Assembly (NCBI RefSeq): GCF_003863965.1 | Contig: NZ_RRCN01000001.1 | Span: 310,001-374,000, forward strand | Reading direction: 5' to 3' | Source: Paenibacillus oralis | GTDB lineage: Bacteria > Bacillota > Bacilli > Paenibacillales > Paenibacillaceae | Length of the DNA stretch: 64,000 nucleotides | Part shown: piece by piece, positions 1 to 64,000 of the stretch | Layout: each line of letters begins with the position of its first letter | Numbering within the stretch: the stretch's first letter is position 1 | Notes under the pieces: model-generated | Told to the model about the DNA's origin: nothing | The model's input: only the letters and a program-made list of their open reading frames with translations | Databases searched by the model: none | Position numbers and translations under genes: made by a program

Positions 1-655
1 TGCCGCCCTCGTGAATGACCGCCACCCGGTCGCAGATGCTTTGAATGACGTGCATCTCGTGCGTAATGAGCAGGATTGTTAAATGAAACTTCTTATTGAT
101 GTCCAGCAGCAGCTTCAAAATCGAGTCCGTCGTTTGCGGATCAAGCGCCGAAGTCGCTTCGTCGCACAGCAGGACATCGGGGTCGCTCGCCAGCGCCCGG
201 GCGATGCCAACCCGCTGCTTCTGGCCCCCGGACAGCTGCGCCGGATATTTATGGCGGTGCTCTTCCAAACCGACCAATGCCAGCAAGCTGCCCACCTTTT
301 CCGCAATGACCGCCTTCGGCGTTCCGATCAGCGTCAGTGGAAAAGCGATGTTATCATAGACGGTGGCCGACGACAGCAGGTTAAAATGCTGAAAAATCAT
401 GCCGATTTTGCGCCGCTGCTGCTGCAGTTCGCGTTTGCCCAGCTTCGTCAGCTCCACGCCGCCGACCCACACCTCGCCTTCCGTCGGACGTTCAAGCAAG
501 TTAATACAGCGGATCAGCGTGCTTTTGCCGGCCCCCGAGTGGCCGATGACGCCGAAGATTTCCCCTTTTTGCACGCTCATATTAAGGCCCGACAACGCGG
601 TGGTTGACGTTTTTTTGCCGCTGTAAATTTTGGTGATGCCTTTGAGTTCAATCAA
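1..655 (-). CDS. metN: Methionine ABC transporter ATP-binding protein MetN (3' end outside window)
   Basis: This is the ATPase of a methionine importer; it would power a MetI permease and MetQ lipoprotein expected past the left edge. The reverse-strand translation begins [10 protein letters not shown] and shows Walker A (GHSGAGKST), the ABC signature ([15 protein letters not shown]), Walker B with DEATSALD, and the switch His in LITHEM. It runs off the window after the H-loop, so the C-terminal regulatory domain is missing here. The start is uncertain: TTG at 655 sits almost on top of an AGGAG, and an in-frame GTG lies at 676. The methionine assignment rests mainly on the SAM-I riboswitch just upstream; the ATPase sequence alone would allow other amino-acid importers. 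Confidence 0.85.
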
Positions 656-691
656 GCTCCTAACCCCCTTTTCCACACCATTTCCGCTTCA

Positions 692-729
692 TATAAATAA
701 AGAGCCCCTGACAGAATCAAAGGGCTCTC
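692..729 (-). terminator. Intrinsic terminator of the SAM riboswitch
   Basis: On the reverse strand AGAGCCC and GGGCTCT form a stem, followed by a T-rich run (TATTTATAT). It lies between the SAM aptamer and the metN start, where the expression platform of a transcriptional OFF switch is expected. Confidence 0.8.
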
Positions 730-745
730 TTTACGTAAAGACAAT

Positions 746-905
746 GCCTTCTCATCTGCCAAAACCAATCCGCCACTGCAGCCATCGGTTTTGAAGGAAT
801 TAGCACCATGACATCCGCCAAGCTCCGCGGGTACCCGCGAAAACACCTTGTCGAATCGGTTGCTGGGCTTCATCGGGCCTTTCCCTCCGCCTCTCTCGAT
901 AAGAA
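746..905 (-). ncRNA. SAM-I (S-box) riboswitch upstream of metN
   Basis: Reverse-strand sequence matches the S-box core in order: CTTATCGAGAGAGGCGGAGGG, then GGCCCGATGAAGCCCAGCAACC, then an AAGGTG / GGTGCTAATTCC pair, and a closing GATGAGAAGGC that pairs back to the 5' end (helix P1). An intrinsic terminator follows at once. Known behaviour of the class: SAM binding stabilises the aptamer and lets the terminator form, so metN is off when SAM is plentiful. This ties the downstream transporter to methionine supply. Confidence 0.93.
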
Positions 906-1006
906 AAATATTAAATTTGGAAGAAACTATTTCACGCTTTCTGAAACTATTGTTGAGTATAAAGACTTTCTCGCATTTTGTCAAAGGAAAAATAGCTCAT
1001 TGGAAG

Positions 1007-1723
1007 TCAGTTTGTTGCGACCTTTTTCCACCGCCGGTTCGTATAATCGAAAACGGTCCAGAAGGTTTCGCAAACCATGCGGTAACCCTGCTCCAAATCC
1101 CGCAGATGCCGGTCGAGATCCTCCAGTTCGATCTTCCCGTGAAGGGCCTGGTGCCGCTGCCACAGATCGTCCTTCATTTCCGAGTTCATGTAATGGATTT
1201 CCGTGTTCCGCCGGCGCCGCAGCACGCCCAGCACCTCGCGGTACTCCTCCTTAATCGCCGTCAGCTTGCTGCCCAGTTCGGAATGCACCTGAAGATGCGC
1301 GAATTGGCGCAGCACCGTAAAATAGGAAAAATGCGTCTTAACCTTGGACGTATTCAAATCAAACAGCTCGTTCAGCACCGTGCCTAGCTTATCCAAGGCG
1401 GAAAACACCCGAATGAATCCGTCCTTGTAAAAAAAGACGTACCGCGCATAATTCTCCCGCTCGTCCGCTCCCATATCATCCACGAAACCGGTCCGCACTT
1501 TTTTGCGGAAAAACGCCGCGGCAAACAGGCATTGCTCCAATTCGTCCAACGAGGTAATCAGGCCGTGCATCCAAACTTCCAGCTTACGGAAATCATGGGT
1601 AGGATCTTGATGCCGCTTCATTTCCTTCTGCAGCAGCTTCACGGTTTGCGCCATCGCACCCAACGTCTCGGCCAGCCGGCCTTCATTTCGTCTCGGCGGT
1701 TCGCCAAGTAAGCTTCGCAGCAT
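1007..1723 (-). CDS. HEPN-domain protein (Cthe_2314-like)
   Basis: This 238-residue, mostly helical protein has no signal peptide or membrane segment. Residues R172 and H177 (RNTEIH) form the R-x4-H motif of HEPN domains. The overall pattern resembles the Cthe_2314 HEPN family, which I recognise only by appearance. HEPN proteins are often RNases or toxin partners, but stand-alone members of this kind have no settled role and no antitoxin-like partner is adjacent. It begins 15 bp after the UbiD gene and probably shares its transcript. GTG, TTG or ATG starts other than 1723 are not excluded. Confidence 0.6.
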   Translation of the reverse strand: MLRSLLGEPPRRNEGRLAETLGAMAQTVKLLQKEMKRHQDPTHDFRKLEVWMHGLITSLDELEQCLFAAAFFRKKVRTGFVDDMGADERENYARYVFFYKDGFIRVFSALDKLGTVLNELFDLNTSKVKTHFSYFTVLRQFAHLQVHSELGSKLTAIKEEYREVLGVLRRRRNTEIHYMNSEMKDDLWQRHQALHGKIELEDLDRHLRDLEQGYRMVCETFWTVFDYTNRRWKKVATN

Positions 1724-1738
1724 TCGTTTGTCCCCGTT

Positions 1739-3505
1739 TCACGAAAAATAGGATTTCCAGCGCCCATCCACCAAAGACACGATATCTTCCCGCGGAAACA
1801 GTTCGTCAGGATACCCCGGCTTCATCCGGGCATCGACGACCAGCGGCAGCCCGTAAGCCAGATGATGCTGCCGCACCTCGGCCGCGGCAAAAATATCGTC
1901 CGCCGGATTAAAGCGCGTAAACACCGTCCATAAAAAGGCGGTCTGATCCCGCGTCGCCGCGTCGGCGTCATCGACCAGAACGACCAGCGGCCAACTCGTG
2001 CCGCGCTCGCGAAGCCGGCCAAGCAGCCGTTCCGCAAGCTCGGGCTCCGCCTCGTAAGACGCGCCGGACACGACCAGGCATCCGTCATGAAACACGCGGA
2101 CCCGCTCGATCTCGGCAATCTCGCCTTCGTTGTACGCTTGCGGCAACTCGCGGACCGGATTGCCGACCCCAATCAGAATCGCCTTGCTGCCGTGGTTCAG
2201 CTTGCGCCCGGTATAATCCAGCGTATCATGCGAGGTATTGTTCAGAATAAACAAGTCCGTACGCGGATCAAAGCGCTCCAGCACCGTCTTCAGCAGCAGA
2301 CGGAAATCGGCCAGATCAACCGGCTTGTCCGTCAGCATCAAAATCTTCGTCAGCGACAGCTGGCCTTCCCCCAAAATCCGGAGCGCCGAAACAAGCGCTT
2401 CGCGGGAATAGCTCTCCCGGACGACCGCCGAGCTGAGCGCGTGAAACCCGCTTTCCGCATAAGTCCAAAGCGAGCGGACGCCCGGCATGACGACCGGGAA
2501 AGCCGGGGACAGCAGCTTTTGCAAAAAGTCTCCCATATAATAATCTTCCTGGCGCGGCTTGCCGACGATCGTCGCCGGATAAATCGCGTCTTTGCGGTGC
2601 CACATATGGTTTACATGCAGTACCGGAAACTCATGCTGCAGGGAATAATACCCAAAATGATCGCCGAACGGGCCCTCCAGCCGGCGCTCATGCGGCGGCA
2701 CCAGCCCGGTGATGGCGAATTCGGATTCCGCCGGAATCCGGTGTCCGCCGAGCGGATTGTCGACCATCGGCAGCTTTTCGCCGAGAATAAACGAAGCGAC
2801 CAGCAGCTCCGACAAATGCTCGGGCACCGGGGAAATCGCCGAAGCGATCATCGCCGGCGGGCCGCCCAAAAACACCGAAACCGGAAGCGGCTCTCCCCGT
2901 TTCTCGGCTTCATGGTAATGAAAGCCGCCGCCTTTTTGAATTTGCCAGTGCACCCCCGTCGTCTGATCGTCATACAGCTGAATCCGGTACATACCCAGGT
3001 TGTTCTCCTTGGGCTGCAGCGGGTTCTCCGTATATACGAGCGGCAAGGTGATGAAAGGACCGCCATCCTCCTGCCAGCTGGTCACCTTCGGCAACTCCCT
3101 AAGCGGCGTTTCGGTCCGGCACGCCTCCAAAATCGGGGCATCGCTTTTGGTGACGGTTTTCATCCCCACTTTTAGCACTTCCCGGATTAATCCCCGCTCA
3201 TTCCACAGCGCCTTCGGCGAAGGCGGCAAAAGCTTATGTATCGCGTCGACCAGCCGGTTCGCCAGCAATTCCGGACGGGTGCCGAACGCCATTTCCACGC
3301 GGCGCACCGTGCCGAACAAATTGGTCGCCACCGGAAACGGGGTTCCTTTCACGTTGGTGAACAGCAGCGCCGGTCCGCCCTCCTCAATGACCCGGCGGTG
3401 AATTTCCGCCAACTCCAGATAGGGGTCAACCGGAACATCGATAATCGCCAGTTGGTTTTCTTTTTTCAGCGCATCGATCCATTGTCGCAGGTTCTTATAA
3501 CTCAT
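1739..3505 (-). CDS. UbiD-family prenylated-flavin decarboxylase
   Basis: The 588-residue protein is a UbiD-type (de)carboxylase of aromatic or alpha,beta-unsaturated acids that uses prenylated FMN. Visible marks are an N-terminal NLRQWID..KKENQL start, NLGMYRIQ in the middle, and EGPFGDHFGYYS, the family block carrying the catalytic acid. The length is slightly longer than proteobacterial UbiD. Members in Bacilli are often named menaquinone biosynthesis decarboxylase; the true substrate cannot be told from sequence. No UbiX flavin prenyltransferase gene is seen in the window. It lies 15 bp downstream of ctaA, so a respiratory quinone/heme operon is plausible. Confidence 0.88.
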   Translation of the reverse strand: MSYKNLRQWIDALKKENQLAIIDVPVDPYLELAEIHRRVIEEGGPALLFTNVKGTPFPVATNLFGTVRRVEMAFGTRPELLANRLVDAIHKLLPPSPKALWNERGLIREVLKVGMKTVTKSDAPILEACRTETPLRELPKVTSWQEDGGPFITLPLVYTENPLQPKENNLGMYRIQLYDDQTTGVHWQIQKGGGFHYHEAEKRGEPLPVSVFLGGPPAMIASAISPVPEHLSELLVASFILGEKLPMVDNPLGGHRIPAESEFAITGLVPPHERRLEGPFGDHFGYYSLQHEFPVLHVNHMWHRKDAIYPATIVGKPRQEDYYMGDFLQKLLSPAFPVVMPGVRSLWTYAESGFHALSSAVVRESYSREALVSALRILGEGQLSLTKILMLTDKPVDLADFRLLLKTVLERFDPRTDLFILNNTSHDTLDYTGRKLNHGSKAILIGVGNPVRELPQAYNEGEIAEIERVRVFHDGCLVVSGASYEAEPELAERLLGRLRERGTSWPLVVLVDDADAATRDQTAFLWTVFTRFNPADDIFAAAEVRQHHLAYGLPLVVDARMKPGYPDELFPREDIVSLVDGRWKSYFS

Positions 3506-3520
3506 GATTGATCAATCCTC

Positions 3521-4483
3521 CTAAACCGCTTTGCGCGCACCGGCCAAGGACCCTTCGGTTCCCCTGCTTAGCTGCCAAGTGCGGACGCTAAGGTAACAAA
3601 GCACGCCGAACAACGCAGCCAACACGATAATGTGCGCCAGCGAAGTAAACAAGTAAACATGATAGTTGTTCAGCGTAAACACGATGCTCGCCCCGGTGAA
3701 CACCTGAACGATGATCAGCAGCGTTGCAGCGAGTCCCAGCTTGCGTATCTCGGGAAGATCGGGATGCTTCCAGAAGGCCAAATGTCCGAGCGCGGCGATG
3801 ACGAGCAAGAGCAGGCCGGCGGCCACCCGGTGGGTAAACGCGATCCCCTCTCCCCCCGCCAGCCCCGGGATCAGCTGTCCGTTGCATAACGGCCACCCGC
3901 TGCAGCCCCCCGCCGAATCGGTATGGCTGACGTAGGCGCCGAGATATACGACGATATAGGTGTAACCGGTTGCGATCCAGGTCAGGTTGCGGAAGGTTTT
4001 GGACACCCCGGCCTTGGGCGCGAATCCCGCCTGCCTGCGTTCCTCCTGGCGAATGCCCAGCACCAGCATAATCGAGCTGGCGAAAGCGATCAGCGAAAAA
4101 CCGAAATGCAGCGCCATAACGTAGGAAGATGTCGGGTAAATGACGGCCATCGCCCCCATAAACGCTTGTACCATCACGAAAACCAACGCCAGGAACGAAA
4201 AAAGCTGGAGATCCCTGCGGTTTTTCCGGTACAGCCAAAAGGCGACGAACACCGCCAGCGACAACAGCCCGGCAGCTCCGCTCACGGCCCGGTGGGAATA
4301 TTCGATCATCGAAGCGAGCGTATGGGCAGGGACGAATTTGCCGTGACAAAGCGGCCACTCATTGCCGCAGCCCAGCCCGGACTCCGTTTTGGTGACGACG
4401 CTGCCCCCCAAGGTTGCCAGAAACATCACCAAGCAGGAAGCATAACTGAGCCATTTTAATTGTCTCGTATTCAAATGGTTCAC
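3521..4483 (-). CDS. ctaA: Heme A synthase CtaA
   Basis: This 320-residue membrane protein with about eight TM helices oxidises heme O to heme A for aa3-type cytochrome oxidase. It shows the tandem-repeat layout of CtaA: Cys pairs in GCGNEWPLC and GGCSGWPLC, and heme-ligand regions MIEYSHR and FTHRVA, plus conserved histidines in ALHFG and LAHII. The ORF starts at GTG 4483, with AAAGG almost touching it; an in-frame TTG three codons in has better spacing, so the exact start is open. It is the first gene of a probable ctaA-ubiD-HEPN transcript. Confidence 0.92.
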   Translation of the reverse strand: MNHLNTRQLKWLSYASCLVMFLATLGGSVVTKTESGLGCGNEWPLCHGKFVPAHTLASMIEYSHRAVSGAAGLLSLAVFVAFWLYRKNRRDLQLFSFLALVFVMVQAFMGAMAVIYPTSSYVMALHFGFSLIAFASSIMLVLGIRQEERRQAGFAPKAGVSKTFRNLTWIATGYTYIVVYLGAYVSHTDSAGGCSGWPLCNGQLIPGLAGGEGIAFTHRVAAGLLLLVIAALGHLAFWKHPDLPEIRKLGLAATLLIIVQVFTGASIVFTLNNYHVYLFTSLAHIIVLAALFGVLCYLSVRTWQLSRGTEGSLAGARKAV

Positions 4484-4573
4484 ACCTTTGTATCTTCATT
4501 GTCTTCATTCGGTTGACATATCCTTCTCATTATAACCGATAAAGCAACCTCTTTCATAGGCGGCATTACCTCT

Positions 4574-4939
4574 TCACAGATCTCTTCTCTCCGGCGTATC
4601 ATGCAGCGTATGGTAAACATCCAGCGCCCGCCCGAGGAACTGCTCGATCTCCTCGCGCGATTTGCGCAGCTTGTTGACGAAACGAACCAGCTCGCGGCCG
4701 TCGGTATAGGCCACGAAGCTCGGAATGCCGAGAATGTTTTGCTCCTGGCTCACCTCGCCGACCTGATCCACATCCACTTCGATGAAGGTTAGCCGGTCCG
4801 CGTATTTCTCCTCAACGTCCGGCATAAAAGGATCTATAAATTTGCAATCACCGCACCAGTCCGCTTTAAAAACCGCGATCACCAGGCTGCTGGATTGGAT
4901 GCTGACCTGAAATTCTCCGGGAGATGTCACTTTTTTCAT
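4574..4939 (-). CDS. Thioredoxin-like protein with CGDC active site
   Basis: The 121-residue cytosolic protein has a complete thioredoxin fold: ADWCGDCKFIDP active site, an EVDVDQ strand, and the cis-Pro in GIPSFV. It has no signal peptide. The CGDC motif (instead of CGPC) matches the small YtpP/YdbP-like thioredoxins of Bacilli, general disulfide reductases of unproven partner. An AAGGAAGG ribosome site lies 7-9 nt before the ATG at 4939. It stands upstream of ctaA in the same orientation, separated by about 90 bp. Confidence 0.85.
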   Translation of the reverse strand: MKKVTSPGEFQVSIQSSSLVIAVFKADWCGDCKFIDPFMPDVEEKYADRLTFIEVDVDQVGEVSQEQNILGIPSFVAYTDGRELVRFVNKLRKSREEIEQFLGRALDVYHTLHDTPERRDL

Positions 4940-5092
4940 TTTGCTTCCCTTCCTTTCTGTTCCTCTCTCCCCTTAAGTCAACCAAATCCGGGAGTGGAAG
5001 TCAATTTTTTGGGCATACTTGCAAGTAAATAACGATTGTCTGGCTGGGCGCTCCAGTGATGAAGCCGGAAGCGGCGAAACGCGATATGACTA

Positions 5093-5161
5093 TTTGGAAA
5101 TATCCAATTGAATGGAAATGGGGCAGCAAATGCGGCAGCTATTCTATTGGAAATATCCAAT
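5093..5161. promoter_or_regulatory. Pair of near-identical palindromic sites before the DUF2515 gene
   Basis: TTTGGAAATATCCAAT (5093-5108) and ATTGGAAATATCCAAT (5146-5161) are two copies of one inverted repeat with TTGGA/TCCAA arms. Their centres are 53 bp apart, about five helical turns. They lie 43-110 bp upstream of the DUF2515 start, which fits operator sites for a dimeric regulator; the regulator is unknown. Confidence 0.5.
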
Positions 5162-5203
5162 CCTGATGAATAAATTTGAATTAAGGGGAGGGAACCCTCC
5201 GCC

Positions 5204-6733
5204 ATGAGTTCGCAACCACGCCGCAACAACGTATTGTCCGAAAATGCCAAAAAGCTGATCACCCAACTGCCCGCCATCGCCTTAAACATTTTCAAAAACA
5301 AAACCGCCCAATTCGCCGATTCCTCACGGATGCGCGAAGAGGCGCTAACTTTGGACTGGAACGAATCGGCCGCCCGCACCGTCATCGCCGAAATCGAGGA
5401 CATGCTGCGGCGCGGCGTAACCACCCGTCCGGCGGAAGAGCCGTTTTGGAGTCCCGAGGATGTGGATTTGGCAGAAGAGATCGCCGCCGAGACGAATCGG
5501 GCCGGGATCAGCAATATTGCCCGCACCGCGGCATACCTGAACTGCTATGAGGCGTATCCCGAATTGCATTGGGCGTTCCTCGCCCATATGGTATCCCGCA
5601 ATGCGGGATGGAATATGACCGACTTAAGCGGCAGCCGCATGGCCGACATCATCGATGCCGAAGAGATACGGCTGACCTATCGGTTTTTGGAGAGAAACAA
5701 TGCGCTCATTTTCCAGGACGCCTACCCTCAACTGCTGCTTTATATGAAGAGCCGGGAACGCGGAGCCAGCCACTTCCATCTGCTCCCGTATTTTCATGTA
5801 TCGCAGTTTATGCGGCCGTTTTGGGAGCGTTTTTGGATTGACCGGGGCAGTGCTTTGCTCACCGTCGGACTGATCATCAACGAGCAGAATTATATCGAAA
5901 AGCGGGTCGTGCGCCATCCGTATTTTCAAAAATACGTGACGGGCAAAACCAAGTTTCATCTGTTTAGCCTGGCCGGGTTGAATCAAGTCGTGTTTCCGCT
6001 GCTGGAACGGGAAGAACGCGGGAAAGCCGGGGAGCCCACGCAGAGCGGGGCCGAGGCTGGTGCGGCTGCGTTGGGTGGAGCCGGGGCGAATACTTCCGCT
6101 GCAGAGGGCGGGGCGGAAGTATGTGACGACGGCGGTGAGGGCGCTCCGGAAGCGGGCTATCCCGGCGGGAGTGACAGCGCGGAAGGCGCGGCTTTGCCGG
6201 GACGGGCCAGCGCGAGGAGCGGCGCTGCGGAGGCGCAAGGCGCCGCGCCGGGGCCGGCTGCCGGGTGGGAGGTGCGCCGCCTCGCGGGGCGCGTCGTCTC
6301 CGACTTCGGCAGCCTGCCCGCCCGCATCGCGTTAGGCAAAAGCCTGTACGCGATGCTGATGGGCTACCGCGCCGTGCGCAGCGGCGCGGAGCGGTTCGCC
6401 GCGAGCGTGCCGCACAGCGGCTCGCGGGCGGATTATTGGCCGGGCTTGTTCACGGCCAATAAGGAAGAAGCTCTGACCGCCGGCAGGCAGGCGTCAGAGC
6501 TTCTTCAAGGCGAGACGCTGCCGGCGGGCGAGCGTCTCTACAGCCCCAATCTGCTAAGCGCTTGGGGCGACACACCGTATGAGCCAATATCCCGGGAGGA
6601 TTGGCTCAAGGACCACCGCGCGCTGGACGGGATCAGCGCGCCGAAGCGGCCGTTCCTGTGCGACATCAGCCGCGAGCACAGGAACGGCATCCTTGAAACG
6701 GCGCTGCTCCACGATGCGCTGGGCGACTCCTAA
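5204..6733 (+). CDS. DUF2515 (YppC-like) protein with a low-complexity insert
   Basis: A 509-residue protein of the DUF2515 family, for which no function is known to me. Conserved-looking blocks are NKTAQFADSSRMREEALTL near the N-terminus, ARTAAYLNCYEAYPELHWAFLAHMVSRN in the middle, and FHLFSLAGLNQVVFP. B. subtilis YppC is about 320 residues; this one is longer largely because residues about 272-353 are an Ala/Gly/Glu-rich, very GC-rich segment that looks inserted. A helical region with SDFGSLPARIALGKSLYAMLMG follows. The ATG at 5204 is preceded by GGGGAGGG, whose GGAGG can pair with the CCTCC just before the start, so the ribosome site may be partly masked. Confidence 0.75.
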   Translation: MSSQPRRNNVLSENAKKLITQLPAIALNIFKNKTAQFADSSRMREEALTLDWNESAARTVIAEIEDMLRRGVTTRPAEEPFWSPEDVDLAEEIAAETNRAGISNIARTAAYLNCYEAYPELHWAFLAHMVSRNAGWNMTDLSGSRMADIIDAEEIRLTYRFLERNNALIFQDAYPQLLLYMKSRERGASHFHLLPYFHVSQFMRPFWERFWIDRGSALLTVGLIINEQNYIEKRVVRHPYFQKYVTGKTKFHLFSLAGLNQVVFPLLEREERGKAGEPTQSGAEAGAAALGGAGANTSAAEGGAEVCDDGGEGAPEAGYPGGSDSAEGAALPGRASARSGAAEAQGAAPGPAAGWEVRRLAGRVVSDFGSLPARIALGKSLYAMLMGYRAVRSGAERFAASVPHSGSRADYWPGLFTANKEEALTAGRQASELLQGETLPAGERLYSPNLLSAWGDTPYEPISREDWLKDHRALDGISAPKRPFLCDISREHRNGILETALLHDALGDS

Positions 6734-7356
6734 AAGCCGGTGCTGCTCGTTAAGATGGACAAAACTCCCAATTGCGCGCAACACTTCTATCGTAAACAAA
6801 ACTATCGTGCGTAAACAAAACTATCGTGAACAAAACTATCGGGCATGGCTCCTAAACGCGACATAAGTGATTTACACCTGCCCAGTTGCTCGAGAGCACC
6901 ATTGTCGCAAGTCGCACCCCAACACGCTTAAGTCCAAATAATACGCCATTAAATAGCGGTAAATTATGGTCTTATTCCGCCAACGTTTGCCCCCATAAGG
7001 AAATAGCGGAATAAAAAGGCGTTATTTGAGGGGCCGCCGGCAAAAACAGGTGCTTCATAGCCGATCCCACAAAAATAACGCCCAAAAATTCCGCTAACTT
7101 CCTGTTAACAAGCTAAATTCTATCAATAGCGCCCTTTTTTACCGCTAGCGGACGCCCGGGTTCGGCCGCAGGTCGCAAAGCGGCCGCAGGCCGGCCCGTT
7201 CCAGCACGGCCGCGTTCAATGCTACCTCGCTCCGCCAGACGGCAAAAGTTTGTCCAAGCGCAGCACACGGTCTAACCAGCACCCCCGCAGCACGGGAACG
7301 CTCGCCGGGAAAAGTCGCATTAGCAGCAGCGCCCGAACCCTGCCTGCCGCCACAAC
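6734..7356. repeat. Gene-free spacer with AATAGCGG-family palindromic repeats and a short tandem repeat
   Basis: No gene is supported here. At 6787-6842 a 15-19 bp unit (CTATCGTNNNTAAACAAAA-like) is repeated about three times. From about 6950 to 7145 there are several copies, in both orientations, of an AATAGCGG / CCGCTATT element with GGCGTTATTT companions. The same family recurs at 23.47-23.69 kb and 62.54-62.73 kb. Confidence 0.6.
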
Positions 7357-8991
7357 CTACTTGCCGACAGTGGTTTGGCCGCCGCGCTGCAGGCGCATGA
7401 GCGGGGACAGGATTTTCCGCAGCGGCTTCGGATAACCGGCCAGTTCATCCTTGCGGACCACCCGCAGCAGGATCAGCATGACCGGGTACAAAGCGACCAC
7501 GGCCGCTCCGACGATGCAGCAGGTCAGGAAGAAGGCAACCCGCGCCGGCATCAGCGCCTCCATTTGGATACCGGCCTGATTCAGGCCGTAGCCCACGCCG
7601 GACAGCACGATCACCGTCGCCAGAAAACCCAGCCAACGGTCGCCCATCAGCGAGAACGGAACGATCCGCTTCATCGCCCGTACATTGAGCAGCGTAATGA
7701 CCAGGAAACACAAACCCGTTGCCGTAACGATGCCGTAAATTCCCCAAAACTGTGCGAGAATATAGCTCGCCGCCAGCTTCACGACAACCCCGATCGCGAC
7801 GTGAACCATCGATTGGTTTGCTTTGCCCACGCCGAGCAGGATCGAGTTGCTGGTCATCATCGTAATTTGAAAAATCGTCGCAAACGTCAGCAAAGCCACG
7901 ATGCTGCTGCCGTCCCGCGTGCTGAACAGCAAGCCGTTCACGGAATAAGCCGCCGAACCGAGCGCGACGATGATCGGCATGCCGGTCAGCACCGAAACCC
8001 GCATGGCCAACGTAACCTGGCGCTGCAAATGCTCCTGATCTTTCCGGGCGTAGGCTGCGGAAATAATCGGCACCAGCGATTGACTCAGCGCAATGGCCAA
8101 AATCGGCGGAATGCCAGCGATCATTTGCGCCCGGTTGCCCAAAATCCCCAGGATATAGGTGGCTTGTCCGGAGCCGATTTGCCCGCTCAGCAGCGGCTTC
8201 AAAATCGAGTTGTCAATAAAATTGACGGCCGGAACCGCCAGCGCGGTCAGCACAATCGGGATCGACAATTTGAAAATTTCCGCATAAATCCGTTTAAACG
8301 GCAGTTTTTCCTCAGGTTGGGCATCCGGCGTTCGATCCCCCCGGTCCTGCCGCAGCATTTTCACGCTGAAATACAACATGACGATTAAAGCGGCGACACC
8401 GCCAAGCACCGCGCCGAAAGTGGCGCCGGCAGCCACGTCCTCGCCCGAAAAACCCCAGTTGAACAGCAAAAAGGCCAACACAATGCCGGTCACGACCCGA
8501 ACAATTTGTTCGATGACCTGCGAGACGCCGCCGGCGATCATAATGTTCCGCCCCTGCAAATAACCGCGGATGATCGCGATCAGCGGAAACAACAGCAGCG
8601 CTGGAGAAAGCGCCCGAATCGCCACCACCGACTCAGGAACGCCGGCAGCTTGCGCATAATAAGGCGCCATAACAAACAGTAACGCAAACATGATCACACC
8701 GGCGGCTGCGGCAAAGATCAGTGCGGCGTGATACACGCGGCGGGCCTCGTCGGGCCGGTTTAAGGCGTGGCGTTCGGAAACCATTTTGCTTAACGTGCTG
8801 GGAATGCCGGCCGTGGCCAACGTCAGCAGCATGAAGTAGGCCGCGTTCGCCTGCGAATAGGAGGCGTTCCCGACGTCGCCGAGAATGTGCTCCAACGGCA
8901 CGCGCTGAAACAGTCCGAGCACCCTCGCGATCAGCGCCGCCCCCGCCAAAATCAAAGTGCCTTTAATAAACGATTCTTTTTTGGACAACAA
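7357..8991 (-). CDS. murJ: MurJ/YtgP-family lipid II flippase (polysaccharide biosynthesis protein)
   Basis: A 544-residue integral membrane protein with about 14 TM helices and the MOP/MVF fold. It starts MLSKKESFIKGTLILAGAALIARVLG, typical of the YtgP/SpoVB branch, and carries the family segments GIPSTLSKMVSE and IRGYLQGRN. In B. subtilis YtgP is the MurJ that moves lipid II across the membrane for peptidoglycan synthesis, whereas close paralogues (SpoVB, YabM) act in sporulation. Which paralogue this is cannot be fixed from sequence alone. It is transcribed alone, opposite to the DUF2515 gene, from ATG 8991 behind a GAAGGAA ribosome site. Confidence 0.8.
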   Translation of the reverse strand: MLSKKESFIKGTLILAGAALIARVLGLFQRVPLEHILGDVGNASYSQANAAYFMLLTLATAGIPSTLSKMVSERHALNRPDEARRVYHAALIFAAAAGVIMFALLFVMAPYYAQAAGVPESVVAIRALSPALLLFPLIAIIRGYLQGRNIMIAGGVSQVIEQIVRVVTGIVLAFLLFNWGFSGEDVAAGATFGAVLGGVAALIVMLYFSVKMLRQDRGDRTPDAQPEEKLPFKRIYAEIFKLSIPIVLTALAVPAVNFIDNSILKPLLSGQIGSGQATYILGILGNRAQMIAGIPPILAIALSQSLVPIISAAYARKDQEHLQRQVTLAMRVSVLTGMPIIVALGSAAYSVNGLLFSTRDGSSIVALLTFATIFQITMMTSNSILLGVGKANQSMVHVAIGVVVKLAASYILAQFWGIYGIVTATGLCFLVITLLNVRAMKRIVPFSLMGDRWLGFLATVIVLSGVGYGLNQAGIQMEALMPARVAFFLTCCIVGAAVVALYPVMLILLRVVRKDELAGYPKPLRKILSPLMRLQRGGQTTVGK

Positions 8992-9080
8992 CGATTCCTT
9001 CTTTCGCTACCCTGAATAAGTCCATTTCTCTGATGATTATAACGTTCTAAGAGCCTGGCACCGGCCTACCCGCCGCAAAG

Positions 9081-9575
9081 CTATGCCGCTATGATCCAGA
9101 TAATAAACGCGACGATCATGACCAGCTGCAAAATCACCTTGACGACGATGCTGCTGAACAGGCCAACGACCGAGCCGATCCCGACTTTAAACGCCTTGGA
9201 AAGCGACTCGCCCCTGATGAGCTCCCCGAGCATCGCCCCGATCAGCGGCCCGATCACAAGGCCAAACGCCGGAATGACAAACGGTCCGATGATGATGCCG
9301 ATCGTGCTGAGCCAGACGGACAGCTTGCTGCCGCCGAATTTTTTCACGCCCCAGGCCCCGACCGCATAGTCCGCGACCAGCAGCACAACGACGATCAACG
9401 TCTGCACGATCCAGAAAAACGGCCCAAACGGCTCGAAGGAGAAAAACCAGCCGTACACAAAAAAGGCAAAGTAGATGGCGATTACGCCGGGAAGCACGGG
9501 ATATACCGCCCCCGCCATACCGATAGCAAACAGCAATATCACCAAAATCCATCCGAGCACGGTCATGGTCATCAC
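9081..9575 (-). CDS. DUF456 membrane protein
   Basis: A 164-residue, almost wholly hydrophobic protein with four to five TM helices. The Gly-rich stretches PVLPGVIAIYF and IIIGPFVIPAFGLVIGPLIGAMLGE, plus the ELIRG loop, identify DUF456. The internal repeat of glycine zipper-like helices is a family trait; function is unknown. It ends beside the flippase gene and begins 8 bp after the HAD phosphatase stop, so the two are probably co-transcribed. Confidence 0.82.
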   Translation of the reverse strand: MMTMTVLGWILVILLFAIGMAGAVYPVLPGVIAIYFAFFVYGWFFSFEPFGPFFWIVQTLIVVVLLVADYAVGAWGVKKFGGSKLSVWLSTIGIIIGPFVIPAFGLVIGPLIGAMLGELIRGESLSKAFKVGIGSVVGLFSSIVVKVILQLVMIVAFIIWIIAA

Positions 9576-9582
9576 GACAACT

Positions 9583-10326
9583 TCACCCTCCCGTTAAAAT
9601 AAAATCGCGGATAATCAGCGCGATGCCGTCCTCGTTGTTGGTGGCCGTCACCACGTCCGCCTTGGCCTTCACGGCTTCCTGGGCGTTGCCCATGGCGACG
9701 CCGAGCCCGGCCGCTTCGATCGCGGCGAGGTCGTTCAGACTGTCCCCAACCGCCACGGCTTCGGACAGATCGAGTCCAAACCAATCGCATACAGTGCGAA
9801 TGCCGCTCGCTTTGCTGATCCCCGCGGGATTGATCTCCAAATTGTACGGCGACGAATTGGTGACTTCCAGACCGCCCAGCTCCTGAAGCCGCCGTTTGAT
9901 ATCCTGCCGCACCTCATCGTCCTTGGTAAAATAACCGAATTTCATCCACTGGTTGCGCTCCAGCACTTCAGGGATCCAATTCGTTTCATTGTAGCTGCCT
10001 TCCACCGAGTAGGCCCAAAACCATACCTTTTTTTCCTGGGCAATGGCGTGCATCCCGGCAACAAGCGACCGGTCAAGCAATACCCGGCTGTGCAGCTCTT
10101 TCGGCGTTCTCCATATTTCGCTCCCGTTCACGGTGATCATCGGCGTGCCCAGATCAAGCTGCTCCCCGTACGCGATCGCCTCGTGATATCCCCGCCCCGT
10201 CGACAGGCAGACATGTACCCCGGCGGCTGCCGCCTTGCGAATCCATTTTTCCGTTTCCGGCGTAATTTGCTGCTCATCGTTCAACAACGTTCCGTCCATA
10301 TCGAGCGCCAACAATTTGTACTTCAA
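9583..10326 (-). CDS. Cof-type HAD-superfamily phosphatase
   Basis: The 247-residue protein has all HAD motifs: LALDMDGTLL (nucleophile Asp), the CLSTGRGYH cap-loop Thr motif, a conserved Lys in SKASGIR, and VGDSLNDLAAIE. The C2-type cap between motifs II and III and the length match the Cof/YitU/YkrA group of sugar-phosphate or flavin-phosphate phosphatases. Substrate is unknown. An AGGAG precedes ATG 10326, and DUF456 follows closely on the same strand. Confidence 0.88.
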   Translation of the reverse strand: MKYKLLALDMDGTLLNDEQQITPETEKWIRKAAAAGVHVCLSTGRGYHEAIAYGEQLDLGTPMITVNGSEIWRTPKELHSRVLLDRSLVAGMHAIAQEKKVWFWAYSVEGSYNETNWIPEVLERNQWMKFGYFTKDDEVRQDIKRRLQELGGLEVTNSSPYNLEINPAGISKASGIRTVCDWFGLDLSEAVAVGDSLNDLAAIEAAGLGVAMGNAQEAVKAKADVVTATNNEDGIALIIRDFILTGG

Positions 10327-10487
10327 AAAAAAGCTCCTCCCATCTTCGGGTCATCCTATAGTAGCACACCGCCATTTTACCATAATCCCGTAATCCCAAC
10401 AAAGCTTCGGCAAAAGCAGGCAGGCTGACCGGAGACTCGCCGGTCGCAGCTTGCGAGCCGTTATTGCATCATATCCAGCCATTAAAG

Positions 10488-10735
10488 TCAAAGAGTCTTG
10501 AGAGACCTGCGCTCCTTCCGGCATTTCAATCGTTCGCTCTTCCGTTCCCTGATAATCGGCCAGGCATTGCCCCCTGCATCCACCGGCGCGCCTTCCAGCA
10601 CGAGCGCGCGGGAACCTTTCAGTATTTTGGCCAGCATCGTTCTTCCCGCGCGCCCGGCGATGCTGTCGGCGGCATGAAGCATGTAGCGGACTTCCTCTTC
10701 CGTCAACACGAGTTTATCGGATGTTTTTGAAATTT
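10488..10735 (-). pseudogene. Possible RQC-minor-like fragment or small gene
   Basis: A reverse-strand frame from about 10735 (just after TAG) to the stop at 10488 encodes LTEEEVRYMLHAADSIAG followed by RAGRTMLAKILKGSRA. The pattern of a winged-helix segment ending in GRTxLAKxLKGSR resembles the RQC domain tail of RecQ-type helicases and the RQC-minor family. No ribosome site is seen and the N-terminal part of such a protein is absent, so a decayed remnant is the likeliest reading. A short real gene starting at GTG 10709 is possible. Confidence 0.4.
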
Positions 10736-10749
10736 TTCTCTAATTCAAT

Positions 10750-11553
10750 TAAATTCAGATGTTGTAGAAATCCTTTCGCAAAGCAAAAATCAGCTTGAGG
10801 ATAGAAAAGTAGGGCGGGCGTCAGATCAACACTCGTTGTCCGGAGACTTTGCACGATTATCCCGTTTGATCGGGTAGCAGAGAAACAGATAAGCTCGGGA
10901 GAAGAAAATATTTGGCGGAGAAGAAAATGGGTTCGAGATAATTCAGACGGGCTTAGGAGAAGGAATCAGGTTTAGGAGAGGTGAAACAGACTGGACAAGA
11001 GAACAAGACAGGAGATCAAGGACAAGACGCGAGGGAAACGAAAAGACCTTGATTTTGCTGTAGCCTCTCGCTGTTATAACGGCTGCTGAATGGTTGAAGT
11101 TCTGTTCCCGCATTGACTTCCATATCCGCTCCCTCCCCCGAATTAAGAATTTACGCACATACGTTCACTTTAATTTATTATACCGAGCATACGTTCTCTG
11201 AACAAGCCGAAAATCTCACCTGACCGCCTCATTTTTCCCCATCTCTTTTGTTTTTTCTTCTCACTTTTTCTGGACCTTGCTCTAGCCCTCCCCCCCTGCT
11301 CCATGAACGAAAGGGATAATCATGCAAAGGCAGCCAGCAGGCAGGAACACCAAGACACGAACCCTTTAGACAGCCCCCTCACCTGGTGTCGGCTGGTTGC
11401 CTTACAACAGTTGCTCGACTTGATCAACGTAGTAGTCCAAAAAGCCGGGAAAACACTGTCCGCCTCTGGTTCAGCTTCAACTCCGGCAATGGGTTGCTGC
11501 TTTACCCAGCTACCTCAAGGCTTGCCTGCCGATTTTTTGCTGCGAAAGTTGAT
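10750..11553. other. Gene-free spacer
   Basis: I see no credible gene, RNA or repeat here. Short reading frames lack ribosome sites and recognisable protein pattern. A frame encoding FPGFLDYYVDQVEQLL near 11400-11470 (reverse strand) looks protein-like but is stopped upstream and cannot be assigned. Confidence 0.4.
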
Positions 11554-14500
11554 TTATATAGTATAAACTATATCATTACTCGCAAATACCCAAAAAAAGA
11601 GCTCCCAAGCGGAAGAAACCTTCTCCGCCATTTGCCATTTTTGCCGGTCCAGTCCCGGATTCGGCTCTTTCAAGTGCAAAGAGCCGCCGTCCGCCGAGGC
11701 TTCAAGCGCTTGCTGAGTATGAAGCGACAGAATGGCTACTGTGCCGTCGCCGTTATCGCGAAGCAGCCAACGCTGATTGTCGTAGCCGAGATAATCGTAC
11801 AACTGGAGTTTGTTTTGGCCGGTATCAAGGTCCAACGCTTTGTCTCCCGCGATGGTGCGGATCGAATAGGAGCCTAACTCGTCTCCGGTCGGCACCAAAA
11901 CCCAAGCCTGGCGGGAAACTTCCCCGTCACCGCCTTGGAGCAGTGTAACCAGCTCGCCGTTTTCCGCTTTCGCGGCGTACAGCGACGCATTCGTGCCGGC
12001 GTTAACGAAGCTTGTCTTCCGCAGCTTGGGCTGCTCCACCCGGCCGGCGGTGACGTTTTGGTAATACGCCGCTCCGCCAAAAACGTGAACACCGAAATGC
12101 CCTTCCGCAAACGTTCCGTCATTAAGGTCGATGATTTGGGCACCGTCCACGGAAATCCGGATACGCGGCCCGTCCGCTTCAATGACGATGGCGTACTTTT
12201 TGCCGGTTTGGATGAAGGCTGGCACTTTCGCCAGCACCTGGCGTTCGGCAAACGCGCCGCCGATTTTGTAAAATAAGCGGAAGGCTTTCATATTCGGATC
12301 AATATTAAAATAGTACCCGCTACGCCCGTCCCGGCTGGCCCGGAACAGGATAGAGCCCGCCCCGCCCGCTTCGGCCAGCGTCATTTCGGCCTCATACACA
12401 AAATCACCGGCCGTCTCCTCCGCCACGTACAGAGCGTCGCTCCCGTAACTGCCGCGAATGCCCTGCTCCGTCGCCACCCAGGCGGAGGCGGACAAATCGG
12501 GAGCCCAGCCGCTCAGATTCGTGTGAAATTCCCCGGCGAACACCTTTACCGGAACGCTGGCCGATGCTTTTCCGTTCGAGGTGGAGGCGGTGATCACCGC
12601 CTCTCCAGGGCCAACCGCTTGAATCACCGCCTGCTGCTTATCGGATGAGGCGATGTCCACGACTTCCGGATCGCTCGACTCCCAGCGGATTGGCTGATTG
12701 GGGTTGACGTCCGTACCGCCGCTGCGCCCGCCTTGCACGCCGCCGCTCACCGCCGCGTACAAGGTCCGGGTGTCCCCCAGCCCCATTTCGCGCGGACTTG
12801 TATCCATGACGATGGAGGTTTGGCTTCCCGCCGCCTCGTTCCATATATTTTTGAGCGCATGTACTTTCATGAAAACTACGTTCACTTCTCCGCCAGCGGC
12901 GAAGAAGCTCATTTCCCGGTGTGCGGGATCGGGAAAAATCACCTCCGAAAACACCGTCCGGCCATCCCCTCCGAATACTTCCAGCGAGGAATCGTCCACG
13001 AAAATACGCAGCTTCACACGGCGGTTGTCCGGTGGAAGCGGCGCTTGATGAAGCGTAGTGAACCGGTCGGAGAAGCCGGTATCGCCGGAAAGGGCGCGAT
13101 CCACATACATCTCGTTCTCCGCCGTTTTGTAGCCGACGACCGTCCGCTTGCCCGCTCCCTCACGGAGACGGAAACCGAATTCGCTCACACGGCTGTCCTG
13201 CGGAATTTCAATTTCGGCTTCAATTTCATAGGCGCCGGAGGACACGCCTTTCAGCAGATTCGCCCTATCCGGTTGAACTCGGCGGTCCGACGCCGCAAAC
13301 AGCAGCTGGCCGCGCAGCGATTCCAGCTCGCGGATCGGCACCTGCGTCAGGCGGATTCCCTCTTCCGTCTTCTGCAGCATTAACTCGCGCGGAAGGCTTA
13401 GAACCCCCTTCCACCCCTCGGTCGGAAAAGCAAACGGGTAATCCCAGTTCGTCATCCAGGCCAGCATCACCCTGCGTCCGTCCGGCATATCGGCAAAAGA
13501 CATGGAGGCGTAGAACTCTTTTCCGTAATCGGTTGTCAGCACCTTGCCGGCAGGGTTGTCGTTAACGAACTTGCCTTCCGGAGTAAGCTCCCCGACAAAA
13601 TACTCCGCCGCCGAACCCTGGGTATTCGGATGGGCGCCCGTACTGATCATGAGCACCCATTTCTTCTCGCCCGTGCCGTCCACGGCCAGTTGGAACAAAT
13701 CGGGGCACTCCCACACGCCGCCGCGGACATAAGCCCCGTATCCGAAATTGTCGGTAAGCGTCCAGTCGATCAGGTTGGTCGAAGTGAAAAAGCGGATATG
13801 ATCGCCGCCGGACACAACCATAACCCAGCGGTTATGCTCTTCGTCCCGCACGACCTTGGGATCGCGAAAATCCCAGCCTCCCGGATCGTCCCCCTGCTTG
13901 CCCGGATTTTCGATCACGATCGGGCGCTCTGCGGCGTATTCCCAGGTGCGGCCGCGATCCTTGCTGTACGCCAGCCCAATGCGCTGGTTGCCGTTTGGGC
14001 TGTCCGGATTATAGGAAGTATAATAAGCGATTAGGCCTTTTCCCCCGGAATCCGTGAACAAGCCGGAGGCATTATGAAGATCGGCGACGGCCGAACCCGA
14101 CCAGACATGTCCCAAATCGTTCCAGGGCAAGGCGATGGGCAACCGCTTCCAATGAACTAGATCGGTGCTGACCGCATGGGCCCAAGTTCCGCCGTCCTGA
14201 TGAAACAGATGGTATTCCCCTTCATAAAAGACCAGCCCGTTCGGATCGCTCGCCGAACCGCGGGCCGGTGAATAATGGTAGTCTGGGCGGTATTTTTCCA
14301 TGTAATAATCGGCTGACGCGGTCAAGTAAACGTCCTGAAAATACGCCGCTCCCGCAGATACCGCAAATCCCGCGTGACCGTCCGCGTAGCTACCTTCGAC
14401 GGCATCGACGGCCGGTTCGGCGTATCCGTCCACATATACCTGAATCCGGCTCCCGAGCCCATGGATTTCCAGATGGTGTCTCGTGGTGAAAGTCGATGGG

Positions 14501-15435
14501 TAGGAACGTTTCGAGGTCGCGATAACATGGCCACCTGCTTTTCTCAGCTCCGCCCAAACCTGGCCGCCGTCTTTTCGCAAAGCCGCCTCGTAGCCTTCCG
14601 TCCCCTGCTTGTTCGCTCTGAACCGCAATCCGGCATCCCCCTGATCGGCGGCAAAAGACACGTTTCCTTCCAACACGAAATCCCGCTCATAACCCTGATA
14701 AATCCGCAGCGCCCGCCGGGAACCGTCCGCCGTTCCCAGTTCCCCTCGCAGGTCCGGCTGCCAGGCTCCCGAGCTCGCGATCGCCGCGCCTAAATTGCTT
14801 TTCAGTTCGCTGACCTTCACGTTCTGAAACAGCGCGGAGCCGTCCCAAACGTTCAGGCCCAAATACCCGGAAGCATAAGCCTCATCATGCACGTCGATCA
14901 GCGGTTGGTAGCGGTCCCCCCAATACACCTGAAGCCGGCTTCCTTCGGCTTTGACTTTCAGATGATAGATTTCCCCTTCGGCCAAATCGACCCGCCGTTC
15001 TTCCCGCAGCTTGCCTTCTCCGCTCGCGTCCCTGAGCCGGATCAGCCCCGCGTTCGGCACAAGCTGAAGCATATAGGAAGACCACCCGTCCTCATTGGAG
15101 CGGAAAACCAACGTGGCATCTGCCTGCCTCTTCATCACCATGACGTCGGCTTCATAGATAAAATCAGCCGCCCGGGTTTCCGTGAGGGCCATGACGTTTT
15201 CCCTCGGCTCCGAGACGAGCAGAAGCCCCTGTTCCGCCGTCTCCATCCGGCCTTTTCCTTCGATTCGCCAGCCGGTCAAATTCGTCTCAAAGTTGATTGC
15301 GCTTTCAAAAATGGCGTTAGCCCCCTTTCCCGTTTCTGCCTCCGTGCCCGCCGCGTGGACCATCCCCGCCCCGATCCCGGCAAAAATAAGCGCAGAGGAC
15401 AAAAGGATGGATAATACGGATTTGCGTTTGCCCAT
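11554..15435 (-). CDS. Secreted multidomain GH32 fructan hydrolase (levanase/inulinase-type)
   Basis: A 1293-residue exported enzyme. Residues 1-29 form a signal peptide (MGKRKS, hydrophobic core, VHA-A). Two LamG/DUF1080-like beta-sandwich modules (about 45-350) precede the GH32 catalytic region, where D397 (SDPNG, nucleophile), D525 (FRDPK) and E576 (WECPDLF, acid/base) are the expected triad; its beta-sandwich domain follows. Then come a Big2-like Ig module (about 870-960), another LamG-like module (about 965-1135) and a ricin-type beta-trefoil. Such carbohydrate-binding extras suggest attack on polymeric fructan at or outside the cell. The reading frame is open further upstream, but ATG 15435 has an AGAGGGTG ribosome site and starts the signal peptide. 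Last gene of the fructan operon; about 20 unusual residues (ending NDIVYTI) follow the trefoil. Confidence 0.9.
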   Translation of the reverse strand: MGKRKSVLSILLSSALIFAGIGAGMVHAAGTEAETGKGANAIFESAINFETNLTGWRIEGKGRMETAEQGLLLVSEPRENVMALTETRAADFIYEADVMVMKRQADATLVFRSNEDGWSSYMLQLVPNAGLIRLRDASGEGKLREERRVDLAEGEIYHLKVKAEGSRLQVYWGDRYQPLIDVHDEAYASGYLGLNVWDGSALFQNVKVSELKSNLGAAIASSGAWQPDLRGELGTADGSRRALRIYQGYERDFVLEGNVSFAADQGDAGLRFRANKQGTEGYEAALRKDGGQVWAELRKAGGHVIATSKRSYPSTFTTRHHLEIHGLGSRIQVYVDGYAEPAVDAVEGSYADGHAGFAVSAGAAYFQDVYLTASADYYMEKYRPDYHYSPARGSASDPNGLVFYEGEYHLFHQDGGTWAHAVSTDLVHWKRLPIALPWNDLGHVWSGSAVADLHNASGLFTDSGGKGLIAYYTSYNPDSPNGNQRIGLAYSKDRGRTWEYAAERPIVIENPGKQGDDPGGWDFRDPKVVRDEEHNRWVMVVSGGDHIRFFTSTNLIDWTLTDNFGYGAYVRGGVWECPDLFQLAVDGTGEKKWVLMISTGAHPNTQGSAAEYFVGELTPEGKFVNDNPAGKVLTTDYGKEFYASMSFADMPDGRRVMLAWMTNWDYPFAFPTEGWKGVLSLPRELMLQKTEEGIRLTQVPIRELESLRGQLLFAASDRRVQPDRANLLKGVSSGAYEIEAEIEIPQDSRVSEFGFRLREGAGKRTVVGYKTAENEMYVDRALSGDTGFSDRFTTLHQAPLPPDNRRVKLRIFVDDSSLEVFGGDGRTVFSEVIFPDPAHREMSFFAAGGEVNVVFMKVHALKNIWNEAAGSQTSIVMDTSPREMGLGDTRTLYAAVSGGVQGGRSGGTDVNPNQPIRWESSDPEVVDIASSDKQQAVIQAVGPGEAVITASTSNGKASASVPVKVFAGEFHTNLSGWAPDLSASAWVATEQGIRGSYGSDALYVAEETAGDFVYEAEMTLAEAGGAGSILFRASRDGRSGYYFNIDPNMKAFRLFYKIGGAFAERQVLAKVPAFIQTGKKYAIVIEADGPRIRISVDGAQIIDLNDGTFAEGHFGVHVFGGAAYYQNVTAGRVEQPKLRKTSFVNAGTNASLYAAKAENGELVTLLQGGDGEVSRQAWVLVPTGDELGSYSIRTIAGDKALDLDTGQNKLQLYDYLGYDNQRWLLRDNGDGTVAILSLHTQQALEASADGGSLHLKEPNPGLDRQKWQMAEKVSSAWELFFWVFASNDIVYTI

Positions 15436-15554
15436 GATACACCCTCTTTTCCTAGTGAGAGATACAAACAACTTCGGCTTCCGGTACAGGAGGCCATGGA
15501 TCACGGCCACGCCTCCCTCCGGCACGCCCTCTTCGCCGCTTTCTTCGCTTTCGC

Positions 15555-16445
15555 TTAAGAAGAAGGCAGCCGCCCGGTTAACGCCTTCAGCCCCAATGCC
15601 AAAGCGCCGCAAAGCCCCGTTTGCTGCCCAAGGCCGGGAGGCACGATATACTCCTCCATGCGCTCCAAAATCTCGCCGGCGTTTACGTACCCGTTCAGGT
15701 TCCGGCGCACCGCCTCCCGGATCAACGGGAACAGCTGGGGCTGCTGCATAACCCCGCCTCCCAGGATGACCTTTTCCGGCGAGGTCAGAAGCACCGCCCC
15801 CGTAATCGACTGGGCAAGATAAAACGCCTCGATCTCCCAAGCGGGATGATCCGCCGGCAGCTCATGCCCTTTGGCTTTCCAGCGGGCTTCAATCGCCGGT
15901 CCCGACGCCATGCCTTCCAGGCAATCGCCGTGATACGGGCAACGGCCCGCAAAATCATCGTCCGGGTGCCGCCTTACCGGCACATGGCCGCCCTCCGGGT
16001 GAACCAGTCCATGCACCAGCCGGCCTTCCAAATAAACGCCGATCCCGACGCCGGTTCCCACCGTATAATACAGGCAGCTGTTTAGGCCTTGCGCGGCCCC
16101 CCATACCGCTTCCCCCAGCGCCGCCGCGTTCACGTCGGTATCCCAGCCCAGAGGAACCGGGAATTCGCGGTGCAGCGTGCCAAGAAAATCGAACCGGCTC
16201 CAGCCGGGTTTAGGCGTTGTGGTTACATAGCCGTAAGTTGGGCTATCTTGTCGAAGGTCAATGGGGCCAAATGATCCGACCCCGATCGCCTCCACCTGTT
16301 TGTCCTTTAAATAAGCAATCGCTTTGCCGAGCGTGATTTCCGGGCTTTCCGTGGGAAAGCTGATGTTATCCTCAATCACGCCATGCTCATCGCCGATGCC
16401 GCAGACAAATTTCGTCCCGCCGGCCTCAATCGCTCCTATGCGCAT
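15555..16445 (-). CDS. ROK-family fructokinase
   Basis: A 296-residue sugar kinase that would phosphorylate fructose released by the GH32 enzymes to fructose-6-phosphate. It shows the N-terminal phosphate loop GAIEAGGTKFVCG, the ATP-site VGTGVGIG, and the ROK zinc site (H, then GRCPYHGDCLEG with its three Cys/His ligands). The GAIEAGGTKFVC start is typical of Bacillus ScrK/GmuE-type fructokinases. The frame extends to 16511, but ATG 16445 sits 8 nt after AAGGAG and is preferred. It lies between the two GH32 genes. Confidence 0.9.
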   Translation of the reverse strand: MRIGAIEAGGTKFVCGIGDEHGVIEDNISFPTESPEITLGKAIAYLKDKQVEAIGVGSFGPIDLRQDSPTYGYVTTTPKPGWSRFDFLGTLHREFPVPLGWDTDVNAAALGEAVWGAAQGLNSCLYYTVGTGVGIGVYLEGRLVHGLVHPEGGHVPVRRHPDDDFAGRCPYHGDCLEGMASGPAIEARWKAKGHELPADHPAWEIEAFYLAQSITGAVLLTSPEKVILGGGVMQQPQLFPLIREAVRRNLNGYVNAGEILERMEEYIVPPGLGQQTGLCGALALGLKALTGRLPSS

Positions 16446-16510
16446 GTTGATGATCTCCTTTTCGATACAGTCCAGAGCGGTCCCGCGTCTTGTATGTTTC
16501 ATCGGCCGCA

Positions 16511-16800
16511 TTCAGCCGGCCGCATTCATCGGCCGCTGGGCCGATCCTAACGGACACCAGCACCGTTATTTCGCCAAAAACAACAGTTTGCATTGCGTAA
16601 CGGACACCACGGACTTTATTTGGCATTACAGCGTGCGTTTCCGGTCATTTTCGGGCAAATAAGAGCGCTACGGTCCGTTAGAGCTTGAAACGCCGTCTTT
16701 TCGAGCAAATAAGGTCGCTCAGGTCCGTTAGCCGCCCAGGCCGGCGCACCCACCGTTGCCTCCGGTCACAACGTCCCAGACATCGTTGCCTCCGCCTAAA
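16511..16800. repeat. Spacer with TAACGGACACC-family inverted repeats
   Basis: Forward copies of TAACGGACACC followed by a TTATTT (about 16549 and 16599) and reverse-complement copies (CAAATAAGNNCGC ... GTCCGTTA, about 16655-16680 and 16706-16731) alternate. The same element recurs at about 40.9-41.06 kb. No gene is seen. The spacer splits the fructan operon between the intracellular GH32 and the fructokinase. Confidence 0.6.
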
Positions 16801-18255
16801 TTACGGCGCCAGCTCATAAATCGACAGCGACTTCAGCACCAAGTCCGTTTCCGCCGCCAGAGATAGGCCGGTGGCCTTCGGCCCAGGAAAGATCAGGTCG
16901 GTAATGACGGCCTCCCCTTCGTTAGCAAACACTTCAACGGAGGAGCGGTCCACGAAAATACGCAGCTCGACCCTACCCTCTGCAGAGTGCAGCTTGGCCG
17001 CGTGTACGCCGCGGAATTGCTCGTGAAACTCGTGCTGTCCGGACTTCGTGCGGTCCACATAAACCTCTCCGGAAGCCGCGTTCACGCCGACAACCGTCTC
17101 CTGGTCGGCCCCCGTTCTGACCTTGAAGGCAAAGGACGCACCGGGTGCGGCTTCCGCAATCAGCTCACAGCTTTCCAGCCGCAAGGAACGCAGCGCCGCT
17201 TCAACTTCCTTAGCGGTGACATCCGCCAGAGTCAGCACCGGCCGGCGAACATGCGCCAGTTCCCGCACCGGCCTCTGCACCAGGACGACGGCGCCGTTCC
17301 TGGATTCAAGGGCAAGTTCCCGCGGCACCGTCATCGCCCCGCGAAACACTTCCGTCGGCGTAAGCTTCGCATACTTCCAGTTGCTCATCCAGCCGATCAC
17401 TAGCCGTCTCCCGTCCTCTGCCGGGATATCGGACCAACTGACTCCCGCGTAGTTGTCCCGGCCGTGGTCCACCCAGCGGACCTTCCGCGATTCTTCGTCG
17501 GGCGTAAACGTCACGCCGTCGAAATCCCCGGTAAAAAACTGCGTTCTCGACCCTTCCGCATAAGCGGGATGATCGCCTACGCTGACCAGCATCACCCATT
17601 TTTGCCGAGCGGCGTCACCATCGACCGCCAGCGGGAACAAATCAGGGCATTCCCAAACCGCCTCATGGAAACCGATTCCGCTGCCGAATTCGCTGCCGAA
17701 CGTCCAAGTTTTTAAATCGGGAGAATGATACAGGCATACCGTCTGTCCGCAGGCGACGATCATAATCCAGCGCCGGGTGGCTTCATGCCAGAACACCTTG
17801 GGATCGCGGAAATCAACGAAGTGATCGTGTCTCAGCACCGGATTTCCCGCGTATTTTGTCCAGGTTCTGCCTTTGTCCTTGCTGTAGGCGAGGCTTTGTG
17901 TCTGCACGGGAGGTTTGCCTTCCGTTTCGAGGTGATGGGTGAAAATCGCGACCAGTCCCGGCTCCTCCCCGAAAAAACCGGTCGTATTATGCCAATCCAC
18001 CACCGCGCTTCCCGAAAAAATCGTGCCGTTCTCGTCGGGGAAGAGCGCGATGTCAAGCTCCTCCCAGCGAACCAGGTCGGCGCTTACGGCATGGCCCCAA
18101 TGCATCGGCCCATGGGTCGTTCCGTGAGGATAATATTGATAGAATAGATGGTATTCTCCGGCAAAATAAACCATTCCGTTCGGATCGTTCATCCAATTCT
18201 TCTCCGGCGAGAAATGATACCTGCCTCTGTAGTTCTGCTTAGCGCTTGTCGTCAT
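16801..18255 (-). CDS. Intracellular GH32 fructosidase (sucrose/levan oligosaccharide hydrolase)
   Basis: A 484-residue GH32 enzyme without signal peptide. The catalytic set is D24 in WMNDPNG, D151 in FRDPK, and E202 in WECPDLF, and the C-terminal beta-sandwich ends with IFVDRSSVEVFANEG. It would hydrolyse imported fructo-oligosaccharides or sucrose; the lack of a neighbouring PTS, and the ABC transporter upstream, argue for unphosphorylated substrate. ATG 18255 has a GGAGAGACGC ribosome region. It lies directly after the binding-protein gene in the operon. Confidence 0.92.
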   Translation of the reverse strand: MTTSAKQNYRGRYHFSPEKNWMNDPNGMVYFAGEYHLFYQYYPHGTTHGPMHWGHAVSADLVRWEELDIALFPDENGTIFSGSAVVDWHNTTGFFGEEPGLVAIFTHHLETEGKPPVQTQSLAYSKDKGRTWTKYAGNPVLRHDHFVDFRDPKVFWHEATRRWIMIVACGQTVCLYHSPDLKTWTFGSEFGSGIGFHEAVWECPDLFPLAVDGDAARQKWVMLVSVGDHPAYAEGSRTQFFTGDFDGVTFTPDEESRKVRWVDHGRDNYAGVSWSDIPAEDGRRLVIGWMSNWKYAKLTPTEVFRGAMTVPRELALESRNGAVVLVQRPVRELAHVRRPVLTLADVTAKEVEAALRSLRLESCELIAEAAPGASFAFKVRTGADQETVVGVNAASGEVYVDRTKSGQHEFHEQFRGVHAAKLHSAEGRVELRIFVDRSSVEVFANEGEAVITDLIFPGPKATGLSLAAETDLVLKSLSIYELAP

Positions 18256-18332
18256 TCCAGCGTCTCTCCTTTTTGTTTCCGTAATAAAATCGTCTATCTC
18301 TATGGCTACCCGCCGTTTTCTATTCCCCGGGT

Positions 18333-19952
18333 TTACTGCTTCATGGCCCGGTCATAACCGTCCTGCTTGATTTTCAGCCATTCCTGCAGCCCGAGCCGGT
18401 CGAGCTCCTGCAAATAGCCGCTCCACTCTTGATCGATTTTGCCGTTTTGGTACCACTCGGTGCGCTTTCTCAGCACATAGGCGAACAGATCGGTTTCGAT
18501 CGTCGTCAGCCGTTCCAGCTCATCAATCGAATGGAAGACGTTCGGCATCGCCTGCTCCGCCTTCATGTGGGGAGCCATAACCTCCTTGACGATCTGCATT
18601 CTTTCCTTGGCGTCGTCCGGCACAGTGGTGTATTTGCCGAAGTAGCTGTCCAGAATCGCCAGTGGCCCCCCGACGCTCGTCTTCTCCCGCAGTTCGACCG
18701 GAGCGGTTCCGTTCAGCGGCAAGTGCTTCAGGCTGTTGCTCGCTTCGTCGTATTCAAAGATGTTTTGCTGCGTTTCGTCCCCGTAAGTGCCCCAGTTGTT
18801 CTGCACGGATTGAATCGGGTCGTACATCTGGTCCACCCATTTGGCCGTCGCTTCCAGGTTTTTGTTGGTGCTCGTAACGACCATCCGGCCGCGGTGGAAG
18901 CCGAGCGCGTTCGTTTGGGCCACATTGATTTCACCGTTCGGCCCGGCTACCGGCGGCATGACCTCGTAGCTGTCATTAGCGCCCGTAATGTTGCTCTTGT
19001 CCCAGGTGAAATAGAGGCCGTATCTGTGGTCCTTGCCTTTGGCGAGATACGTGCTCCAATCCTGCGTGTACGCTTCGACATCGATGAGTCCTTCCTTGTA
19101 TAACTCGTTGATATATTTGACGGCGTTTTTATAGCCTTCTTCGGCAGGCGCAAACACGACTTTACCGTCGTTCGTAACTACCGCGTGATCGGGATTTTCC
19201 CCTAAGCCAAACGCAGCGAACAGGAACACCAAATCCTCGGCCCCTGGCTTGTTGATAAAAGACAGCGGAATTTCGTCGGCCTGCCCGTTTCCGTTCGGAT
19301 CCTGGGTTTTGAAGGCGATCAGCACCTGCTTCAATTCCTCCGTCGTTTTCGGCATCTCAAGACCGAGCTTATTCAGCCATTCCACATTGATCCACGGAAC
19401 GGCGTCGACGGATTGAATCCGCTCCTTCCCCTTGCCAAGCTCTTCGATCCACGGAAAAGCGTAGATGTTGCCGTCCGGCGCAGTGATCATCGCCTTGTAT
19501 TCCGGCGCTTCTTCCAGCACTTTTTTTAAATTCGGCATATACTGCTCGATCAGGTCGTTTAGCGGTATGATCGCGCCGTCCTTGGCTAGCTTGAGCAGCT
19601 CGTAATCGCCGTAGCCGGCGTCGAAGATGGCGTCGGGCAAATCGCCGCTGGCCATGGCGAGATTTCTTTTTTCCACGAACACATCCTTGGTGAAATTCTT
19701 CCAATTAATATGGATGTTCGTTTTTTCCTCCAGCCGTTTGAAAATCAGCTTGTCGTTGGGGTCCGCGGGGGCCAGCGGCGAGCTTTGCGTCATCACGTTC
19801 AGCGTGACTTTCCCGCTCGGGTCCTGTTCATTGCCGGCCGAATTTTTGCTTCCTCCGTTACCGCAGGCGGACAGCAAAAGCGCGGAAGCAAGTATGGAGA
19901 CGGATACGGCTTTGCAGGTGCGGGCGAATTTCAACTTTTGGCTTTTTTCCAT
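18333..19952 (-). CDS. Sugar ABC transporter substrate-binding lipoprotein (LplA-like)
   Basis: A 539-residue extracellular solute-binding protein. A lipobox LLLSAC places the lipid-anchored Cys at residue 30, after a basic start and hydrophobic stretch. The size and features such as TNIHINWKNFT and DDAKERMQIVKEVM match the large LplA/YtcQ type common in Paenibacillus. From context it captures fructo-oligosaccharides. It is followed by the GH32 gene and preceded by two permeases; no ATPase gene is present, so a shared MsmX-type ATPase is inferred. Confidence 0.88.
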   Translation of the reverse strand: MEKSQKLKFARTCKAVSVSILASALLLSACGNGGSKNSAGNEQDPSGKVTLNVMTQSSPLAPADPNDKLIFKRLEEKTNIHINWKNFTKDVFVEKRNLAMASGDLPDAIFDAGYGDYELLKLAKDGAIIPLNDLIEQYMPNLKKVLEEAPEYKAMITAPDGNIYAFPWIEELGKGKERIQSVDAVPWINVEWLNKLGLEMPKTTEELKQVLIAFKTQDPNGNGQADEIPLSFINKPGAEDLVFLFAAFGLGENPDHAVVTNDGKVVFAPAEEGYKNAVKYINELYKEGLIDVEAYTQDWSTYLAKGKDHRYGLYFTWDKSNITGANDSYEVMPPVAGPNGEINVAQTNALGFHRGRMVVTSTNKNLEATAKWVDQMYDPIQSVQNNWGTYGDETQQNIFEYDEASNSLKHLPLNGTAPVELREKTSVGGPLAILDSYFGKYTTVPDDAKERMQIVKEVMAPHMKAEQAMPNVFHSIDELERLTTIETDLFAYVLRKRTEWYQNGKIDQEWSGYLQELDRLGLQEWLKIKQDGYDRAMKQ

Positions 19953-20008
19953 TGTCTTTTGACCTCCCAGGTTTGTGCTTTAGGCAAAGCATTTATGTGC
20001 AGCCGGCG

Positions 20009-20890
20009 TTATTTCAGGGAGCCGACCATAACACCTTTCTCGAAGTATTTCTGGAAAAACGGATACATCACGACGAGCGGCAGGCTCGAAATCACGATCG
20101 CCGCATATTTGATCATCTCGGACAACCGCTTCATTTCCGCCATGGCCAGCTGGTCGGCGATCATGCCGGGATCGACCTGGTTCTGGATCAGGATCGACCG
20201 GAGCACGAGCTGCAGCGGATGCAGGTTCGGATTGTCGAGGTAGATCATCGCGTCGAAATAGGCGTTCCACTGGCCGACGAAGGCGTACAGCGCCAGCACG
20301 AAAACGATCGGCTTGGACAGAGGCAGCACGATGCGGAAGAAAATCATCGCTTCGGAAGCGCCGTCAACGTTGGCGGCCTCCCTCAGCTCGTTCGGCACGC
20401 CTTTGAAAAACGTCCGCGACAAGATGATGTTCCATACGTTGACCGCTCCGGGAATAATGACCGCCCAGATCGTATCGATCATGCCGAGCTCTTTGACCAG
20501 CAGGTAAGTCGGCACCAGCCCGCCGCCGAAAAACATCGTGATCAAAAACAAGGTCATAAAGATGCGGCGGCCGACAAGCCGGTGATCCGACAGGGCGTAG
20601 CCCGCGAAGACCGACACCGTCACAGTGATCAGGGCAAAAGAAGTCGAGTACAGCACGGCGTTGCCGAACCCCCGGACCATCGCCGGATTGGTCAGGATTT
20701 TCTTGTAACCGTCCAGGGTCCAGTCCGCAATGTTGAAGGACAGGCCCCGGCTGAGCAATACGGAGGGGTCCATAAATGAGGCCACGATGACATAAATCAG
20801 CGGCACGACCACGATCAAGACGGCGAACGCTAGCCCGATGACGTTTAAACCCAGCAGAAAGCGGTCGAATTTCGAATGTTTGATGGGCAT
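20009..20890 (-). CDS. Sugar ABC permease (LplC/YtcP-like)
   Basis: A 293-residue inner-membrane permease with six TM helices. The EAA loop that contacts the ATPase is visible as EAANVDGASEAMIFFRIVLPLSKP. It has the short MPIKHSKFDR cytosolic start common in the LplC/YtcP group. It pairs with the upstream permease to form the channel of the fructan oligosaccharide importer. ATG 20890 follows a GGAGC ribosome site. Confidence 0.9.
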   Translation of the reverse strand: MPIKHSKFDRFLLGLNVIGLAFAVLIVVVPLIYVIVASFMDPSVLLSRGLSFNIADWTLDGYKKILTNPAMVRGFGNAVLYSTSFALITVTVSVFAGYALSDHRLVGRRIFMTLFLITMFFGGGLVPTYLLVKELGMIDTIWAVIIPGAVNVWNIILSRTFFKGVPNELREAANVDGASEAMIFFRIVLPLSKPIVFVLALYAFVGQWNAYFDAMIYLDNPNLHPLQLVLRSILIQNQVDPGMIADQLAMAEMKRLSEMIKYAAIVISSLPLVVMYPFFQKYFEKGVMVGSLK

Positions 20891-20935
20891 GGCAGTTTGC
20901 TCCTTTCAATACAATTGCGAGTTTAGCCCCCCCAT

Positions 20936-21895
20936 TTAATAGAGGCCTTCGCCCTCGTTTAGCTTCTTAACCACAAAGTTCACGGTCACAAGCAGAATGA
21001 CGTTGATGACGGAATTGAATAGTCCGACGGCGGCGGAGTAGGCGTAATCCCCGGACTGCAAACCGATCTTGTACACGTAAGTCGGAATGATCTCCGAGGT
21101 TGGCAGGTTCATGGCCGTTTGCATCAGGTAAGCCTTCTCGAATCCGATCGACATGATTCCGCCCGCGGCGAGAATGAACACGATCGCCATAATCGGACGA
21201 ATGGTCGGCAGATCGATGTGGCGAATCCGCTGCAGCAGGTTGGCGCCGTCCAGGTTGGCCGCATGGTGCAGCTCCGGGTCCACGTTGGCCAGCGCGGCCA
21301 CATAAATGATCGATGACCAGCCCGCTCCCGTCCAAATATCCGACAAAATATAAATCCACCGGAAATATTCGGGGCGCGACATGAACATAATCGGCTCATC
21401 CGTAAACCGGATGAACAACTGGTTGACTGGACCCGTCGGCGACAGGAAGATGAACAGCATCCCAACGACGACCACGACGGAAATGAAATTGGGGGCGTAC
21501 AGAAACAACTGGATGTTCTTTTTTACGCCGGCCCGGCGGACCTGATTGAGCATCAGCGCCAGCAAGATCGGCACGGGAAAGCTGAGCACAAGCCCAAGCA
21601 AGCTTAATTTAAGCGTATTCATAAAAATCACTTCAAAGTTGGGCGAGGACAGAAACTTGTCGAAATTTTTGAGCCCGACCCAATCGCTGCCGAGGATGCC
21701 TTTGATCGGACTGAAATCTTTAAACGCAATCACCGCTCCGTACATCGGCCCGTATTTGAAGATCAAGGTGAGGATCAGGGCCGGCGCAAGCAGTAAATAG
21801 AGAAATCCATATTTCCGCAAATATTCGAAAGGACTTTGTCCGCGGGATCTCCCGAGTGCCGATTTTCCTTGACCTGCCTTTATTGTGCTTTGCAA
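20936..21895 (-). CDS. Sugar ABC permease (LplB/YteP-like)
   Basis: A 319-residue permease with six TM helices and the EAA-type loop HHAANLDGANLLQRIRHIDLPTIRP. A polar N-terminus of about 25 residues precedes the first helix. It is the first gene of the operon that runs through the second permease, binding protein, GH32, fructokinase and secreted GH32. The divergent LacI gene and the shared control region lie just upstream. Confidence 0.9.
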   Translation of the reverse strand: MQSTIKAGQGKSALGRSRGQSPFEYLRKYGFLYLLLAPALILTLIFKYGPMYGAVIAFKDFSPIKGILGSDWVGLKNFDKFLSSPNFEVIFMNTLKLSLLGLVLSFPVPILLALMLNQVRRAGVKKNIQLFLYAPNFISVVVVVGMLFIFLSPTGPVNQLFIRFTDEPIMFMSRPEYFRWIYILSDIWTGAGWSSIIYVAALANVDPELHHAANLDGANLLQRIRHIDLPTIRPIMAIVFILAAGGIMSIGFEKAYLMQTAMNLPTSEIIPTYVYKIGLQSGDYAYSAAVGLFNSVINVILLVTVNFVVKKLNEGEGLY

Positions 21896-21986
21896 TTTTG
21901 TTACCTCCGTTCTCCCGGTAAGTTTACATTTTCTTGTGAAGTAAGGGCTTTCAGCAAAAACACTTATTCACTGTCTGCACCCCGTT

Positions 21987-22261
21987 GCATTTACAATTTA
22001 ACAAACAAGATTCTCTGAGTCAATATATTTTGTAAAATTATTTTTGTGCATTTGTTAAAACAAGCCTCGATATTTGCACAAAAACGCTTTGTTCACTGGC
22101 CAAAAAACACTAGAATAAGCAACTTTGACAAAAATAGCAGCAGAAAAGCAGCGTTTTCCCTGTAGTACACAAGACAAAAACCAAACAGCAAGTCGCGATG
22201 AAAATTGACAAATGTAAACGTAATAAATGTAAAGTCTTACTGTGCATTTGTAAAATAAATG
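21987..22261. promoter_or_regulatory. Divergent control region with repeated GCATTTGT / ACAAATGTAAA motifs
   Basis: TGTGCATTTGTTAAAA (22045) and TGTGCATTTGTAAAAT (22241) share 11 consecutive bases plus WAAA. Related pieces are GCATTTACAATT (21987), ACAAATGTAAAC (22208) and ATAAATGTAAAG (22223). TTGTTAAAACAA at 22052-22063 is a palindrome. Arranged between the permease operon and lacI, they are likely operators for the LacI-type protein. TTGACA at 22205 is a possible -35. Confidence 0.5.
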
Positions 22262-22358
22262 TTGCTATTTTTCTCGATCTATTATACATTGGTAATAGGA
22301 AATCTTTGCAAATACCCGCTTTTTATGCATCGTGACCCGAGGATACTATAGAGGTGAA

Positions 22359-23402
22359 ATGATGGCGAAGGAAAAAGTAACGATTCAGGATATCGCCGAC
22401 GCTTTGGGCATCTCCCGCAACACGGCGTCCAAAGCGCTGAACGGAAGCGAAAGCATCCCGGCGGAAACGCGCAATAAAGTAATCAGAAAAGCCATTGAGT
22501 TAAAATACAAGCAGTTTGCCTTTATGGACAGCGACGGCCTTTTGTCCAAAAGTTCGGGCAACATCGCCTTGCTGACGGAGAACTTGCCGAACACATCCCA
22601 TTTCGGTTCAACCCTGATCAGCGGCCTGGAAAAAAGAATCAGCGCCGAAGGCTACAACCTGTCCATCCATATCGTCAGGGACATCGAGCAAAAATCGCTG
22701 TCGCTGCCGAACAACTTCGACGCGGCCAATGTGGACGGCATCATCTGCATCGAGCTGTTTGACCTGGAATACAGCAAGCTCATCACCGGGCTCGGCATCC
22801 CGACCATCTTTATCGACTGCTCGGCTTACGTTTGCTACCCGGATTTTCGTGCCGATGTGCTGCTGATGGAGAACGAACACAGCACCTATCAGCTTACCAG
22901 GAAATTAATTGATGGCGGTTACAAAAGCTTCGGCTTTATCGGCGATTACAACCATTGCCGGAGCTTTAACGAAAGATGGGCCGGGTTTAACCGCGCGCTG
23001 ACCGAGGCCGGCATCGCCCTTGACCTGTCTCAGTGCATCGTCGATGACGATCGGCTGTTCTTCTCCAAACCGGAATGGATGGACGAGCGGGTGGCCGGGA
23101 TTCGGGAGCTCCCTTCTGTTTTTGTCTGTGCAAACGACTACATTGCCGTGAGCGTGATGAAGGCGCTGAAGAGCCGGAACCTGTCGATTCCTCAGGATAT
23201 CGTCATCTGCGGCTTCGACAACGGGCCCGAGTCCGTGATCGTCGAGCCGCATTTGACAACGGTCCATATCTTCAGCAACGAAATGGGCGTCAAAGCCGCC
23301 GAAATGCTGCTTTCGCGCATTAAAGATCCGAATCAACCCTACCAAGTGTCCCATATCCACACCAAACCGGTCATCCGGGAATCCACGCCGAACATCGGCT
23401 AA
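22359..23402 (+). CDS. LacI-family transcriptional regulator of the fructan locus
   Basis: A 347-residue regulator. Residues about 6-27 (TIQDIADALGISRNTASKALNG) form the LacI helix-turn-helix and hinge start; the rest is a periplasmic-binding-like effector domain ending with the FSNEMGVKAAEMLLSRI block. Probable ligand is a fructan-derived sugar, inferred from position. Two adjacent ATGs at 22359 and 22362 follow GAGGTG; the second has better spacing. The frame also opens at GTG 22332 without a ribosome site. It is transcribed divergently from the permease operon. Confidence 0.88.
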   Translation: MMAKEKVTIQDIADALGISRNTASKALNGSESIPAETRNKVIRKAIELKYKQFAFMDSDGLLSKSSGNIALLTENLPNTSHFGSTLISGLEKRISAEGYNLSIHIVRDIEQKSLSLPNNFDAANVDGIICIELFDLEYSKLITGLGIPTIFIDCSAYVCYPDFRADVLLMENEHSTYQLTRKLIDGGYKSFGFIGDYNHCRSFNERWAGFNRALTEAGIALDLSQCIVDDDRLFFSKPEWMDERVAGIRELPSVFVCANDYIAVSVMKALKSRNLSIPQDIVICGFDNGPESVIVEPHLTTVHIFSNEMGVKAAEMLLSRIKDPNQPYQVSHIHTKPVIRESTPNIG

Positions 23403-23699
23403 GTCCGGGCGGGAGAAAATACCTGACGGCATCCTTTAACGGAGACAGAACGCGGTTAGCGCCGCCCCCACCGAAGATAGCGGTAATTTTTACCGCTATT
23501 TTTGATATTCTCCCTTTCGCTGGAGGAATAGCGGAACTTTATGTACTTATTTTGTTGCCGGCCATGGAAAAAGCGCACATCTGCCACCATCCGTCGAGCA
23601 TAGCGGTAAAAAACTCCTTTATTGAGGCCCAAATCCCCCTCACGCCCGAAATAGAGCCCTTTTTTACCGCTATTTCCGCTACCGGCCTGCGTAAACATG
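23403..23699. repeat. Spacer with AATAGCGG-family repeats, including a likely lacI terminator
   Basis: ATAGCGGTAA and TTACCGCTAT at 23477-23499 form a hairpin followed by TTTTTG on the plus strand, placed 75 bp after lacI, so it may end that transcript. Further copies of the same element occur near 23530, 23600 and 23670. No gene is seen. Confidence 0.55.
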
Positions 23700-23756
23700 A
23701 ACGCCAACAACCACCTCCACTCTCTCTGAAAGAGATGGAAGGTGGTTGTTGGCGTT
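23700..23756. repeat. Long near-perfect hairpin downstream of mntD
   Basis: AACGCCAACAACCACCT and its exact complement form a 17-bp stem that continues, with a few mismatches, for about 26 bp and closes on a short CTGAA-type loop. It lies 33 bp after the mntD stop. No T-run follows on either strand, so it is not a standard intrinsic terminator; it may stabilise or process the mnt mRNA. Confidence 0.6.
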
Positions 23757-23788
23757 GACGGCCGCGAAAGCCGGGAGTCGCCGCCGTC

Positions 23789-24673
23789 TTAAGCGGCCGC
23801 GGCGGATTTCACCCGCCGGCGCCGGCTCAGCCGGGCCGCGAGACCGTGCGATGGCGAAAACAGAAACGCCAGTACAAACAGCAGCCCGGCCACGGCGACC
23901 ATGCAGCCGGCGATCGAAGCGTCCAGCCATTGGGCGGCGTAATATCCGCCGGCGGCGCTGGCCGCGCCGATCAGCACGCTGAGGAGCAGCATCACGCTAA
24001 GCCGGTCGGTCAGCAAATAAGCCGCCGAGGCCGGGACGATCAGCATGCCGACGACCAGGATCGCCCCGACGCTTTCGAACGAAGCGACCGTGGACAAGGA
24101 GACAAGTCCCATCAGCAGATAATGGAACAGCGCCACCGGAATGCCCACGGCGGCGGCAAGCGCCGGGTCGAACGCGCACAGCTTGAACTGCTTGTAGAAC
24201 AGCAGGATCGCCGCCAGCACGACGAGCAGCGTGCCGCCCAGCATCCACACGGCGGCCGGGCCCATGTCATAGCCGTTCCAAACCCAGGTATCCCATTGCA
24301 CGTAGGCGATTTCGCCAAACAGCACGCAGTCGAGATCGAGGTCGATATGGGCGGCGTTGCGGCTGATGAGAATGACGCCCACAGCGAACAGAGCCGTAAA
24401 CACGATGCCGATCGAGGCGTCCGACTGCAGCCCGCTGTGCTGAAGCGCTTGAATCAGGAAAACGGTAATCAGGCCAAGCACGGCCGCTCCGATCAGCATC
24501 AGCAGCGAATCCCGTGAGCTGCTTACCAGAAACGCGATCGCGATCCCCGGCAACACGGAGTGGCTGATCGCGTCGCCCACCATCGCCATTTTGCGCAAAA
24601 TCAGAAAACATCCCAGCATGCCGCAGGCAGCGGCGACCAGCGTGCCGGTCACGATAATCCATACATCGGCCAT
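23789..24673 (-). CDS. mntD: Manganese ABC transporter permease MntD
   Basis: A 294-residue permease of the ABC-3 (MntB/ZnuB-like) metal family with eight to nine TM helices. It starts MADVWIIVTGTLVAAACGMLGCFLILRKMAMVGDAISHSVLPG, the typical family block. It is the last gene of the mntABCD order, and its ATG lies 1 bp after the stop of the paired permease gene, so the two are translationally coupled. Confidence 0.85.
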   Translation of the reverse strand: MADVWIIVTGTLVAAACGMLGCFLILRKMAMVGDAISHSVLPGIAIAFLVSSSRDSLLMLIGAAVLGLITVFLIQALQHSGLQSDASIGIVFTALFAVGVILISRNAAHIDLDLDCVLFGEIAYVQWDTWVWNGYDMGPAAVWMLGGTLLVVLAAILLFYKQFKLCAFDPALAAAVGIPVALFHYLLMGLVSLSTVASFESVGAILVVGMLIVPASAAYLLTDRLSVMLLLSVLIGAASAAGGYYAAQWLDASIAGCMVAVAGLLFVLAFLFSPSHGLAARLSRRRRVKSAAAA

Positions 24674-24674
24674 G

Positions 24675-25637
24675 TTACTCCGCCCCCCTTTCCACGGTGC
24701 CTGCGTTTTGGCGGATGACCGCCCCTTCGACGTGCTGCCGTACTTCGCTGCGGTTGCGCCAGTGCCGGACCCATTTTGCCAGCAGTCCGCGGTTTGGCGC
24801 GAATAGCGCCGAGACCAAAAACAGCGAGGTGGCGGCCAGCACCGTCACCGGCCCGGTCGGCAGATTGGACAGCGTCGAACTGATCAGTGTGCCCGTAACG
24901 CCGGACAGCGCTCCAAACAATCCGGCCAGCAGCACCATGAGGCCCAGGGCGTCCGTCCAATACCTGGCGGCCACCGCCGGCGTGATCAGCAGCGCCGCCA
25001 CGAGCACGACGCCAACCGCCTGGATGCCGATGACGACGGCCACCACGGTCATGAACAGCAGCACCTGTTCTAGGAAAGCCACGTTCATCCCCATCCCCCG
25101 GGCGAATCCCGGGTCAAAGCTGACCAGCTTGAATTCCTTGAACAACAAGGTGCAGATGAGGATCAGCAGCAGCGACACCGCCCCCATCATATACACGTCG
25201 GACAGCATCATCGAGGCCGCCTGGCCAAACATATATTTGTCCAGCCCGCTTTGATTGCCGTTGCCGCTGTGCTGGATCTTCGTCAGCATGATGATGCCGA
25301 TCCCGAAAAAGACCGACAACACGATGCCAAGCGCCGCGTCCTGCTTGATGCGCGAATAGCGGGTGATGGCCGAAATGCCGAATGTCGCCAGCATCCCGGA
25401 AAGAATCGCTCCAATGATGAACAGGCCCACCGATTTGACGCCGCTCAGCATGAAGGCGATGCAGATGCCGGGCAGCGCGGCATGCGCCAGCGCGTCCCCC
25501 AGCAGGCTTTGTTTGCGCAGAAAAGCAAACGATCCGATCACGCCGCTCCCGAGCCCGAGCAGCAGCGAACCGGCCAAAATCCACTGCATGTTCGGATCCG
25601 TGATCCAAGAGATCAGGTTAGCCAGCATGTTCGTCAC
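24675..25637 (-). CDS. mntC: Manganese ABC transporter permease MntC
   Basis: A 320-residue ABC-3 family permease. The conserved GVIGSFAFLRKQSLLGDALAHAALPGI block is present, with eight or so TM helices and a hydrophilic C-terminal tail. The start at 25637 overlaps the ATPase stop by 4 bp. With MntD it forms the membrane channel. Mn rather than Zn is inferred from the binding protein and operator, not from this gene. Confidence 0.85.
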   Translation of the reverse strand: MTNMLANLISWITDPNMQWILAGSLLLGLGSGVIGSFAFLRKQSLLGDALAHAALPGICIAFMLSGVKSVGLFIIGAILSGMLATFGISAITRYSRIKQDAALGIVLSVFFGIGIIMLTKIQHSGNGNQSGLDKYMFGQAASMMLSDVYMMGAVSLLLILICTLLFKEFKLVSFDPGFARGMGMNVAFLEQVLLFMTVVAVVIGIQAVGVVLVAALLITPAVAARYWTDALGLMVLLAGLFGALSGVTGTLISSTLSNLPTGPVTVLAATSLFLVSALFAPNRGLLAKWVRHWRNRSEVRQHVEGAVIRQNAGTVERGAE

Positions 25638-26392
25638 ACCGTCCCCGCCGGTACGGCCGCGAAATCCTGCAGCATGGCGATCCGTCCGCCGTACGTTTTT
25701 TGTAAATTTTCCGGGGTAAACGTCTCCGCGGTCGGACCGGCGGAGATCAGTTCGCCGTTCAGCAGCAGCACGTGGTCGAAATATTCCCTAACCGTGGCCA
25801 GATCATGGTGGACGACGAGCACGGTCTTACCCTGTTCTTTTAATTCATGCAAAAGGCTGATAATCGCTTTTTCGGTCGTGGCGTCCACCCCGGCAAACGG
25901 CTCATCCATAAAATAGAGCTGCGCGTTTTGCGCCAGCGCCCGGGCCAGGAACACCCGCTGCTGCTGCCCGCCGGACAGCTGGCTGATTTGCCGGCTCGCA
26001 TAATCGGCCATGCCCACCTTCGCCAGGCACTCCATGGCGATCTGCCGCTCTTTCGCGCCGGGCCGGCGAAACCAGCCCAAATGACCGTAGCGGCCCATCA
26101 TCACCACATCGAGCGCGTTCGTCGGAAAATCCCAATCCACCGATTCCCGTTGGGGCACGTATCCCACGATTTTTCGCTGCTCCCGGTATGGTTTGCCGTA
26201 AATACGGACTTCCCCCTCCACTTTCGGGATGAGCCCAAGCACCGCTTTGAGCAGGGTCGACTTGCCCGCTCCGTTTGGGCCCAGCACGCCGATCAGCTTT
26301 CCTGCGGGAATCTGAAACGACACCGATCTTAACACCGGTTTCTTTTGATAAGCAATCGTCAGTTGATCAACTTCAAGCGGAACCATCTTCAT
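25634..26392 (-). CDS. mntB: Manganese ABC transporter ATPase MntB
   Basis: A 252-residue ABC ATPase with Walker A (GPNGAGKST), the signature QLSGGQQQRVFLARAL, Walker B (LYFMDEPFAGVD) and the switch His (VVHHDL). The DPFAGVD variant after Walker B is typical of metal-type importers. It starts at 26392 close after mntA and overlaps mntC at its 3' end. Confidence 0.9.
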   Translation of the reverse strand: MKMVPLEVDQLTIAYQKKPVLRSVSFQIPAGKLIGVLGPNGAGKSTLLKAVLGLIPKVEGEVRIYGKPYREQRKIVGYVPQRESVDWDFPTNALDVVMMGRYGHLGWFRRPGAKERQIAMECLAKVGMADYASRQISQLSGGQQQRVFLARALAQNAQLYFMDEPFAGVDATTEKAIISLLHELKEQGKTVLVVHHDLATVREYFDHVLLLNGELISAGPTAETFTPENLQKTYGGRIAMLQDFAAVPAGTV

Positions 26393-26433
26393 TTTATCGC
26401 CTCATTTCTCCGGGCAGCACTGCCGCCCCTCAT

Positions 26434-27417
26434 TTATTTCAACGCTTCCACGATGGTGTTTACGTTGTGGCGGACCATCTTGATGTATGTATCCGCCTCG
26501 CTGCCCGGTTCGCCCAGCGAATCGGAGTACAATTCACCGCCGATCTTCACCGTATGCCCTTTTTCCTTGGCGCCGGCGATCACGGCTTCCATCGATTTCG
26601 TCGGTATGCTCGATTCCACAAACACCGCTTTAATTTGGTTCTCCACCAAAAAATCCCGCAGCTTGCTGACATCCCTCGAACCGTATTCCGCCGCCGTACT
26701 GATGCCCTGCAGCCCCATCACCTTAATCCCGTAAGCGTCCCCGAAATACCCGAACGCGTCATGCGCCGTCACCAGGACCCGGTCCTGTTCGGGGATTTCC
26801 GCAATCTGCCGCTTAACCTCGGCATCCAGTTCCGTAAGCTCGCCTATGTAGGCCTCCGCATTTTGCCGGTACTCCTCGGCGTGCTTTGGATCGTACTCCA
26901 TCAGCGTGTCGCGGATCGTTTCGGTCGCGGTCACCCAATGCTTGACGTTGAACCAGATGTGCGGATCGTATTGCGAGCCCCCCGCATCCTCGCCCGATCT
27001 AAGCAGCGCAGGGTCGATATTTTGGGAAACGGCGACCGTCCGCTTCTTCTGCTCCAGCTTCTCGAAAATTTCCGTCATTTTTCCTTCCAGGTGCAGTCCA
27101 CCGTAAAAAATAATCTCCGCCTCATCCAGCTTCTTCACGTCGCCTTGCGACGCTTTGTACAAATGGGGATCGACGCCCGGGCCCATCAGCCCGGCGGCGT
27201 CCACTTCCTTCCCGCCAACCTCTTGAACGATGTCGGTAATCATACCGATCGTCGACACGACCTGAATAGGGGTCCCGTCATCGTGCCGATGCGTCAGATC
27301 GGCTTGCCCCTCCACCTTCGAGCATGCCGCCAGAATGATTAAAGCCAGCATGCCCAGCGTCACCTTGGCCCGCTGAAACGGGCTCTTTTTGATCTTCCAT
27401 TCGTCCTTTTCGCTCAT
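26434..27417 (-). CDS. mntA: Manganese-binding lipoprotein MntA
   Basis: A 327-residue cluster A-I metal-binding protein. A short hydrophobic stretch ends in ILAACS, a lipobox-like site that would anchor it by Cys. The metal ligands expected for the PsaA/MntC type are visible: His in DPHLY, His in DPHIW, Glu in STAAEYG, and Asp in ELYSDSLG. There is no His-rich loop, which favours Mn over Zn. First gene of the operon, downstream of MntR-like boxes. Confidence 0.88.
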   Translation of the reverse strand: MSEKDEWKIKKSPFQRAKVTLGMLALIILAACSKVEGQADLTHRHDDGTPIQVVSTIGMITDIVQEVGGKEVDAAGLMGPGVDPHLYKASQGDVKKLDEAEIIFYGGLHLEGKMTEIFEKLEQKKRTVAVSQNIDPALLRSGEDAGGSQYDPHIWFNVKHWVTATETIRDTLMEYDPKHAEEYRQNAEAYIGELTELDAEVKRQIAEIPEQDRVLVTAHDAFGYFGDAYGIKVMGLQGISTAAEYGSRDVSKLRDFLVENQIKAVFVESSIPTKSMEAVIAGAKEKGHTVKIGGELYSDSLGEPGSEADTYIKMVRHNVNTIVEALK

Positions 27418-27447
27418 TTTCCCAAGTTCATCTCCTCATTTTGGAAT

Positions 27448-27524
27448 AGTTTCCCCAGTGAACACTTGTTTTCCTAATGCTCGTTTTTTAGTTGAATATA
27501 AAAATGTTTCCCTAATGCAAATTT
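27448..27524 (-). promoter_or_regulatory. MntR-like operator cluster upstream of mntA
   Basis: On the reverse strand, AAATTTGCATTAGGGAAACA (27505-27524) closely resembles the Bacillus MntR box (TTTGCNTTANGGNAA). Two weaker copies follow: GCATTAGGAAAACAAG (27465-27480) and a GTTCACTGGGGAAACTA (27448-27464). Position before mntA supports Mn-dependent repression by a DtxR-family MntR encoded elsewhere. Confidence 0.65.
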
Positions 27525-27610
27525 TAAACGCAGAGCATACAAAAAAGCAAGAGGATTTTTCCACAAGCATTTCAGTTTTAAGTGAACCGGAATGGTGGTT
27601 CAAAAATTAC

Positions 27611-27650
27611 TTGTATCGAAGTTGTAACTTTTATTTTTTCCCTCTATTCA
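27611..27650 (+). promoter_or_regulatory. Site 1: phased direct repeat and promoter before the response regulator
   Basis: TTGTATC (27611-27617) and TTGTAAC (27622-27628) repeat with 11-bp phasing, typical of OmpR-family regulator sites. The second half overlaps a -35-like TTGTAA, followed 17 bp later by TATTCA (27645-27650). This suggests autoregulation of the two-component genes. Sites 2 and 3 are at 31064-31081 and 34424-34441. Confidence 0.6.
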
Positions 27651-27692
27651 ATTGTCCGTAGACGATTCAAAATATATAAAAGGTTTAATTGT

Positions 27693-28433
27693 ATGGAGCA
27701 AGGGAGACTTAAAAGGATTATGAGACAAAAGCAAATATTGATCATCGAGGACGAAGATGCTATCCGTGACATTCTGTCCTATTCCTTGGGAAAGGAAGGA
27801 TTCGTTATTCATGAAGCATCAACGGGTACGGAAGGGCTTGAAATGTTGAGCCGGCTCACCCCCGATCTGGTACTGCTGGATTTGATGCTGCCCGACATGA
27901 GCGGGTTTGACATATGCAGGCAGATGTCAGCCGCTACTAAAACACCGGTCATCATGATTACGGCCAAATCGGATATGTTGGACAAGGTGCTCGGCATGGA
28001 GCTGGGAGCAGACGATTACATCACCAAGCCGTTTGATATTCGGGAGGTCGTGGCGCGCATCCGGGCGATATTCCGCCGAATTGATCTGATCAGCGAGACG
28101 CTGGAAAATCAATCGTTTGAGGTTATTCGTCTCGGCAAGCACATCGAGATCCGCAAAGATGAGCGGGAGGTCTGGAAGGACGGGCAGCGCGCGGGGCTGA
28201 CGAACAAAGAGTACGATTTGCTGCTCTTTCTTGCCATCAACAACCGCAAGGTGTTTACGCGGTCCGAATTGCTGGACAAGGTATGGGGATACGACTTTGC
28301 CGGCGACACCCGCACAGTGGACATTCATGTGCAGCGTATCCGCAAAAAACTGGAAAACGGCGAGCAGGGAGCTTCCATGATCGAGACGGTGTTTGGCGTT
28401 GGATACAAGATGGATACCCAGGTGCGGACATGA
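27693..28433 (+). CDS. OmpR-family response regulator of the ABC cassette
   Basis: A roughly 246-residue regulator. The receiver domain shows acidic IEDED, the phospho-acceptor Asp in LVLLDLMLPD, Thr in IMITAK and Lys in DYITKPFD. The DNA-binding winged helix has the LTNKEYDLLLFLAIN and VWGYDFAGDTRTVDIHVQRIRKKL blocks of the OmpR/PhoB type. Starts possible are ATG 27693 (AAAAGG 9 nt upstream) and ATG 27720 (AAAAGG very close). Its stop overlaps the kinase start by 4 bp. I infer that it binds the three direct-repeat sites in this cassette. Confidence 0.9.
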   Translation: MEQGRLKRIMRQKQILIIEDEDAIRDILSYSLGKEGFVIHEASTGTEGLEMLSRLTPDLVLLDLMLPDMSGFDICRQMSAATKTPVIMITAKSDMLDKVLGMELGADDYITKPFDIREVVARIRAIFRRIDLISETLENQSFEVIRLGKHIEIRKDEREVWKDGQRAGLTNKEYDLLLFLAINNRKVFTRSELLDKVWGYDFAGDTRTVDIHVQRIRKKLENGEQGASMIETVFGVGYKMDTQVRT

Positions 28434-29890
28434 AGTGGACGATCCAGTTCAAAATGGTCGTCCTTTTCTCGGTCATCGTATTTATCGGCTTCTCTTCCCT
28501 GCTCATCCTTTCAAACAAGGTGGGTGAAGAGAACATGTATCGGGAAGTACATGAAGACATGATTCAGGTCAAAAAAAATCTGGACATCGCGCTCAATCAA
28601 TATTTCCTGATTCAAAACAAACGATTAAACGAAAAGTCGCTGGAGGCAGTCAATCGGGACCTTGCGGAGCAGATCGGCGCTGCAGCGGGCGGTAAGGTTA
28701 CGCTCTATCGCCCGGACGCTTCTTCGTATAATGCCTCGTCCAGCCCTGCCTTTGGTGCCGCCAAACGGCCGGATGTACAGGCTGCCCTCAAATCGAAGAT
28801 CGCTTATTCCACATGGATGCAAGAGGATGAAGTCATCGCCAGCCTGTCCTTTCCCATCATGTCTGGCCGGCAAGTCATCGGCATCATTCAATTGGAGAAA
28901 AATTATACCGGGCTGTTCAAGCGGCATCAGCGTTTTCAAAATACGATCAAAGGCTTGGCGGCGATCATTTTTGTATTTGTATTTATCGCCTCCGTCTTCA
29001 TTTCCCGGCAAATCACCAGGCCGATTCGCGTGCTCACGAAACGCGCGGTGCAAGTGGCGCAGGGCAATCTGAACGCGGACGTCAACATCTCCACGAAAGA
29101 CGAGATTGGTGAACTGGCTTCCAGCTTCAATATTATGATCAACCGTGTGCGGGAACAGATCGACGTGATTGAACGTGAGCGGGATGAAGTGAAGCAGGTG
29201 CAAGCGCGCAGCAAATTATTTTTTGACAATGTGACCCATGAATTGAAAACACCGTTGACCACCATTCTCGGATATGCCCAAATATTGCGGGATAATGGAT
29301 TTACGGACAAAGCGTTTTTCGACAAGGGCTTGAACTACATTATTAATGAGAGTCAGCGCCTGAACGTGATGGTTGCGGACATTCTGGAATTTTCCGTATC
29401 GTCCGCCGCGATGCAGGCTTATCGGTTCGAACGGATCGATGTGTCGAAGGTCGTTCGGGAGGCCTGCGAGGACATGGCGATCAAGGCGGGCAAATATAAT
29501 ATCGGCATCCATTATGAACTGGAGGAGAACCTCCATATCCAGGGCGATCGGCACAAGCTCAAGGAAGCGTTCCTAAATGTGCTCGATAACTCGGTCAAGT
29601 ATGGATATGTCAATTCGATTATCGAAGTCCGGTCGTTCCGGTCGGGCCATTTGGCTTCTGTGGTGATCAGCGATCAGGGAGAAGGGATCGGTGAAGAGGC
29701 GTTGAAACATGTGCTTGAGCCGTTTTACCGGGAGAGCGGTGCGAACAGAAAAGAGAAAGGAAGCGCAGGCCTCGGCTTGTCCATCGTAAAAAATACAATA
29801 GAACAGCATGGAGGAACCGTTCAAATGAAAAGTGCAGTGAACCAGGGCACACAGGTACACATCCATCTTCCGGGAGAATGGCCGGCATGA
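28430..29890 (+). CDS. Sensor histidine kinase of the ABC cassette
   Basis: A 486-residue membrane kinase. TM1 is at about residues 9-27, followed by an extracellular region of about 150 residues, TM2 (AAIIFVFVFIASVF), HAMP, then HisKA with H270 in THELKTPLTTILG. The ATPase domain shows the N box (NVLDNSVKYG), G1 (DQGEGIG) and G2 (SAGLGLSIV). The extracellular part has no recognised ligand motif. The start ATG 28430 overlaps the regulator's TGA, and the stop overlaps the next gene, so regulator, kinase and propeller protein are coupled. Confidence 0.9.
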   Translation: MKWTIQFKMVVLFSVIVFIGFSSLLILSNKVGEENMYREVHEDMIQVKKNLDIALNQYFLIQNKRLNEKSLEAVNRDLAEQIGAAAGGKVTLYRPDASSYNASSSPAFGAAKRPDVQAALKSKIAYSTWMQEDEVIASLSFPIMSGRQVIGIIQLEKNYTGLFKRHQRFQNTIKGLAAIIFVFVFIASVFISRQITRPIRVLTKRAVQVAQGNLNADVNISTKDEIGELASSFNIMINRVREQIDVIERERDEVKQVQARSKLFFDNVTHELKTPLTTILGYAQILRDNGFTDKAFFDKGLNYIINESQRLNVMVADILEFSVSSAAMQAYRFERIDVSKVVREACEDMAIKAGKYNIGIHYELEENLHIQGDRHKLKEAFLNVLDNSVKYGYVNSIIEVRSFRSGHLASVVISDQGEGIGEEALKHVLEPFYRESGANRKEKGSAGLGLSIVKNTIEQHGGTVQMKSAVNQGTQVHIHLPGEWPA

Positions 29891-31044
29891 AGAACCGGGA
29901 TTTCTGGAAAAAATATCGCGATATGTTCCTGGTAACCGTTTTGCTGGCCGTTTTTGTCGGCGGCATATTCGGGGTCGGCAGTATGTTCGAGATAGGCGGT
30001 TCCAAATTGAGGACGGTCATTCTCCCCGGAGAACAGTTCAACAGCAGTCTCGTCTCTCCGCCAAACAGTACGGTCCAGATTGAAGCCGCGATCAAACGGC
30101 CTAATGATTTTGCCATCTACGATTTTGAAGTCGCCGATCAAAACACCCTGATCCTGAGCCGGCCGGAAAACTCTTATACCGGTATCAAAATCTCAATGCT
30201 TAAACTGGATGACAATCATGTTAAGGATCTTGCGACGAATACCGAGTACGGCGTAGCCTTAAGCCCCGATCAGGAGAAGATGATCTTCTCCGAATATCGC
30301 TCTGCGCAGGCACAGAGAACAACCTATGAGTACGACATAAAATCCGGACAGCGGCGGAAACTGGCCAATGACAACTTCTATTTTCGGCGGTATTTCGGCA
30401 ATGACACATATATCGGGTATGATATCCTCGTTTTCAGAATGATCGATTTAAGTACTGGCAAGAAGCGTTTACTGTACAGCGATGAAGAAATCAAGAATCT
30501 GGTAGCCAAGGAGAACCATATCCCGAATCCGGATGAGGTGTGGATTCTCCCCGATTCCATGGAGTTCAGCAGGGATTTGCAGTATTTTTATGCTCTTGTC
30601 GGCGGGGATAACAAGTTCATGGTATACCGTTTTTCCGTGAACGATCGGAACAATGTAGTTGCATATACCCCTGCCGACGAAATCCAGCAATTTAGAGTGC
30701 TTAAGAACGGCGATTTACTGGTTCAAGGTATTGTGAACAAGGTGCAGGGACTATTTATATACCGAAACGCCTCGAAGCGGTTCGACCTGCTGATGAAAAG
30801 CAACATCTGGAGCTTCGACCTGAATGAAGATGAGTCCCGGATTGCTTATTTCACGGTGCTCGAAAACCAAAAAAACGAACTGCACATGGCCTATCTTGAA
30901 GGCGGCAAGTTATTGTCGGACACGGTCGTGTACCGTAATATCGATAATTTTGTCAATCTCAAATGGAACGGCGACAATCTCTTTGTTGTGAGCAGCTCCA
31001 TGGAAAAAAGCGAGATTTACCGCTTCACGTTCCGCGCCTGGTAA
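29887..31044 (+). CDS. Membrane-anchored beta-propeller-like protein of unknown function
   Basis: A 385-residue protein with a short basic N-terminus and one TM helix (MFLVTVLLAVFVGGIFGVGSM) that would leave a large domain outside. The exported part has repeated blade-like units ending in patterns such as TEYGVALSPDQEKMIFS, SMEFSRDLQYFYALV and LNEDESRIAYFTVL, which look like TolB/WD-type propeller blades. No catalytic motif is seen. Start ATG 29887 overlaps the kinase stop (ATGA); ATG 29878 is in frame but less likely. Its place between kinase and ABC genes suggests a sensory or regulatory accessory role; this is inference. Confidence 0.7.
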   Translation: MKNRDFWKKYRDMFLVTVLLAVFVGGIFGVGSMFEIGGSKLRTVILPGEQFNSSLVSPPNSTVQIEAAIKRPNDFAIYDFEVADQNTLILSRPENSYTGIKISMLKLDDNHVKDLATNTEYGVALSPDQEKMIFSEYRSAQAQRTTYEYDIKSGQRRKLANDNFYFRRYFGNDTYIGYDILVFRMIDLSTGKKRLLYSDEEIKNLVAKENHIPNPDEVWILPDSMEFSRDLQYFYALVGGDNKFMVYRFSVNDRNNVVAYTPADEIQQFRVLKNGDLLVQGIVNKVQGLFIYRNASKRFDLLMKSNIWSFDLNEDESRIAYFTVLENQKNELHMAYLEGGKLLSDTVVYRNIDNFVNLKWNGDNLFVVSSSMEKSEIYRFTFRAW

Positions 31045-31063
31045 CCAGGCGCCACGGGCTCAT

Positions 31064-31081
31064 TTTACAACTTGGATACAA
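31064..31081 (-). promoter_or_regulatory. Site 2: phased direct repeat before the ABC ATPase
   Basis: On the reverse strand, TTGTATC (31081-31075) and TTGTAAA (31070-31064) match site 1 with the same 11-bp phasing, in opposite orientation. A perfect plus-strand TATAAT lies at 31111-31116 with no good -35, as in an activator-dependent promoter for the ABC genes. Confidence 0.6.
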
Positions 31082-31160
31082 TCGTGAGCAAGACGGATAC
31101 ATCTGCCAATTATAATGATTTCCGACAAGTACTGAACCTAGGAGAAAAGGAGCTATTTAC

Positions 31161-31859
31161 ATGCTGCGTGTTGAACATGTATCGCATTCATTCCGCAATG
31201 CTCAGGGCGCGGTTCCTGTCCTGCAAGACATCAACATCTCGGTAAGCAAAGGCCGGATGGTGGCGCTGCTGGGCAGCTCCGGCTCAGGCAAATCCACGCT
31301 GCTGAATCTAATGGCCGGACTGATGAAGCCTGATGCGGGAGAAATATGGATTGCAGATCAGGATATTGTGCAGCTAAGCGAAAATAAGCTGGCCGAATTC
31401 CGGCGGACTCACATCGGGTTTATTTTTCAGGCGTATGAGCTGCTGGGAAATTTAACGATTCGGGAAAATGTGGAACTGCCGCTCGTTTTTATGGGCGTAC
31501 GTCCGTCTCTCCGCAAGACTAAAGCAATGCAACTGCTGGAACAGGTAGGACTTGCCCCCAAAGCGGAATTGTTCCCGTCTCAGCTATCCGGCGGTCAACA
31601 GCAGCGGGTCAGTATTGCGCGTTCCTTGATTACCGAACCGTCCGTCATTTTTGCCGACGAACCAACGGGGAATCTGGATACGCAGACCGAGGAGGAGATC
31701 ATCTCGATTTTGCAGGAGCTGAATCAGGAGCTGAGCACCACGTTCGTCATTGTCACCCATGAGGCGGAAGTAGCTGAGCAAATGCAAGATATCATTACTC
31801 TCCATAATGGTTCTCTTGTACAAGGCGAGTTGTCCGGAAGCGACAGAATTGAACAGTAA
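31161..31859 (+). CDS. MacB/LolD-type ABC ATPase
   Basis: A 232-residue ABC ATPase with Walker A (GSSGSGKST), signature (LSGGQQQRVSIARSL), Walker B (VIFADEPTGNLD) and switch His (VTHEAE). DEPTGNLDT marks the MacB/LolD/FtsE group that works with FtsX-like permeases, not importers. ATG 31161 follows AGGAGAAAAGGAG. It lies 117 bp after the propeller gene behind its own likely promoter, and 12 bp before the permease. Confidence 0.93.
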   Translation: MLRVEHVSHSFRNAQGAVPVLQDINISVSKGRMVALLGSSGSGKSTLLNLMAGLMKPDAGEIWIADQDIVQLSENKLAEFRRTHIGFIFQAYELLGNLTIRENVELPLVFMGVRPSLRKTKAMQLLEQVGLAPKAELFPSQLSGGQQQRVSIARSLITEPSVIFADEPTGNLDTQTEEEIISILQELNQELSTTFVIVTHEAEVAEQMQDIITLHNGSLVQGELSGSDRIEQ

Positions 31860-31871
31860 AGGAGAAAAGGT

Positions 31872-33230
31872 GTGAGATTTCTTGATCTAATACGAATGTC
31901 ATGGGGCCAGATCATTCGCCGAAAAGTGGTGACCCTGCTATGTATGGTTGGGTTGTCCATTGGCTGCGCAGCCATGATTATGGCGCTCAGCATAGGGACG
32001 TCAGTACAGGAATACGGGGAAAAAACTCTGAATGAAAACTACAAGATGGATGAGATTACGGTCACTCCGAACGAAGGAATCAGCTCGGGCGGAAACAAGG
32101 GGCAAACGTCCACCTTCGAGCGTGGAGCATTGACCCAACAGAAAATTGATATTATTTCCAAACTGCCGCATGTTGTTTCCGTGGCCCCCATGCTGAAACT
32201 GGACATGCTGGAAATGACGACAGCAGACGGAAAAAGCTCGTGGGTGGAGGTAACCGGAACAGAACTGGGAACACTAAGCCGCTTCGGATCCCGCTTCGCC
32301 CAGGGCGGCGCCTCCACGACCGGTGGGGCTGTGGTAGCCAACTACGGCGCCATTTTTGGTCTGGCTGATCCCGAGGTTGTACGTCAATTGAATGACAAAC
32401 TGATGGAAGACCCTTACAACGACCAGTTGATTCAGGAGTATATGCAAATGATGTCCACACCCGCAGAGCTTTTTCAGGCCCAAATTAATCTGAAATCCCA
32501 GGATATGAATACTCCATCCAAAATAAGAACAAGCTCGCCGCTGCGCGTTACCGGCATATTGGACATGCAGAAGGGGGTAAACGAGGAATCGGCCAAATAT
32601 GATAAAAAATTGTATGTTTCGCTTGAGACAGCAAGAATGCTTGCCGATCAGCTCCAGACCAACCCATCTTCTCCGGCCGGGAGGCTAAATTCGGCACTCG
32701 TAAAAGTGGAAAACAAGCAGTATGTCGCCCAGGTGGAGGAGCAAATCAAACGGCTGACCCTCAGAACAGAAAGCAATCTGTTTCAGGAAAAAATGATGAG
32801 CGAGCAGTTAGGCATGTATGAAAAGGCGGCGATAGGGATTGGCACCTTCGTTATGCTATTAGCTTCCCTGTCCATCATTGTCGCCATGATTATGTCCACC
32901 CATCAGCGCCGCAAACAGATTGGCGTCATGAAGGTGCTCGGGGCAAACCTGTGGCAGATTCGGCAAATGTTTATCACCGAAGCGGCTGTATTGGGTATGC
33001 TGGGAGGTATCGTTGGAGTAGTCATTGCCTACGCAGCAATTGGGGGAGTCAATCAAGTGTTGGTCAATCAGATCAGTCTTCAAAGCAGCACCCCGCTTAA
33101 CGTGGTCATCCAGGTTTCGGCGCTGCCCGCCGGTGTCGCCTTCTCGATCCTGACCGGGATCGTCTCGGGAATTTATCCCGCTATCAGCGCCTCGCGCACC
33201 AACGCGTTAGAAGTCATTAAATCCGCTTAA
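31872..33230 (+). CDS. FtsX/MacB-type ABC permease
   Basis: A 452-residue permease with the MacB topology: an N-terminal TM helix (VVTLLCMVGLSIGCAAMIMAL), a large extracellular domain of about 270 residues, and three C-terminal TM helices (from IGTFVMLLASLSIIVAMIM to AFSILTGIVSGIYPA). The cytosolic coupling region QRRKQIGVMKVLGA is conserved. It starts at GTG 31872, 7 nt after GGAG. With the ATPase and the adaptor it forms a MacAB/YknXYZ-like machine that acts on the envelope side (mechanotransmission rather than classical transport). Confidence 0.9.
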   Translation: MRFLDLIRMSWGQIIRRKVVTLLCMVGLSIGCAAMIMALSIGTSVQEYGEKTLNENYKMDEITVTPNEGISSGGNKGQTSTFERGALTQQKIDIISKLPHVVSVAPMLKLDMLEMTTADGKSSWVEVTGTELGTLSRFGSRFAQGGASTTGGAVVANYGAIFGLADPEVVRQLNDKLMEDPYNDQLIQEYMQMMSTPAELFQAQINLKSQDMNTPSKIRTSSPLRVTGILDMQKGVNEESAKYDKKLYVSLETARMLADQLQTNPSSPAGRLNSALVKVENKQYVAQVEEQIKRLTLRTESNLFQEKMMSEQLGMYEKAAIGIGTFVMLLASLSIIVAMIMSTHQRRKQIGVMKVLGANLWQIRQMFITEAAVLGMLGGIVGVVIAYAAIGGVNQVLVNQISLQSSTPLNVVIQVSALPAGVAFSILTGIVSGIYPAISASRTNALEVIKSA

Positions 33231-33278
33231 ATGGAACTTGAATAAGATGATATCCGAATTAATGAGAGGACAAACGGC

Positions 33279-34370
33279 ATGAATAAATCGATAGCAGTCA
33301 AATGGATCAAGCGGGTCGTTATTATTTTTCTGCTCGCAGGATCAGGATTTTTTTTGTATCAAAAATATAAACCGGCACCGGAAGCACCGGTTGAGGCGCC
33401 GGCGCCCATTACATTTCAAGTTACACAGGAAACGATAACCCAGGAGATTCAAGTAAAAGGAAAATCAGCTTATACGGATCAAACCGACGTATTCGCTCCG
33501 TTTACGGGACCCATCAAGCAGTGGCATGTGGAGAACGGACAGGCGGTTCGTAAAGGGGCCGCGTTGTTTTCGCTGGACTCGAAGACGTTGCAAAATGAGG
33601 TTCAGCAAATGGAGAGCGAGATGATGAAATCCAGATTGGAGAACAAGCTGAATAAAATATCAGCCAAGCAGGGAGAAGGTGCCGAGCAGCCCGGCGTTAC
33701 GGAAGAAGAACGCAAGAAAGCTTTTGCCGACAGGGAATCCAAGCGTCTCATGAGCGATATAAACGAGGAAGCTATTGCTGTGAAAGAGCAGGATATCGCG
33801 TTTAAAAAAAGCCTCATAGGTATGTCGACGGTATCTGCTCCGGCGTCCGGTGTATTTTTGCTGAATGAGACGGATACGAAGACCCGGATGGTGAACGAGG
33901 GACAATACGTGGGTACTGTTGTAAATACGGGCAAGCTCCAGTTTACGGCTGCCGTCAGCGAGCAGGAAATCTTTCGCATCAAGGCAGGTATGCCCGTCAA
34001 GGTGCAGATGACCGGTAAAAAAGAAATCCCCTTAACCGGAAAGGTCAGTAGAATTTCGAAGTTTGCCAAAAAAGGAGCGGAGAATGATCCGAAGCAGGTT
34101 TCCCAGTTTGATATTGTGATTGATCTGAAGCCGGACCCGAGCCTGATCGGCGGAATAAGCCTCGAAGGTAAGATCGAAACAGCACGCAAGGAAAAGGCGA
34201 TTGTTGTTCCCAGTCTTGCAGTCATGCGCGAGCAAAATGAAGCTTATGTAATGCTGGACAAAGGCAATGGCAACTACGAACGGCAGACGATACAAACAGG
34301 CATCGAAACCGATGACAAAACTGAAGTGCTGAATGGCCTGAAGCCCGGGGATACCGTGGTTTTACCATAA
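33279..34370 (+). CDS. MacA/HlyD-like efflux adaptor
   Basis: A 363-residue adaptor with an N-terminal TM helix, a Pro/Ala-rich linker (APEAPVEAPAP), a biotinyl-lipoyl half (YTDQTDVFAPFTGPIKQWHVENGQ), a charged coiled-coil hairpin (residues about 105-180), the returning lipoyl half (STVSAPASGVF), then beta-barrel and membrane-proximal domains. YknX in B. subtilis is the closest type by architecture. Here the order is ATPase-permease-adaptor instead of the more usual adaptor-first. It ends the cassette; no terminator is seen directly after it. Confidence 0.9.
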   Translation: MNKSIAVKWIKRVVIIFLLAGSGFFLYQKYKPAPEAPVEAPAPITFQVTQETITQEIQVKGKSAYTDQTDVFAPFTGPIKQWHVENGQAVRKGAALFSLDSKTLQNEVQQMESEMMKSRLENKLNKISAKQGEGAEQPGVTEEERKKAFADRESKRLMSDINEEAIAVKEQDIAFKKSLIGMSTVSAPASGVFLLNETDTKTRMVNEGQYVGTVVNTGKLQFTAAVSEQEIFRIKAGMPVKVQMTGKKEIPLTGKVSRISKFAKKGAENDPKQVSQFDIVIDLKPDPSLIGGISLEGKIETARKEKAIVVPSLAVMREQNEAYVMLDKGNGNYERQTIQTGIETDDKTEVLNGLKPGDTVVLP

Positions 34371-34423
34371 ACAAACCCGTTGGATTTTATTATAGAGGGA
34401 TTTTGTTTCGGATTTCAGAAGAC

Positions 34424-34441
34424 TTGTATCGAGATTGTAAC
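34424..34441 (+). promoter_or_regulatory. Site 3: orphan copy of the phased direct repeat
   Basis: TTGTATC (34424-34430) and TTGTAAC (34435-34441) match site 1 in 20 of 22 positions, same orientation and phasing. It lies 54 bp after the adaptor stop; no plus-strand gene follows, and the terminator of the opposing penicillin-binding gene begins 34 bp on. It may be a relic promoter or drive an antisense RNA. Confidence 0.55.
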
Positions 34442-34474
34442 TTCGAAGAATGAGAATATTGGTTTTAATGGCCG

Positions 34475-34524
34475 CAAAAAAATCAGCGATCTTTTCCCAA
34501 CCGATGTTGTGAAAAGATCGCTGA
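34475..34524 (-). terminator. Intrinsic terminator after the first penicillin-binding protein gene
   Basis: TCAGCGATCTTTTC and its exact complement form a 14-bp stem, followed on the reverse strand by TTTTTTTG. It lies 27 bp after the stop at 34551. Confidence 0.9.
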
Positions 34525-34550
34525 CGCATGTATTTTTCAATTTCGGGTTC

Positions 34551-36605
34551 TTACTCCGCCTTGTTGTTCTTACTGGATTGGCCGTTCGTCTGCTGATTTT
34601 TCGTCTTCTTCGGCACCCCGTCGAGGCCGTACTCCTGATCGTAAGCGTCGAAAATTTTGCGGGCTACCGGCGCGGCGCTGTAGGCGCCAAATCCGCCTTC
34701 GGGTATGACGACAGCAACGGCGAGCTTGGGATTTTCACGCGGCGCAAAGGCGATGAATACGCCGTTATCTCTATTTTTCCCGGCACCCCATTGCTCCGAG
34801 GTCCCCGTTTTTCTGGCAAAGTCATACGGGAAGCCGGAAAAAGCGGACGACACATTGGTGCTCATCCCGGCAATTACTTCTTTCCAGTATGCGTCGTTAA
34901 ATTTAACCTCGTTCAGCACTTTCGGTTTAAATTCCTCAACGACGTTTCCTTCGGAATCGGTAATTTTGCTCACTAAATGCGGCTCCATCCGCTTGCCTCG
35001 GGTCGCAAGCGTTGTCGTATATTGGGCCAGCTGCAACGTGGTATATTTCCCTTGCTGTCCAAAGGAAGCGTACGCCAACCGGGACAAGGAGGTTTCCTTA
35101 TCGTTCATATATTCCAGCTTGCCCAGGTATTCCTGCGGAAGATCCACACCCGTGGATACGCCAAGGCCAAACTGCTTCATATAGTCGTCCCAGACGTCGA
35201 TCCCTTTGTCTCCGTATTTCTTCCATAGCCTTTCCCCAACCATATCAACCATAAAGGTGTTGGAGGAGTGAAGGATCGCTAGTCTTGGGTCAACAACGCC
35301 ATACGCGTGTCTTTGGGAATTTCGGACGCTCGACGAATCGTTTTTCCCGAAATAAGCTATACCCGTATCGTTGTAATACGAATTTGTCGTAAACAAGTTT
35401 TCGTTTAAGCCGATTAACACGGATAACGGCTTAATCGTGGATCCAAGCAAGACGGTAGATTCGAAATCATGTCCTGAACGCCCCGAACTGAATGGGGTAA
35501 TGGTTCCATTCATATAGTTGCTTGAAATCTTCTTCCAATCATCAGGCGAAACCCCGCCCGACTGCCAGACGTTCGTATCGTAATCCGGCATGCTGGCCAT
35601 CGCCACCACGTTGCCGGTATCTACTTCCATAGCGACGGCATAACCGGTTTTGGCATTGGGATGAACTTCACCGGACACCCGGTGGGTATGCACCCACTGG
35701 ATTTGGTCCAAAATCGCCTGTTCGGCCACAAGCTGGACATTTTTGTTGATCGTTGTATGCAGATCGTTTCCTTTCACCGGCGGCGTTACCTCAGGGATGC
35801 CCGTGGCCATATTCCGCGGATCGATCGGAACGCTTTTGTACCCGTTTTTGCCGCGCAGCTCGCTTTGATAATACAATTCCAGCCCGTCGTAACCGACGTC
35901 CTCGGTTTCCGTATACTGCATATCCGGCGGCGTATCTTTTTGCGCGCGGATCTGTTTATAAAAATCCAGGTTCGTCGACGCATTGGAGTATTTCCGGATA
36001 TACCCGATCGTCTGCACGGCTACCGTATCCGGATCATAATGCCGGATGCTTTCCTCGACGATATCGATCCCCGGGAACTGGTCCTTCCGCTCCAGAAAAT
36101 AAGCAACCTCTTCCTTGGTCAAATCCATTTTGATCCGGCGCGGCGAAAATCCGTTTTGCTTCCGGTAATCCAGGTCCATCGCTTCGATGATGTCCTCTTT
36201 CGTCATCTTGGAATCCGCACTGCCGTATTTGTCGAACACTTCTTTTAATTTATCCGCCAAAGCCAGCGCTTCCGGCCGGTTCTTTTTTCCCTTGTCCGTC
36301 GTGCTGCTGTAATCCTTCTGCAAAGTAATATAGAGGGACTGTACGGGCGTGGAATACGCCAGTTTCTCTCCGCCGGCCGCATAAATCGTGCCCCGCGTGG
36401 GCGCCAGCGGCACATCCTTCACCCGCAGGCTGCTTTCCTGTTTGGACAGGGTCGGCCCTTCCACAAACTGCAAAATCGCCAGCCGAACGATAATGACGGT
36501 AAAAATGGCAAATGCGCTGAAGAAGAACATGTTCAGCCGTATATTAAAATGTCTCTGCATCGACGCTTCTTGCTCGCGCGGATCTTCACTGTAGACACTT
36601 TTCAC
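34551..36605 (-). CDS. Class B penicillin-binding protein (copy A)
   Basis: A 684-residue peptidoglycan DD-transpeptidase of the PBP2/PbpA type: cytosolic tail, one TM helix (NMFFFSAFAIFTVIIVRLAIL), a dimerisation domain, then the transpeptidase domain with S389 in STIK, the SSN motif in HSSNTF and KTGTSEQ. It ends with a Gln/Asn-rich tail (KTKNQQTNGQ). The frame opens at 36650, but GTG 36605 is chosen because copy B starts at the same codon with the same upstream AGGGGAATCGCA. It is a tandem duplicate of the gene upstream. Confidence 0.9.
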   Translation of the reverse strand: MKSVYSEDPREQEASMQRHFNIRLNMFFFSAFAIFTVIIVRLAILQFVEGPTLSKQESSLRVKDVPLAPTRGTIYAAGGEKLAYSTPVQSLYITLQKDYSSTTDKGKKNRPEALALADKLKEVFDKYGSADSKMTKEDIIEAMDLDYRKQNGFSPRRIKMDLTKEEVAYFLERKDQFPGIDIVEESIRHYDPDTVAVQTIGYIRKYSNASTNLDFYKQIRAQKDTPPDMQYTETEDVGYDGLELYYQSELRGKNGYKSVPIDPRNMATGIPEVTPPVKGNDLHTTINKNVQLVAEQAILDQIQWVHTHRVSGEVHPNAKTGYAVAMEVDTGNVVAMASMPDYDTNVWQSGGVSPDDWKKISSNYMNGTITPFSSGRSGHDFESTVLLGSTIKPLSVLIGLNENLFTTNSYYNDTGIAYFGKNDSSSVRNSQRHAYGVVDPRLAILHSSNTFMVDMVGERLWKKYGDKGIDVWDDYMKQFGLGVSTGVDLPQEYLGKLEYMNDKETSLSRLAYASFGQQGKYTTLQLAQYTTTLATRGKRMEPHLVSKITDSEGNVVEEFKPKVLNEVKFNDAYWKEVIAGMSTNVSSAFSGFPYDFARKTGTSEQWGAGKNRDNGVFIAFAPRENPKLAVAVVIPEGGFGAYSAAPVARKIFDAYDQEYGLDGVPKKTKNQQTNGQSSKNNKAE

Positions 36606-36716
36606 TGCGATTCCCCTACTTTCTTCCCCTGATGATTCGTTTATCGGCATGATCGAGGCAACCGTCAGCCTTATCTATATTAACATAACTTAAGGAAACG
36701 AAGCGAAGTTACAGCG

Positions 36717-38729
36717 TTATTTCTTTTTCGTTTTTTTCGGCACTCCATCGAGGCCATATTCCTGATCATAGGCGTCGAAAATTTTGCGGGCCACCGGTGC
36801 GGCACTGTGCGCGCCAAAGCCCCCTTCCGGGATCACGACAGCGACGGCAAGCTTCGGGTTCTCGCGCGGCGCAAAGGCGATGAATACACCGTTTTCCATA
36901 AGCCGCCCCCGGTAATCCTGCTCCGACGTCCCCGTCTTCCGTGCAAAGTCATACGGAAAACCGTTGAATGCGCTCACCTCGGTACTCATGCCCTTAATGA
37001 CTTCTCTCCAATACACATCATTAAATTTAACCTTGTTCAGCACCTTCGGTTTAAACTCTTTGATGACATTTCCTTCGGAATCGGTGATTTTACTTACCAG
37101 ATGCGGCTCCATCCGCTTGCCCCGGGTCGCAAGCGTTGTCGCATACTGGGCAAGCTGCAGCGCGGTATATTTCCCCGTCTGCCCAAAGGAAGAGTACACC
37201 AGTCGGGCCAAGGAAGTTTCCGACTCGTCGGTATAGTCCAAACTACCCAGGAATTCTCTAGGGAGATCCACGCCCGTGGATACACCAAGGCCAAACTGCT
37301 TCATGTAGCCGTCCCAAACATCAATCCCTTTGTCATTGTACTTCTTCCATAGCTTTTCTCCCACCATATTGACCATAAAGGTATTGGAGGAGTAAGTGAT
37401 CGCCTCTCTAGGGCTAATTCGGCCGTACACATGTCTTGAGGAATTTCGCACACTTGATGAATCATTTCTCCCGAAATAGGCAATCCCCGTATCGTTGTAT
37501 CGATCACTCGTCGTAAACAGTCCTTCGTTAAAGCCGATTAACACGGACAACGGTTTGATCGTCGAACCGAGGTAAACGGTGGATTCGAAATTATGTCCCG
37601 AACGTCCCGAACTGATCGGGGTGATCGTCCCGTTTTGGTAGTTATTTATAATTTTGTTCCAGTCGTCCGGCGAGATCCCGCCCGACTGCCATACATTCGT
37701 ATCGTAATCCGGCATGCTGGCCATCGCCACCACATTACCGGTATCCACTTCCATCGCGACGGCATAGCCGGTTTTGGCATGGGGATGTACTTTTCCGGAC
37801 ACCGGGTGCGTATGTACCCATTTGATTTGGTCCATAATGGCTTGCTGGGCGACAAGCTGCACATTTTTATTGATCGTTGTATGCAAATCATAGCCTTTTT
37901 CCGGCGGTGTCATCTCCGGAATCCCGTTTGCCATATTGCGCGGATCGATGGGGACGCTCTTAAATCCGTTTTTGCCCCGCAATTCATTTTGATAATACAA
38001 TTCCAAACCGTCGAAACCGACAAGCTCCTCTTCCGTATACTGCAGGGAAGGATCTTCATTTTTCGCTTCTCTGATCGGGTCATACCGATCCAAATCGTTT
38101 GTCGATTTAAACTTTTTAAGATAACCGATCGTCTGAACGGCTACCCCATCTTTGTCATAATGCCGGATGCTCTCCTCAACGATATCAATCCCCAAAAACT
38201 CACTTTTGCGTTCAATAAAGTACGCTATTTCTTCTGAAGTTAGATCCGCTTTGATTCGCCTTGGAACAAAGCCGTTATTGGTCTGGAAATTAAGGTCCAT
38301 TGCTTTGAGGATATCCTCTTCGGACATGGCCTTGTCAGGATCTCCATAACGGTCAAACGCATCTTTCAATTTTTGGGCTAAAGCCACCGCTTCCTCATAA
38401 TTCTTTTTTCCCGATTCACTGTCCTGGCTGTAGCTGCTCTTTTGCAAAGTCAAATACAAAGATTGAACCGGTGTCGAATAAGCCAGCTTTTCGCCTCCGG
38501 CAGCCAATATAGAACCTCTCATCGGAGGCATTGGCACATCCTTTACCCGCAGATTGCTTTCCTGCCTGGACAGCGTCGGGCCTTCCACAAACTGCAAAAT
38601 CGCCAGGCGAACGATAATCACGGTAAAAATCGCAAAAGCGCTAAAGAAAAACATATTTAGCCGGATATTAAAATGTCTCTGCATCACCGCTTCTTGCTCG
38701 CGCGGATCGTCCATGTAGACACTTTTCAC
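36717..38729 (-). CDS. Class B penicillin-binding protein (copy B)
   Basis: A 670-residue paralogue of copy A, matching it along the whole length with long identical blocks (for example RHFNIRLNMFFFSAFAIF and VGFDGLELYYQ versus VGYDGLELYYQ). The active Ser is again residue 389 (STIK), with SSNTF and KTGTSEQ. The main differences are in the dimerisation region and a shorter Lys-rich tail (KKTKKK). GTG 38729 has TAGGGGAATCGCA upstream, as does copy A. The promoter regions of both copies share TATATTAACATAAC and AGCGAAGTTAC on the plus strand, so the duplicated unit includes control DNA. Confidence 0.9.
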   Translation of the reverse strand: MKSVYMDDPREQEAVMQRHFNIRLNMFFFSAFAIFTVIIVRLAILQFVEGPTLSRQESNLRVKDVPMPPMRGSILAAGGEKLAYSTPVQSLYLTLQKSSYSQDSESGKKNYEEAVALAQKLKDAFDRYGDPDKAMSEEDILKAMDLNFQTNNGFVPRRIKADLTSEEIAYFIERKSEFLGIDIVEESIRHYDKDGVAVQTIGYLKKFKSTNDLDRYDPIREAKNEDPSLQYTEEELVGFDGLELYYQNELRGKNGFKSVPIDPRNMANGIPEMTPPEKGYDLHTTINKNVQLVAQQAIMDQIKWVHTHPVSGKVHPHAKTGYAVAMEVDTGNVVAMASMPDYDTNVWQSGGISPDDWNKIINNYQNGTITPISSGRSGHNFESTVYLGSTIKPLSVLIGFNEGLFTTSDRYNDTGIAYFGRNDSSSVRNSSRHVYGRISPREAITYSSNTFMVNMVGEKLWKKYNDKGIDVWDGYMKQFGLGVSTGVDLPREFLGSLDYTDESETSLARLVYSSFGQTGKYTALQLAQYATTLATRGKRMEPHLVSKITDSEGNVIKEFKPKVLNKVKFNDVYWREVIKGMSTEVSAFNGFPYDFARKTGTSEQDYRGRLMENGVFIAFAPRENPKLAVAVVIPEGGFGAHSAAPVARKIFDAYDQEYGLDGVPKKTKKK

Positions 38730-38880
38730 TGCGATTCCCCTACCTCTTTCCCTTTAAAAAGTCAGAAGACATGTAATCTTCTATATATTAACATAACGAA
38801 AGAAGACGCAGCGAAGTTACGGCCCGGTGCCAACATTTTTCGCCCGCCTCTTGAAAAAACTTTTGATGCGTGTGACCTCT

Positions 38881-40029
38881 TTAAATCAACTTGTCAGGGA
38901 TGTGGGTTTCGCTGAATGCCGGGGGGTTGAACCAGTCACCGCTTTGGGCCCAGGTCGCGTCGAGCGGAATCCAGGTGTTTTGCGCAGGCAAAAACACTTC
39001 GTTCCAGGCATGCGGGCCGTATCCGCCCTGCCCGTCATAACCAAGCCCGGTGATGACCTTGACGTCCAGGCCCTGCGATCTCGCCATCATCGCGTACAGC
39101 CGGGCGTAGTCGATGCAGACGCCTTTTTTCGTCTCAAACGTCATTTGCGGCGTCTGCTCGTGCCAGATGCCCTTCTCCTCATAATCCTTCACTTTATCGT
39201 AATCGTAGCTGACTCTCGTGCCGATCCAGTCGTACAGCCGGCGGGCTTTCTCCTCGCCGCTGTCCGCGCCTTTCGTAATCTCGGCCGCCGCCAGCTCGAT
39301 ATCCTGCGGAATATGGGCGTCGATCAGCTCGTATTTTTGCTGCAAAATACCGCTGAGCTCCGCCTCCACGCTGCGGGTGAATACCGGCAGCTTCTCCTTG
39401 ATCAGGTTGCCGGTCAGCGGTTCGATGATGGTGCGGGCTCCCTGCTGGTATACCGGGGACGCCTCGACATAACGGCTGAAGCTGCTGTTCGGAAACAAAG
39501 TCACCGCGATAAAAAGCACGACGATGACCATCAGGCAGCGCGCCGCCCCGATCACGCCGCCGATGCAAGCTCCGGCCAGGCGGCTTAGCAGCGAAGCCGG
39601 GCGGTCTCCGCCCGAGAACAGCCGTCCGAACCAGGAGCCGCCGCCAAAGAACACGGCAACTAGGCCCGCAACCGTCCGGATCAGCCAATACATCAGGATA
39701 AACACGACGGCAAAGCGCATCAGCGGAAAGTCCCTTACCGCCATAATGAACGTATAAAAGACCTGCTCCCAAAGCGCCAGCTCGCGCTGCGGAATTGCCA
39801 GCATAGACAGCCACTCCTGCACTTTGGGAGAAATCCACAGCGTAAGCGGAATGGCCGCGGCAATCCCGAGCAGCGACAGCACGCCTCCGCTGAGCAGCGA
39901 AAACAAGCGGCCCGCCGACCGCGATGCCCCGCGCAGCAAGCCCTGAAGCATCGAGCCCAGCAGGATGAACAGCAGCAGCAAAGATATCAAGTTGTATTCC
40001 CGCACACTTTGCAGCAAATCCTCCATCAT
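38881..40029 (-). CDS. CvpA-like membrane domain fused to a transglutaminase domain
   Basis: A 382-residue protein. The N-terminal half (about 1-185) has five or so TM helices with CvpA-like composition, including GASRSAGRLFSLLSGGVLSLLG and ACIGGVIGAARCLMVIVVLFIAV. The C-terminal half is a transglutaminase-like cysteine protease fold: C305 in KKGVCIDYA, His in GPHAWNEV, Asp in IPLDATW. Export of the catalytic part is expected. The role is unknown; wall-protein processing or crosslinking is possible. A small membrane protein gene lies about 90 bp upstream on the same strand. ATG at 40029 or the next codon. Confidence 0.8.
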   Translation of the reverse strand: MMEDLLQSVREYNLISLLLLFILLGSMLQGLLRGASRSAGRLFSLLSGGVLSLLGIAAAIPLTLWISPKVQEWLSMLAIPQRELALWEQVFYTFIMAVRDFPLMRFAVVFILMYWLIRTVAGLVAVFFGGGSWFGRLFSGGDRPASLLSRLAGACIGGVIGAARCLMVIVVLFIAVTLFPNSSFSRYVEASPVYQQGARTIIEPLTGNLIKEKLPVFTRSVEAELSGILQQKYELIDAHIPQDIELAAAEITKGADSGEEKARRLYDWIGTRVSYDYDKVKDYEEKGIWHEQTPQMTFETKKGVCIDYARLYAMMARSQGLDVKVITGLGYDGQGGYGPHAWNEVFLPAQNTWIPLDATWAQSGDWFNPPAFSETHIPDKLI

Positions 40030-40118
40030 GTCACCCCCCGATCCCGATGATTTGCCGGCGCGGCATATATATTAACGCCAAATTTTCCGAAAAATGCAGG
40101 TGCAATTTGAACCTCCGC

Positions 40119-40562
40119 TTACTTGGAGTTGCGCTGCGCCTCTTGAATAAACGCCTCCAGCGTATCGTTCATCGACCATTCTCCCAGGGATACCCCGCGG
40201 AACGAAACCTTTACTTTATCGCTCCCTGCGGTGCCGGTCACTTCCAGATTCGGCGTGGAAATCGTATACGTTCCGTCCGAATTTTGCGTCAGTTTGGCAT
40301 CCTTCGCTTCGTTTTTCATCATGTTCAAAACTTCGCTTTGGCTGATATCTAGGGCCTGTTCCTTCACGGTGGCCACCGCATCGCCGATATCCTTAAGCGA
40401 AATACCGCTGTAAATAATGATAAAAGCCGCGATGACCAATACAAGCGCCCATTTGACGACGGTTCTAACGAAATTCAACACCAGAAAAAGAATGACCAGA
40501 GCCACGACGATGACCAGCCAGTTCTCTTTCAGAAATTCAGTCCATACTTGAACGTCCATCAT
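40119..40562 (-). CDS. Small membrane-anchored hypothetical protein
   Basis: About 147 residues. Two close hydrophobic segments (VIVVALVILFLVLNFV and WALVLVIAAFIIIYSG) precede a soluble domain of about 95 residues with a beta-rich centre (TYTISTPNLEVTGTAG). No family is recognised. ATG 40562 is preferred, 9 nt after AGGAG; a TTG at 40568 is also in frame. It lies just upstream of the CvpA-transglutaminase gene and may form an operon with it. Confidence 0.65.
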   Translation of the reverse strand: MMDVQVWTEFLKENWLVIVVALVILFLVLNFVRTVVKWALVLVIAAFIIIYSGISLKDIGDAVATVKEQALDISQSEVLNMMKNEAKDAKLTQNSDGTYTISTPNLEVTGTAGSDKVKVSFRGVSLGEWSMNDTLEAFIQEAQRNSK

Positions 40563-41405
40563 TTGCAAACACTCCTACACGTTTTTGCCGGCGGAGTTTT
40601 CCCTAACCGGCTCCATTATATTCGGCAACAACACGGTTGCCTTTCCATTATACATGATGGCCCAGGCCGGTGTCAGCTTAACCCCTTTGCCATCATAATA
40701 CAGGGGTTGAAGAGACGTGCCTTATATGCCACTCCGGCCACGTTGCGATATAAGGAAGCGGGGGAAATCCCACGAAATGCAAAAGTGCAGGCGGTTTTCG
40801 TCGAAATTCCTCGAAACAGGCCGAGAACCCTTTCCCTTATTTCATGAACCGAAGCACCGAGGACTCCGGCTCTTTCAAATCTGTGGACGCTTCTCTAACG
40901 GACACCAGCGACCTTATCCGCCCATTTCCCGGGTATTTCCCAGCCTAACGGACCCACATGACTCTATCTGACTCAAAACCAGTTCATCCGGGCCGATTTG
41001 AGGTAAATAAGGTCATCTGTGTCCGTTACATTTTTCTAACCTTCGATTTTCCGCAGATAACGGCTCTGGTGTCCCTTAGCCTCCAGATTCCTCTTCTCCT
41101 CCCCTTTCTACCTGCGCATCGTCCTCTACCCCGCCGGAAAATTTATAAACTCTAGTATCTTAAGAAAAACATTTATAGACGTATTTTTAAGGAAGCCAGA
41201 CCGCGTTTATAAGGTGGTTTTTTTGCGATTATAGAATTACTCAGCTCCGCTGAAAACTATAAATTCTATAATCTTCAGAAAGATCGGCGGCCTTCACCGG
41301 CCGATCCGGTTAGTGAAGGCCAGCAAATTTAGACATAAGTTCGTCCCGGCAGGCGTACAAGTACAAGTAGAACATCGTTACTATCCAAGAGAGGAGGGCT
41401 AACGC
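40563..41405. repeat. Gene-free spacer with two repeat families
   Basis: About 40897-41075 holds copies of the TAACGGACACC element in both orientations (also at 16.5-16.7 kb). About 41158-41285 holds a second element with AAGAAAAAYATTTAT, GGAAGCCAGACCGC and TTGCGATTATA, which reappears at 62932-63050. A perfect 9-bp inverted repeat, GGCCTTCAC / GTGAAGGCC, spans 41289-41321. No gene is supported. Confidence 0.6.
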
Positions 41406-42575
41406 ATGAAAATCGCTTTCTGGCTGTATTTCTTTATGTTTCTCGCTTTCTTCGACCTGCACGCCCAGTATCCGATTCTGACTCCGTTTGCGTTGTCCCT
41501 CGGCGCGGCGCCGACGTTTATCGGCTGGATGATGGGGATCTACTCCTTGACGCATTTGCCGGGCAATCTGATCGCCGGCCAAGGCGTGGACCGGCACGGC
41601 AGCCGCAGATACATGATTTTCAGCCTGCTTACCGCCGGCGTGCTTTTGCTGCTTCAGGCGCATGTGACGGAGCCGTGGCAACTGCTCGTCATACGCTCGA
41701 TCAGCGGCTTTGTGCTGGCCTTTTTGTCGCCGGCCTGTCTGGCGATGCTTGCTTCATTGTCCAATAACCCGGTGCAGCAGGGAAAACTGATGGCCGGCCA
41801 CGGAGTGATGCATACGATCGCCTCCGTCGTATCGCCGGCGGTCGGCGCGTTCCTTGTCGCCCAGTCGGGCTTCTCGCTCGCGTTTCAAATGCTGGGCTGG
41901 CTGCTTATCACGACAAGCGTCATCGCCATGATCACCATTCACGAGCCCGCAAAAACGGTCAAGCCAGCCGCTCTGGAGCCGAAAACGGTACCCTCCGGTA
42001 TCCCGCTCAAGCTCAACGTCATTCCGCTCCGCTACTACCTTCTGTCGCTGGCCATCGCCTGCTCTCAGGGCATTCTTTTTTTCGAACTGCCGCTGCAAAC
42101 CGGCGGGGCTTCCGGAATCATGCACACCGGCCTCTATTTTTCGATCATCAGCCTGGGGGCGCTTGTCACCCTTTCGATGCTGTTCCTTAGCAAACTGTCG
42201 CCCTACAAGCGGGCGAGTTTCGGCATCCTGGGCGTGGCGCTCTGTTTTTTTGCTATGGCTGCGCTTGATTTCCTCCCGCTTCCGGCGATCCTGTTCGTTC
42301 TTGGAATGGCCAAAGGCGTCGTCTTTCCGGCGCTCTCTTCCCTGTTTATCGACCTGAGCGGAGGACAAAGGCTTGGCACCGTATTTTCCCTGCAGTCGAT
42401 CGCGACGTCGCTTGGCTCCTTTATCGGCCCGATCGCCGCCGGGGCGATGCACGGGTTGTATTCCCCCTACTTCCTGGCCTTTTTCCTGCTGATGCTGACG
42501 CTCATTTTGGTGCCGCCAAAAAAGCATGCCGGTGTATTGACGCCGCCGATCGGCGCCGAAACCGGCCGGCCGTAA
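41406..42575 (+). CDS. MFS transporter
   Basis: A 389-residue major facilitator with twelve TM helices. The loop 2-3 motif A region reads GQGVDRHGSRRYM, a recognisable variant of GxxxDRxGRR. Acidic residues sit early (FFDLHAQYPIL). The substrate is unknown; general drug-efflux-type carriers look similar. ATG 41406 follows GAGAGGAGGGC at good spacing. It is transcribed alone between repeat-rich spacers. Confidence 0.85.
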   Translation: MKIAFWLYFFMFLAFFDLHAQYPILTPFALSLGAAPTFIGWMMGIYSLTHLPGNLIAGQGVDRHGSRRYMIFSLLTAGVLLLLQAHVTEPWQLLVIRSISGFVLAFLSPACLAMLASLSNNPVQQGKLMAGHGVMHTIASVVSPAVGAFLVAQSGFSLAFQMLGWLLITTSVIAMITIHEPAKTVKPAALEPKTVPSGIPLKLNVIPLRYYLLSLAIACSQGILFFELPLQTGGASGIMHTGLYFSIISLGALVTLSMLFLSKLSPYKRASFGILGVALCFFAMAALDFLPLPAILFVLGMAKGVVFPALSSLFIDLSGGQRLGTVFSLQSIATSLGSFIGPIAAGAMHGLYSPYFLAFFLLMLTLILVPPKKHAGVLTPPIGAETGRP

Positions 42576-42687
42576 GCCCATTTTATAGTTTTTTCGCCCT
42601 CTAGGCCGCCGCACAGGACAGAGACGAACGCCCTACATAAGATAAGGTGAAATCAGCTGATAACCAATTATAACGAGGTGAACCAAA

Positions 42688-42912
42688 ATGAGCTCCTTAA
42701 ACAATGTTTGGCCCGGCGCTGTTGGACCCGCCAATGTTGGACCCGCCAATGTTGGGCCCGTCAATGTTGCACCTGTCAATGTTGCTCCTGTCCATGTTGC
42801 ACCTGTTTATGTCGCACCTGTTCACAGATTTCACGGCTTCTGGACGTCAACAGGCACGATTCTCGTATTGTACATTTTGCTGGTGATTATTCTTCGCTCT
42901 ACTGTTTTCTAA
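42688..42912 (+). CDS. Small repeat protein with C-terminal membrane helix
   Basis: A 74-residue protein. After MSSLNNVWPG, seven to eight copies of a five-residue unit (V-A/G-P-x-N/H/Y) run to residue about 46, encoded by a 15-bp tandem repeat. A short HRFHGFW link leads to a single TM helix (STGTILVLYILLVIILRS). The TM end resembles the small YjcZ-like sporulation proteins of Bacilli, but the repeat part is unfamiliar to me. ATG 42688 has GAGGTG 8 nt upstream, and a strong terminator follows, so the gene is convincingly real. Confidence 0.75.
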   Translation: MSSLNNVWPGAVGPANVGPANVGPVNVAPVNVAPVHVAPVYVAPVHRFHGFWTSTGTILVLYILLVIILRSTVF

Positions 42913-42936
42913 TGGGCTATGCAATAACCGCAAGCC

Positions 42937-42972
42937 AAACAGTCTGCCGTGCGGCAGGCTGTTTCTTTTTTA
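42937..42972 (+). terminator. Intrinsic terminator after the small repeat protein
   Basis: AAACAG-CTGCCG pairs with CGGCAG-CTGTTT, followed by CTTTTTT. It lies 25 bp after the stop codon of the small gene. Confidence 0.9.
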
Positions 42973-43049
42973 TGGATTTGACAAACCGCAAAGCTTATAC
43001 TGGATAGGAAAATACTAGAAAAGAAATCTTCGGAAAGGCGGCTGTCCAG

Positions 43050-43838
43050 TTGGCATATTTGCAAATTACAAAGCAAAACATTGACGAGCAGCACATTTGC
43101 TGCGCTTTAGGCGCCAAGCAGTATGAATTGGCCGTAAACGAGAAAAAGCGCTGGCTAAAGGAACGAATGGAGGAGGGCCTCGTATTTTACCGTCTGGACG
43201 ACCGGGCCAAAGTTTTTATTGAATATTTACCGGCCAATCAGGCCTGGGCCCCTATCGATGCCCCCAACTATATGTTTGTCAATTGTCTTTGGGTGTCAGG
43301 CAGGCATAAGGGGCAGGGGCATGCCGCAAAGCTGCTGGAGCGGTGCAAGGAAGACGCGGCGGCCCTGGGCATGGACGGCATTGTGCATATCGTCGGAAAC
43401 AAAAAGCTGCCTTACTTGAGCGACAAGGCTTTTTTTGAGCATATGGGGTTTAAAGTCGTGGATGAGGCCGAACCTTATTTTCAATTGATGGCTTTAACCT
43501 GGAACGAAACCGCTGCTTCTCCTACGTTCAAACCGCACGTCAAGCAGGTTTTCTCACCGGAAAAAGGAATCTCGATCTATTATACGGCCCAATGCCCGTT
43601 TGCGGTCGGCATGCTTGAAGAGCTTCAGAGTGCAGCTCGCCTCAAAGGCGTCCCGTTTCGAGCCTGCCGCATTACGTCCAAAGAACAGGCGCAACAAGCC
43701 CCTGCGGTTTGGACGACCTTTGCCTTGTATTATGACGGGAAATTCGTCACGCATGAAATCATGAGCGTCAATAAATTCGATAAGCTGCTGGAGCGATTAA
43801 AGCCGGCTTATAAGCCGGCTCACTCGACCAATAGTTGA
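43050..43838 (+). CDS. GNAT acetyltransferase fused to a YoaP thioredoxin-like domain
   Basis: A 262-residue protein. The N-terminal GNAT domain includes the acetyl-CoA loop region VSGRHKGQGHAAKLLERC and the FFEHMGFKVVDEAEPYF end. The C-terminal domain (from about residue 175) contains YYTAQCPFA, the Cys motif of the YoaP domain, a thioredoxin-like fold. The layout equals that of B. subtilis YoaP, whose role is unknown to me. The start is TTG 43050 with only a distant AAAGG, so it is not secure. Confidence 0.82.
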   Translation: MAYLQITKQNIDEQHICCALGAKQYELAVNEKKRWLKERMEEGLVFYRLDDRAKVFIEYLPANQAWAPIDAPNYMFVNCLWVSGRHKGQGHAAKLLERCKEDAAALGMDGIVHIVGNKKLPYLSDKAFFEHMGFKVVDEAEPYFQLMALTWNETAASPTFKPHVKQVFSPEKGISIYYTAQCPFAVGMLEELQSAARLKGVPFRACRITSKEQAQQAPAVWTTFALYYDGKFVTHEIMSVNKFDKLLERLKPAYKPAHSTNS

Positions 43839-44105
43839 TTCTAATTGCGCTAATGGATCATGATCTCTTAAATTGCCGAAATCCAAGCCTGTTAGAGCTT
43901 CAATTTTGGAAACTTGAACTTGGTATGTTTTGTACTCCCCGTAAGCAAATTCTAGATTGTCAATTAGATTTTTCTGGGACTGTAAATAGGCAGCTGCGGA
44001 TAGGCCACCTTCTTCCTTCACCATGACAACGACTTTCCAGAATTCGGCGGGGATTTGAGCACCTCGGTAAATGATGTCATCGCTTCGAAAAATAGGTCGT
44101 TTTTT
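43797..44105 (-). pseudogene. 5'-truncated DNA/RNA non-specific endonuclease remnant
   Basis: From 44105 to the stop at 43797 the reverse strand reads FRSDDIIYRGAQIPAEFWKV, VVMVKEEGGLSAAAYL, SQKNLIDNLEFAYGEYKTYQV and LTGLDFGNLRDHDPL. This is the C-terminal third of NUC1/NucA-type DNA/RNA non-specific endonucleases. A TAA blocks the frame immediately upstream, and the catalytic DRGH/N region is absent. Its 3' end overlaps the GNAT gene convergently. It is a decayed gene, not an active nuclease. Confidence 0.75.
43801..43820. terminator. Perfect 20-bp palindrome at the GNAT/endonuclease junction
   Basis: AGCCGGCTTATAAGCCGGCT is a perfect palindrome followed on the reverse strand by TTTAAT. It lies inside the last codons of the GNAT gene and at the end of the endonuclease remnant, for which it would have served as a weak terminator. 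Confidence 0.5.
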
Positions 44106-44128
44106 TTACAGCACATTATGAAAAGGAA

Positions 44129-44154
44129 GCAGACATACGAAGAGGTAAGTCTGC
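44129..44154 (-). terminator. Probable terminator after the subtilase gene
   Basis: GCAGACTTAC and GTATGTCTGC pair with one mismatch on the reverse strand, followed by TTCCTTTTC. It lies 21 bp after the subtilase stop. Confidence 0.6.
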
Positions 44155-44175
44155 GTTGGAGATGGAAATCTTCCC

Positions 44176-46008
44176 TTAAGGAGCGGGGACTGGTTCGGCG
44201 ATGGTTACCCTTCTGACGGCTTTTACTGCTTGACTTGCATCAATTCTTCCAAGACCATATTGCTTATCCCAGTTTTGATTTGCTGGAGGGTTTTTCCTTG
44301 CTGCCTGAGCTAAATTGTCACGGATCTGGTTAATTGTGAGGTGAATGCCGTTTGCTTTAGCCTCTGCGAGAACCAGAGCGATTACTCCCGTAACTGCTGG
44401 TGCTGCCATACTTGTTCCAGACATCTCTGTTACTCCATTTATTGTTCCGGAAGCTGCTGCTTTCACCGCATGGCCTGGTGCGCTAATCTCAGGCTTTTGT
44501 CTTCCATCTCGAGTTGGCCCGGCACTGGAAAAAAATGAGATAGGAGCATTGGGGAGGTAGGCATTATACGATCCCACAACAATACTATTGTGTCCACATG
44601 AGATTGAACCCAATGTATGAGTATTATCAAGAGGTGGCATAAACTGCGATTGACCCCGATCATCCCGTTCAATCCAAGCATGAAAAACACCATCATGGAT
44701 GTTAGTGCCGTGAAGTCGGATAGTCCAGGTGCCTGTAGGAAGTCCTTTCTCCAGAAAAACTCCGATTTCATTATCACCATTGTTTGAATCACTTTTTCGG
44801 TTTGCCGCAAAAACTATGGTTCTTCCCGTATCATCCGTGACTCTGCCGTTCTCTCCAAGTTGGATTTGGCCGATGCTTTCTCCATTAGGCTGGATGATCT
44901 CCAAAAGGAACTTATCCTGACCACTGTACCATATTTCAAGTTCATTGGAGGTGAAATCATGATTTTTAATTTGCCAATGGAGGTCGAAAGAGCCTCCTTG
45001 GGGGACGGTTCCTTTGGCATGAATTCCGTCATTGAAGGAATTACTGGCCGCAATAACTACGGCGCGGTCGGGTTTTGCCATAACAAGGCCATCAATCCCC
45101 TGTTCCACTAAAGATGTTCCATCATGAGGTCCACCATTCGTTCCTAAACTCAAATTAACCACACAGGGATGTTCTCCAGCGGTATCAAAAATGAACTTAA
45201 CGGCATCAAGAAGCTGCTTGGAGTCTCCAAACGTGGAATCTACAGCTTCTTCTCCTCCCCACGAAATATCGCTTGCGGACAATTCGACAAATACGATATC
45301 AGCTTTTGGCGCCACACCAGGTGTGTTTGTCCCGCTGCCATTGCCAGTAGCGATATCCATGACGTGCGTACCATGCTCCGGATTCCGGGGATTAAAGAGA
45401 GTGCTGGGATAACCTAGAGTTTGATATGGCTGGGAGGAATTCAAAGCTCTGTTTATCTCATCTTTTTTGAAAACTCTGCCATATGTGACTGATTGACCAT
45501 CCACTGCTTCAGCGGCCTGATCCCAGATGGCAAGAAGCCGTGTTGATAAATCCGGATTGCGGAAATTTTTATGAACAAAATCACAACCGAAATCAACGAT
45601 TCCTACCACGACTCCTTCACCGCCGTTTGCTCCACCTGGAGGCAGAAGATCACTTCTTGCCTTTATCTCTTCAATCGTTTTGCGCAGTGCCGGTTTTATC
45701 GGGCGAGTAGCTTTCAAGCTCAACACTCCAGGTGACTGCCGTATATTCTCCAATTCATCGACAGACACTTTGGCCGTCACAATCCGTCCAGTTCCATCTG
45801 GTGCCGTGGATATCTCATTAGTTTCAAGTACACCTTGAATGGTGGTCCAAGTATCAAGGTCCTTAACTTTGGCGATAACTGAGATCTCCTTGGTAACTGT
45901 CGTACCGAACTCATGGTGATCCGTTTCTTGCCGGCTTTTTTCAATAATTCTTTGCAGCCGTGGATCAATATTGGTAGGGATTTGTTCTGTTGTCTTCTCT
46001 AAACGCAA
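44176..46008 (-). CDS. S8-family subtilisin-like protease, apparently intracellular
   Basis: A 610-residue subtilase. The triad is visible: Asp in GIVDFGCDFVH, His in EHGTHVMDIATG, Ser in MSGTSMAAPAVTG; the oxyanion Asn is in IAASNS. A domain of about 140 residues with beta-rich character (SFDLHWQIKNHDFTSNELE) is inserted between the Asn and Ser motifs. An N-terminal segment of about 140 residues resembles a pro-domain, but no signal peptide is seen. The start is TTG 46008, 7 nt after a perfect AAGGAG; the open frame further upstream runs into the nrdF terminator and is rejected. Confidence 0.85.
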   Translation of the reverse strand: MRLEKTTEQIPTNIDPRLQRIIEKSRQETDHHEFGTTVTKEISVIAKVKDLDTWTTIQGVLETNEISTAPDGTGRIVTAKVSVDELENIRQSPGVLSLKATRPIKPALRKTIEEIKARSDLLPPGGANGGEGVVVGIVDFGCDFVHKNFRNPDLSTRLLAIWDQAAEAVDGQSVTYGRVFKKDEINRALNSSQPYQTLGYPSTLFNPRNPEHGTHVMDIATGNGSGTNTPGVAPKADIVFVELSASDISWGGEEAVDSTFGDSKQLLDAVKFIFDTAGEHPCVVNLSLGTNGGPHDGTSLVEQGIDGLVMAKPDRAVVIAASNSFNDGIHAKGTVPQGGSFDLHWQIKNHDFTSNELEIWYSGQDKFLLEIIQPNGESIGQIQLGENGRVTDDTGRTIVFAANRKSDSNNGDNEIGVFLEKGLPTGTWTIRLHGTNIHDGVFHAWIERDDRGQSQFMPPLDNTHTLGSISCGHNSIVVGSYNAYLPNAPISFFSSAGPTRDGRQKPEISAPGHAVKAAASGTINGVTEMSGTSMAAPAVTGVIALVLAEAKANGIHLTINQIRDNLAQAARKNPPANQNWDKQYGLGRIDASQAVKAVRRVTIAEPVPAP

Positions 46009-46152
46009 TGTTATTCTCCTTTCTTTCATTTCAACAGATAAAGTATTCTTACCTTTTACAGCTTTTATGTATGGGTGTTCCTGGGATATCCACCCGGCGT
46101 TATTCGGCCGTGTGATAGCGACATGAACTTCACTGTGCCCTGCCCTTCCCCA

Positions 46153-46206
46153 CAAAAAAACAGGATGTCCCTCACAGCCTGACCCGTGAGTAAACATCCT
46201 GTTTTA
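46153..46206 (-). terminator. Strong terminator after nrdF
   Basis: ACAGGATGT and ACATCCTGT pair, with an inner CTCAC/GTGAG stem. On the reverse strand a run of seven T follows; on the plus strand TTTTAT follows, so it could work in both directions. It lies 31 bp after the nrdF stop. Confidence 0.9.
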
Positions 46207-46236
46207 TGTGAAGTCCATGGTGGAACGGAATTTTAC

Positions 46237-47196
46237 TTAGAAATTGAAATCTTCGTCGGTCAGCGGCTCGACATTCAGCGCCCGTACATAGCCGTTGCCT
46301 TTTTTAGAGAAAAAGTCGTGCTGCTTCGTATCGGTGCGGATCCCGTTGAACACGATCGGATTGACCTCTTCCTCCTCGAACGGCGGCTCAAAGCCGAGGT
46401 TCATAAACGCTTTATTGGCGTTGTACCGCAGGAAGACTTTCACTTCGTCCACCAGCCCGATTTTCGTGTAAATCTGCTCCGTATACCGTTCTTCGTTGGC
46501 GTGCAGGTAATGCAGCAGCCCTTCCAGTGTTTCGTACACTTCCTTTTGCTCGTCTTCGCTCATTTGCGCGTAGATTTCCTGGGCCAGCACGCCCACGTAC
46601 ACGCCGTGAATGCTTTCGTCGCGCAAAATCAGGTCGATGATTTCGCCGCTGCAGGTCATTTTGCCCTGGCCGGCCAAATACAGCGGGTAGAAAAAGCCGC
46701 TATAGAACAAATAGCTCTCCAGCAGGACGGAGGCCGCCATCGCCAAATACAGCTCTCTCGGGGAGCGGATGTTGGTGTAGTACTGGCGGATCGTCTCCGC
46801 CTTCGTCTGCAGCATCGGGTTTTGTTCCACCCAGCGGAAAATCTCGTCAATCTCCTCATTGGAAGCCAAGGTGGTGAAAATGCTGCTGTACGATTTGGCG
46901 TGGATCTGCTCCATCATGCCCATAAATCCAAGCACGGCTTTGCGCTGCAGGCCTTCCACATGCTCCATGATCTGCGGCATGCCGACGCCGCCCTGTACCG
47001 TATCAAGCAGCGTCAGACCGCCGAGAACCTTCATATATGCGTCTTTTTCATCATCGTTTAACGTCATCCAGGACATTTTGTCGTCGGACAACGGGATTTC
47101 GTCATCCGTCCAGAACTGCATGATGTTCTGGTTCCAGAACATCATCGTAAAATCGTCGTCCGGACGGTTCCAGTTTACAGCTCGTAATGCGCACAT
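46237..47196 (-). CDS. nrdF: Class Ib ribonucleotide reductase small subunit NrdF
   Basis: A 319-residue subunit that holds the Mn2/Fe2-tyrosyl radical site. Ligand motifs are visible: Asp in [10 protein letters not shown], Glu and His in [14 protein letters not shown] (the Tyr there is the radical residue), and Glu and His in RDESIHG. The C-terminal tail [10 protein letters not shown] docks on NrdE. ATG 47196 starts 30 bp after nrdE. Mn loading by NrdI is expected, as the locus encodes NrdI. Confidence 0.94.
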
Positions 47197-47226
47197 CGCC
47201 GTTCGTTCATCCTTTCTAATTCTCCG

Positions 47227-49311
47227 TTATACCGAACAAGTGAGGCATTCTTCCACGGACAGCTTCTTCGTCCGGGTATAATACAGCGACTTCAGCCCTT
47301 TATGCGCAGCATACAAATAGTAACGCGCCAACTGACGGGTCGTCACGTTGCTGTTGACGTGTAGGATCGACGAGATGCCTTGGTCGACATGCGGCACGAT
47401 TTCCGCGATCAGGTCGATCACCTTGAACTGGTCCATCTGATAAGCCGATTTATAGAAGAAAATATTTTCCCGGCTCAGATACGGCATCGGATAATACGTC
47501 GTCGAGTTCGCGTAGGTCCGGGTTTCGATTTGCTCCACCACCGGCATGACGCTCGAGGTAGCGTTCTGAATGTACGAAATGCTGGCGGTCGGCGCAATCG
47601 CCAGACGGTAAGCATGGTACAAGCCGTTTTTCATCACCTGCTGCTTCAGCTCAGTCCAGTCCTGCGGAGACGGGATGTGCATGCCTTCGAACAAAGCGGC
47701 CACTTTGCCGGTGCGCGGACGGTAGTCCGTATTCAGATATCGTTCAAAATACTCCCCTGTAGCGTAGTCCGATTGTTCGAATCCGGCGAAGGTTTCTCCG
47801 GTTTGAACAGCGATCTCCATGCTCTTTTCCAGGGAATAATAATTCATCATCATAAAGAACGTGCGGGCAAAATCGCGCGCCTCTTCGCTCTCGTAAGCGA
47901 TCTTGTTCTTCGCGAAAAATCCGTGCAGATTCATCACGCCAAGCCCGACGGAATGCATTTCCCGATTCGCTTTGGCGACGCCGGGAGCGTTGGAAATATG
48001 CGTCATGTCGCTGACGGACGTGAGTGCGACCATGCCTTCGTGCACGGACTCGCGGATCTTCTTCCGGTCCATCACGTTCACGATGTTCAGGGAAGCCAGG
48101 TTGCAGCTGATGTCGCGGCGGATCGCATCCGTTTGCCCGTAATCGGCGATTTCCGACGTCTCCTGCAGCTGGAAGATTTCCGTGCACAGGTTGGACATTT
48201 TGATCTTCCCGACCTTGTTCAGGGCATGCTGGTTGTTGGCGTTGCTCTTATTCATGATGTAAGGATAACCGGATTCCAGCTGAACCGTAGCGATTTTGGT
48301 CAGCATGTCGCGCGCGCTCATCAGCTTTCTTTTCTTAACCCGCTCGTCGGCGAGCAGCTTGTCGTACATCACGTCCATATCCAAGTCGTCCAAATGAGTC
48401 CCGTAAGCTTTATATACACTGTAAGGACCGAACACATACAGCGGCTCGTTGTCCTTAGCCAGTTGATAGAACCGGTTTGGCACAATCAGCCCGATCGACA
48501 AGGTTTTCAGGCGAATCCGTTCGTCGGCGTTGATTTTTTTGCTGTCCAGAAACTCCGAGACATCCCAGCCGAAAATGTTGTAATATCCCGCGCCCGATCC
48601 TTTGCGCTGACCCATCTGGTCGGCATAGGAAAAAGCGTCCTCCATCAGCTTCAGCACCGGCATAATCCCTTTGGCTGCGCCTTCCACGCCTTTGATCGGC
48701 TCGCCGCGTCCGCGCAGCTTCGACAGGTTTACCGCCACGCCGCCGCCGATTTTGGACAGCTGCATGCAGGTGTTCAGCACGTAGTTGATCGAGTTCAGCG
48801 AGTCGTCCATTTCCAGCAGGAAGCAAGAGACCATCTCGCCGCGCCGGCTTTTGCCCGCGTTCAGGAACGTCGGGGTGGCCGGCTGCAGCCGCTGCTCCAT
48901 CATCGAACGGGCCAGCAGCCCGGCGGTCTCCGCGTTGCCGCGGCCGAGATGCAGCGCCACCACCGCTACCCGGTCAGGGTAATGCTCCAGATACTTGGAC
49001 TTATCGTTCGTCTTCAGCGCGTAGTCGGTATAAAACTTCGACGCCGCCATATAAGACGGAAATTCAAAATGATAGCCGTGGGTAATGGCATATACGCGTT
49101 CGACCTCGTCTTCCGTATACTGCTCGTACACGTTCTCGTAATAATCATTTTCGATCATGTACCGCACTTTATCGGTCGTGCTCAAAAAGGTCACGCTTTT
49201 TTGTTCGACTTCTTGCATAAATTCGGCGACGGCTTCCCGGTCCTTCTCCAATTGGAAGAACCCGCTCTCGTCCCGCTTCATCAACATGTTGTTTAGTTCA
49301 ATATGCCGCAA
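47227..49311 (-). CDS. nrdE: Class Ib ribonucleotide reductase large subunit NrdE
   Basis: A 694-residue catalytic subunit reducing nucleoside diphosphates. It has the active-site region NLCTEIFQL (N-x-C-x-E type), an allosteric-site layout without the ATP cone (no N-terminal extension), and the C-terminal redox pair CLTCSV used by NrdH or thioredoxin. The start is TTG 49311, exactly 7 nt after AGGAGGTG, and overlaps nrdI by 14 bp. No nrdH gene is in the window. Confidence 0.95.
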   Translation of the reverse strand: MRHIELNNMLMKRDESGFFQLEKDREAVAEFMQEVEQKSVTFLSTTDKVRYMIENDYYENVYEQYTEDEVERVYAITHGYHFEFPSYMAASKFYTDYALKTNDKSKYLEHYPDRVAVVALHLGRGNAETAGLLARSMMEQRLQPATPTFLNAGKSRRGEMVSCFLLEMDDSLNSINYVLNTCMQLSKIGGGVAVNLSKLRGRGEPIKGVEGAAKGIMPVLKLMEDAFSYADQMGQRKGSGAGYYNIFGWDVSEFLDSKKINADERIRLKTLSIGLIVPNRFYQLAKDNEPLYVFGPYSVYKAYGTHLDDLDMDVMYDKLLADERVKKRKLMSARDMLTKIATVQLESGYPYIMNKSNANNQHALNKVGKIKMSNLCTEIFQLQETSEIADYGQTDAIRRDISCNLASLNIVNVMDRKKIRESVHEGMVALTSVSDMTHISNAPGVAKANREMHSVGLGVMNLHGFFAKNKIAYESEEARDFARTFFMMMNYYSLEKSMEIAVQTGETFAGFEQSDYATGEYFERYLNTDYRPRTGKVAALFEGMHIPSPQDWTELKQQVMKNGLYHAYRLAIAPTASISYIQNATSSVMPVVEQIETRTYANSTTYYPMPYLSRENIFFYKSAYQMDQFKVIDLIAEIVPHVDQGISSILHVNSNVTTRQLARYYLYAAHKGLKSLYYTRTKKLSVEECLTCSV

Positions 49312-49657
49312 CCCGGCTCACCTCCTGCTTAAATCTTTCCGCATCCTGTTTCGTGCCCGACAGCTCGAATTTGCCCACAACGGGAACTTGATAGCGCTGC
49401 GCAATCAAATCCGCGCTCAGGGCAAAGCGCTCGCCCCAGTTGCGGTTTCCGCTGGCCGCCACACCTAGCAGCCGCTGATGGTTATGCTCGAGAAAAGCGG
49501 AGACCTTTGCCGGCACCTGTCCAAACCCCGTTGTATATGTAATCAGCACAAACGGCTCCTCCAGCGTCATATTCTCGTCAATTTGCACGGCCGGCAAATC
49601 GAGCTTCTGGATGAACCGTTTCACGTTTCCGGTTTTGGAATCATAGGCAATCAGCAT
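49298..49657 (-). CDS. nrdI: Flavodoxin-like NrdI
   Basis: A 119-residue NrdI that supplies an oxidant for Mn2-tyrosyl cofactor assembly in NrdF. It begins LIAYDSKTGNVKRFI, the phosphate loop for FMN, with TYTTGFGQVP and ASGNRNWGERFA typical of NrdI. First gene of nrdIEF, overlapping nrdE; the operon is controlled by the NrdR-like boxes upstream. Confidence 0.92.
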   Translation of the reverse strand: MLIAYDSKTGNVKRFIQKLDLPAVQIDENMTLEEPFVLITYTTGFGQVPAKVSAFLEHNHQRLLGVAASGNRNWGERFALSADLIAQRYQVPVVGKFELSGTKQDAERFKQEVSRVAAY

Positions 49658-49732
49658 CGTTACTCCCCCACTTTTCTTCTATTACGCGGTAAGTATATGA
49701 TATAGATGAGATACACACCAAAATTCACTTCA

Positions 49733-49786
49733 CAACAACATATTGGTGCACTTGTTTAATTTAATACCTATATATTGTGTTGTCAA
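49733..49786 (-). promoter_or_regulatory. nrdIEF promoter with two NrdR-like boxes
   Basis: On the reverse strand TTGACA (49786-49781), a 17-bp spacer and TAAATT (49763-49758) form a promoter. ACACAATATATAGGTA (49780-49765) and CACCAATATGTTGTTG (49748-49733) resemble the NrdR box and start exactly 32 bp apart (three helical turns), the usual NrdR pairing. Box 1 fills the spacer. This fits repression by NrdR-ATP/dATP; nrdR itself is not in the window. Confidence 0.75.
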
Positions 49787-49820
49787 TCCTGGCAAACCGC
49801 CCAAACGTGCCCAAATCCCC

Positions 49821-49891
49821 TGTGGATAATGTGGAAAATCGATGCAATCCCGCATCATACCAGGGTCCGCCGGGGGACAAGTTGTTGATAA
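49821..49891. promoter_or_regulatory. DnaA-box pair upstream of nrdIEF
   Basis: TGTGGATAA (49821-49829) is a perfect DnaA box (TTATCCACA). TGTTGATAA (49883-49891) differs at one position. They lie 35 and 97 bp upstream of the nrd -35 and could link nucleotide reduction to replication initiation, as reported for nrd genes in other bacteria. Chance occurrence of one box is possible. Confidence 0.5.
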
Positions 49892-49961
49892 AAAATTTTT
49901 AAAAATTTTTCTATCAAAAAAAGATAGATTACCTCGCAGGGAAGAAAAATGTCCCGAAACG

Positions 49962-50000
49962 GCAAAACAAAAACACACTCCCCGAACCGAGAAGTGTGTT
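49962..50000 (-). terminator. Intrinsic terminator after uppP
   Basis: AACACACT and AGTGTGTT pair around CTCGGTTCGGGG, followed on the reverse strand by TTTTGTTTTG. It lies 28 bp after the uppP stop. Confidence 0.88.
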
Positions 50001-50027
50001 CTTCGCCCGAATAACCGTACCCGAGAA

Positions 50028-50843
50028 CTACAGCCGAAAAATAAGCAGCAGTATGCCGGCGATGAAACAGTAGTAAGCAAAATATTTCAGATTGCCTTTA
50101 GCCATAATGTTCATGAACCATTTCATCGAGAAATAGGTTACGACCAGCGTGGTCAAAAAGGCGATCAAATACGGCACGAACAAGGCCGAACGATTCGGAT
50201 CGCCGGCAATATCGGACACGCCGAGCACGAGGCCGCCCAAACTGACGGGAATATACAGCATGAACGAAAAACGCAGGGCGGTATCCTGTTTCATGCCGAC
50301 CGCGATCGAGGATATGAGCGTAGCGCCGGAACGGCTGATCCCGGGTATAAGCGCAACCGCCTGACCGAGGCCGACGATCAGCGCATCTTTAGCCGACAAA
50401 TCGCCTTCGCGTTTTCTCCCCCGCAGATTGCGGATCAGCCATAACGCGCCCCCGGTAAACAACAGAGCGATGGCCACGGTATGGACAGAAGAGAACACGG
50501 CTTCAATCTCATCCTTGAACAAGAGGCCGATGACCATGGCGGGAATAGTGCCGATAATGATATAAATGATGAACATAAAATCCGCTCTGTACTCGGATCT
50601 CCGCGTTCGGAGATATCCTATGCCGTTGACGATCAGCCTTAGGATATCCTTGCGGTAAATGAACATGATGGCCAGCAAAGACGCCGTATTGGTCAAAATC
50701 TCAAATGAAAGGCCCTCCTCGACGACGCCCAACAGTTTTTTGGCGATGATGACATGTCCGCTCGACGAAACCGGAATGGGCTCGGTAGCCCCCTGAACAA
50801 ATCCCAGAATCAAGTACTTCAACCACAAGATGAAATCTTCCAC
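50028..50843 (-). CDS. uppP: Undecaprenyl-diphosphatase UppP (BacA)
   Basis: A 271-residue membrane enzyme with about eight TM helices that dephosphorylates undecaprenyl diphosphate for reuse in wall synthesis. Both family motifs are present: [13 protein letters not shown] (usually GxTEFLPVSSTGH) and [10 protein letters not shown]. The P-for-L and other substitutions in motif one are seen in some Bacilli. ATG 50843 has a GGAA ribosome region. It is monocistronic, ending in a terminator. Confidence 0.93.
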
Positions 50844-50940
50844 AATTCCCCAACTTCCTATTCTAGTTTTGTTTCCATAATAGATTATAGCGAAGAATGC
50901 GAAGATATGAAAAAGTCAGGGGTTATTGACAATGGCCGCA

Positions 50941-52182
50941 TCACAGTGGGACAGACTGGTGCACCGCCGCGGAAGCAGCACGCTGTTGGATGAGCCGCTG
51001 GGTATCGCGGGCAATCATCAGCTCTTCGTTGGTAGGGATAATGTGTACCGCCACACGGGAGGCGGGAGTGCTGATCTTGCGCTCGCCAGGCGAGCGGCTC
51101 CGGTTCAACTCCGGGTCCAGCTCCAGCCCCAGATAGGACAGACTCTCGCAGACCTTGGCGCGGATATAGTCGGAATTCTCTCCGACCCCGCCGGTAAAGA
51201 CCAGCGTATCCAGACCGTTCAGCACGGCGCAGTAAGAACCGATGTATTTGCGAATGCGCTGTACATACATATTCAGCGCCAGCCTTGCGCCCTCATGGCC
51301 TTCATCGGCACAGCGGATGATCTCGCGCAAATCGGAGCCCTGGCCGGAGATGCCGGCCAGCCCGCTATGCTTGTTCAGCAGCGAGTTGATCTCGCCAAGA
51401 CTCAGATTCTCTTTGGCCATCACAAAGGGAATGATCGCCGGGTCGATATCGCCGCAGCGGGTTCCCATCATCAGGCCTTCCAGCGGGGTCATGCCCATGC
51501 TGGTATCTACAGACTTCCCGTCCCGAATGGCGGTAATGCTGGCTCCGTTGCCGATATGGCAGGAGATTACACGGGTTCCCTGGAGGGGGTGGCCGGTAAT
51601 TTCGCCAAGGCGCACGCTGACATATTTATGCGAGGTTCCATGGAACCCGTATCTTCTGATTTTATGGCGGTCATACAAAACTCTGGGCAGCGGATACATG
51701 TAGCTCTCCTGCGGCATCGTCTGGTGAAAAGCGGTATCGAACACACACACCATCGGCGTCTCCTCGCCCAGCAGCTGGCGGAACGATTCGATCCCCTTCA
51801 GATTGGCCGGATTGTGCAGCGGCGCCAGCTCGATATTGCGTCTTACCGCCTGCAGCACCTCATCGTCCACCAGTGCCGCATCCGAAAAGAATTCGCCGCC
51901 ATGGGCAATCCGGTGCCCTACTGCCGCGATTTCCCGCACCGAGGCGATGGATCCGCTGCCCGGATCCGTCAGCGCCGCAAGCATATGGGTGATGGCCTCC
52001 TTATGCTCCAGGATCCGCAGACCGGTCTGCGGAGGCAGCGGTGGCGTACATTCCTGGCGATGAATCGCCTGCTCCGTTCCAATCTCTTCAATAATTCCCT
52101 TCGCAAGCACCGATTCATCCTTCATATCAAACAGCTGATATTTCAAGGATGAGCTGCCGCTGTTAATGACCAGCACCTTCAT
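50941..52182 (-). CDS. ackA: Acetate (propionate) kinase
   Basis: A 413-residue acyl kinase of the ASKHA fold: N-terminal VLVINSGSSSLKY phosphate loop, RYGFHGTSHKYV, GNGASI and FTGGVGENS. It converts acyl-phosphate and ADP to the acid and ATP. Being last in the microcompartment operon after the activase, it probably completes PduL's product (acetyl- or propionyl-phosphate). No encapsulation-like helix is evident, so it is likely cytosolic. ATG 52182 follows GGAGGAGCC. Confidence 0.9.
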   Translation of the reverse strand: MKVLVINSGSSSLKYQLFDMKDESVLAKGIIEEIGTEQAIHRQECTPPLPPQTGLRILEHKEAITHMLAALTDPGSGSIASVREIAAVGHRIAHGGEFFSDAALVDDEVLQAVRRNIELAPLHNPANLKGIESFRQLLGEETPMVCVFDTAFHQTMPQESYMYPLPRVLYDRHKIRRYGFHGTSHKYVSVRLGEITGHPLQGTRVISCHIGNGASITAIRDGKSVDTSMGMTPLEGLMMGTRCGDIDPAIIPFVMAKENLSLGEINSLLNKHSGLAGISGQGSDLREIIRCADEGHEGARLALNMYVQRIRKYIGSYCAVLNGLDTLVFTGGVGENSDYIRAKVCESLSYLGLELDPELNRSRSPGERKISTPASRVAVHIIPTNEELMIARDTQRLIQQRAASAAVHQSVPL

Positions 52183-52222
52183 AAAACGGCTCCTCCTCTT
52201 CCATACCTACTTCTTGTTAAAT

Positions 52223-53143
52223 TCAACCGCCGATTTGGCAGCGCAAGCCATAACCTTCCACCACATGGCGCAGGCACTCCATCTCGTCGCTTGGCGGTGG
52301 AGTCTGTTGCTTCATATGGTATTCCGTGCCCAGATAGGCGTATTTATTCTCGCCCAGCCGGTGAAAAGGCAGCAGATGCAGCTCCCGCACCCCCGGCAAT
52401 TCCGCGGCGAACGAGGCGATGGCGGCGATCTCATGAATCGTGTCGTTGAAGCCCGGAACGACGGGCACGCGAATGATCACCCGCGCCCCCTGCCCGGCAA
52501 TTCGCCGGGCGTTCTCCAGAATCAGCGAGTTGGACTGCTTCACATATTCATAGTGCTTACTGTCCTCCATGTGCTTGATGTCCAGCAAAACCGTATCGAG
52601 CAGCGGCAGCACGTTATCCAGCATGGCCGGATTACAGAAGGCCGTGGTTTCAATCGCGGTGTTCCAGCCTTGATCCTTGCAGGCACGCAGCAGGTTCTGA
52701 GCGAAGTCGCTCTGATAGAGCGGCTCACCTCCGGAGAGGGTAATCCCCCCGCCGGAACGCCGGTAATAAGCCTCATCCTTGCGCAGAATGGACACAATCT
52801 CAGAGGTGCCCATCTCTTTGCCGTTCATGGTCAGCGCCCCGCTGCCGCATTCGGCGCTGCAAAGTCCGCAGGATACGCAGCTAAGGCGGTTAACCGTCAC
52901 CTTCGGCCGATAGCTGATGGCCCCCACCGGACAGACCTTTGCGCAGCGTCCGCAGCTGACGCAGTTGTCCTCCTGGACCATCAGCTGGCTGCCGGGGGCC
53001 TGGGTTTCGGGATTGCTGCACCAGCTGCAGCGCAGCGGACAGCCCTTCAGGAATACGATTGTGCGGATACCCGGACCGTCATGGAGCGAGAAGCGCTGGA
53101 TATCGCTGACCATCCCCCTGGCTTCCCAAATGACTTCATTCAT
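52223..53143 (-). CDS. Glycyl-radical enzyme activase (radical SAM)
   Basis: A 306-residue activating enzyme. The radical-SAM cluster motif appears as GCPLRCSWCSNPE (C-x3-C-x2-C), and two 4Fe-4S ferredoxin motifs follow (CVSCGRCAKVCPVGA and CVSCGLCSAECG), as in activases of dehydratase-type glycyl-radical enzymes. It generates the glycyl radical on the neighbouring dehydratase, from S-adenosylmethionine under anaerobic conditions. GGAGGAGAGGAG precedes ATG 53143. It follows the dehydratase by 32 bp. Confidence 0.92.
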   Translation of the reverse strand: MNEVIWEARGMVSDIQRFSLHDGPGIRTIVFLKGCPLRCSWCSNPETQAPGSQLMVQEDNCVSCGRCAKVCPVGAISYRPKVTVNRLSCVSCGLCSAECGSGALTMNGKEMGTSEIVSILRKDEAYYRRSGGGITLSGGEPLYQSDFAQNLLRACKDQGWNTAIETTAFCNPAMLDNVLPLLDTVLLDIKHMEDSKHYEYVKQSNSLILENARRIAGQGARVIIRVPVVPGFNDTIHEIAAIASFAAELPGVRELHLLPFHRLGENKYAYLGTEYHMKQQTPPPSDEMECLRHVVEGYGLRCQIGG

Positions 53144-53175
53144 GGTCTGCTCCTCTCCTCCCTTCCGTGCTATAG

Positions 53176-55743
53176 TTACATCGTCTGCTCCGTCCGGTTA
53201 ATAATGTCATCCTGCAGTTTCTTGTCGAGTGTGGTGAAATGGGCGCTGTAGCCCGCCACACGGACGACGAGGTTCTTGTATTTCTCAGGATTGCGCTGGG
53301 CCTCCAGCAGCGTGTCACGGCTGATTACATTAAACTGCACATGCATCCCCTTCTGGTCAAAAAAACCTCTGACCAACGCCGCCAGCTTCTCCAGACCCGC
53401 CGGTCCGCTCAGCGCGGACGGATGGAACTTCTGATTGAACAGCGTACCGTTGGAGGCGATATGATGATCCAACTTCGCGACCGAGTTGGCCGAAGCCGTA
53501 GGTCCACTGGTATCCCGGCCGGATACCGGCGACACACCATCAGCGAGCGGTTCGCCCGCCAGCCGCCCGTCCGCTGTTGCACCGGTGGCGGCTCCGAGCG
53601 GCACATTGGCCGAAGCCGGATACAGTCCGGGCTGGAAGGTGCCGCCGCGCGGATTGACATGCTTCTGCACTTCACGGCAGTAGACAAGTCCTACCTGTCG
53701 TGCCAATTCATCGACCTCTGCGATGTCGTTGCCGTATTTCGGCGCGGCGATCAGCCACTCGCGCAGGCGGGCGTCATTGCCTTGGCCCTGGCTCCGGCTG
53801 TTGCCCAGATCCATCTTCACATTTGCCGGAGCGCCCAACTGGGCTAACGAAATCTGGTTGCCTTCCAGGAGAACCTTTTTGATCAGTTCAACAATATGCT
53901 CCTGAGTCAACGTATCCAGCGAGACGGGAGCGGGGGCTGCAGCAGCAGCCGGCTGGGCCAGGCCAAAATTGCGTTCAAGCGCTGCCTTCAGCTCTGACAA
54001 CGTTGTTTTCCGCTCTTCGAAAACCACCTTCTGGATCGCGTACATGGCATCCGCTACATTGGCAATACCGACGCCCTGCGGTCCGGTGAAGTTATAGAAG
54101 GCGCCGCCTTCCTGCAGCGATTTGCCTCTGCCGATGCAGTCATACACCATGGAGGACAGGAATGGCAGCGGTGCTCTTTCCGCATGGGCATAATCCACCG
54201 AGTTATCCGCTTGAGCCAATAGATTGACGAAATGTTCCATCTGCTTGCGGTAAGCCTCCATAATCTCATCCAGGGAGGTGAAGGAGGCGAAGTCTCCGGT
54301 GGTGATCCCGGCTTTTTTGCCATTGACGGTGCCGTTGCCGATGACAAACTCCATCACCTTCGGCAAATTGAAGAATGCGGCGTCATGCCAGCCTTCGGTT
54401 TTCCCGCCCTTTTGCGGCTCGACGCAGCCGATAAGGCCGTAGTCGCGCGCATCCGCCAAACTTACGGAACGGCTGACCAGCGCGGGGATGATGACCTCAT
54501 CATTGTAATAAGCCGGGAGTCCAAGACCCAAACGGCTGACTTCCGCTGCCTTCAGCAGCAGCTCATCCGGCGTGCGGTTCCAGACGCGGATCGAGACGGA
54601 AGGCTGCGGCAGCTTCACATGGGCCGTCGCCTCCAGGCAGGCGAAGGACAGCTCGTTGGTGGCGTCCAGCCCCTCCTCATTCTGACCGCCGACCACCAGA
54701 TTTTGAAACATCGGATATCCGCCAAAAGCTTTGCTGGAGGCTTCGTCGCGGATTTTGTTAATCTCGTTCAGCTTCACCCACAGGCAGTCCAGCAGTTCCT
54801 GGGCTTCTTCATGGCGAAGGGTGCCGCGCTCGATATCATGTTTGTAATACGGATACATGTATTGGTCAAAACGCATCGGAGACACGGAGTGCCCGTTGGA
54901 TTCCACCTGAATCAGCATGTGCACGAACCAGAAGCACTGCACCGCTTCGCTGAAGCTGGATGCCGGATTCGCCGGAACCTGCTCACAATTGCGGGCAATC
55001 TGCAGCAGCTCCCGCTGGCGGACACCGTCGCTGCAGGCTGCGGCCTGACTCTTGGCCAGCTCCGCGAACCGTTTGCCGAACTGGATGGCTGCTTCCGCAG
55101 AGATGATCACCGCGTTCAGAAACTGTTCTTTTTTGATATAATCCGGCAACGAACGATCCGCCTCCGCTTTGGCCTGCTGCGCCTCCTCGATAATACCCTT
55201 GAAGCCCTTGGACAGCACCTTTCCATAATCCACAGAAATATGGCCAACGCCGTTATTATAATAATTGCCTACCGTAAAAACTTCCGCATCGATCGCCGCC
55301 AGCGCTTCGGGAGACATGAAGGAGGTTGCCAGCTCCTGCACCGTGCGGCCGTTCCAATATTCAAAGGCATGCTTCAGCTTGCTGACCGCATCGTCCGAGA
55401 TCGTAAACACGTCGCCCGTTCTGCGGGCCACCGTATCGAATTCGCTCAGCAGCCAACGGTTCGAGAACTCGGGAAAGATCTGGCAGCCTCTTGGCTTGGC
55501 AGTCAAATTGCCCACGATCAGCTCTTTGTCCCGGATCACCAGCGTCATGTTCCGCAGAATATGCTCCAGCGCTTTGGCGCGGCGGATAATCATCGGAAGA
55601 TGCTCGGTTTGCTTAAAAGATTCCGTAATCAGCACCGCTCTTTCGGCTTCGATCTCCGGCGTGCCGGACATCAGATTGTCGATCAAGTGGCCGATCCGGC
55701 CGGTTACTGCTGCTGATTTGGGCATATCGTACACTTTTGTCAT
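53176..55743 (-). CDS. Glycyl-radical diol/glycerol dehydratase (B12-independent) with internal insert
   Basis: An 855-residue glycyl-radical enzyme. C440 and E442 (GCVEPQ) with GKTEGWHDAAFFN closely match glycerol/1,2-propanediol dehydratases, not the choline lyase pattern. The radical glycine is G831 in RVAGYSAHF. It would dehydrate 1,2-propanediol to propionaldehyde or glycerol to 3-hydroxypropionaldehyde. Compared with the family pattern, about residues 595-655 are extra: an Ala/Pro linker, then the amphipathic helix LTQEHIVELIKKVLLEG (612-628), resembling an encapsulation peptide but placed internally. The active-site domain and C-terminal radical loop are intact. It lies in the microcompartment operon upstream of its activase. 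Confidence 0.88.
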   Translation of the reverse strand: MTKVYDMPKSAAVTGRIGHLIDNLMSGTPEIEAERAVLITESFKQTEHLPMIIRRAKALEHILRNMTLVIRDKELIVGNLTAKPRGCQIFPEFSNRWLLSEFDTVARRTGDVFTISDDAVSKLKHAFEYWNGRTVQELATSFMSPEALAAIDAEVFTVGNYYNNGVGHISVDYGKVLSKGFKGIIEEAQQAKAEADRSLPDYIKKEQFLNAVIISAEAAIQFGKRFAELAKSQAAACSDGVRQRELLQIARNCEQVPANPASSFSEAVQCFWFVHMLIQVESNGHSVSPMRFDQYMYPYYKHDIERGTLRHEEAQELLDCLWVKLNEINKIRDEASSKAFGGYPMFQNLVVGGQNEEGLDATNELSFACLEATAHVKLPQPSVSIRVWNRTPDELLLKAAEVSRLGLGLPAYYNDEVIIPALVSRSVSLADARDYGLIGCVEPQKGGKTEGWHDAAFFNLPKVMEFVIGNGTVNGKKAGITTGDFASFTSLDEIMEAYRKQMEHFVNLLAQADNSVDYAHAERAPLPFLSSMVYDCIGRGKSLQEGGAFYNFTGPQGVGIANVADAMYAIQKVVFEERKTTLSELKAALERNFGLAQPAAAAAPAPVSLDTLTQEHIVELIKKVLLEGNQISLAQLGAPANVKMDLGNSRSQGQGNDARLREWLIAAPKYGNDIAEVDELARQVGLVYCREVQKHVNPRGGTFQPGLYPASANVPLGAATGATADGRLAGEPLADGVSPVSGRDTSGPTASANSVAKLDHHIASNGTLFNQKFHPSALSGPAGLEKLAALVRGFFDQKGMHVQFNVISRDTLLEAQRNPEKYKNLVVRVAGYSAHFTTLDKKLQDDIINRTEQTM

Positions 55744-55819
55744 CGTAAAGCTTCCCCCTTCAGTTTGCTTTCATAATGCTCTTATTGAACATACTTCGGC
55801 AAAACTTGCTTCGTAAGCG

Positions 55820-56953
55820 CTAATACACGCTGCGAAACAGCTGTTCCAGTTGCTGAACATTGACCTCGCGCGGATTGGCCGCGGTGCATTTGTCCTTCAG
55901 CGCCGCCTGGCTCATCGCGGACAGCAGTGCTTCATAAGCCTCCCGGTCGATGCCGGCCGCCTCCAGCGATGCCGGTGTGCCGGTGAGCTTCTGCAGCGCC
56001 CGCACCGCCGAAACGAGGCTGGCCACGCCCTCCGCTACCGTTGACGCCGGAAGATGCAGGCGACGGGCCAGCTTGCAATAGCGCGTCGCCGCCTGGCTCT
56101 CACCGCCGCTCTCCAGGTCAGCGTTGTATTCGATAATGTGGGGCAGCAGTATGGCGTTCGCCCGTCCATGCGGTAGATGAAAATGCCCGCCCAGCGTATG
56201 TGCCATGCTGTGGGTAATGCCCAGCGCCGCGTTCGTAAACGCCATGCCTGCCAGACAGGAGGCATTGTGCAGGCGCTCCCGCGCCTCCAGATCATCGCCG
56301 CTGTGATAGGCGCGCAGCAGATAATCAAAGATCAGCTCGACGGTCTTCTCGCAAAGCGCATCCGTATAATCGGAATGCTCGCTCGACACATAAGCTTCGA
56401 TGGCATGCGTTAGCGCATCAATGGCGGTATCGGCGGTAATCTGCGGCGGCACGGTTCTCAGAAAGGCGGCGTCCAGGATCGCCACATCCGGGATGATGTC
56501 CTGTGAGACGAGCGGAATCTTCGTGTCGCCCAGCGTCATGACCGAATAGGAGGTCACTTCCGATCCAGTGCCGCTTGTCGTCGGAATGGCGATGAACAGC
56601 GGCTTGCCGCCGTCATCCGCATTACCGGCATGCTGGCGGGCGAACAGCAGAATGCTTTTGGCCGCGTCAATGGTAGATCCTCCGCCCAGGGCAATGATCA
56701 GATCGGGACGGAAAGCCAGGTACTCCTTCACTCCGGCGGCCACCGCCTCAACAGGCGGATCAGGCTGTACGCCGGTGAAGAGCCGGTAATCCTCCACACT
56801 GGTTTTCAGAATATGAATTAATGTATCCGCGAACCCGGCCTGCACCATAAAAGGATCGGTAATGACCAGTGCCCGGCGGTTATCGAGCAGTGTTAAATAT
56901 TCAAGCGCGCCTGAATCAAAATAGACCTCCGTCTTTACACAAAAACGTTTCAT
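55820..56953 (-). CDS. Iron-containing alcohol dehydrogenase (PduQ-like)
   Basis: A 377-residue group III alcohol dehydrogenase that would reduce the aldehyde to the alcohol and regenerate NAD+ inside the compartment. It shows the NAD-binding GGGSTIDAAKSI, PTTSGTGSEVTS, and the iron site His residues in HSMAHTLGGHFHLPHGRANA. The length matches PduQ/EutG types. The ORF begins at 56977, but ATG 56953 has GGAGG 7 nt upstream and is preferred. It starts about 21 bp after the EutN gene. Confidence 0.9.
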   Translation of the reverse strand: MKRFCVKTEVYFDSGALEYLTLLDNRRALVITDPFMVQAGFADTLIHILKTSVEDYRLFTGVQPDPPVEAVAAGVKEYLAFRPDLIIALGGGSTIDAAKSILLFARQHAGNADDGGKPLFIAIPTTSGTGSEVTSYSVMTLGDTKIPLVSQDIIPDVAILDAAFLRTVPPQITADTAIDALTHAIEAYVSSEHSDYTDALCEKTVELIFDYLLRAYHSGDDLEARERLHNASCLAGMAFTNAALGITHSMAHTLGGHFHLPHGRANAILLPHIIEYNADLESGGESQAATRYCKLARRLHLPASTVAEGVASLVSAVRALQKLTGTPASLEAAGIDREAYEALLSAMSQAALKDKCTAANPREVNVQQLEQLFRSVY

Positions 56954-56973
56954 TCCTCTGCCTCCGTTCCACG

Positions 56974-57237
56974 TCATTCGTCGGTCTGCAAATCGTCCAC
57001 AATCCCGACAATGGACATATCTGCGGATAAGCGGATGTCCTCATACATGGAACTGCCCCAGTCAATCAGCACCAGGTCACCGATTCCCGCGCCAACCATA
57101 TCAATGGCAACGAACACATCATCACCGGTCATTCTGCGCTTCTCGTCCACTGATTTGATCATAAGCAGCTTGGCGCCGATCAGCTTCTCACATTTCTGGG
57201 TAGAGACGACCTTGCCGATGACTGTAGCCAGATGCAT
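56974..57237 (-). CDS. EutN/CcmL-family vertex protein (BMC-P)
   Basis: An 87-residue pentamer-forming shell protein that would close the vertices of the compartment. It begins MHLATVIGKVVSTQKCEKLIGAKLLMI and contains the GAGIGDLVLI block typical of EutN/CcmL. It is the only BMC-P gene seen in the locus. It is 15 bp after the aldehyde dehydrogenase gene in the same operon. Confidence 0.93.
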   Translation of the reverse strand: MHLATVIGKVVSTQKCEKLIGAKLLMIKSVDEKRRMTGDDVFVAIDMVGAGIGDLVLIDWGSSMYEDIRLSADMSIVGIVDDLQTDE

Positions 57238-57252
57238 GCTGTGATTCCTCCC

Positions 57253-58761
57253 TTATCCCATTAGTTGCCGCAGCAGCTGCTGTACGATCGCTTCCAGTTG
57301 GGCCTCATTCATTGCTGCCGGCGCCGCCGGTGCTGCCGATGCCGCCGCTGCCTCAGCCGTCACCTGTTTTGCCGCACACATCGGCACAGGCTCCCGCAAA
57401 TCCTCCATCTCGCGCACACCATAGGCTAAGCGGCGGATGTTCAGCAGGTTCATCGGGCCGATGTTATCCGATGTGGAGCTGCCGCCAACCGCACCGCATC
57501 CCAACGTCATGGCCGGAGGAAGATTCGTGGTTGCCCCAATGCCGCCCAGCGCCGCCGGAGTATTAACAAGCAGGCGTGACACCTGCTTGTGGAGCGCAAA
57601 CTCCCGGATCACAGCTTCATTGCGCGAATGGATCGTCATGGTATGGCCTTTGCCCTCCCCTTCCAGCAGCTCCATGCAGCGCTCACAGGCCGATTGCCAA
57701 TCCTCTGCCTCATAAAAAGCCAGCACAGGCGTCAGCTTCTCACGGGAGTAAGGATTGCTGTGCGAAACGGTCGTCTGTTCCGAGATTAGCACCCGGCTTC
57801 CGGCCGGAATGCTGAAGCCGGCCATCGCCGCCAGTTTCTCCGGCGACTTGCCGACCGACTGCGGATTAATCGTTCCATTGCCCCGCAGCAGGAAGGAGCC
57901 CAGCCCAGCCGATTGCTCGCTGCTCAGGAAGTAGGCACCTTGCCGCAGCAGCTCCTGCACAACCTGCTGTCTGCTCTCCTTCTCCACCACAATCGATTGC
58001 TCGGAAGCGCAGATCACCCCGTAATCAAACGTCTTGCTGTCGATAATCTGCTTGACCGCGCGCGGAATATCCGCCGACCGCTCGATGAAGGCCGGGCCAT
58101 TGCCCGGGCCGACACCGATGGCAGGTGTGCCGGAGCTGTAAGCCGCCTTCACCATCGCTTCCCCGCCGGTGGCCAGGATAAGCGAGGTGTCGCGGTGCTT
58201 CATCAGCTCGCTGGTGCCCGGCATGCTGAGAATAGACAGGCAGCCCAGAATGCCTTCAGGCGCTCCCGCCTGCACCGCCGCAGCGGAGAGAATGGCTACC
58301 GTCTCACTAATGCAGCGGCGTGCGGACGGATGAGGCGAAAAGACGATAGCGTTGCCTGTCTTCAGCGCCAGCAAGCTTTTGTAAATCACCGTCGAGGTTG
58401 GATTGGTTGAAGGAATCAGCCCGGCGATTACACCGACCGGTACGGCGATCTCCACGATCTGATCGGTTTCATGGGTGGCGATTACACCGACGGTCTTCAT
58501 GTCCTTAATATGCCGGTGCAGCTCTCTGCTGGCGAATGTATTCTTAATGACCTTGTCTTCCCAGCGGCCAAATCCGGTCTCCTCGTGGGCCATTTGGGCG
58601 AGCTTGACGGCGGACTGTTCTGCAGCCGCGGCCACCTGCGCTACAATGTGATCAATTTGCTCCTGGCTGTAGCTTTGCAGAACCTTCTGAGCTTCCTTGG
58701 CGGCTGCGAGAATGACGCGAACCTCCTGTATGGATTGCAGATCATGATCCAGAATCTTCAT
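57253..58761 (-). CDS. CoA-acylating aldehyde dehydrogenase (PduP-like) with C-terminal encapsulation-like helix
   Basis: A 502-residue aldehyde dehydrogenase that oxidises propionaldehyde (or 3-hydroxypropionaldehyde/acetaldehyde) to the acyl-CoA with NAD+. The cysteine of the active site lies in YGVICASEQS, and the NAD/CoA region includes GVGPGNGPAFIE. The C-terminus is an Ala/Pro-rich linker and then NEAQLEAIVQQLLRQLMG, an amphipathic helix of the encapsulation-peptide type. ATG 58761 has GGAGG 8 nt upstream; the frame is open to 58797. Confidence 0.9.
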   Translation of the reverse strand: MKILDHDLQSIQEVRVILAAAKEAQKVLQSYSQEQIDHIVAQVAAAAEQSAVKLAQMAHEETGFGRWEDKVIKNTFASRELHRHIKDMKTVGVIATHETDQIVEIAVPVGVIAGLIPSTNPTSTVIYKSLLALKTGNAIVFSPHPSARRCISETVAILSAAAVQAGAPEGILGCLSILSMPGTSELMKHRDTSLILATGGEAMVKAAYSSGTPAIGVGPGNGPAFIERSADIPRAVKQIIDSKTFDYGVICASEQSIVVEKESRQQVVQELLRQGAYFLSSEQSAGLGSFLLRGNGTINPQSVGKSPEKLAAMAGFSIPAGSRVLISEQTTVSHSNPYSREKLTPVLAFYEAEDWQSACERCMELLEGEGKGHTMTIHSRNEAVIREFALHKQVSRLLVNTPAALGGIGATTNLPPAMTLGCGAVGGSSTSDNIGPMNLLNIRRLAYGVREMEDLREPVPMCAAKQVTAEAAAASAAPAAPAAMNEAQLEAIVQQLLRQLMG

Positions 58762-58797
58762 TGCCGTTTCCTCCTGCTTCTTATGCTTGTTGCTCAC

Positions 58798-59586
58798 TTA
58801 CTTTTTTAGAAAACGAAGCTCTACCCTGCGAGCTTCCAGCAGCTCACGGGCCAGCGGGGTGATGATGGCATCCTCCCGCGCGCTCAGCGTCCCCCCTGAA
58901 ATATGTTGCACATCGGCTAGGGTAATGACCGAATCCGGCAGATGGATGGCGTTCGGCGGGTTCAGAGCGGCTGCTTTTTCGCTGCCTGGCGAAATGCTGG
59001 CTGCAGGATCTCCCTCCGCCAGCAGTCCATGCGTGCTCAACGTTTCACGGAACTCCGCGAGTGTGACTACCTTAACGCCAAAGTCCTGCAACGTACGCTC
59101 ATAACCCAGCAGCATCCTGTTGTACGCCGCGTTGCCGCCCATCCCGGCGGCGGCATGCACGGTATGTAGCGGATCGTAGCCGTCACGGACCGCAATGATC
59201 TCCTTGCGCAGCATGATCGCCGCGGCGATGCCAGCGGTAAGCGGGCTGTCGGTGATGCCAAGCGCGATCTTGCTTAATGCGCCCCGGGTGGCGAGCGGAA
59301 TCAACACCAGCTCCGCCTCGCGCAAGGCTTGCTCGATCTCGGCCAACCCGGTTAATCTGCGCGCGGACAACCGGGACAGCAGCCTCTCATCCAGCAGGGG
59401 CAAGCCGGGGCTGTCATCGATGACGAGACTGTAGCGGTACAGCGGATAATCCGCCAGTACCCTGGCTACACTGTCTTCGTTCACTGTGCCTCCGCTGAGG
59501 AACACAACGACTCGCCTGCTCAGTGCGGGCAGCAGCGACTCCAGCATCTGGCGGATTAAGGCTTCGGTGTTCAACACAGCGCCCAT
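58798..59586 (-). CDS. Flavoprotein-like protein of the microcompartment operon
   Basis: About 262 residues. It resembles the flavoprotein (phosphopantothenoylcysteine decarboxylase-like, PF02441) fold: an N-terminal VVVFLSGGTVNED loop, LVIPLATRGALSKIALGITDSPLTAGIAAAI, then a variable C-terminal domain. Proteins of this family are found in glycyl-radical microcompartment loci; their role there is unclear to me. ATG 59586 is preferred because AAGGG is 8 nt away; GTG 59595 is in frame. It overlaps none of its neighbours and lies between PduL and the aldehyde dehydrogenase. Confidence 0.65.
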   Translation of the reverse strand: MGAVLNTEALIRQMLESLLPALSRRVVVFLSGGTVNEDSVARVLADYPLYRYSLVIDDSPGLPLLDERLLSRLSARRLTGLAEIEQALREAELVLIPLATRGALSKIALGITDSPLTAGIAAAIMLRKEIIAVRDGYDPLHTVHAAAGMGGNAAYNRMLLGYERTLQDFGVKVVTLAEFRETLSTHGLLAEGDPAASISPGSEKAAALNPPNAIHLPDSVITLADVQHISGGTLSAREDAIITPLARELLEARRVELRFLKK

Positions 59587-59591
59587 CGGCT

Positions 59592-60248
59592 TCACCCTTG
59601 CCGCACTGCAGTGATCCGAACGGTGTCCCCGTTCTTCACCTCTGCCGCATTCGCCTCATCGGTATCGATATGCATCTCCAGCACGAACTCGCGGCCTGCA
59701 CGGATACGTACATCATAAAACATGATTTTCTTGCCAGAGTCCGCCGACTCTACAGTGACTGAATCGCCGTTCTTCACCCCAAACCGGGTTGCATCCTCTT
59801 CACTCATATGAATATGGCGTTTGGCGCAGATCGCCTTATGGTTCATCACCAGCATGCCTTTGGGTCCGATCACACACAAGCTCGCGGAGCCTGCCGTATC
59901 CCCCGAGTCGCGAACGGGAGGGTTAATGCCGAGCGCAAAAGCATCGCTGCGCGAAATTTCGATCTGGCTGTTCGGCCGCAGCGGCCCCAGCACACGGACG
60001 CTCGGAAAGCAACCTTTGGGTCCGGCGATACAGACGGTTTCCGAAGCGGCGAATTGACCGGGCTGCTTCAGATTGCTTTTGACCGTCAGCTCATGGCCAG
60101 CTCCGAACAGCACCTCCATATCCTGGCGGTTCAGATGGATATGGCGGGCGGAGATTCCAACCGGAATGCTATAGCTGCGGTCTTTTACTTTAAGCGTGCT
60201 CGCGATTTCCGCCGCAAGACTTTGTACCAGCTGATTATTTATGTCCAT
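59592..60248 (-). CDS. pduL: Phosphate propanoyltransferase PduL with N-terminal encapsulation-like helix
   Basis: A 218-residue PduL-type phosphotransacylase that converts acyl-CoA and phosphate to acyl-phosphate and recycles CoA inside the compartment. Its zinc ligands lie in the repeated SARHIHLN and KRHIHMSEED motifs of the two tandem domains. The N-terminus NNQLVQSLAAEIASTLK is a helix of the encapsulation-peptide type. ATG 60248 overlaps the stop of the preceding shell gene; GTG 60251 is an alternative. Confidence 0.92.
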   Translation of the reverse strand: MDINNQLVQSLAAEIASTLKVKDRSYSIPVGISARHIHLNRQDMEVLFGAGHELTVKSNLKQPGQFAASETVCIAGPKGCFPSVRVLGPLRPNSQIEISRSDAFALGINPPVRDSGDTAGSASLCVIGPKGMLVMNHKAICAKRHIHMSEEDATRFGVKNGDSVTVESADSGKKIMFYDVRIRAGREFVLEMHIDTDEANAAEVKNGDTVRITAVRQG

Positions 60249-60883
60249 CACGATTGACCATCCTTATTGGTTTTGGCTGAGTGCTGCCGATGGTGCAGAC
60301 AGTGAGTGACCGGCTGGCCTTTCATCCTCCTACACAGCGGATCGCCGCATAGATTGCAGCTGACCTCTGTCCGCTCTACTTGCTCCACTTGCGGCTCTTG
60401 CTGCGGCACTTGCGACTCTTGCTCCAGCACTTGCGGCTCTTGCTCCAGCACTTGCGGCTCTTGCTGCGGCTCCTGCTGCAACTCCTGATCCGCAGCTTCG
60501 ACCACTGGCGCCTGGTCCGCTTCCGGACCCGCTACCGTTTTCCCGCCTGCGGTTTCCTCCAGCGGCTCTACAGGCATCTGTTCCGCCCCCGGCTCGGTGA
60601 ATACGGTTTCAGGAGAATGGATCAGCCGTCCGATCCCTTCCGCCGGGCGGGCAATGACAACCGCCGCTATAACCGTCCCCAGCTTGCCGGCGCTGTTCTT
60701 TGCTCCCTCTACCGCAGCTTTGACCGCACCCACATCTCCGGTAATTTTGACCACGATCCGCCCGTCCCGCGCTTTCTCGTACCCTAGCAGCTTGACATGG
60801 GACGATTTCATACAGGTATCGGCAGCCTCCAGCGCCGCCGGATAACCAATCACCTCAATCAGACCAAGGGCATTCTCATTCAC
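60248..60883 (-). CDS. BMC-H shell protein with heptad-repeat linker and Cys-rich tail (PduK-like)
   Basis: A 211-residue protein. Residues 1-90 form a BMC-H hexamer domain ([37 protein letters not shown]). Then comes an acidic linker with three to four copies of a seven-residue EPQVLEQ-like repeat, from a 21-bp tandem repeat at about 60370-60475. The end has CNLCGDPLC and, ten residues later, a fourth Cys, then HH: C-x2-C-x4-C-x10-C. PduK-type shell proteins carry a similar Cys tail, proposed to bind an Fe-S cluster or metal. GTG 60883 is chosen (8 nt from AAGGAG); GTG 60892 is too close. Confidence 0.85.
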   Translation of the reverse strand: MNENALGLIEVIGYPAALEAADTCMKSSHVKLLGYEKARDGRIVVKITGDVGAVKAAVEGAKNSAGKLGTVIAAVVIARPAEGIGRLIHSPETVFTEPGAEQMPVEPLEETAGGKTVAGPEADQAPVVEAADQELQQEPQQEPQVLEQEPQVLEQESQVPQQEPQVEQVERTEVSCNLCGDPLCRRMKGQPVTHCLHHRQHSAKTNKDGQS

Positions 60884-60926
60884 AGTAGCCACTCCTTCAA
60901 CGTTTTACATGTATGCTTGTGCTGCT

Positions 60927-61769
60927 CTACAGATTGGACTGTGTCATCGATACCGGGCTGTGGCCCATCGATCTCAGAACGCTTACGCCCACATCGCGGG
61001 CGGAGATCACCGCTTGGCGGACCGCGCCGGAATCGCCTGTAATCGTGACGATAATTTCGTTCGAGTGGGCTGTACCTTTATCCGGGCTGGCATAGGTTAC
61101 AATCTCCACATTGGCTGTTTTGAGTGCGGTGTCGGCCATCAGCAGGCCAATCGCAGCCGGAGCACCCACCAGAATGCCGAAGGATTTGCCCGCCGGTGCG
61201 CCAAAAGCTTTCTCCAACGCCAGACTCGCACGTGCTGTATAATGGAGCTCCACATGTCCGGCATCGCAAGGGTAGACATCGCCGAAGGTGCGCGGCAGCT
61301 CTTTGAGCGCCACTTCCACTGCCCGGCGGGAGTCGGAGACATCCTCGGAGGCAAAAATAATGATGCAGCCGTGTCCGGCCCCGCCCTTGGTGTCCCGAGC
61401 CAACTCAATCGAGACCACTTCCGTGTTGGTCGCCTTCACCGCTTCGTCGGCAGCCATAATTTGCGGGCCTGCGCCGGTGCGCGAGCTGATGATGCCGATA
61501 GAACGGTATCTCGGGTCCAGGCCCATGCTCTCATGCAGATGGCGGTCCAGATTGGCGATCACCAGGCCCACGGTATCCCCCATGGCTGAGCCGACATATT
61601 CCGTTATCGCGTTGTAATCGCTTGTCACGTCTTGTTCCCTCTTTTCCGTAAACTGTTGGTTGTTCAGCGGAAGGCCTGCGGCAGCATCGGCTGCCGGGGC
61701 GGAAGGCACACCCCCGGGGCTTGCCTGGGCGACCGCTTCAATCACCTGCTTCAGAATCGCTTCATCCAT
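60927..61769 (-). CDS. pduB: PduB-like trimeric shell protein (BMC-T)
   Basis: A 280-residue tandem BMC-domain shell protein that forms trimers. Long blocks match PduB: GDTVGLVIANLDRHLHESMGL, RSIGIISSRTGAGPQIMAADEA, DTKGGAGHG and ARASLALEKAFGAPAG. Its N-terminus (DEAILKQVIEAVAQ) is an amphipathic helix of the encapsulation type, as PduB uses to tie the cargo to the shell in the Pdu compartment. ATG 61769 has GGGGTG 5 nt upstream. It is the only BMC-T gene in the locus. Confidence 0.93.
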   Translation of the reverse strand: MDEAILKQVIEAVAQASPGGVPSAPAADAAAGLPLNNQQFTEKREQDVTSDYNAITEYVGSAMGDTVGLVIANLDRHLHESMGLDPRYRSIGIISSRTGAGPQIMAADEAVKATNTEVVSIELARDTKGGAGHGCIIIFASEDVSDSRRAVEVALKELPRTFGDVYPCDAGHVELHYTARASLALEKAFGAPAGKSFGILVGAPAAIGLLMADTALKTANVEIVTYASPDKGTAHSNEIIVTITGDSGAVRQAVISARDVGVSVLRSMGHSPVSMTQSNL

Positions 61770-61784
61770 ACTCTCACCCCGGTT

Positions 61785-62069
61785 TTATTGTTCAGACAGC
61801 TTTGGCAAAATTTTCTCAACGTCCATATGCGGTCTTGGAATCACATGTACCGAAATGACCTCGCCTACCCGTTTTGCGGAAGCTACTCCCGCATCCGTTG
61901 CCGCCTTGACAGCGCCTACATCTCCTCTAACCATAACGGTTACCAGACCGGATCCGATTTTTTCATAGCCGATCAAGGTCACATTCGCAGCCTTTACCAT
62001 TGAATCCGCTGCTTCGATTGCGCTGACCAGCCCTTTTGTTTCAATAAGTCCGAGTGCTTCCTGCCGCAT
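61785..62069 (-). CDS. pduA: PduA/J-like hexameric shell protein (BMC-H)
   Basis: A 94-residue single-BMC-domain protein: [27 protein letters not shown], the pore-region [21 protein letters not shown], and [13 protein letters not shown] at the end. It would form the facet hexamers of the shell. The open frame reaches 62114, but ATG 62069 sits 9 nt after GGAGGTG and gives the usual family size. First gene of the operon. No second plain PduA paralogue is present. Confidence 0.93.
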
Positions 62070-62157
62070 AATTTTGCGCACCTCCATAGATTTGAACTTG
62101 CGTTCCATCTCCATTGTACGAAGAACGGGGCCGCAAATATTTGACTTTAACCACCCG

Positions 62158-62249
62158 AAATAGGATTATAACGACTCGCCGCCTGGTACTTTAATGACAT
62201 GGCAAAAAATTACATGTAGTTAATATGCAATAATTGATTGCGCTTACAA
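62158..62249 (-). promoter_or_regulatory. Microcompartment operon promoter region with a cre-like site
   Basis: On the reverse strand TGTAAGCGCAATCA (62248-62235) matches the CcpA cre consensus except for one core position. A perfect TATAAT is at 62170-62165, with only a weak -35 (TAAAGT), as expected for an activator-dependent promoter. Both lie upstream of pduA. Catabolite repression and activation by the PocR-type system are inferred. Confidence 0.5.
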
Positions 62250-63089
62250 ATAAGCTGTGGCATAATCCCACTATCTTGACAGCTGTCTCCTTGTTGCGGG
62301 AGGAGCAGGGTTCGGTGAAAGTGCGTGTTCAAACCTCTGAAAGTGCGTGTTCAAAAAGTCGGTTTCTCAGCACCGAAGCGTATGCTTCCGAAGTGCGTTT
62401 TTTCAAAACGCTTTAGGTCGGATGAAGCTAGTAGACCATTCTGGAAATAACGTTAGCATGATGGCAAATGAAGACTTAAGAGAAAACGGCAAAATTAGTC
62501 TATGAAGATCTCGGGCGACAACATAAAGGAAAAAAAGGGCGCTATTTCAGCGATATCCCCCATGTTGCGTGAAATAGAGGAATTTTATGGCGTTATTCTC
62601 ACGATTTAGTGGCGAAAGGCCGCCTTTCGACCTGTTCATCGAAAAATAAGACCCAATAGTTCCCCTATCGTGATGAATAGGCTCAAATTCGGAAAATAAG
62701 ACCCTAAAGTTCCTCTATTTTATGGGGAACGATACTGAGCACAAGACTAATATAGAACAAAGTGATCCATGGCCCCTGTCCGCAGATAAGCCATATTATT
62801 TCCGGATCATTCTACTAGGGACTGAGTAGCGGAGCTGAACGTTTTCGGAGAAAACGGCTTCGGAAGTATATGCCCACCCGGCTGAATTCAAGATTCGACG
62901 CCGAAACCGCTCCCTGTCCCGCTTCGTGATAAGAAAAATATTTATCGATGTACCTTCTCGGAAGCCAGACCGCCTATAGCGGGGTAATTTATTCTTGCGA
63001 TATAAGGAAGCCGACACTTAGATGTTACTTCTTTCTTATATCTTCAAAAGACGACTTTTTGAACTACTTCTGAAAGGAATGGCGATAAC
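62250..63089. repeat. Gene-free spacer with several repeat types
   Basis: TGAAAGTGCGTGTTCAAA is directly repeated (62315-62332, 62337-62354), followed by a GAAGC/GCTTC hairpin. From 62540 to 62730 copies of the AATAGCGG family alternate with two copies of GGAAAATAAGACCC-type units. About 62932-63050 repeats the GGAAGCCAGACCGC element found at 41158-41285. No gene is supported. It separates the shell operon from the PocR sensor kinase. Confidence 0.55.
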
Positions 63090-64000
63090 ATGTCCGAAGT
63101 GATTCAACTTGCCGACATTATCGAAGTGGAAGCATTCAAGAGCATACAGGAGAAGCTGGCCAAAATCGTGATGTTTCCCGTTATTACGATTGATGCAGAA
63201 GGTAATCCGATGGGCGCGTGGAGCAATTTCTCCCCGTTCTGCAAGCTGGTGCGTTCTTCCAGCGAAGGAGAGCGGAGATGCATCAGCTGCGATTATGAGG
63301 CAGGGAAGCTGGCGATGAAACACCGCAAACCGCAAATCTACCGCTGTCATCTGGGTTTGCAAGACTGTGTGGCGCCAATCATTGCCGAAGGTTATTTTCT
63401 GGGGGCGGTGCTGGGCGGGCAAGTGCTGACGGATGAAGCGGACCGTGCGAAAATCGACGCCGAGCGCATCTCCGTTGAATTCGGGCTGCCGCTGCAGAAG
63501 GTACTGGAGGCGATTGGGCAGATTCCGCTCGTCAGCCGGCAATACCTGGAGGATTCGGTCAATTTCGATACCTTTGTTGCGAACTATATTGCCGAGATCA
63601 GTATGAAAAAAATGGTGCAGGAGCAATTTCTCAAGGAAAGCCGCGAGAATCTGTTGCTGGAGCAGAAAGCCAAAACGATGGAGCTGAAGCAGCTTCAGGC
63701 ACAGATTAATCCCCATTTTCTGTTCAACACACTGAACACGATCGCCCGTATGGCCCTGATCGAAAATGCCCCGGAAACCGAAGAGCTGATCTATAACCTC
63801 TGCGACCTTCTGCACTACAATCTGAAAAATGTGGAGGAATTCCCTAAGATCCGCTCGGAAATCGAGTCGATCGAGAAATATCTCTACATCCAGACCCTGC
63901 GCTACAGCGACCGCATTCAATATGAGATCAAAGTCGATCCTGAGATTATGGATTACCGCATCCCGTCGATGGTGCTGCAGCCCTTGGTGGAGAATGCCTT
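63090..64000 (+). CDS. PocR-domain LytS-type sensor histidine kinase (3' end outside window)
   Basis: The visible 303 residues begin with a PocR ligand domain (LADIIEVEAFKSIQEKL, ERRCISCDYEAG, RCHLGLQDCVAPIIAEG), followed by a coiled coil and a His_kinase (LytS) domain with H209 in NPHFLFNT and an asparagine box LQPLVENAF at the very edge. There is no TM segment, so sensing is cytosolic. PocR domains are known to sense propanediol-type metabolites in the Salmonella Pdu regulator; an AraC-type response regulator beyond the window is likely. ATG 63090 follows AAAGGA. It is divergent from the microcompartment operon. Confidence 0.88.
   Translation, partial: MSEVIQLADIIEVEAFKSIQEKLAKIVMFPVITIDAEGNPMGAWSNFSPFCKLVRSSSEGERRCISCDYEAGKLAMKHRKPQIYRCHLGLQDCVAPIIAEGYFLGAVLGGQVLTDEADRAKIDAERISVEFGLPLQKVLEAIGQIPLVSRQYLEDSVNFDTFVANYIAEISMKKMVQEQFLKESRENLLLEQKAKTMELKQLQAQINPHFLFNTLNTIARMALIENAPETEELIYNLCDLLHYNLKNVEEFPKIRSEIESIEKYLYIQTLRYSDRIQYEIKVDPEIMDYRIPSMVLQPLVENA

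Follow-up and report, generated by a model that had tools for sequence, protein, structure and literature searches.

What does a short direct repeat that occurs at three places around six adjacent genes of Paenibacillus oralis do, and which protein reads it? The genes, in a stretch of 64,000 nucleotides (the window), encode a response regulator, a sensor histidine kinase, a propeller-like protein and an exporter (Table 1); an earlier sequence-only reading regarded them as one cassette that the repeat marks as a unit.

Table 1. Sites, promoters, genes and other features of the cassette
Feature	Position	Strand	Remarks
Site A, TTGTATCGAAGTTGTAAC	27611-27628	+	5' of regulator gene
Site B	31064-31081	-	Before ABC operon, inside promoter B
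Site C	34424-34441	+	After adaptor gene, inside promoter C
Promoter B, TTACAA-N4-GATACAA-N14-GATACA-N9-TATAAT	31065..31116	+	Before ABC operon, 0 mismatches
Promoter C	34389..34440	-	Complete, 0 mismatches, faces leftward into 3' end of adaptor gene
Response regulator (OmpR/PhoB family)	27720..28433	+	Receiver PF00072 and winged-helix PF00486
Sensor histidine kinase	28430..29890	+	HAMP, HisKA, HATPase domains
PROP, membrane-anchored beta-propeller protein	29878..31044	+	No Pfam family; overlaps kinase gene
ABC transporter ATPase (MacB/LolD type)	31161..31859	+	Domain searches
MacB-like permease	31872..33230	+	MacB_PCD and FtsX
Membrane fusion (adaptor) protein, HlyD/MacA-like	33279..34370	+	Domain searches
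Cargo segment	31121..34377		Differs from G012 and G013 by DNA comparison
Inverted repeat, CAGCGATCTTTTC/GAAAAGATCGCTG	34484..34524		Likely terminator of facing PBP gene

Conservation of the sites and the longer promoter

The initial claim of at least 12 matching half-site bases out of 14, with the same spacing, was conservative: in the window scan, each copy matches TTGTATC-N4-TTGTAAM in 14 of 14 half-site bases and keeps the 11-bp phase, a geometry compatible with OmpR/PhoB-type direct repeats spaced about 11 bp. The second half-site of A, TTGTAA, lies 17 bp upstream of TATTCA (27645-27650), a possible -10 element. When up to 3 mismatches are allowed, the window contains 7 matches compared with 5.06 expected, so that window matches are meaningful only where exact; a 2-mismatch site at 33354, within the adaptor gene, was set aside as background. 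The exact matches in the whole window genome (G000; 8,108,289 bases) are the three cassette sites, as expected of a motif confined to the cassette. With up to 1 mismatch, the genome yields 13 matches vs 9 for the pattern read backwards, and the 10 matches outside the cassette thus look like background.

Because the pattern was derived from the same three sites, the real test is conservation. Orthologous loci in related genomes, where the sequence-only reading had proposed to look for the motif, carry sites A and B at the same positions: with up to 1 mismatch, A was found in 56 of the 59 loci (50 exact), on the plus strand throughout, and B in 44 of the 55 (37 exact), on the minus strand throughout, compared with 1 of 1180 and 0 of 1100, respectively, in shuffled controls that preserved base composition only. 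These counts are not independent because the loci share kinship, but conservation of this extent, set against the shuffles, rules out a chance origin of the sites. The 59 loci, two of them from a single genome (G172), are those of 60 fetched regions that yielded a regulator entry (L105 is the exception). In at least 55 of them a propeller gene could be placed; the count for B omits L073, L084, L104 and L106, which had no propeller entry in the locating step, although three of these do show a propeller match in the region survey. No site with up to 1 mismatch is present within 400 bp downstream of the propeller gene in 11 of the 55 loci; four of these have a site farther downstream, before the ABC gene, and seven lack either the site or the module. 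Among the 60 fetched regions, site C was found in G012 and G013 alone; these two, both of the P. macerans type, are the nearest relatives.

Sites B and C each form part of a more extended promoter, TTACAA-N4-GATACAA-N14-GAWACA-N9-TATAMT. Among 53 minus-strand sites located 3-13 kb after the regulator start (from 52 loci, the window included), the third half-site GATACA is present in 44 and TATAAT in 43. The full pattern, with up to 2 mismatches, was detected in 79 of the 394 genomes searched and never with the reversed control; it is present in 57 of the 67 genomes with a propeller gene vs 22 of the 327 without one. The pattern is missing in 10 of the 67, among which G023 and G208 have strong propeller matches, and a smaller survey found 7 of 30 genomes with no match to it. 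In G094, G211 and G172, deacetylase genes within the cluster of the regulator have a 1-mismatch copy in front of them.

Candidate readers of the promoter

These observations, together with the gene content, lead us to favor, with reasonable confidence, a reading in which a small cell-wall regulon is governed by a regulator-kinase-propeller system resembling WalR and MtrA, with sites of the A, B and C type predicted to be bound by the OmpR/PhoB-family regulator that the cassette itself encodes. On the model of MtrAB-LpqB, a cell-wall signal would be sensed by the kinase and by the extracytoplasmic beta-propeller encoded with it; the phosphorylated regulator would then bind TTACAA-N4-GATACAA along with the third half-site, nine bases upstream of the -10, and activate transcription, a step that we infer because the promoter geometry is fixed. 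At A, the regulator would adjust its own operon and, at B, switch on the MacAB-type exporter; the corresponding proposal of the sequence-only reading, that the regulator controls its own gene and the ABC genes, gains plausibility from the conservation of the sites. Judging by its gene content, the regulon would modify peptidoglycan and clear a wall-active compound from the external face of the membrane.

The regulator scores 106.5 bits with PF00072 and 92.2 bits with PF00486; its best NCBIfam matches, MtrA (234.3 bits) and YycF/WalR (231.4 bits), are both under the cut-off. It is not a WalR orthologue: the cut-off of NF040534 (WalR) is 340 bits, and the genome encodes a separate WalR that scores 388.5 bits. 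Eight residues, R198, T199, V200, D201, H203, Q205, R206 and R208, do not vary among the 22 aligned regulators, the window protein being one of them, and span what we take to be the recognition helix. Sister regulators, 42-44% identical to the cassette regulator and with the nearly identical helix GTRTVDIH[IV]QRLRKKL, adjoin such promoters in G052, G211 and G060 and, by this likeness, may read them.

It is accordingly conceivable, albeit rather unlikely, that the sites are read mainly by WalR or by a sister regulator, the cassette regulator being a minor or partial reader. Apart from the sister regulators, this explanation draws on promoters of this type in genomes where the cassette regulator has no close orthologue. 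In five genomes in which every candidate was scored, no regulator match was found at E 1e-62 (the sixth genome scored in this way, G124, was a positive control and was recovered); all five keep a 2-mismatch promoter resembling the one before VanY-type genes, which is the only one in two of them, and three have a 0-mismatch promoter before a sigma gene. Among 22 genomes with the promoter but without the propeller gene, a regulator at E 1e-72 was found in 2 (55% identical), and likewise in 2 of 22 comparison genomes without the promoter (53 and 56%); for most of these 44 genomes only 64 candidates were scored, so that regulator absence is weak evidence in this comparison. Against other readers, the occurrence of sites A and B follows that of the cassette. 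For WalR in particular, the helix of the genome's own protein reads RTVDVTIRRLR; the second half-site, TGTAAM, fits the WalR box consensus TGTWAH-N5-TGTWAH (PMC4168254), but the first, TGTATC, does not; and WalRK is described as present in all Firmicutes (PMC9210968), compared with the full promoter in 79 of 394 genomes. The notion of a self-marked cassette thus holds for the exact copies, which are confined to it in this genome, but not for the promoter type, which also occurs beside sister regulators and in genomes that have no close orthologue of the cassette's regulator.

The window genome has three VanY-type relatives; at two of these loci, and at one each in G012 and G013, the promoter was not found within 7 mismatches, and we rejected VanY as a target of the regulator in this genome for the loci scanned. 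Elsewhere, VanY may be a target: in G060, VanY, the sister regulator and the sister kinase follow the promoter in one gene row.

Promoter C and the segment between facing promoters

Site C had been taken to mark the end of a six-gene unit. Instead, it belongs to a leftward promoter with the third half-site and a -10 which, in G012, precedes an intact polysaccharide deacetylase gene with a ribosome-binding site; in G013, the deacetylase gene behind C is truncated, and an intact sigma gene is also there. At the B-C locus of the window, this deacetylase gene is absent, and on the strand behind C no gene was seen, merely antisense reading frames; the sigma gene of G013 likewise lacks a close counterpart in the window genome (best match, 30%). 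DNA similarity to G012 and G013 extends 4-5 bases beyond the -10 of B, is then lost, and returns 11 bases ahead of the -10 of C; between these points the two relatives carry another MacAB-type exporter. The cassette is therefore not the fixed unit that was envisaged, its ABC half differing among close relatives; the regulator, kinase and PROP genes form one overlapping row (27720-31044). No mobility gene was seen among the cassette genes and their direct neighbors, and the patchy presence of the propeller gene (67 of 394 genomes) fits with loss or transfer.

Promoter C is probably a leftover whose gene was lost, with the export pump in that gene's place: a complete leftward promoter of the same kind as B, it would be orphaned because the lineage lacks the deacetylase gene at this locus. 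Alternatively, C could still be useful here if it yields an RNA, antisense to the adaptor and permease genes, that limits the exporter; C is intact, with 0 mismatches, faces the ABC operon and has not decayed, whereas the leftward promoter half at site A has, as the aligned promoters show. We nevertheless consider this decidedly unlikely, given the ordinary gene behind C in G012 and the mere antisense frames behind it in the window, where gene loss may be recent. That C is a boundary mark or a decoy site, as its position after the last gene and its strand, the same as that of A, might suggest, is very improbable considering, on the opposite strand, a third half-site and a -10 spaced as in B and, again, the gene behind C in G012. 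Equally improbable is that the element drives the gene of the ECF sigma factor encoded beside the regulator in most relatives and is itself read by that sigma: in 45 of the 60 regions a sigma gene stands divergently next to the regulator gene, three genomes without a close regulator orthologue keep sigma-gene promoters, and the GGAAACA element resembles ECF -35 boxes, but the spacing to the -10 is wrong (9 bases, compared with about 16 between the -35 and -10 of ECF promoters), the window genome keeps B and C without a close sigma match, and two upstream half-sites are left unaccounted for.

In the favored reading of C as an orphaned promoter, B and C point toward one another and enclose a slot with cargo that varies among near relatives. 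Tentatively, one may go further and regard the facing promoters, under one regulator, as a standing cargo slot, with the promoter code shared by a family of MtrAB-LpqB-like three-component systems of Paenibacillus and its kin; two unlike MacAB-type exporters, the deacetylase and the ECF sigma gene would have been swapped by promoter recombination, and the wall-defence modules swapped in would at once answer to the resident sensor. If so, defence genes could be exchanged without loss of regulation. The inverted repeat beyond C perhaps terminates transcription on both strands.

The propeller protein and comparison with known systems

PROP has no Pfam or NCBIfam match at E 0.001. Its description as propeller-like is supported by a predicted structure of modest confidence (mean pLDDT 65.9), in which a helix (residues 4-32) is followed by a propeller; the best Foldseek rows have low TM-scores, about 0.3, and weak PD40 matches occur in 8 of the 34 members of the family alignment. 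The two Pfam matches of the window protein at E up to 1 do not include PF10647 (LpqB), and this family is likewise missing from the 25 listed across the 34 members; sub-threshold PF10647 matches are found only in two sister-type lipoproteins. We propose, by analogy, that PROP is a sensor accessory.

Literature searches, with most subscription journals outside their coverage, found no paper on this wall-stress system, for which the pattern described here provides a precise, testable promoter code. The system would connect a two-component system and its propeller partner with a peptidoglycan deacetylase, possibly a carboxypeptidase, and peptide-type exporters, and C would be a promoter outliving the gene it once served. 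Among known systems, actinobacterial MtrAB-LpqB has the same gene order (regulator, kinase, extracytoplasmic protein), and MtrA is the best NCBIfam match of the cassette regulator; however, the regulator and the kinase score 234.3 and 161.1 bits against cut-offs of 300 (NF040689) and 450 (MtrB, NF040691), respectively, PROP lacks an LpqB Pfam match and is predicted to have a membrane helix, and the cassette system is patchy in its family and would control an adjacent exporter. The MtrA motif has two GTKAYS parts separated by 5 nt (PMC10714768); the outer domain of MtrB is bound by LpqB (PMC3353115), which has been termed a beta-propeller domain protein (PMC13068155). Closer to Paenibacillus, the text of the latter available to us reports a Bacillota propeller lipoprotein, Parageobacillus AOT13_14265, whose gene probably shares an operon with a two-component system and which is proposed to interact with the kinase; unlike for the cassette, that text describes no promoter code, exporter or regulon (PMC13068155).

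WalRK (YycFG) shares with the cassette the regulator family, the 11-bp phase and wall-modifying targets, but the cassette has a third half-site, a deviating first half-site and, by the full pattern, a tiny regulon. In B. subtilis, WalRK reportedly controls the deacetylase PdaC. A presumed resemblance to B. subtilis YvrGHb/SigO/YvrPON was set aside; a single, poorly targeted literature search brought up nothing of use.

The exporter genes encode together an HlyD/RND_mfp adaptor, an ABC_tran ATPase and a permease with MacB_PCD and FtsX, in line with its description as a MacAB-type machine. Gram-positive exporters of the YknXYZ and SpMacAB type likewise have a separate adaptor, an ATPase and a MacB-like permease, but the cassette exporter adjoins a dedicated two-component system with a propeller. 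The kinase of BceRS lacks a large sensor region; compared by domains only, the cassette kinase combines HAMP with a long N-terminal region, which on reading appears to be extracytoplasmic, and the permease, of 452 aa, contains MacB_PCD. The BceAB permease has ten helices, and YknXYZ protects against a toxic peptide (PMC5985334).

Three sites in the genome and among relatives

The three sites reported in the sequence-only reading, copies of TTGTATC-N4-TTGTAAM around a cassette for an OmpR/PhoB-family regulator, a histidine kinase, a membrane-anchored beta-propeller protein and a MacAB-type exporter, are all present and exact, and comprise the only exact matches in the 8.1-Mb Paenibacillus oralis genome (at one mismatch, 13 matches vs 9 for the reversed pattern). 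The motif is also kept near orthologues. Outside the window, 59 loci with the regulator were compared. In 56 of them, the 300 bp before the regulator gene contain site A with no more than one mismatch (50 exact), on the plus strand in every case. Of the 55 loci where the propeller gene was located, 44 have site B under the same mismatch limit within 400 bp past that gene (37 exact), always on the minus strand. When these regions were shuffled with their base composition kept, A turned up in 1 of 1180 and B in 0 of 1100. The 11 loci without a near B include four (L085, L086, L088, L091) in which a B-type site is shifted, still preceding the ABC gene; the other seven lack either the site or the module. 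The three-site observation is right, and stronger than originally stated. The propeller protein has matches in 67 of the 394 genomes of the family set, about nine of them weak; it is found in nine named loci, all Paenibacillus, some of them from genomes already among the 67.

Positions of the sites and associated features (window positions unless a fetched region, L, is named)
Feature	Position	Strand	Remark
Site A	27611-27628	+	before regulator gene
Site B	31064-31081	-	before ABC operon
Site C	34424-34441	+	past last gene
Promoter C	34389-34440	-	same promoter type as B
End of DNA similarity to G012/G013	31120-31121		4-5 bases past -10 of B
Restart of DNA similarity to G012/G013	34378		11 bases from -10 of C
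PBP2-like gene, tandem pair	34551-36650	-	adjoins cassette
PBP2-like gene, tandem pair	36717-38729	-	adjoins cassette
Leftward promoter half behind A, G013	L051:2578-2595		one mismatch
TolC-like gene, G013	L009:9285-10466	+	PF02321
Apparently reduced cassette, G110	L205 (G110:C51:14000-30000)		sigma gene with perfect promoter, adaptor remnant
Promoter copy, G090	L208:6258-6309		one mismatch

The longer promoter

Read toward the ABC gene, 53 aligned B-type sites from 52 loci have TTACAA-N4-GATACAA in common, with a third half-site, GATACA (44 of 53), and TATAAT (43 of 53) at fixed distances. Site A read leftward has the same architecture: of 57 sites, 39 have GAAACA and 7 have GATACA at the third half-site, and 37 have TATACT. 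An ECF-sigma-like gene is divergent from the regulator in 45 of 60 regions, and the Pfam domains of two of these proteins were checked. In the window, this leftward half is decayed, and the neighbour there is a gene for a zinc-binding protein. The two closest, P. macerans-type relatives, G013 and G012, likewise have a zinc-binding protein gene, no longer a sigma gene, on this side and retain the leftward half with one and zero (L052) mismatches, respectively.

The full pattern, TTACAA-N4-GATACAA-N14-GAWACA-N9-TATAMT, matches only B and C, both in the window with up to five mismatches, where the reversed pattern has no match, and across the whole genome with three. With at most two mismatches, it occurs in 79 of the 394 family genomes, and its reverse in none of them; by propeller gene, these are 57 of the 67 genomes with the gene and 22 of the 327 without.

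Promoter C and the cargo between B and C

Site C had been taken to mark the end of a putatively transferable unit, which is wrong: it belongs to a minus-strand promoter. In G012, the gene behind this promoter encodes a polysaccharide deacetylase and is intact, with GAGGAG as a Shine-Dalgarno-like element. The deacetylase gene behind C in G013 is missing its start, and an ECF sigma gene comes after it; in G012, it is this sigma gene that is shortened. A search of the P. oralis genome produced no close match to the sigma gene (best, 30%). In the window, what directly follows C is the 3' end of the adaptor gene. Because the same promoter precedes deacetylase genes in relatives and no such gene is present at the window locus, C is best read, from these comparisons, as an orphaned promoter. 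One-mismatch copies stand ahead of deacetylase genes clustered with the regulator gene in G094, G211 and G172, so the link between promoter and deacetylase is not peculiar to one clade.

The window is close to P. macerans, and the long DNA blocks that it shares with G012/G013 are 88-93% identical, leaving aside the pairings of PBP paralogues (78-80%), and the similarity breaks off just past B and resumes next to C. The cargo in between is different: ABC, permease and adaptor genes in the window, the set of most relatives, and genes for a TolC-like protein, a different adaptor, an ATPase and a MacB permease, along with the deacetylase and sigma genes or their remnants, in G012/G013. Genome searches detected no match to the TolC-like protein in P. 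oralis, and the best matches of the window permease were 24% identical in G012 and 22% in G013. In G023, the module of G012/G013 sits directly upstream of the regulator instead.

The TolC-like protein of G013 belongs to an outer-membrane efflux family and accompanies a MacAB-type exporter in a Gram-positive Paenibacillus; its identity to the counterparts in G012 and G023 is 92% and 81%, respectively. Like the window, G013 and G012 each have two PBP2-like genes; the product of their second gene shows 78-79% identity to that of the first gene in the window.

Candidate readers of the sites

The cassette regulator closely resembles MtrA and WalR but scores under both cut-offs, and the P. oralis genome has a separate WalR with a different helix stretch. 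The helix stretch of the cassette regulator itself is almost unchanged over 22 sequences, down to 55% identity, which is consistent with the unchanged site. The regulation proposed in the sequence-only reading is plausible. On the present evidence, the regulator would bind the sites, activating transcription at B and C and controlling its own gene at A; the second half-site would stand in for the -35 box. The kinase would be the sensor and the propeller its partner, by analogy to MtrAB-LpqB, given that LpqB is described as binding the outer domain of the kinase (PMC3353115). The associated genes (deacetylase, exporter, sigma factor and possibly carboxypeptidase) point to a response to peptidoglycan damage or antimicrobial peptides; YknXYZ, an exporter of similar type, is described as protecting against a toxic peptide (PMC5985334).

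The main result against exclusive reading by the cassette regulator comes from five genomes, G082, G089, G099, G110 and G150. Scoring of every candidate gave no regulator match at E 1e-62 in any of them; nevertheless, all five retain a promoter with two mismatches that equals, or nearly equals, one read ahead of VanY-type genes in other genomes, and in G089, G099 and G110 the promoter of the sigma gene is perfect. These promoters could possibly be explained by a sister regulator, 42-44% identical to the cassette regulator and with nearly the same helix stretch, as the reader. Together with its kinase, it adjoins such a promoter in G052 (L233), G211 (L234) and G060 (L235); in G052 and G211, the gene behind the promoter encodes a propeller lipoprotein, and in G060 it is of the VanY type and shares a gene row with the sister regulator. 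The two lipoproteins have sub-threshold LpqB-domain matches.

In G110, the cassette seems to be reduced; over 16 kb, no match was seen to the regulator, the kinase, the propeller or the permease. One-mismatch promoter copies occur in six genomes without the cassette propeller, G090, G095, G102, G105, G137 and G138; the G090 copy precedes a gene, read in G090 alone, for a protein with a signal-like start.
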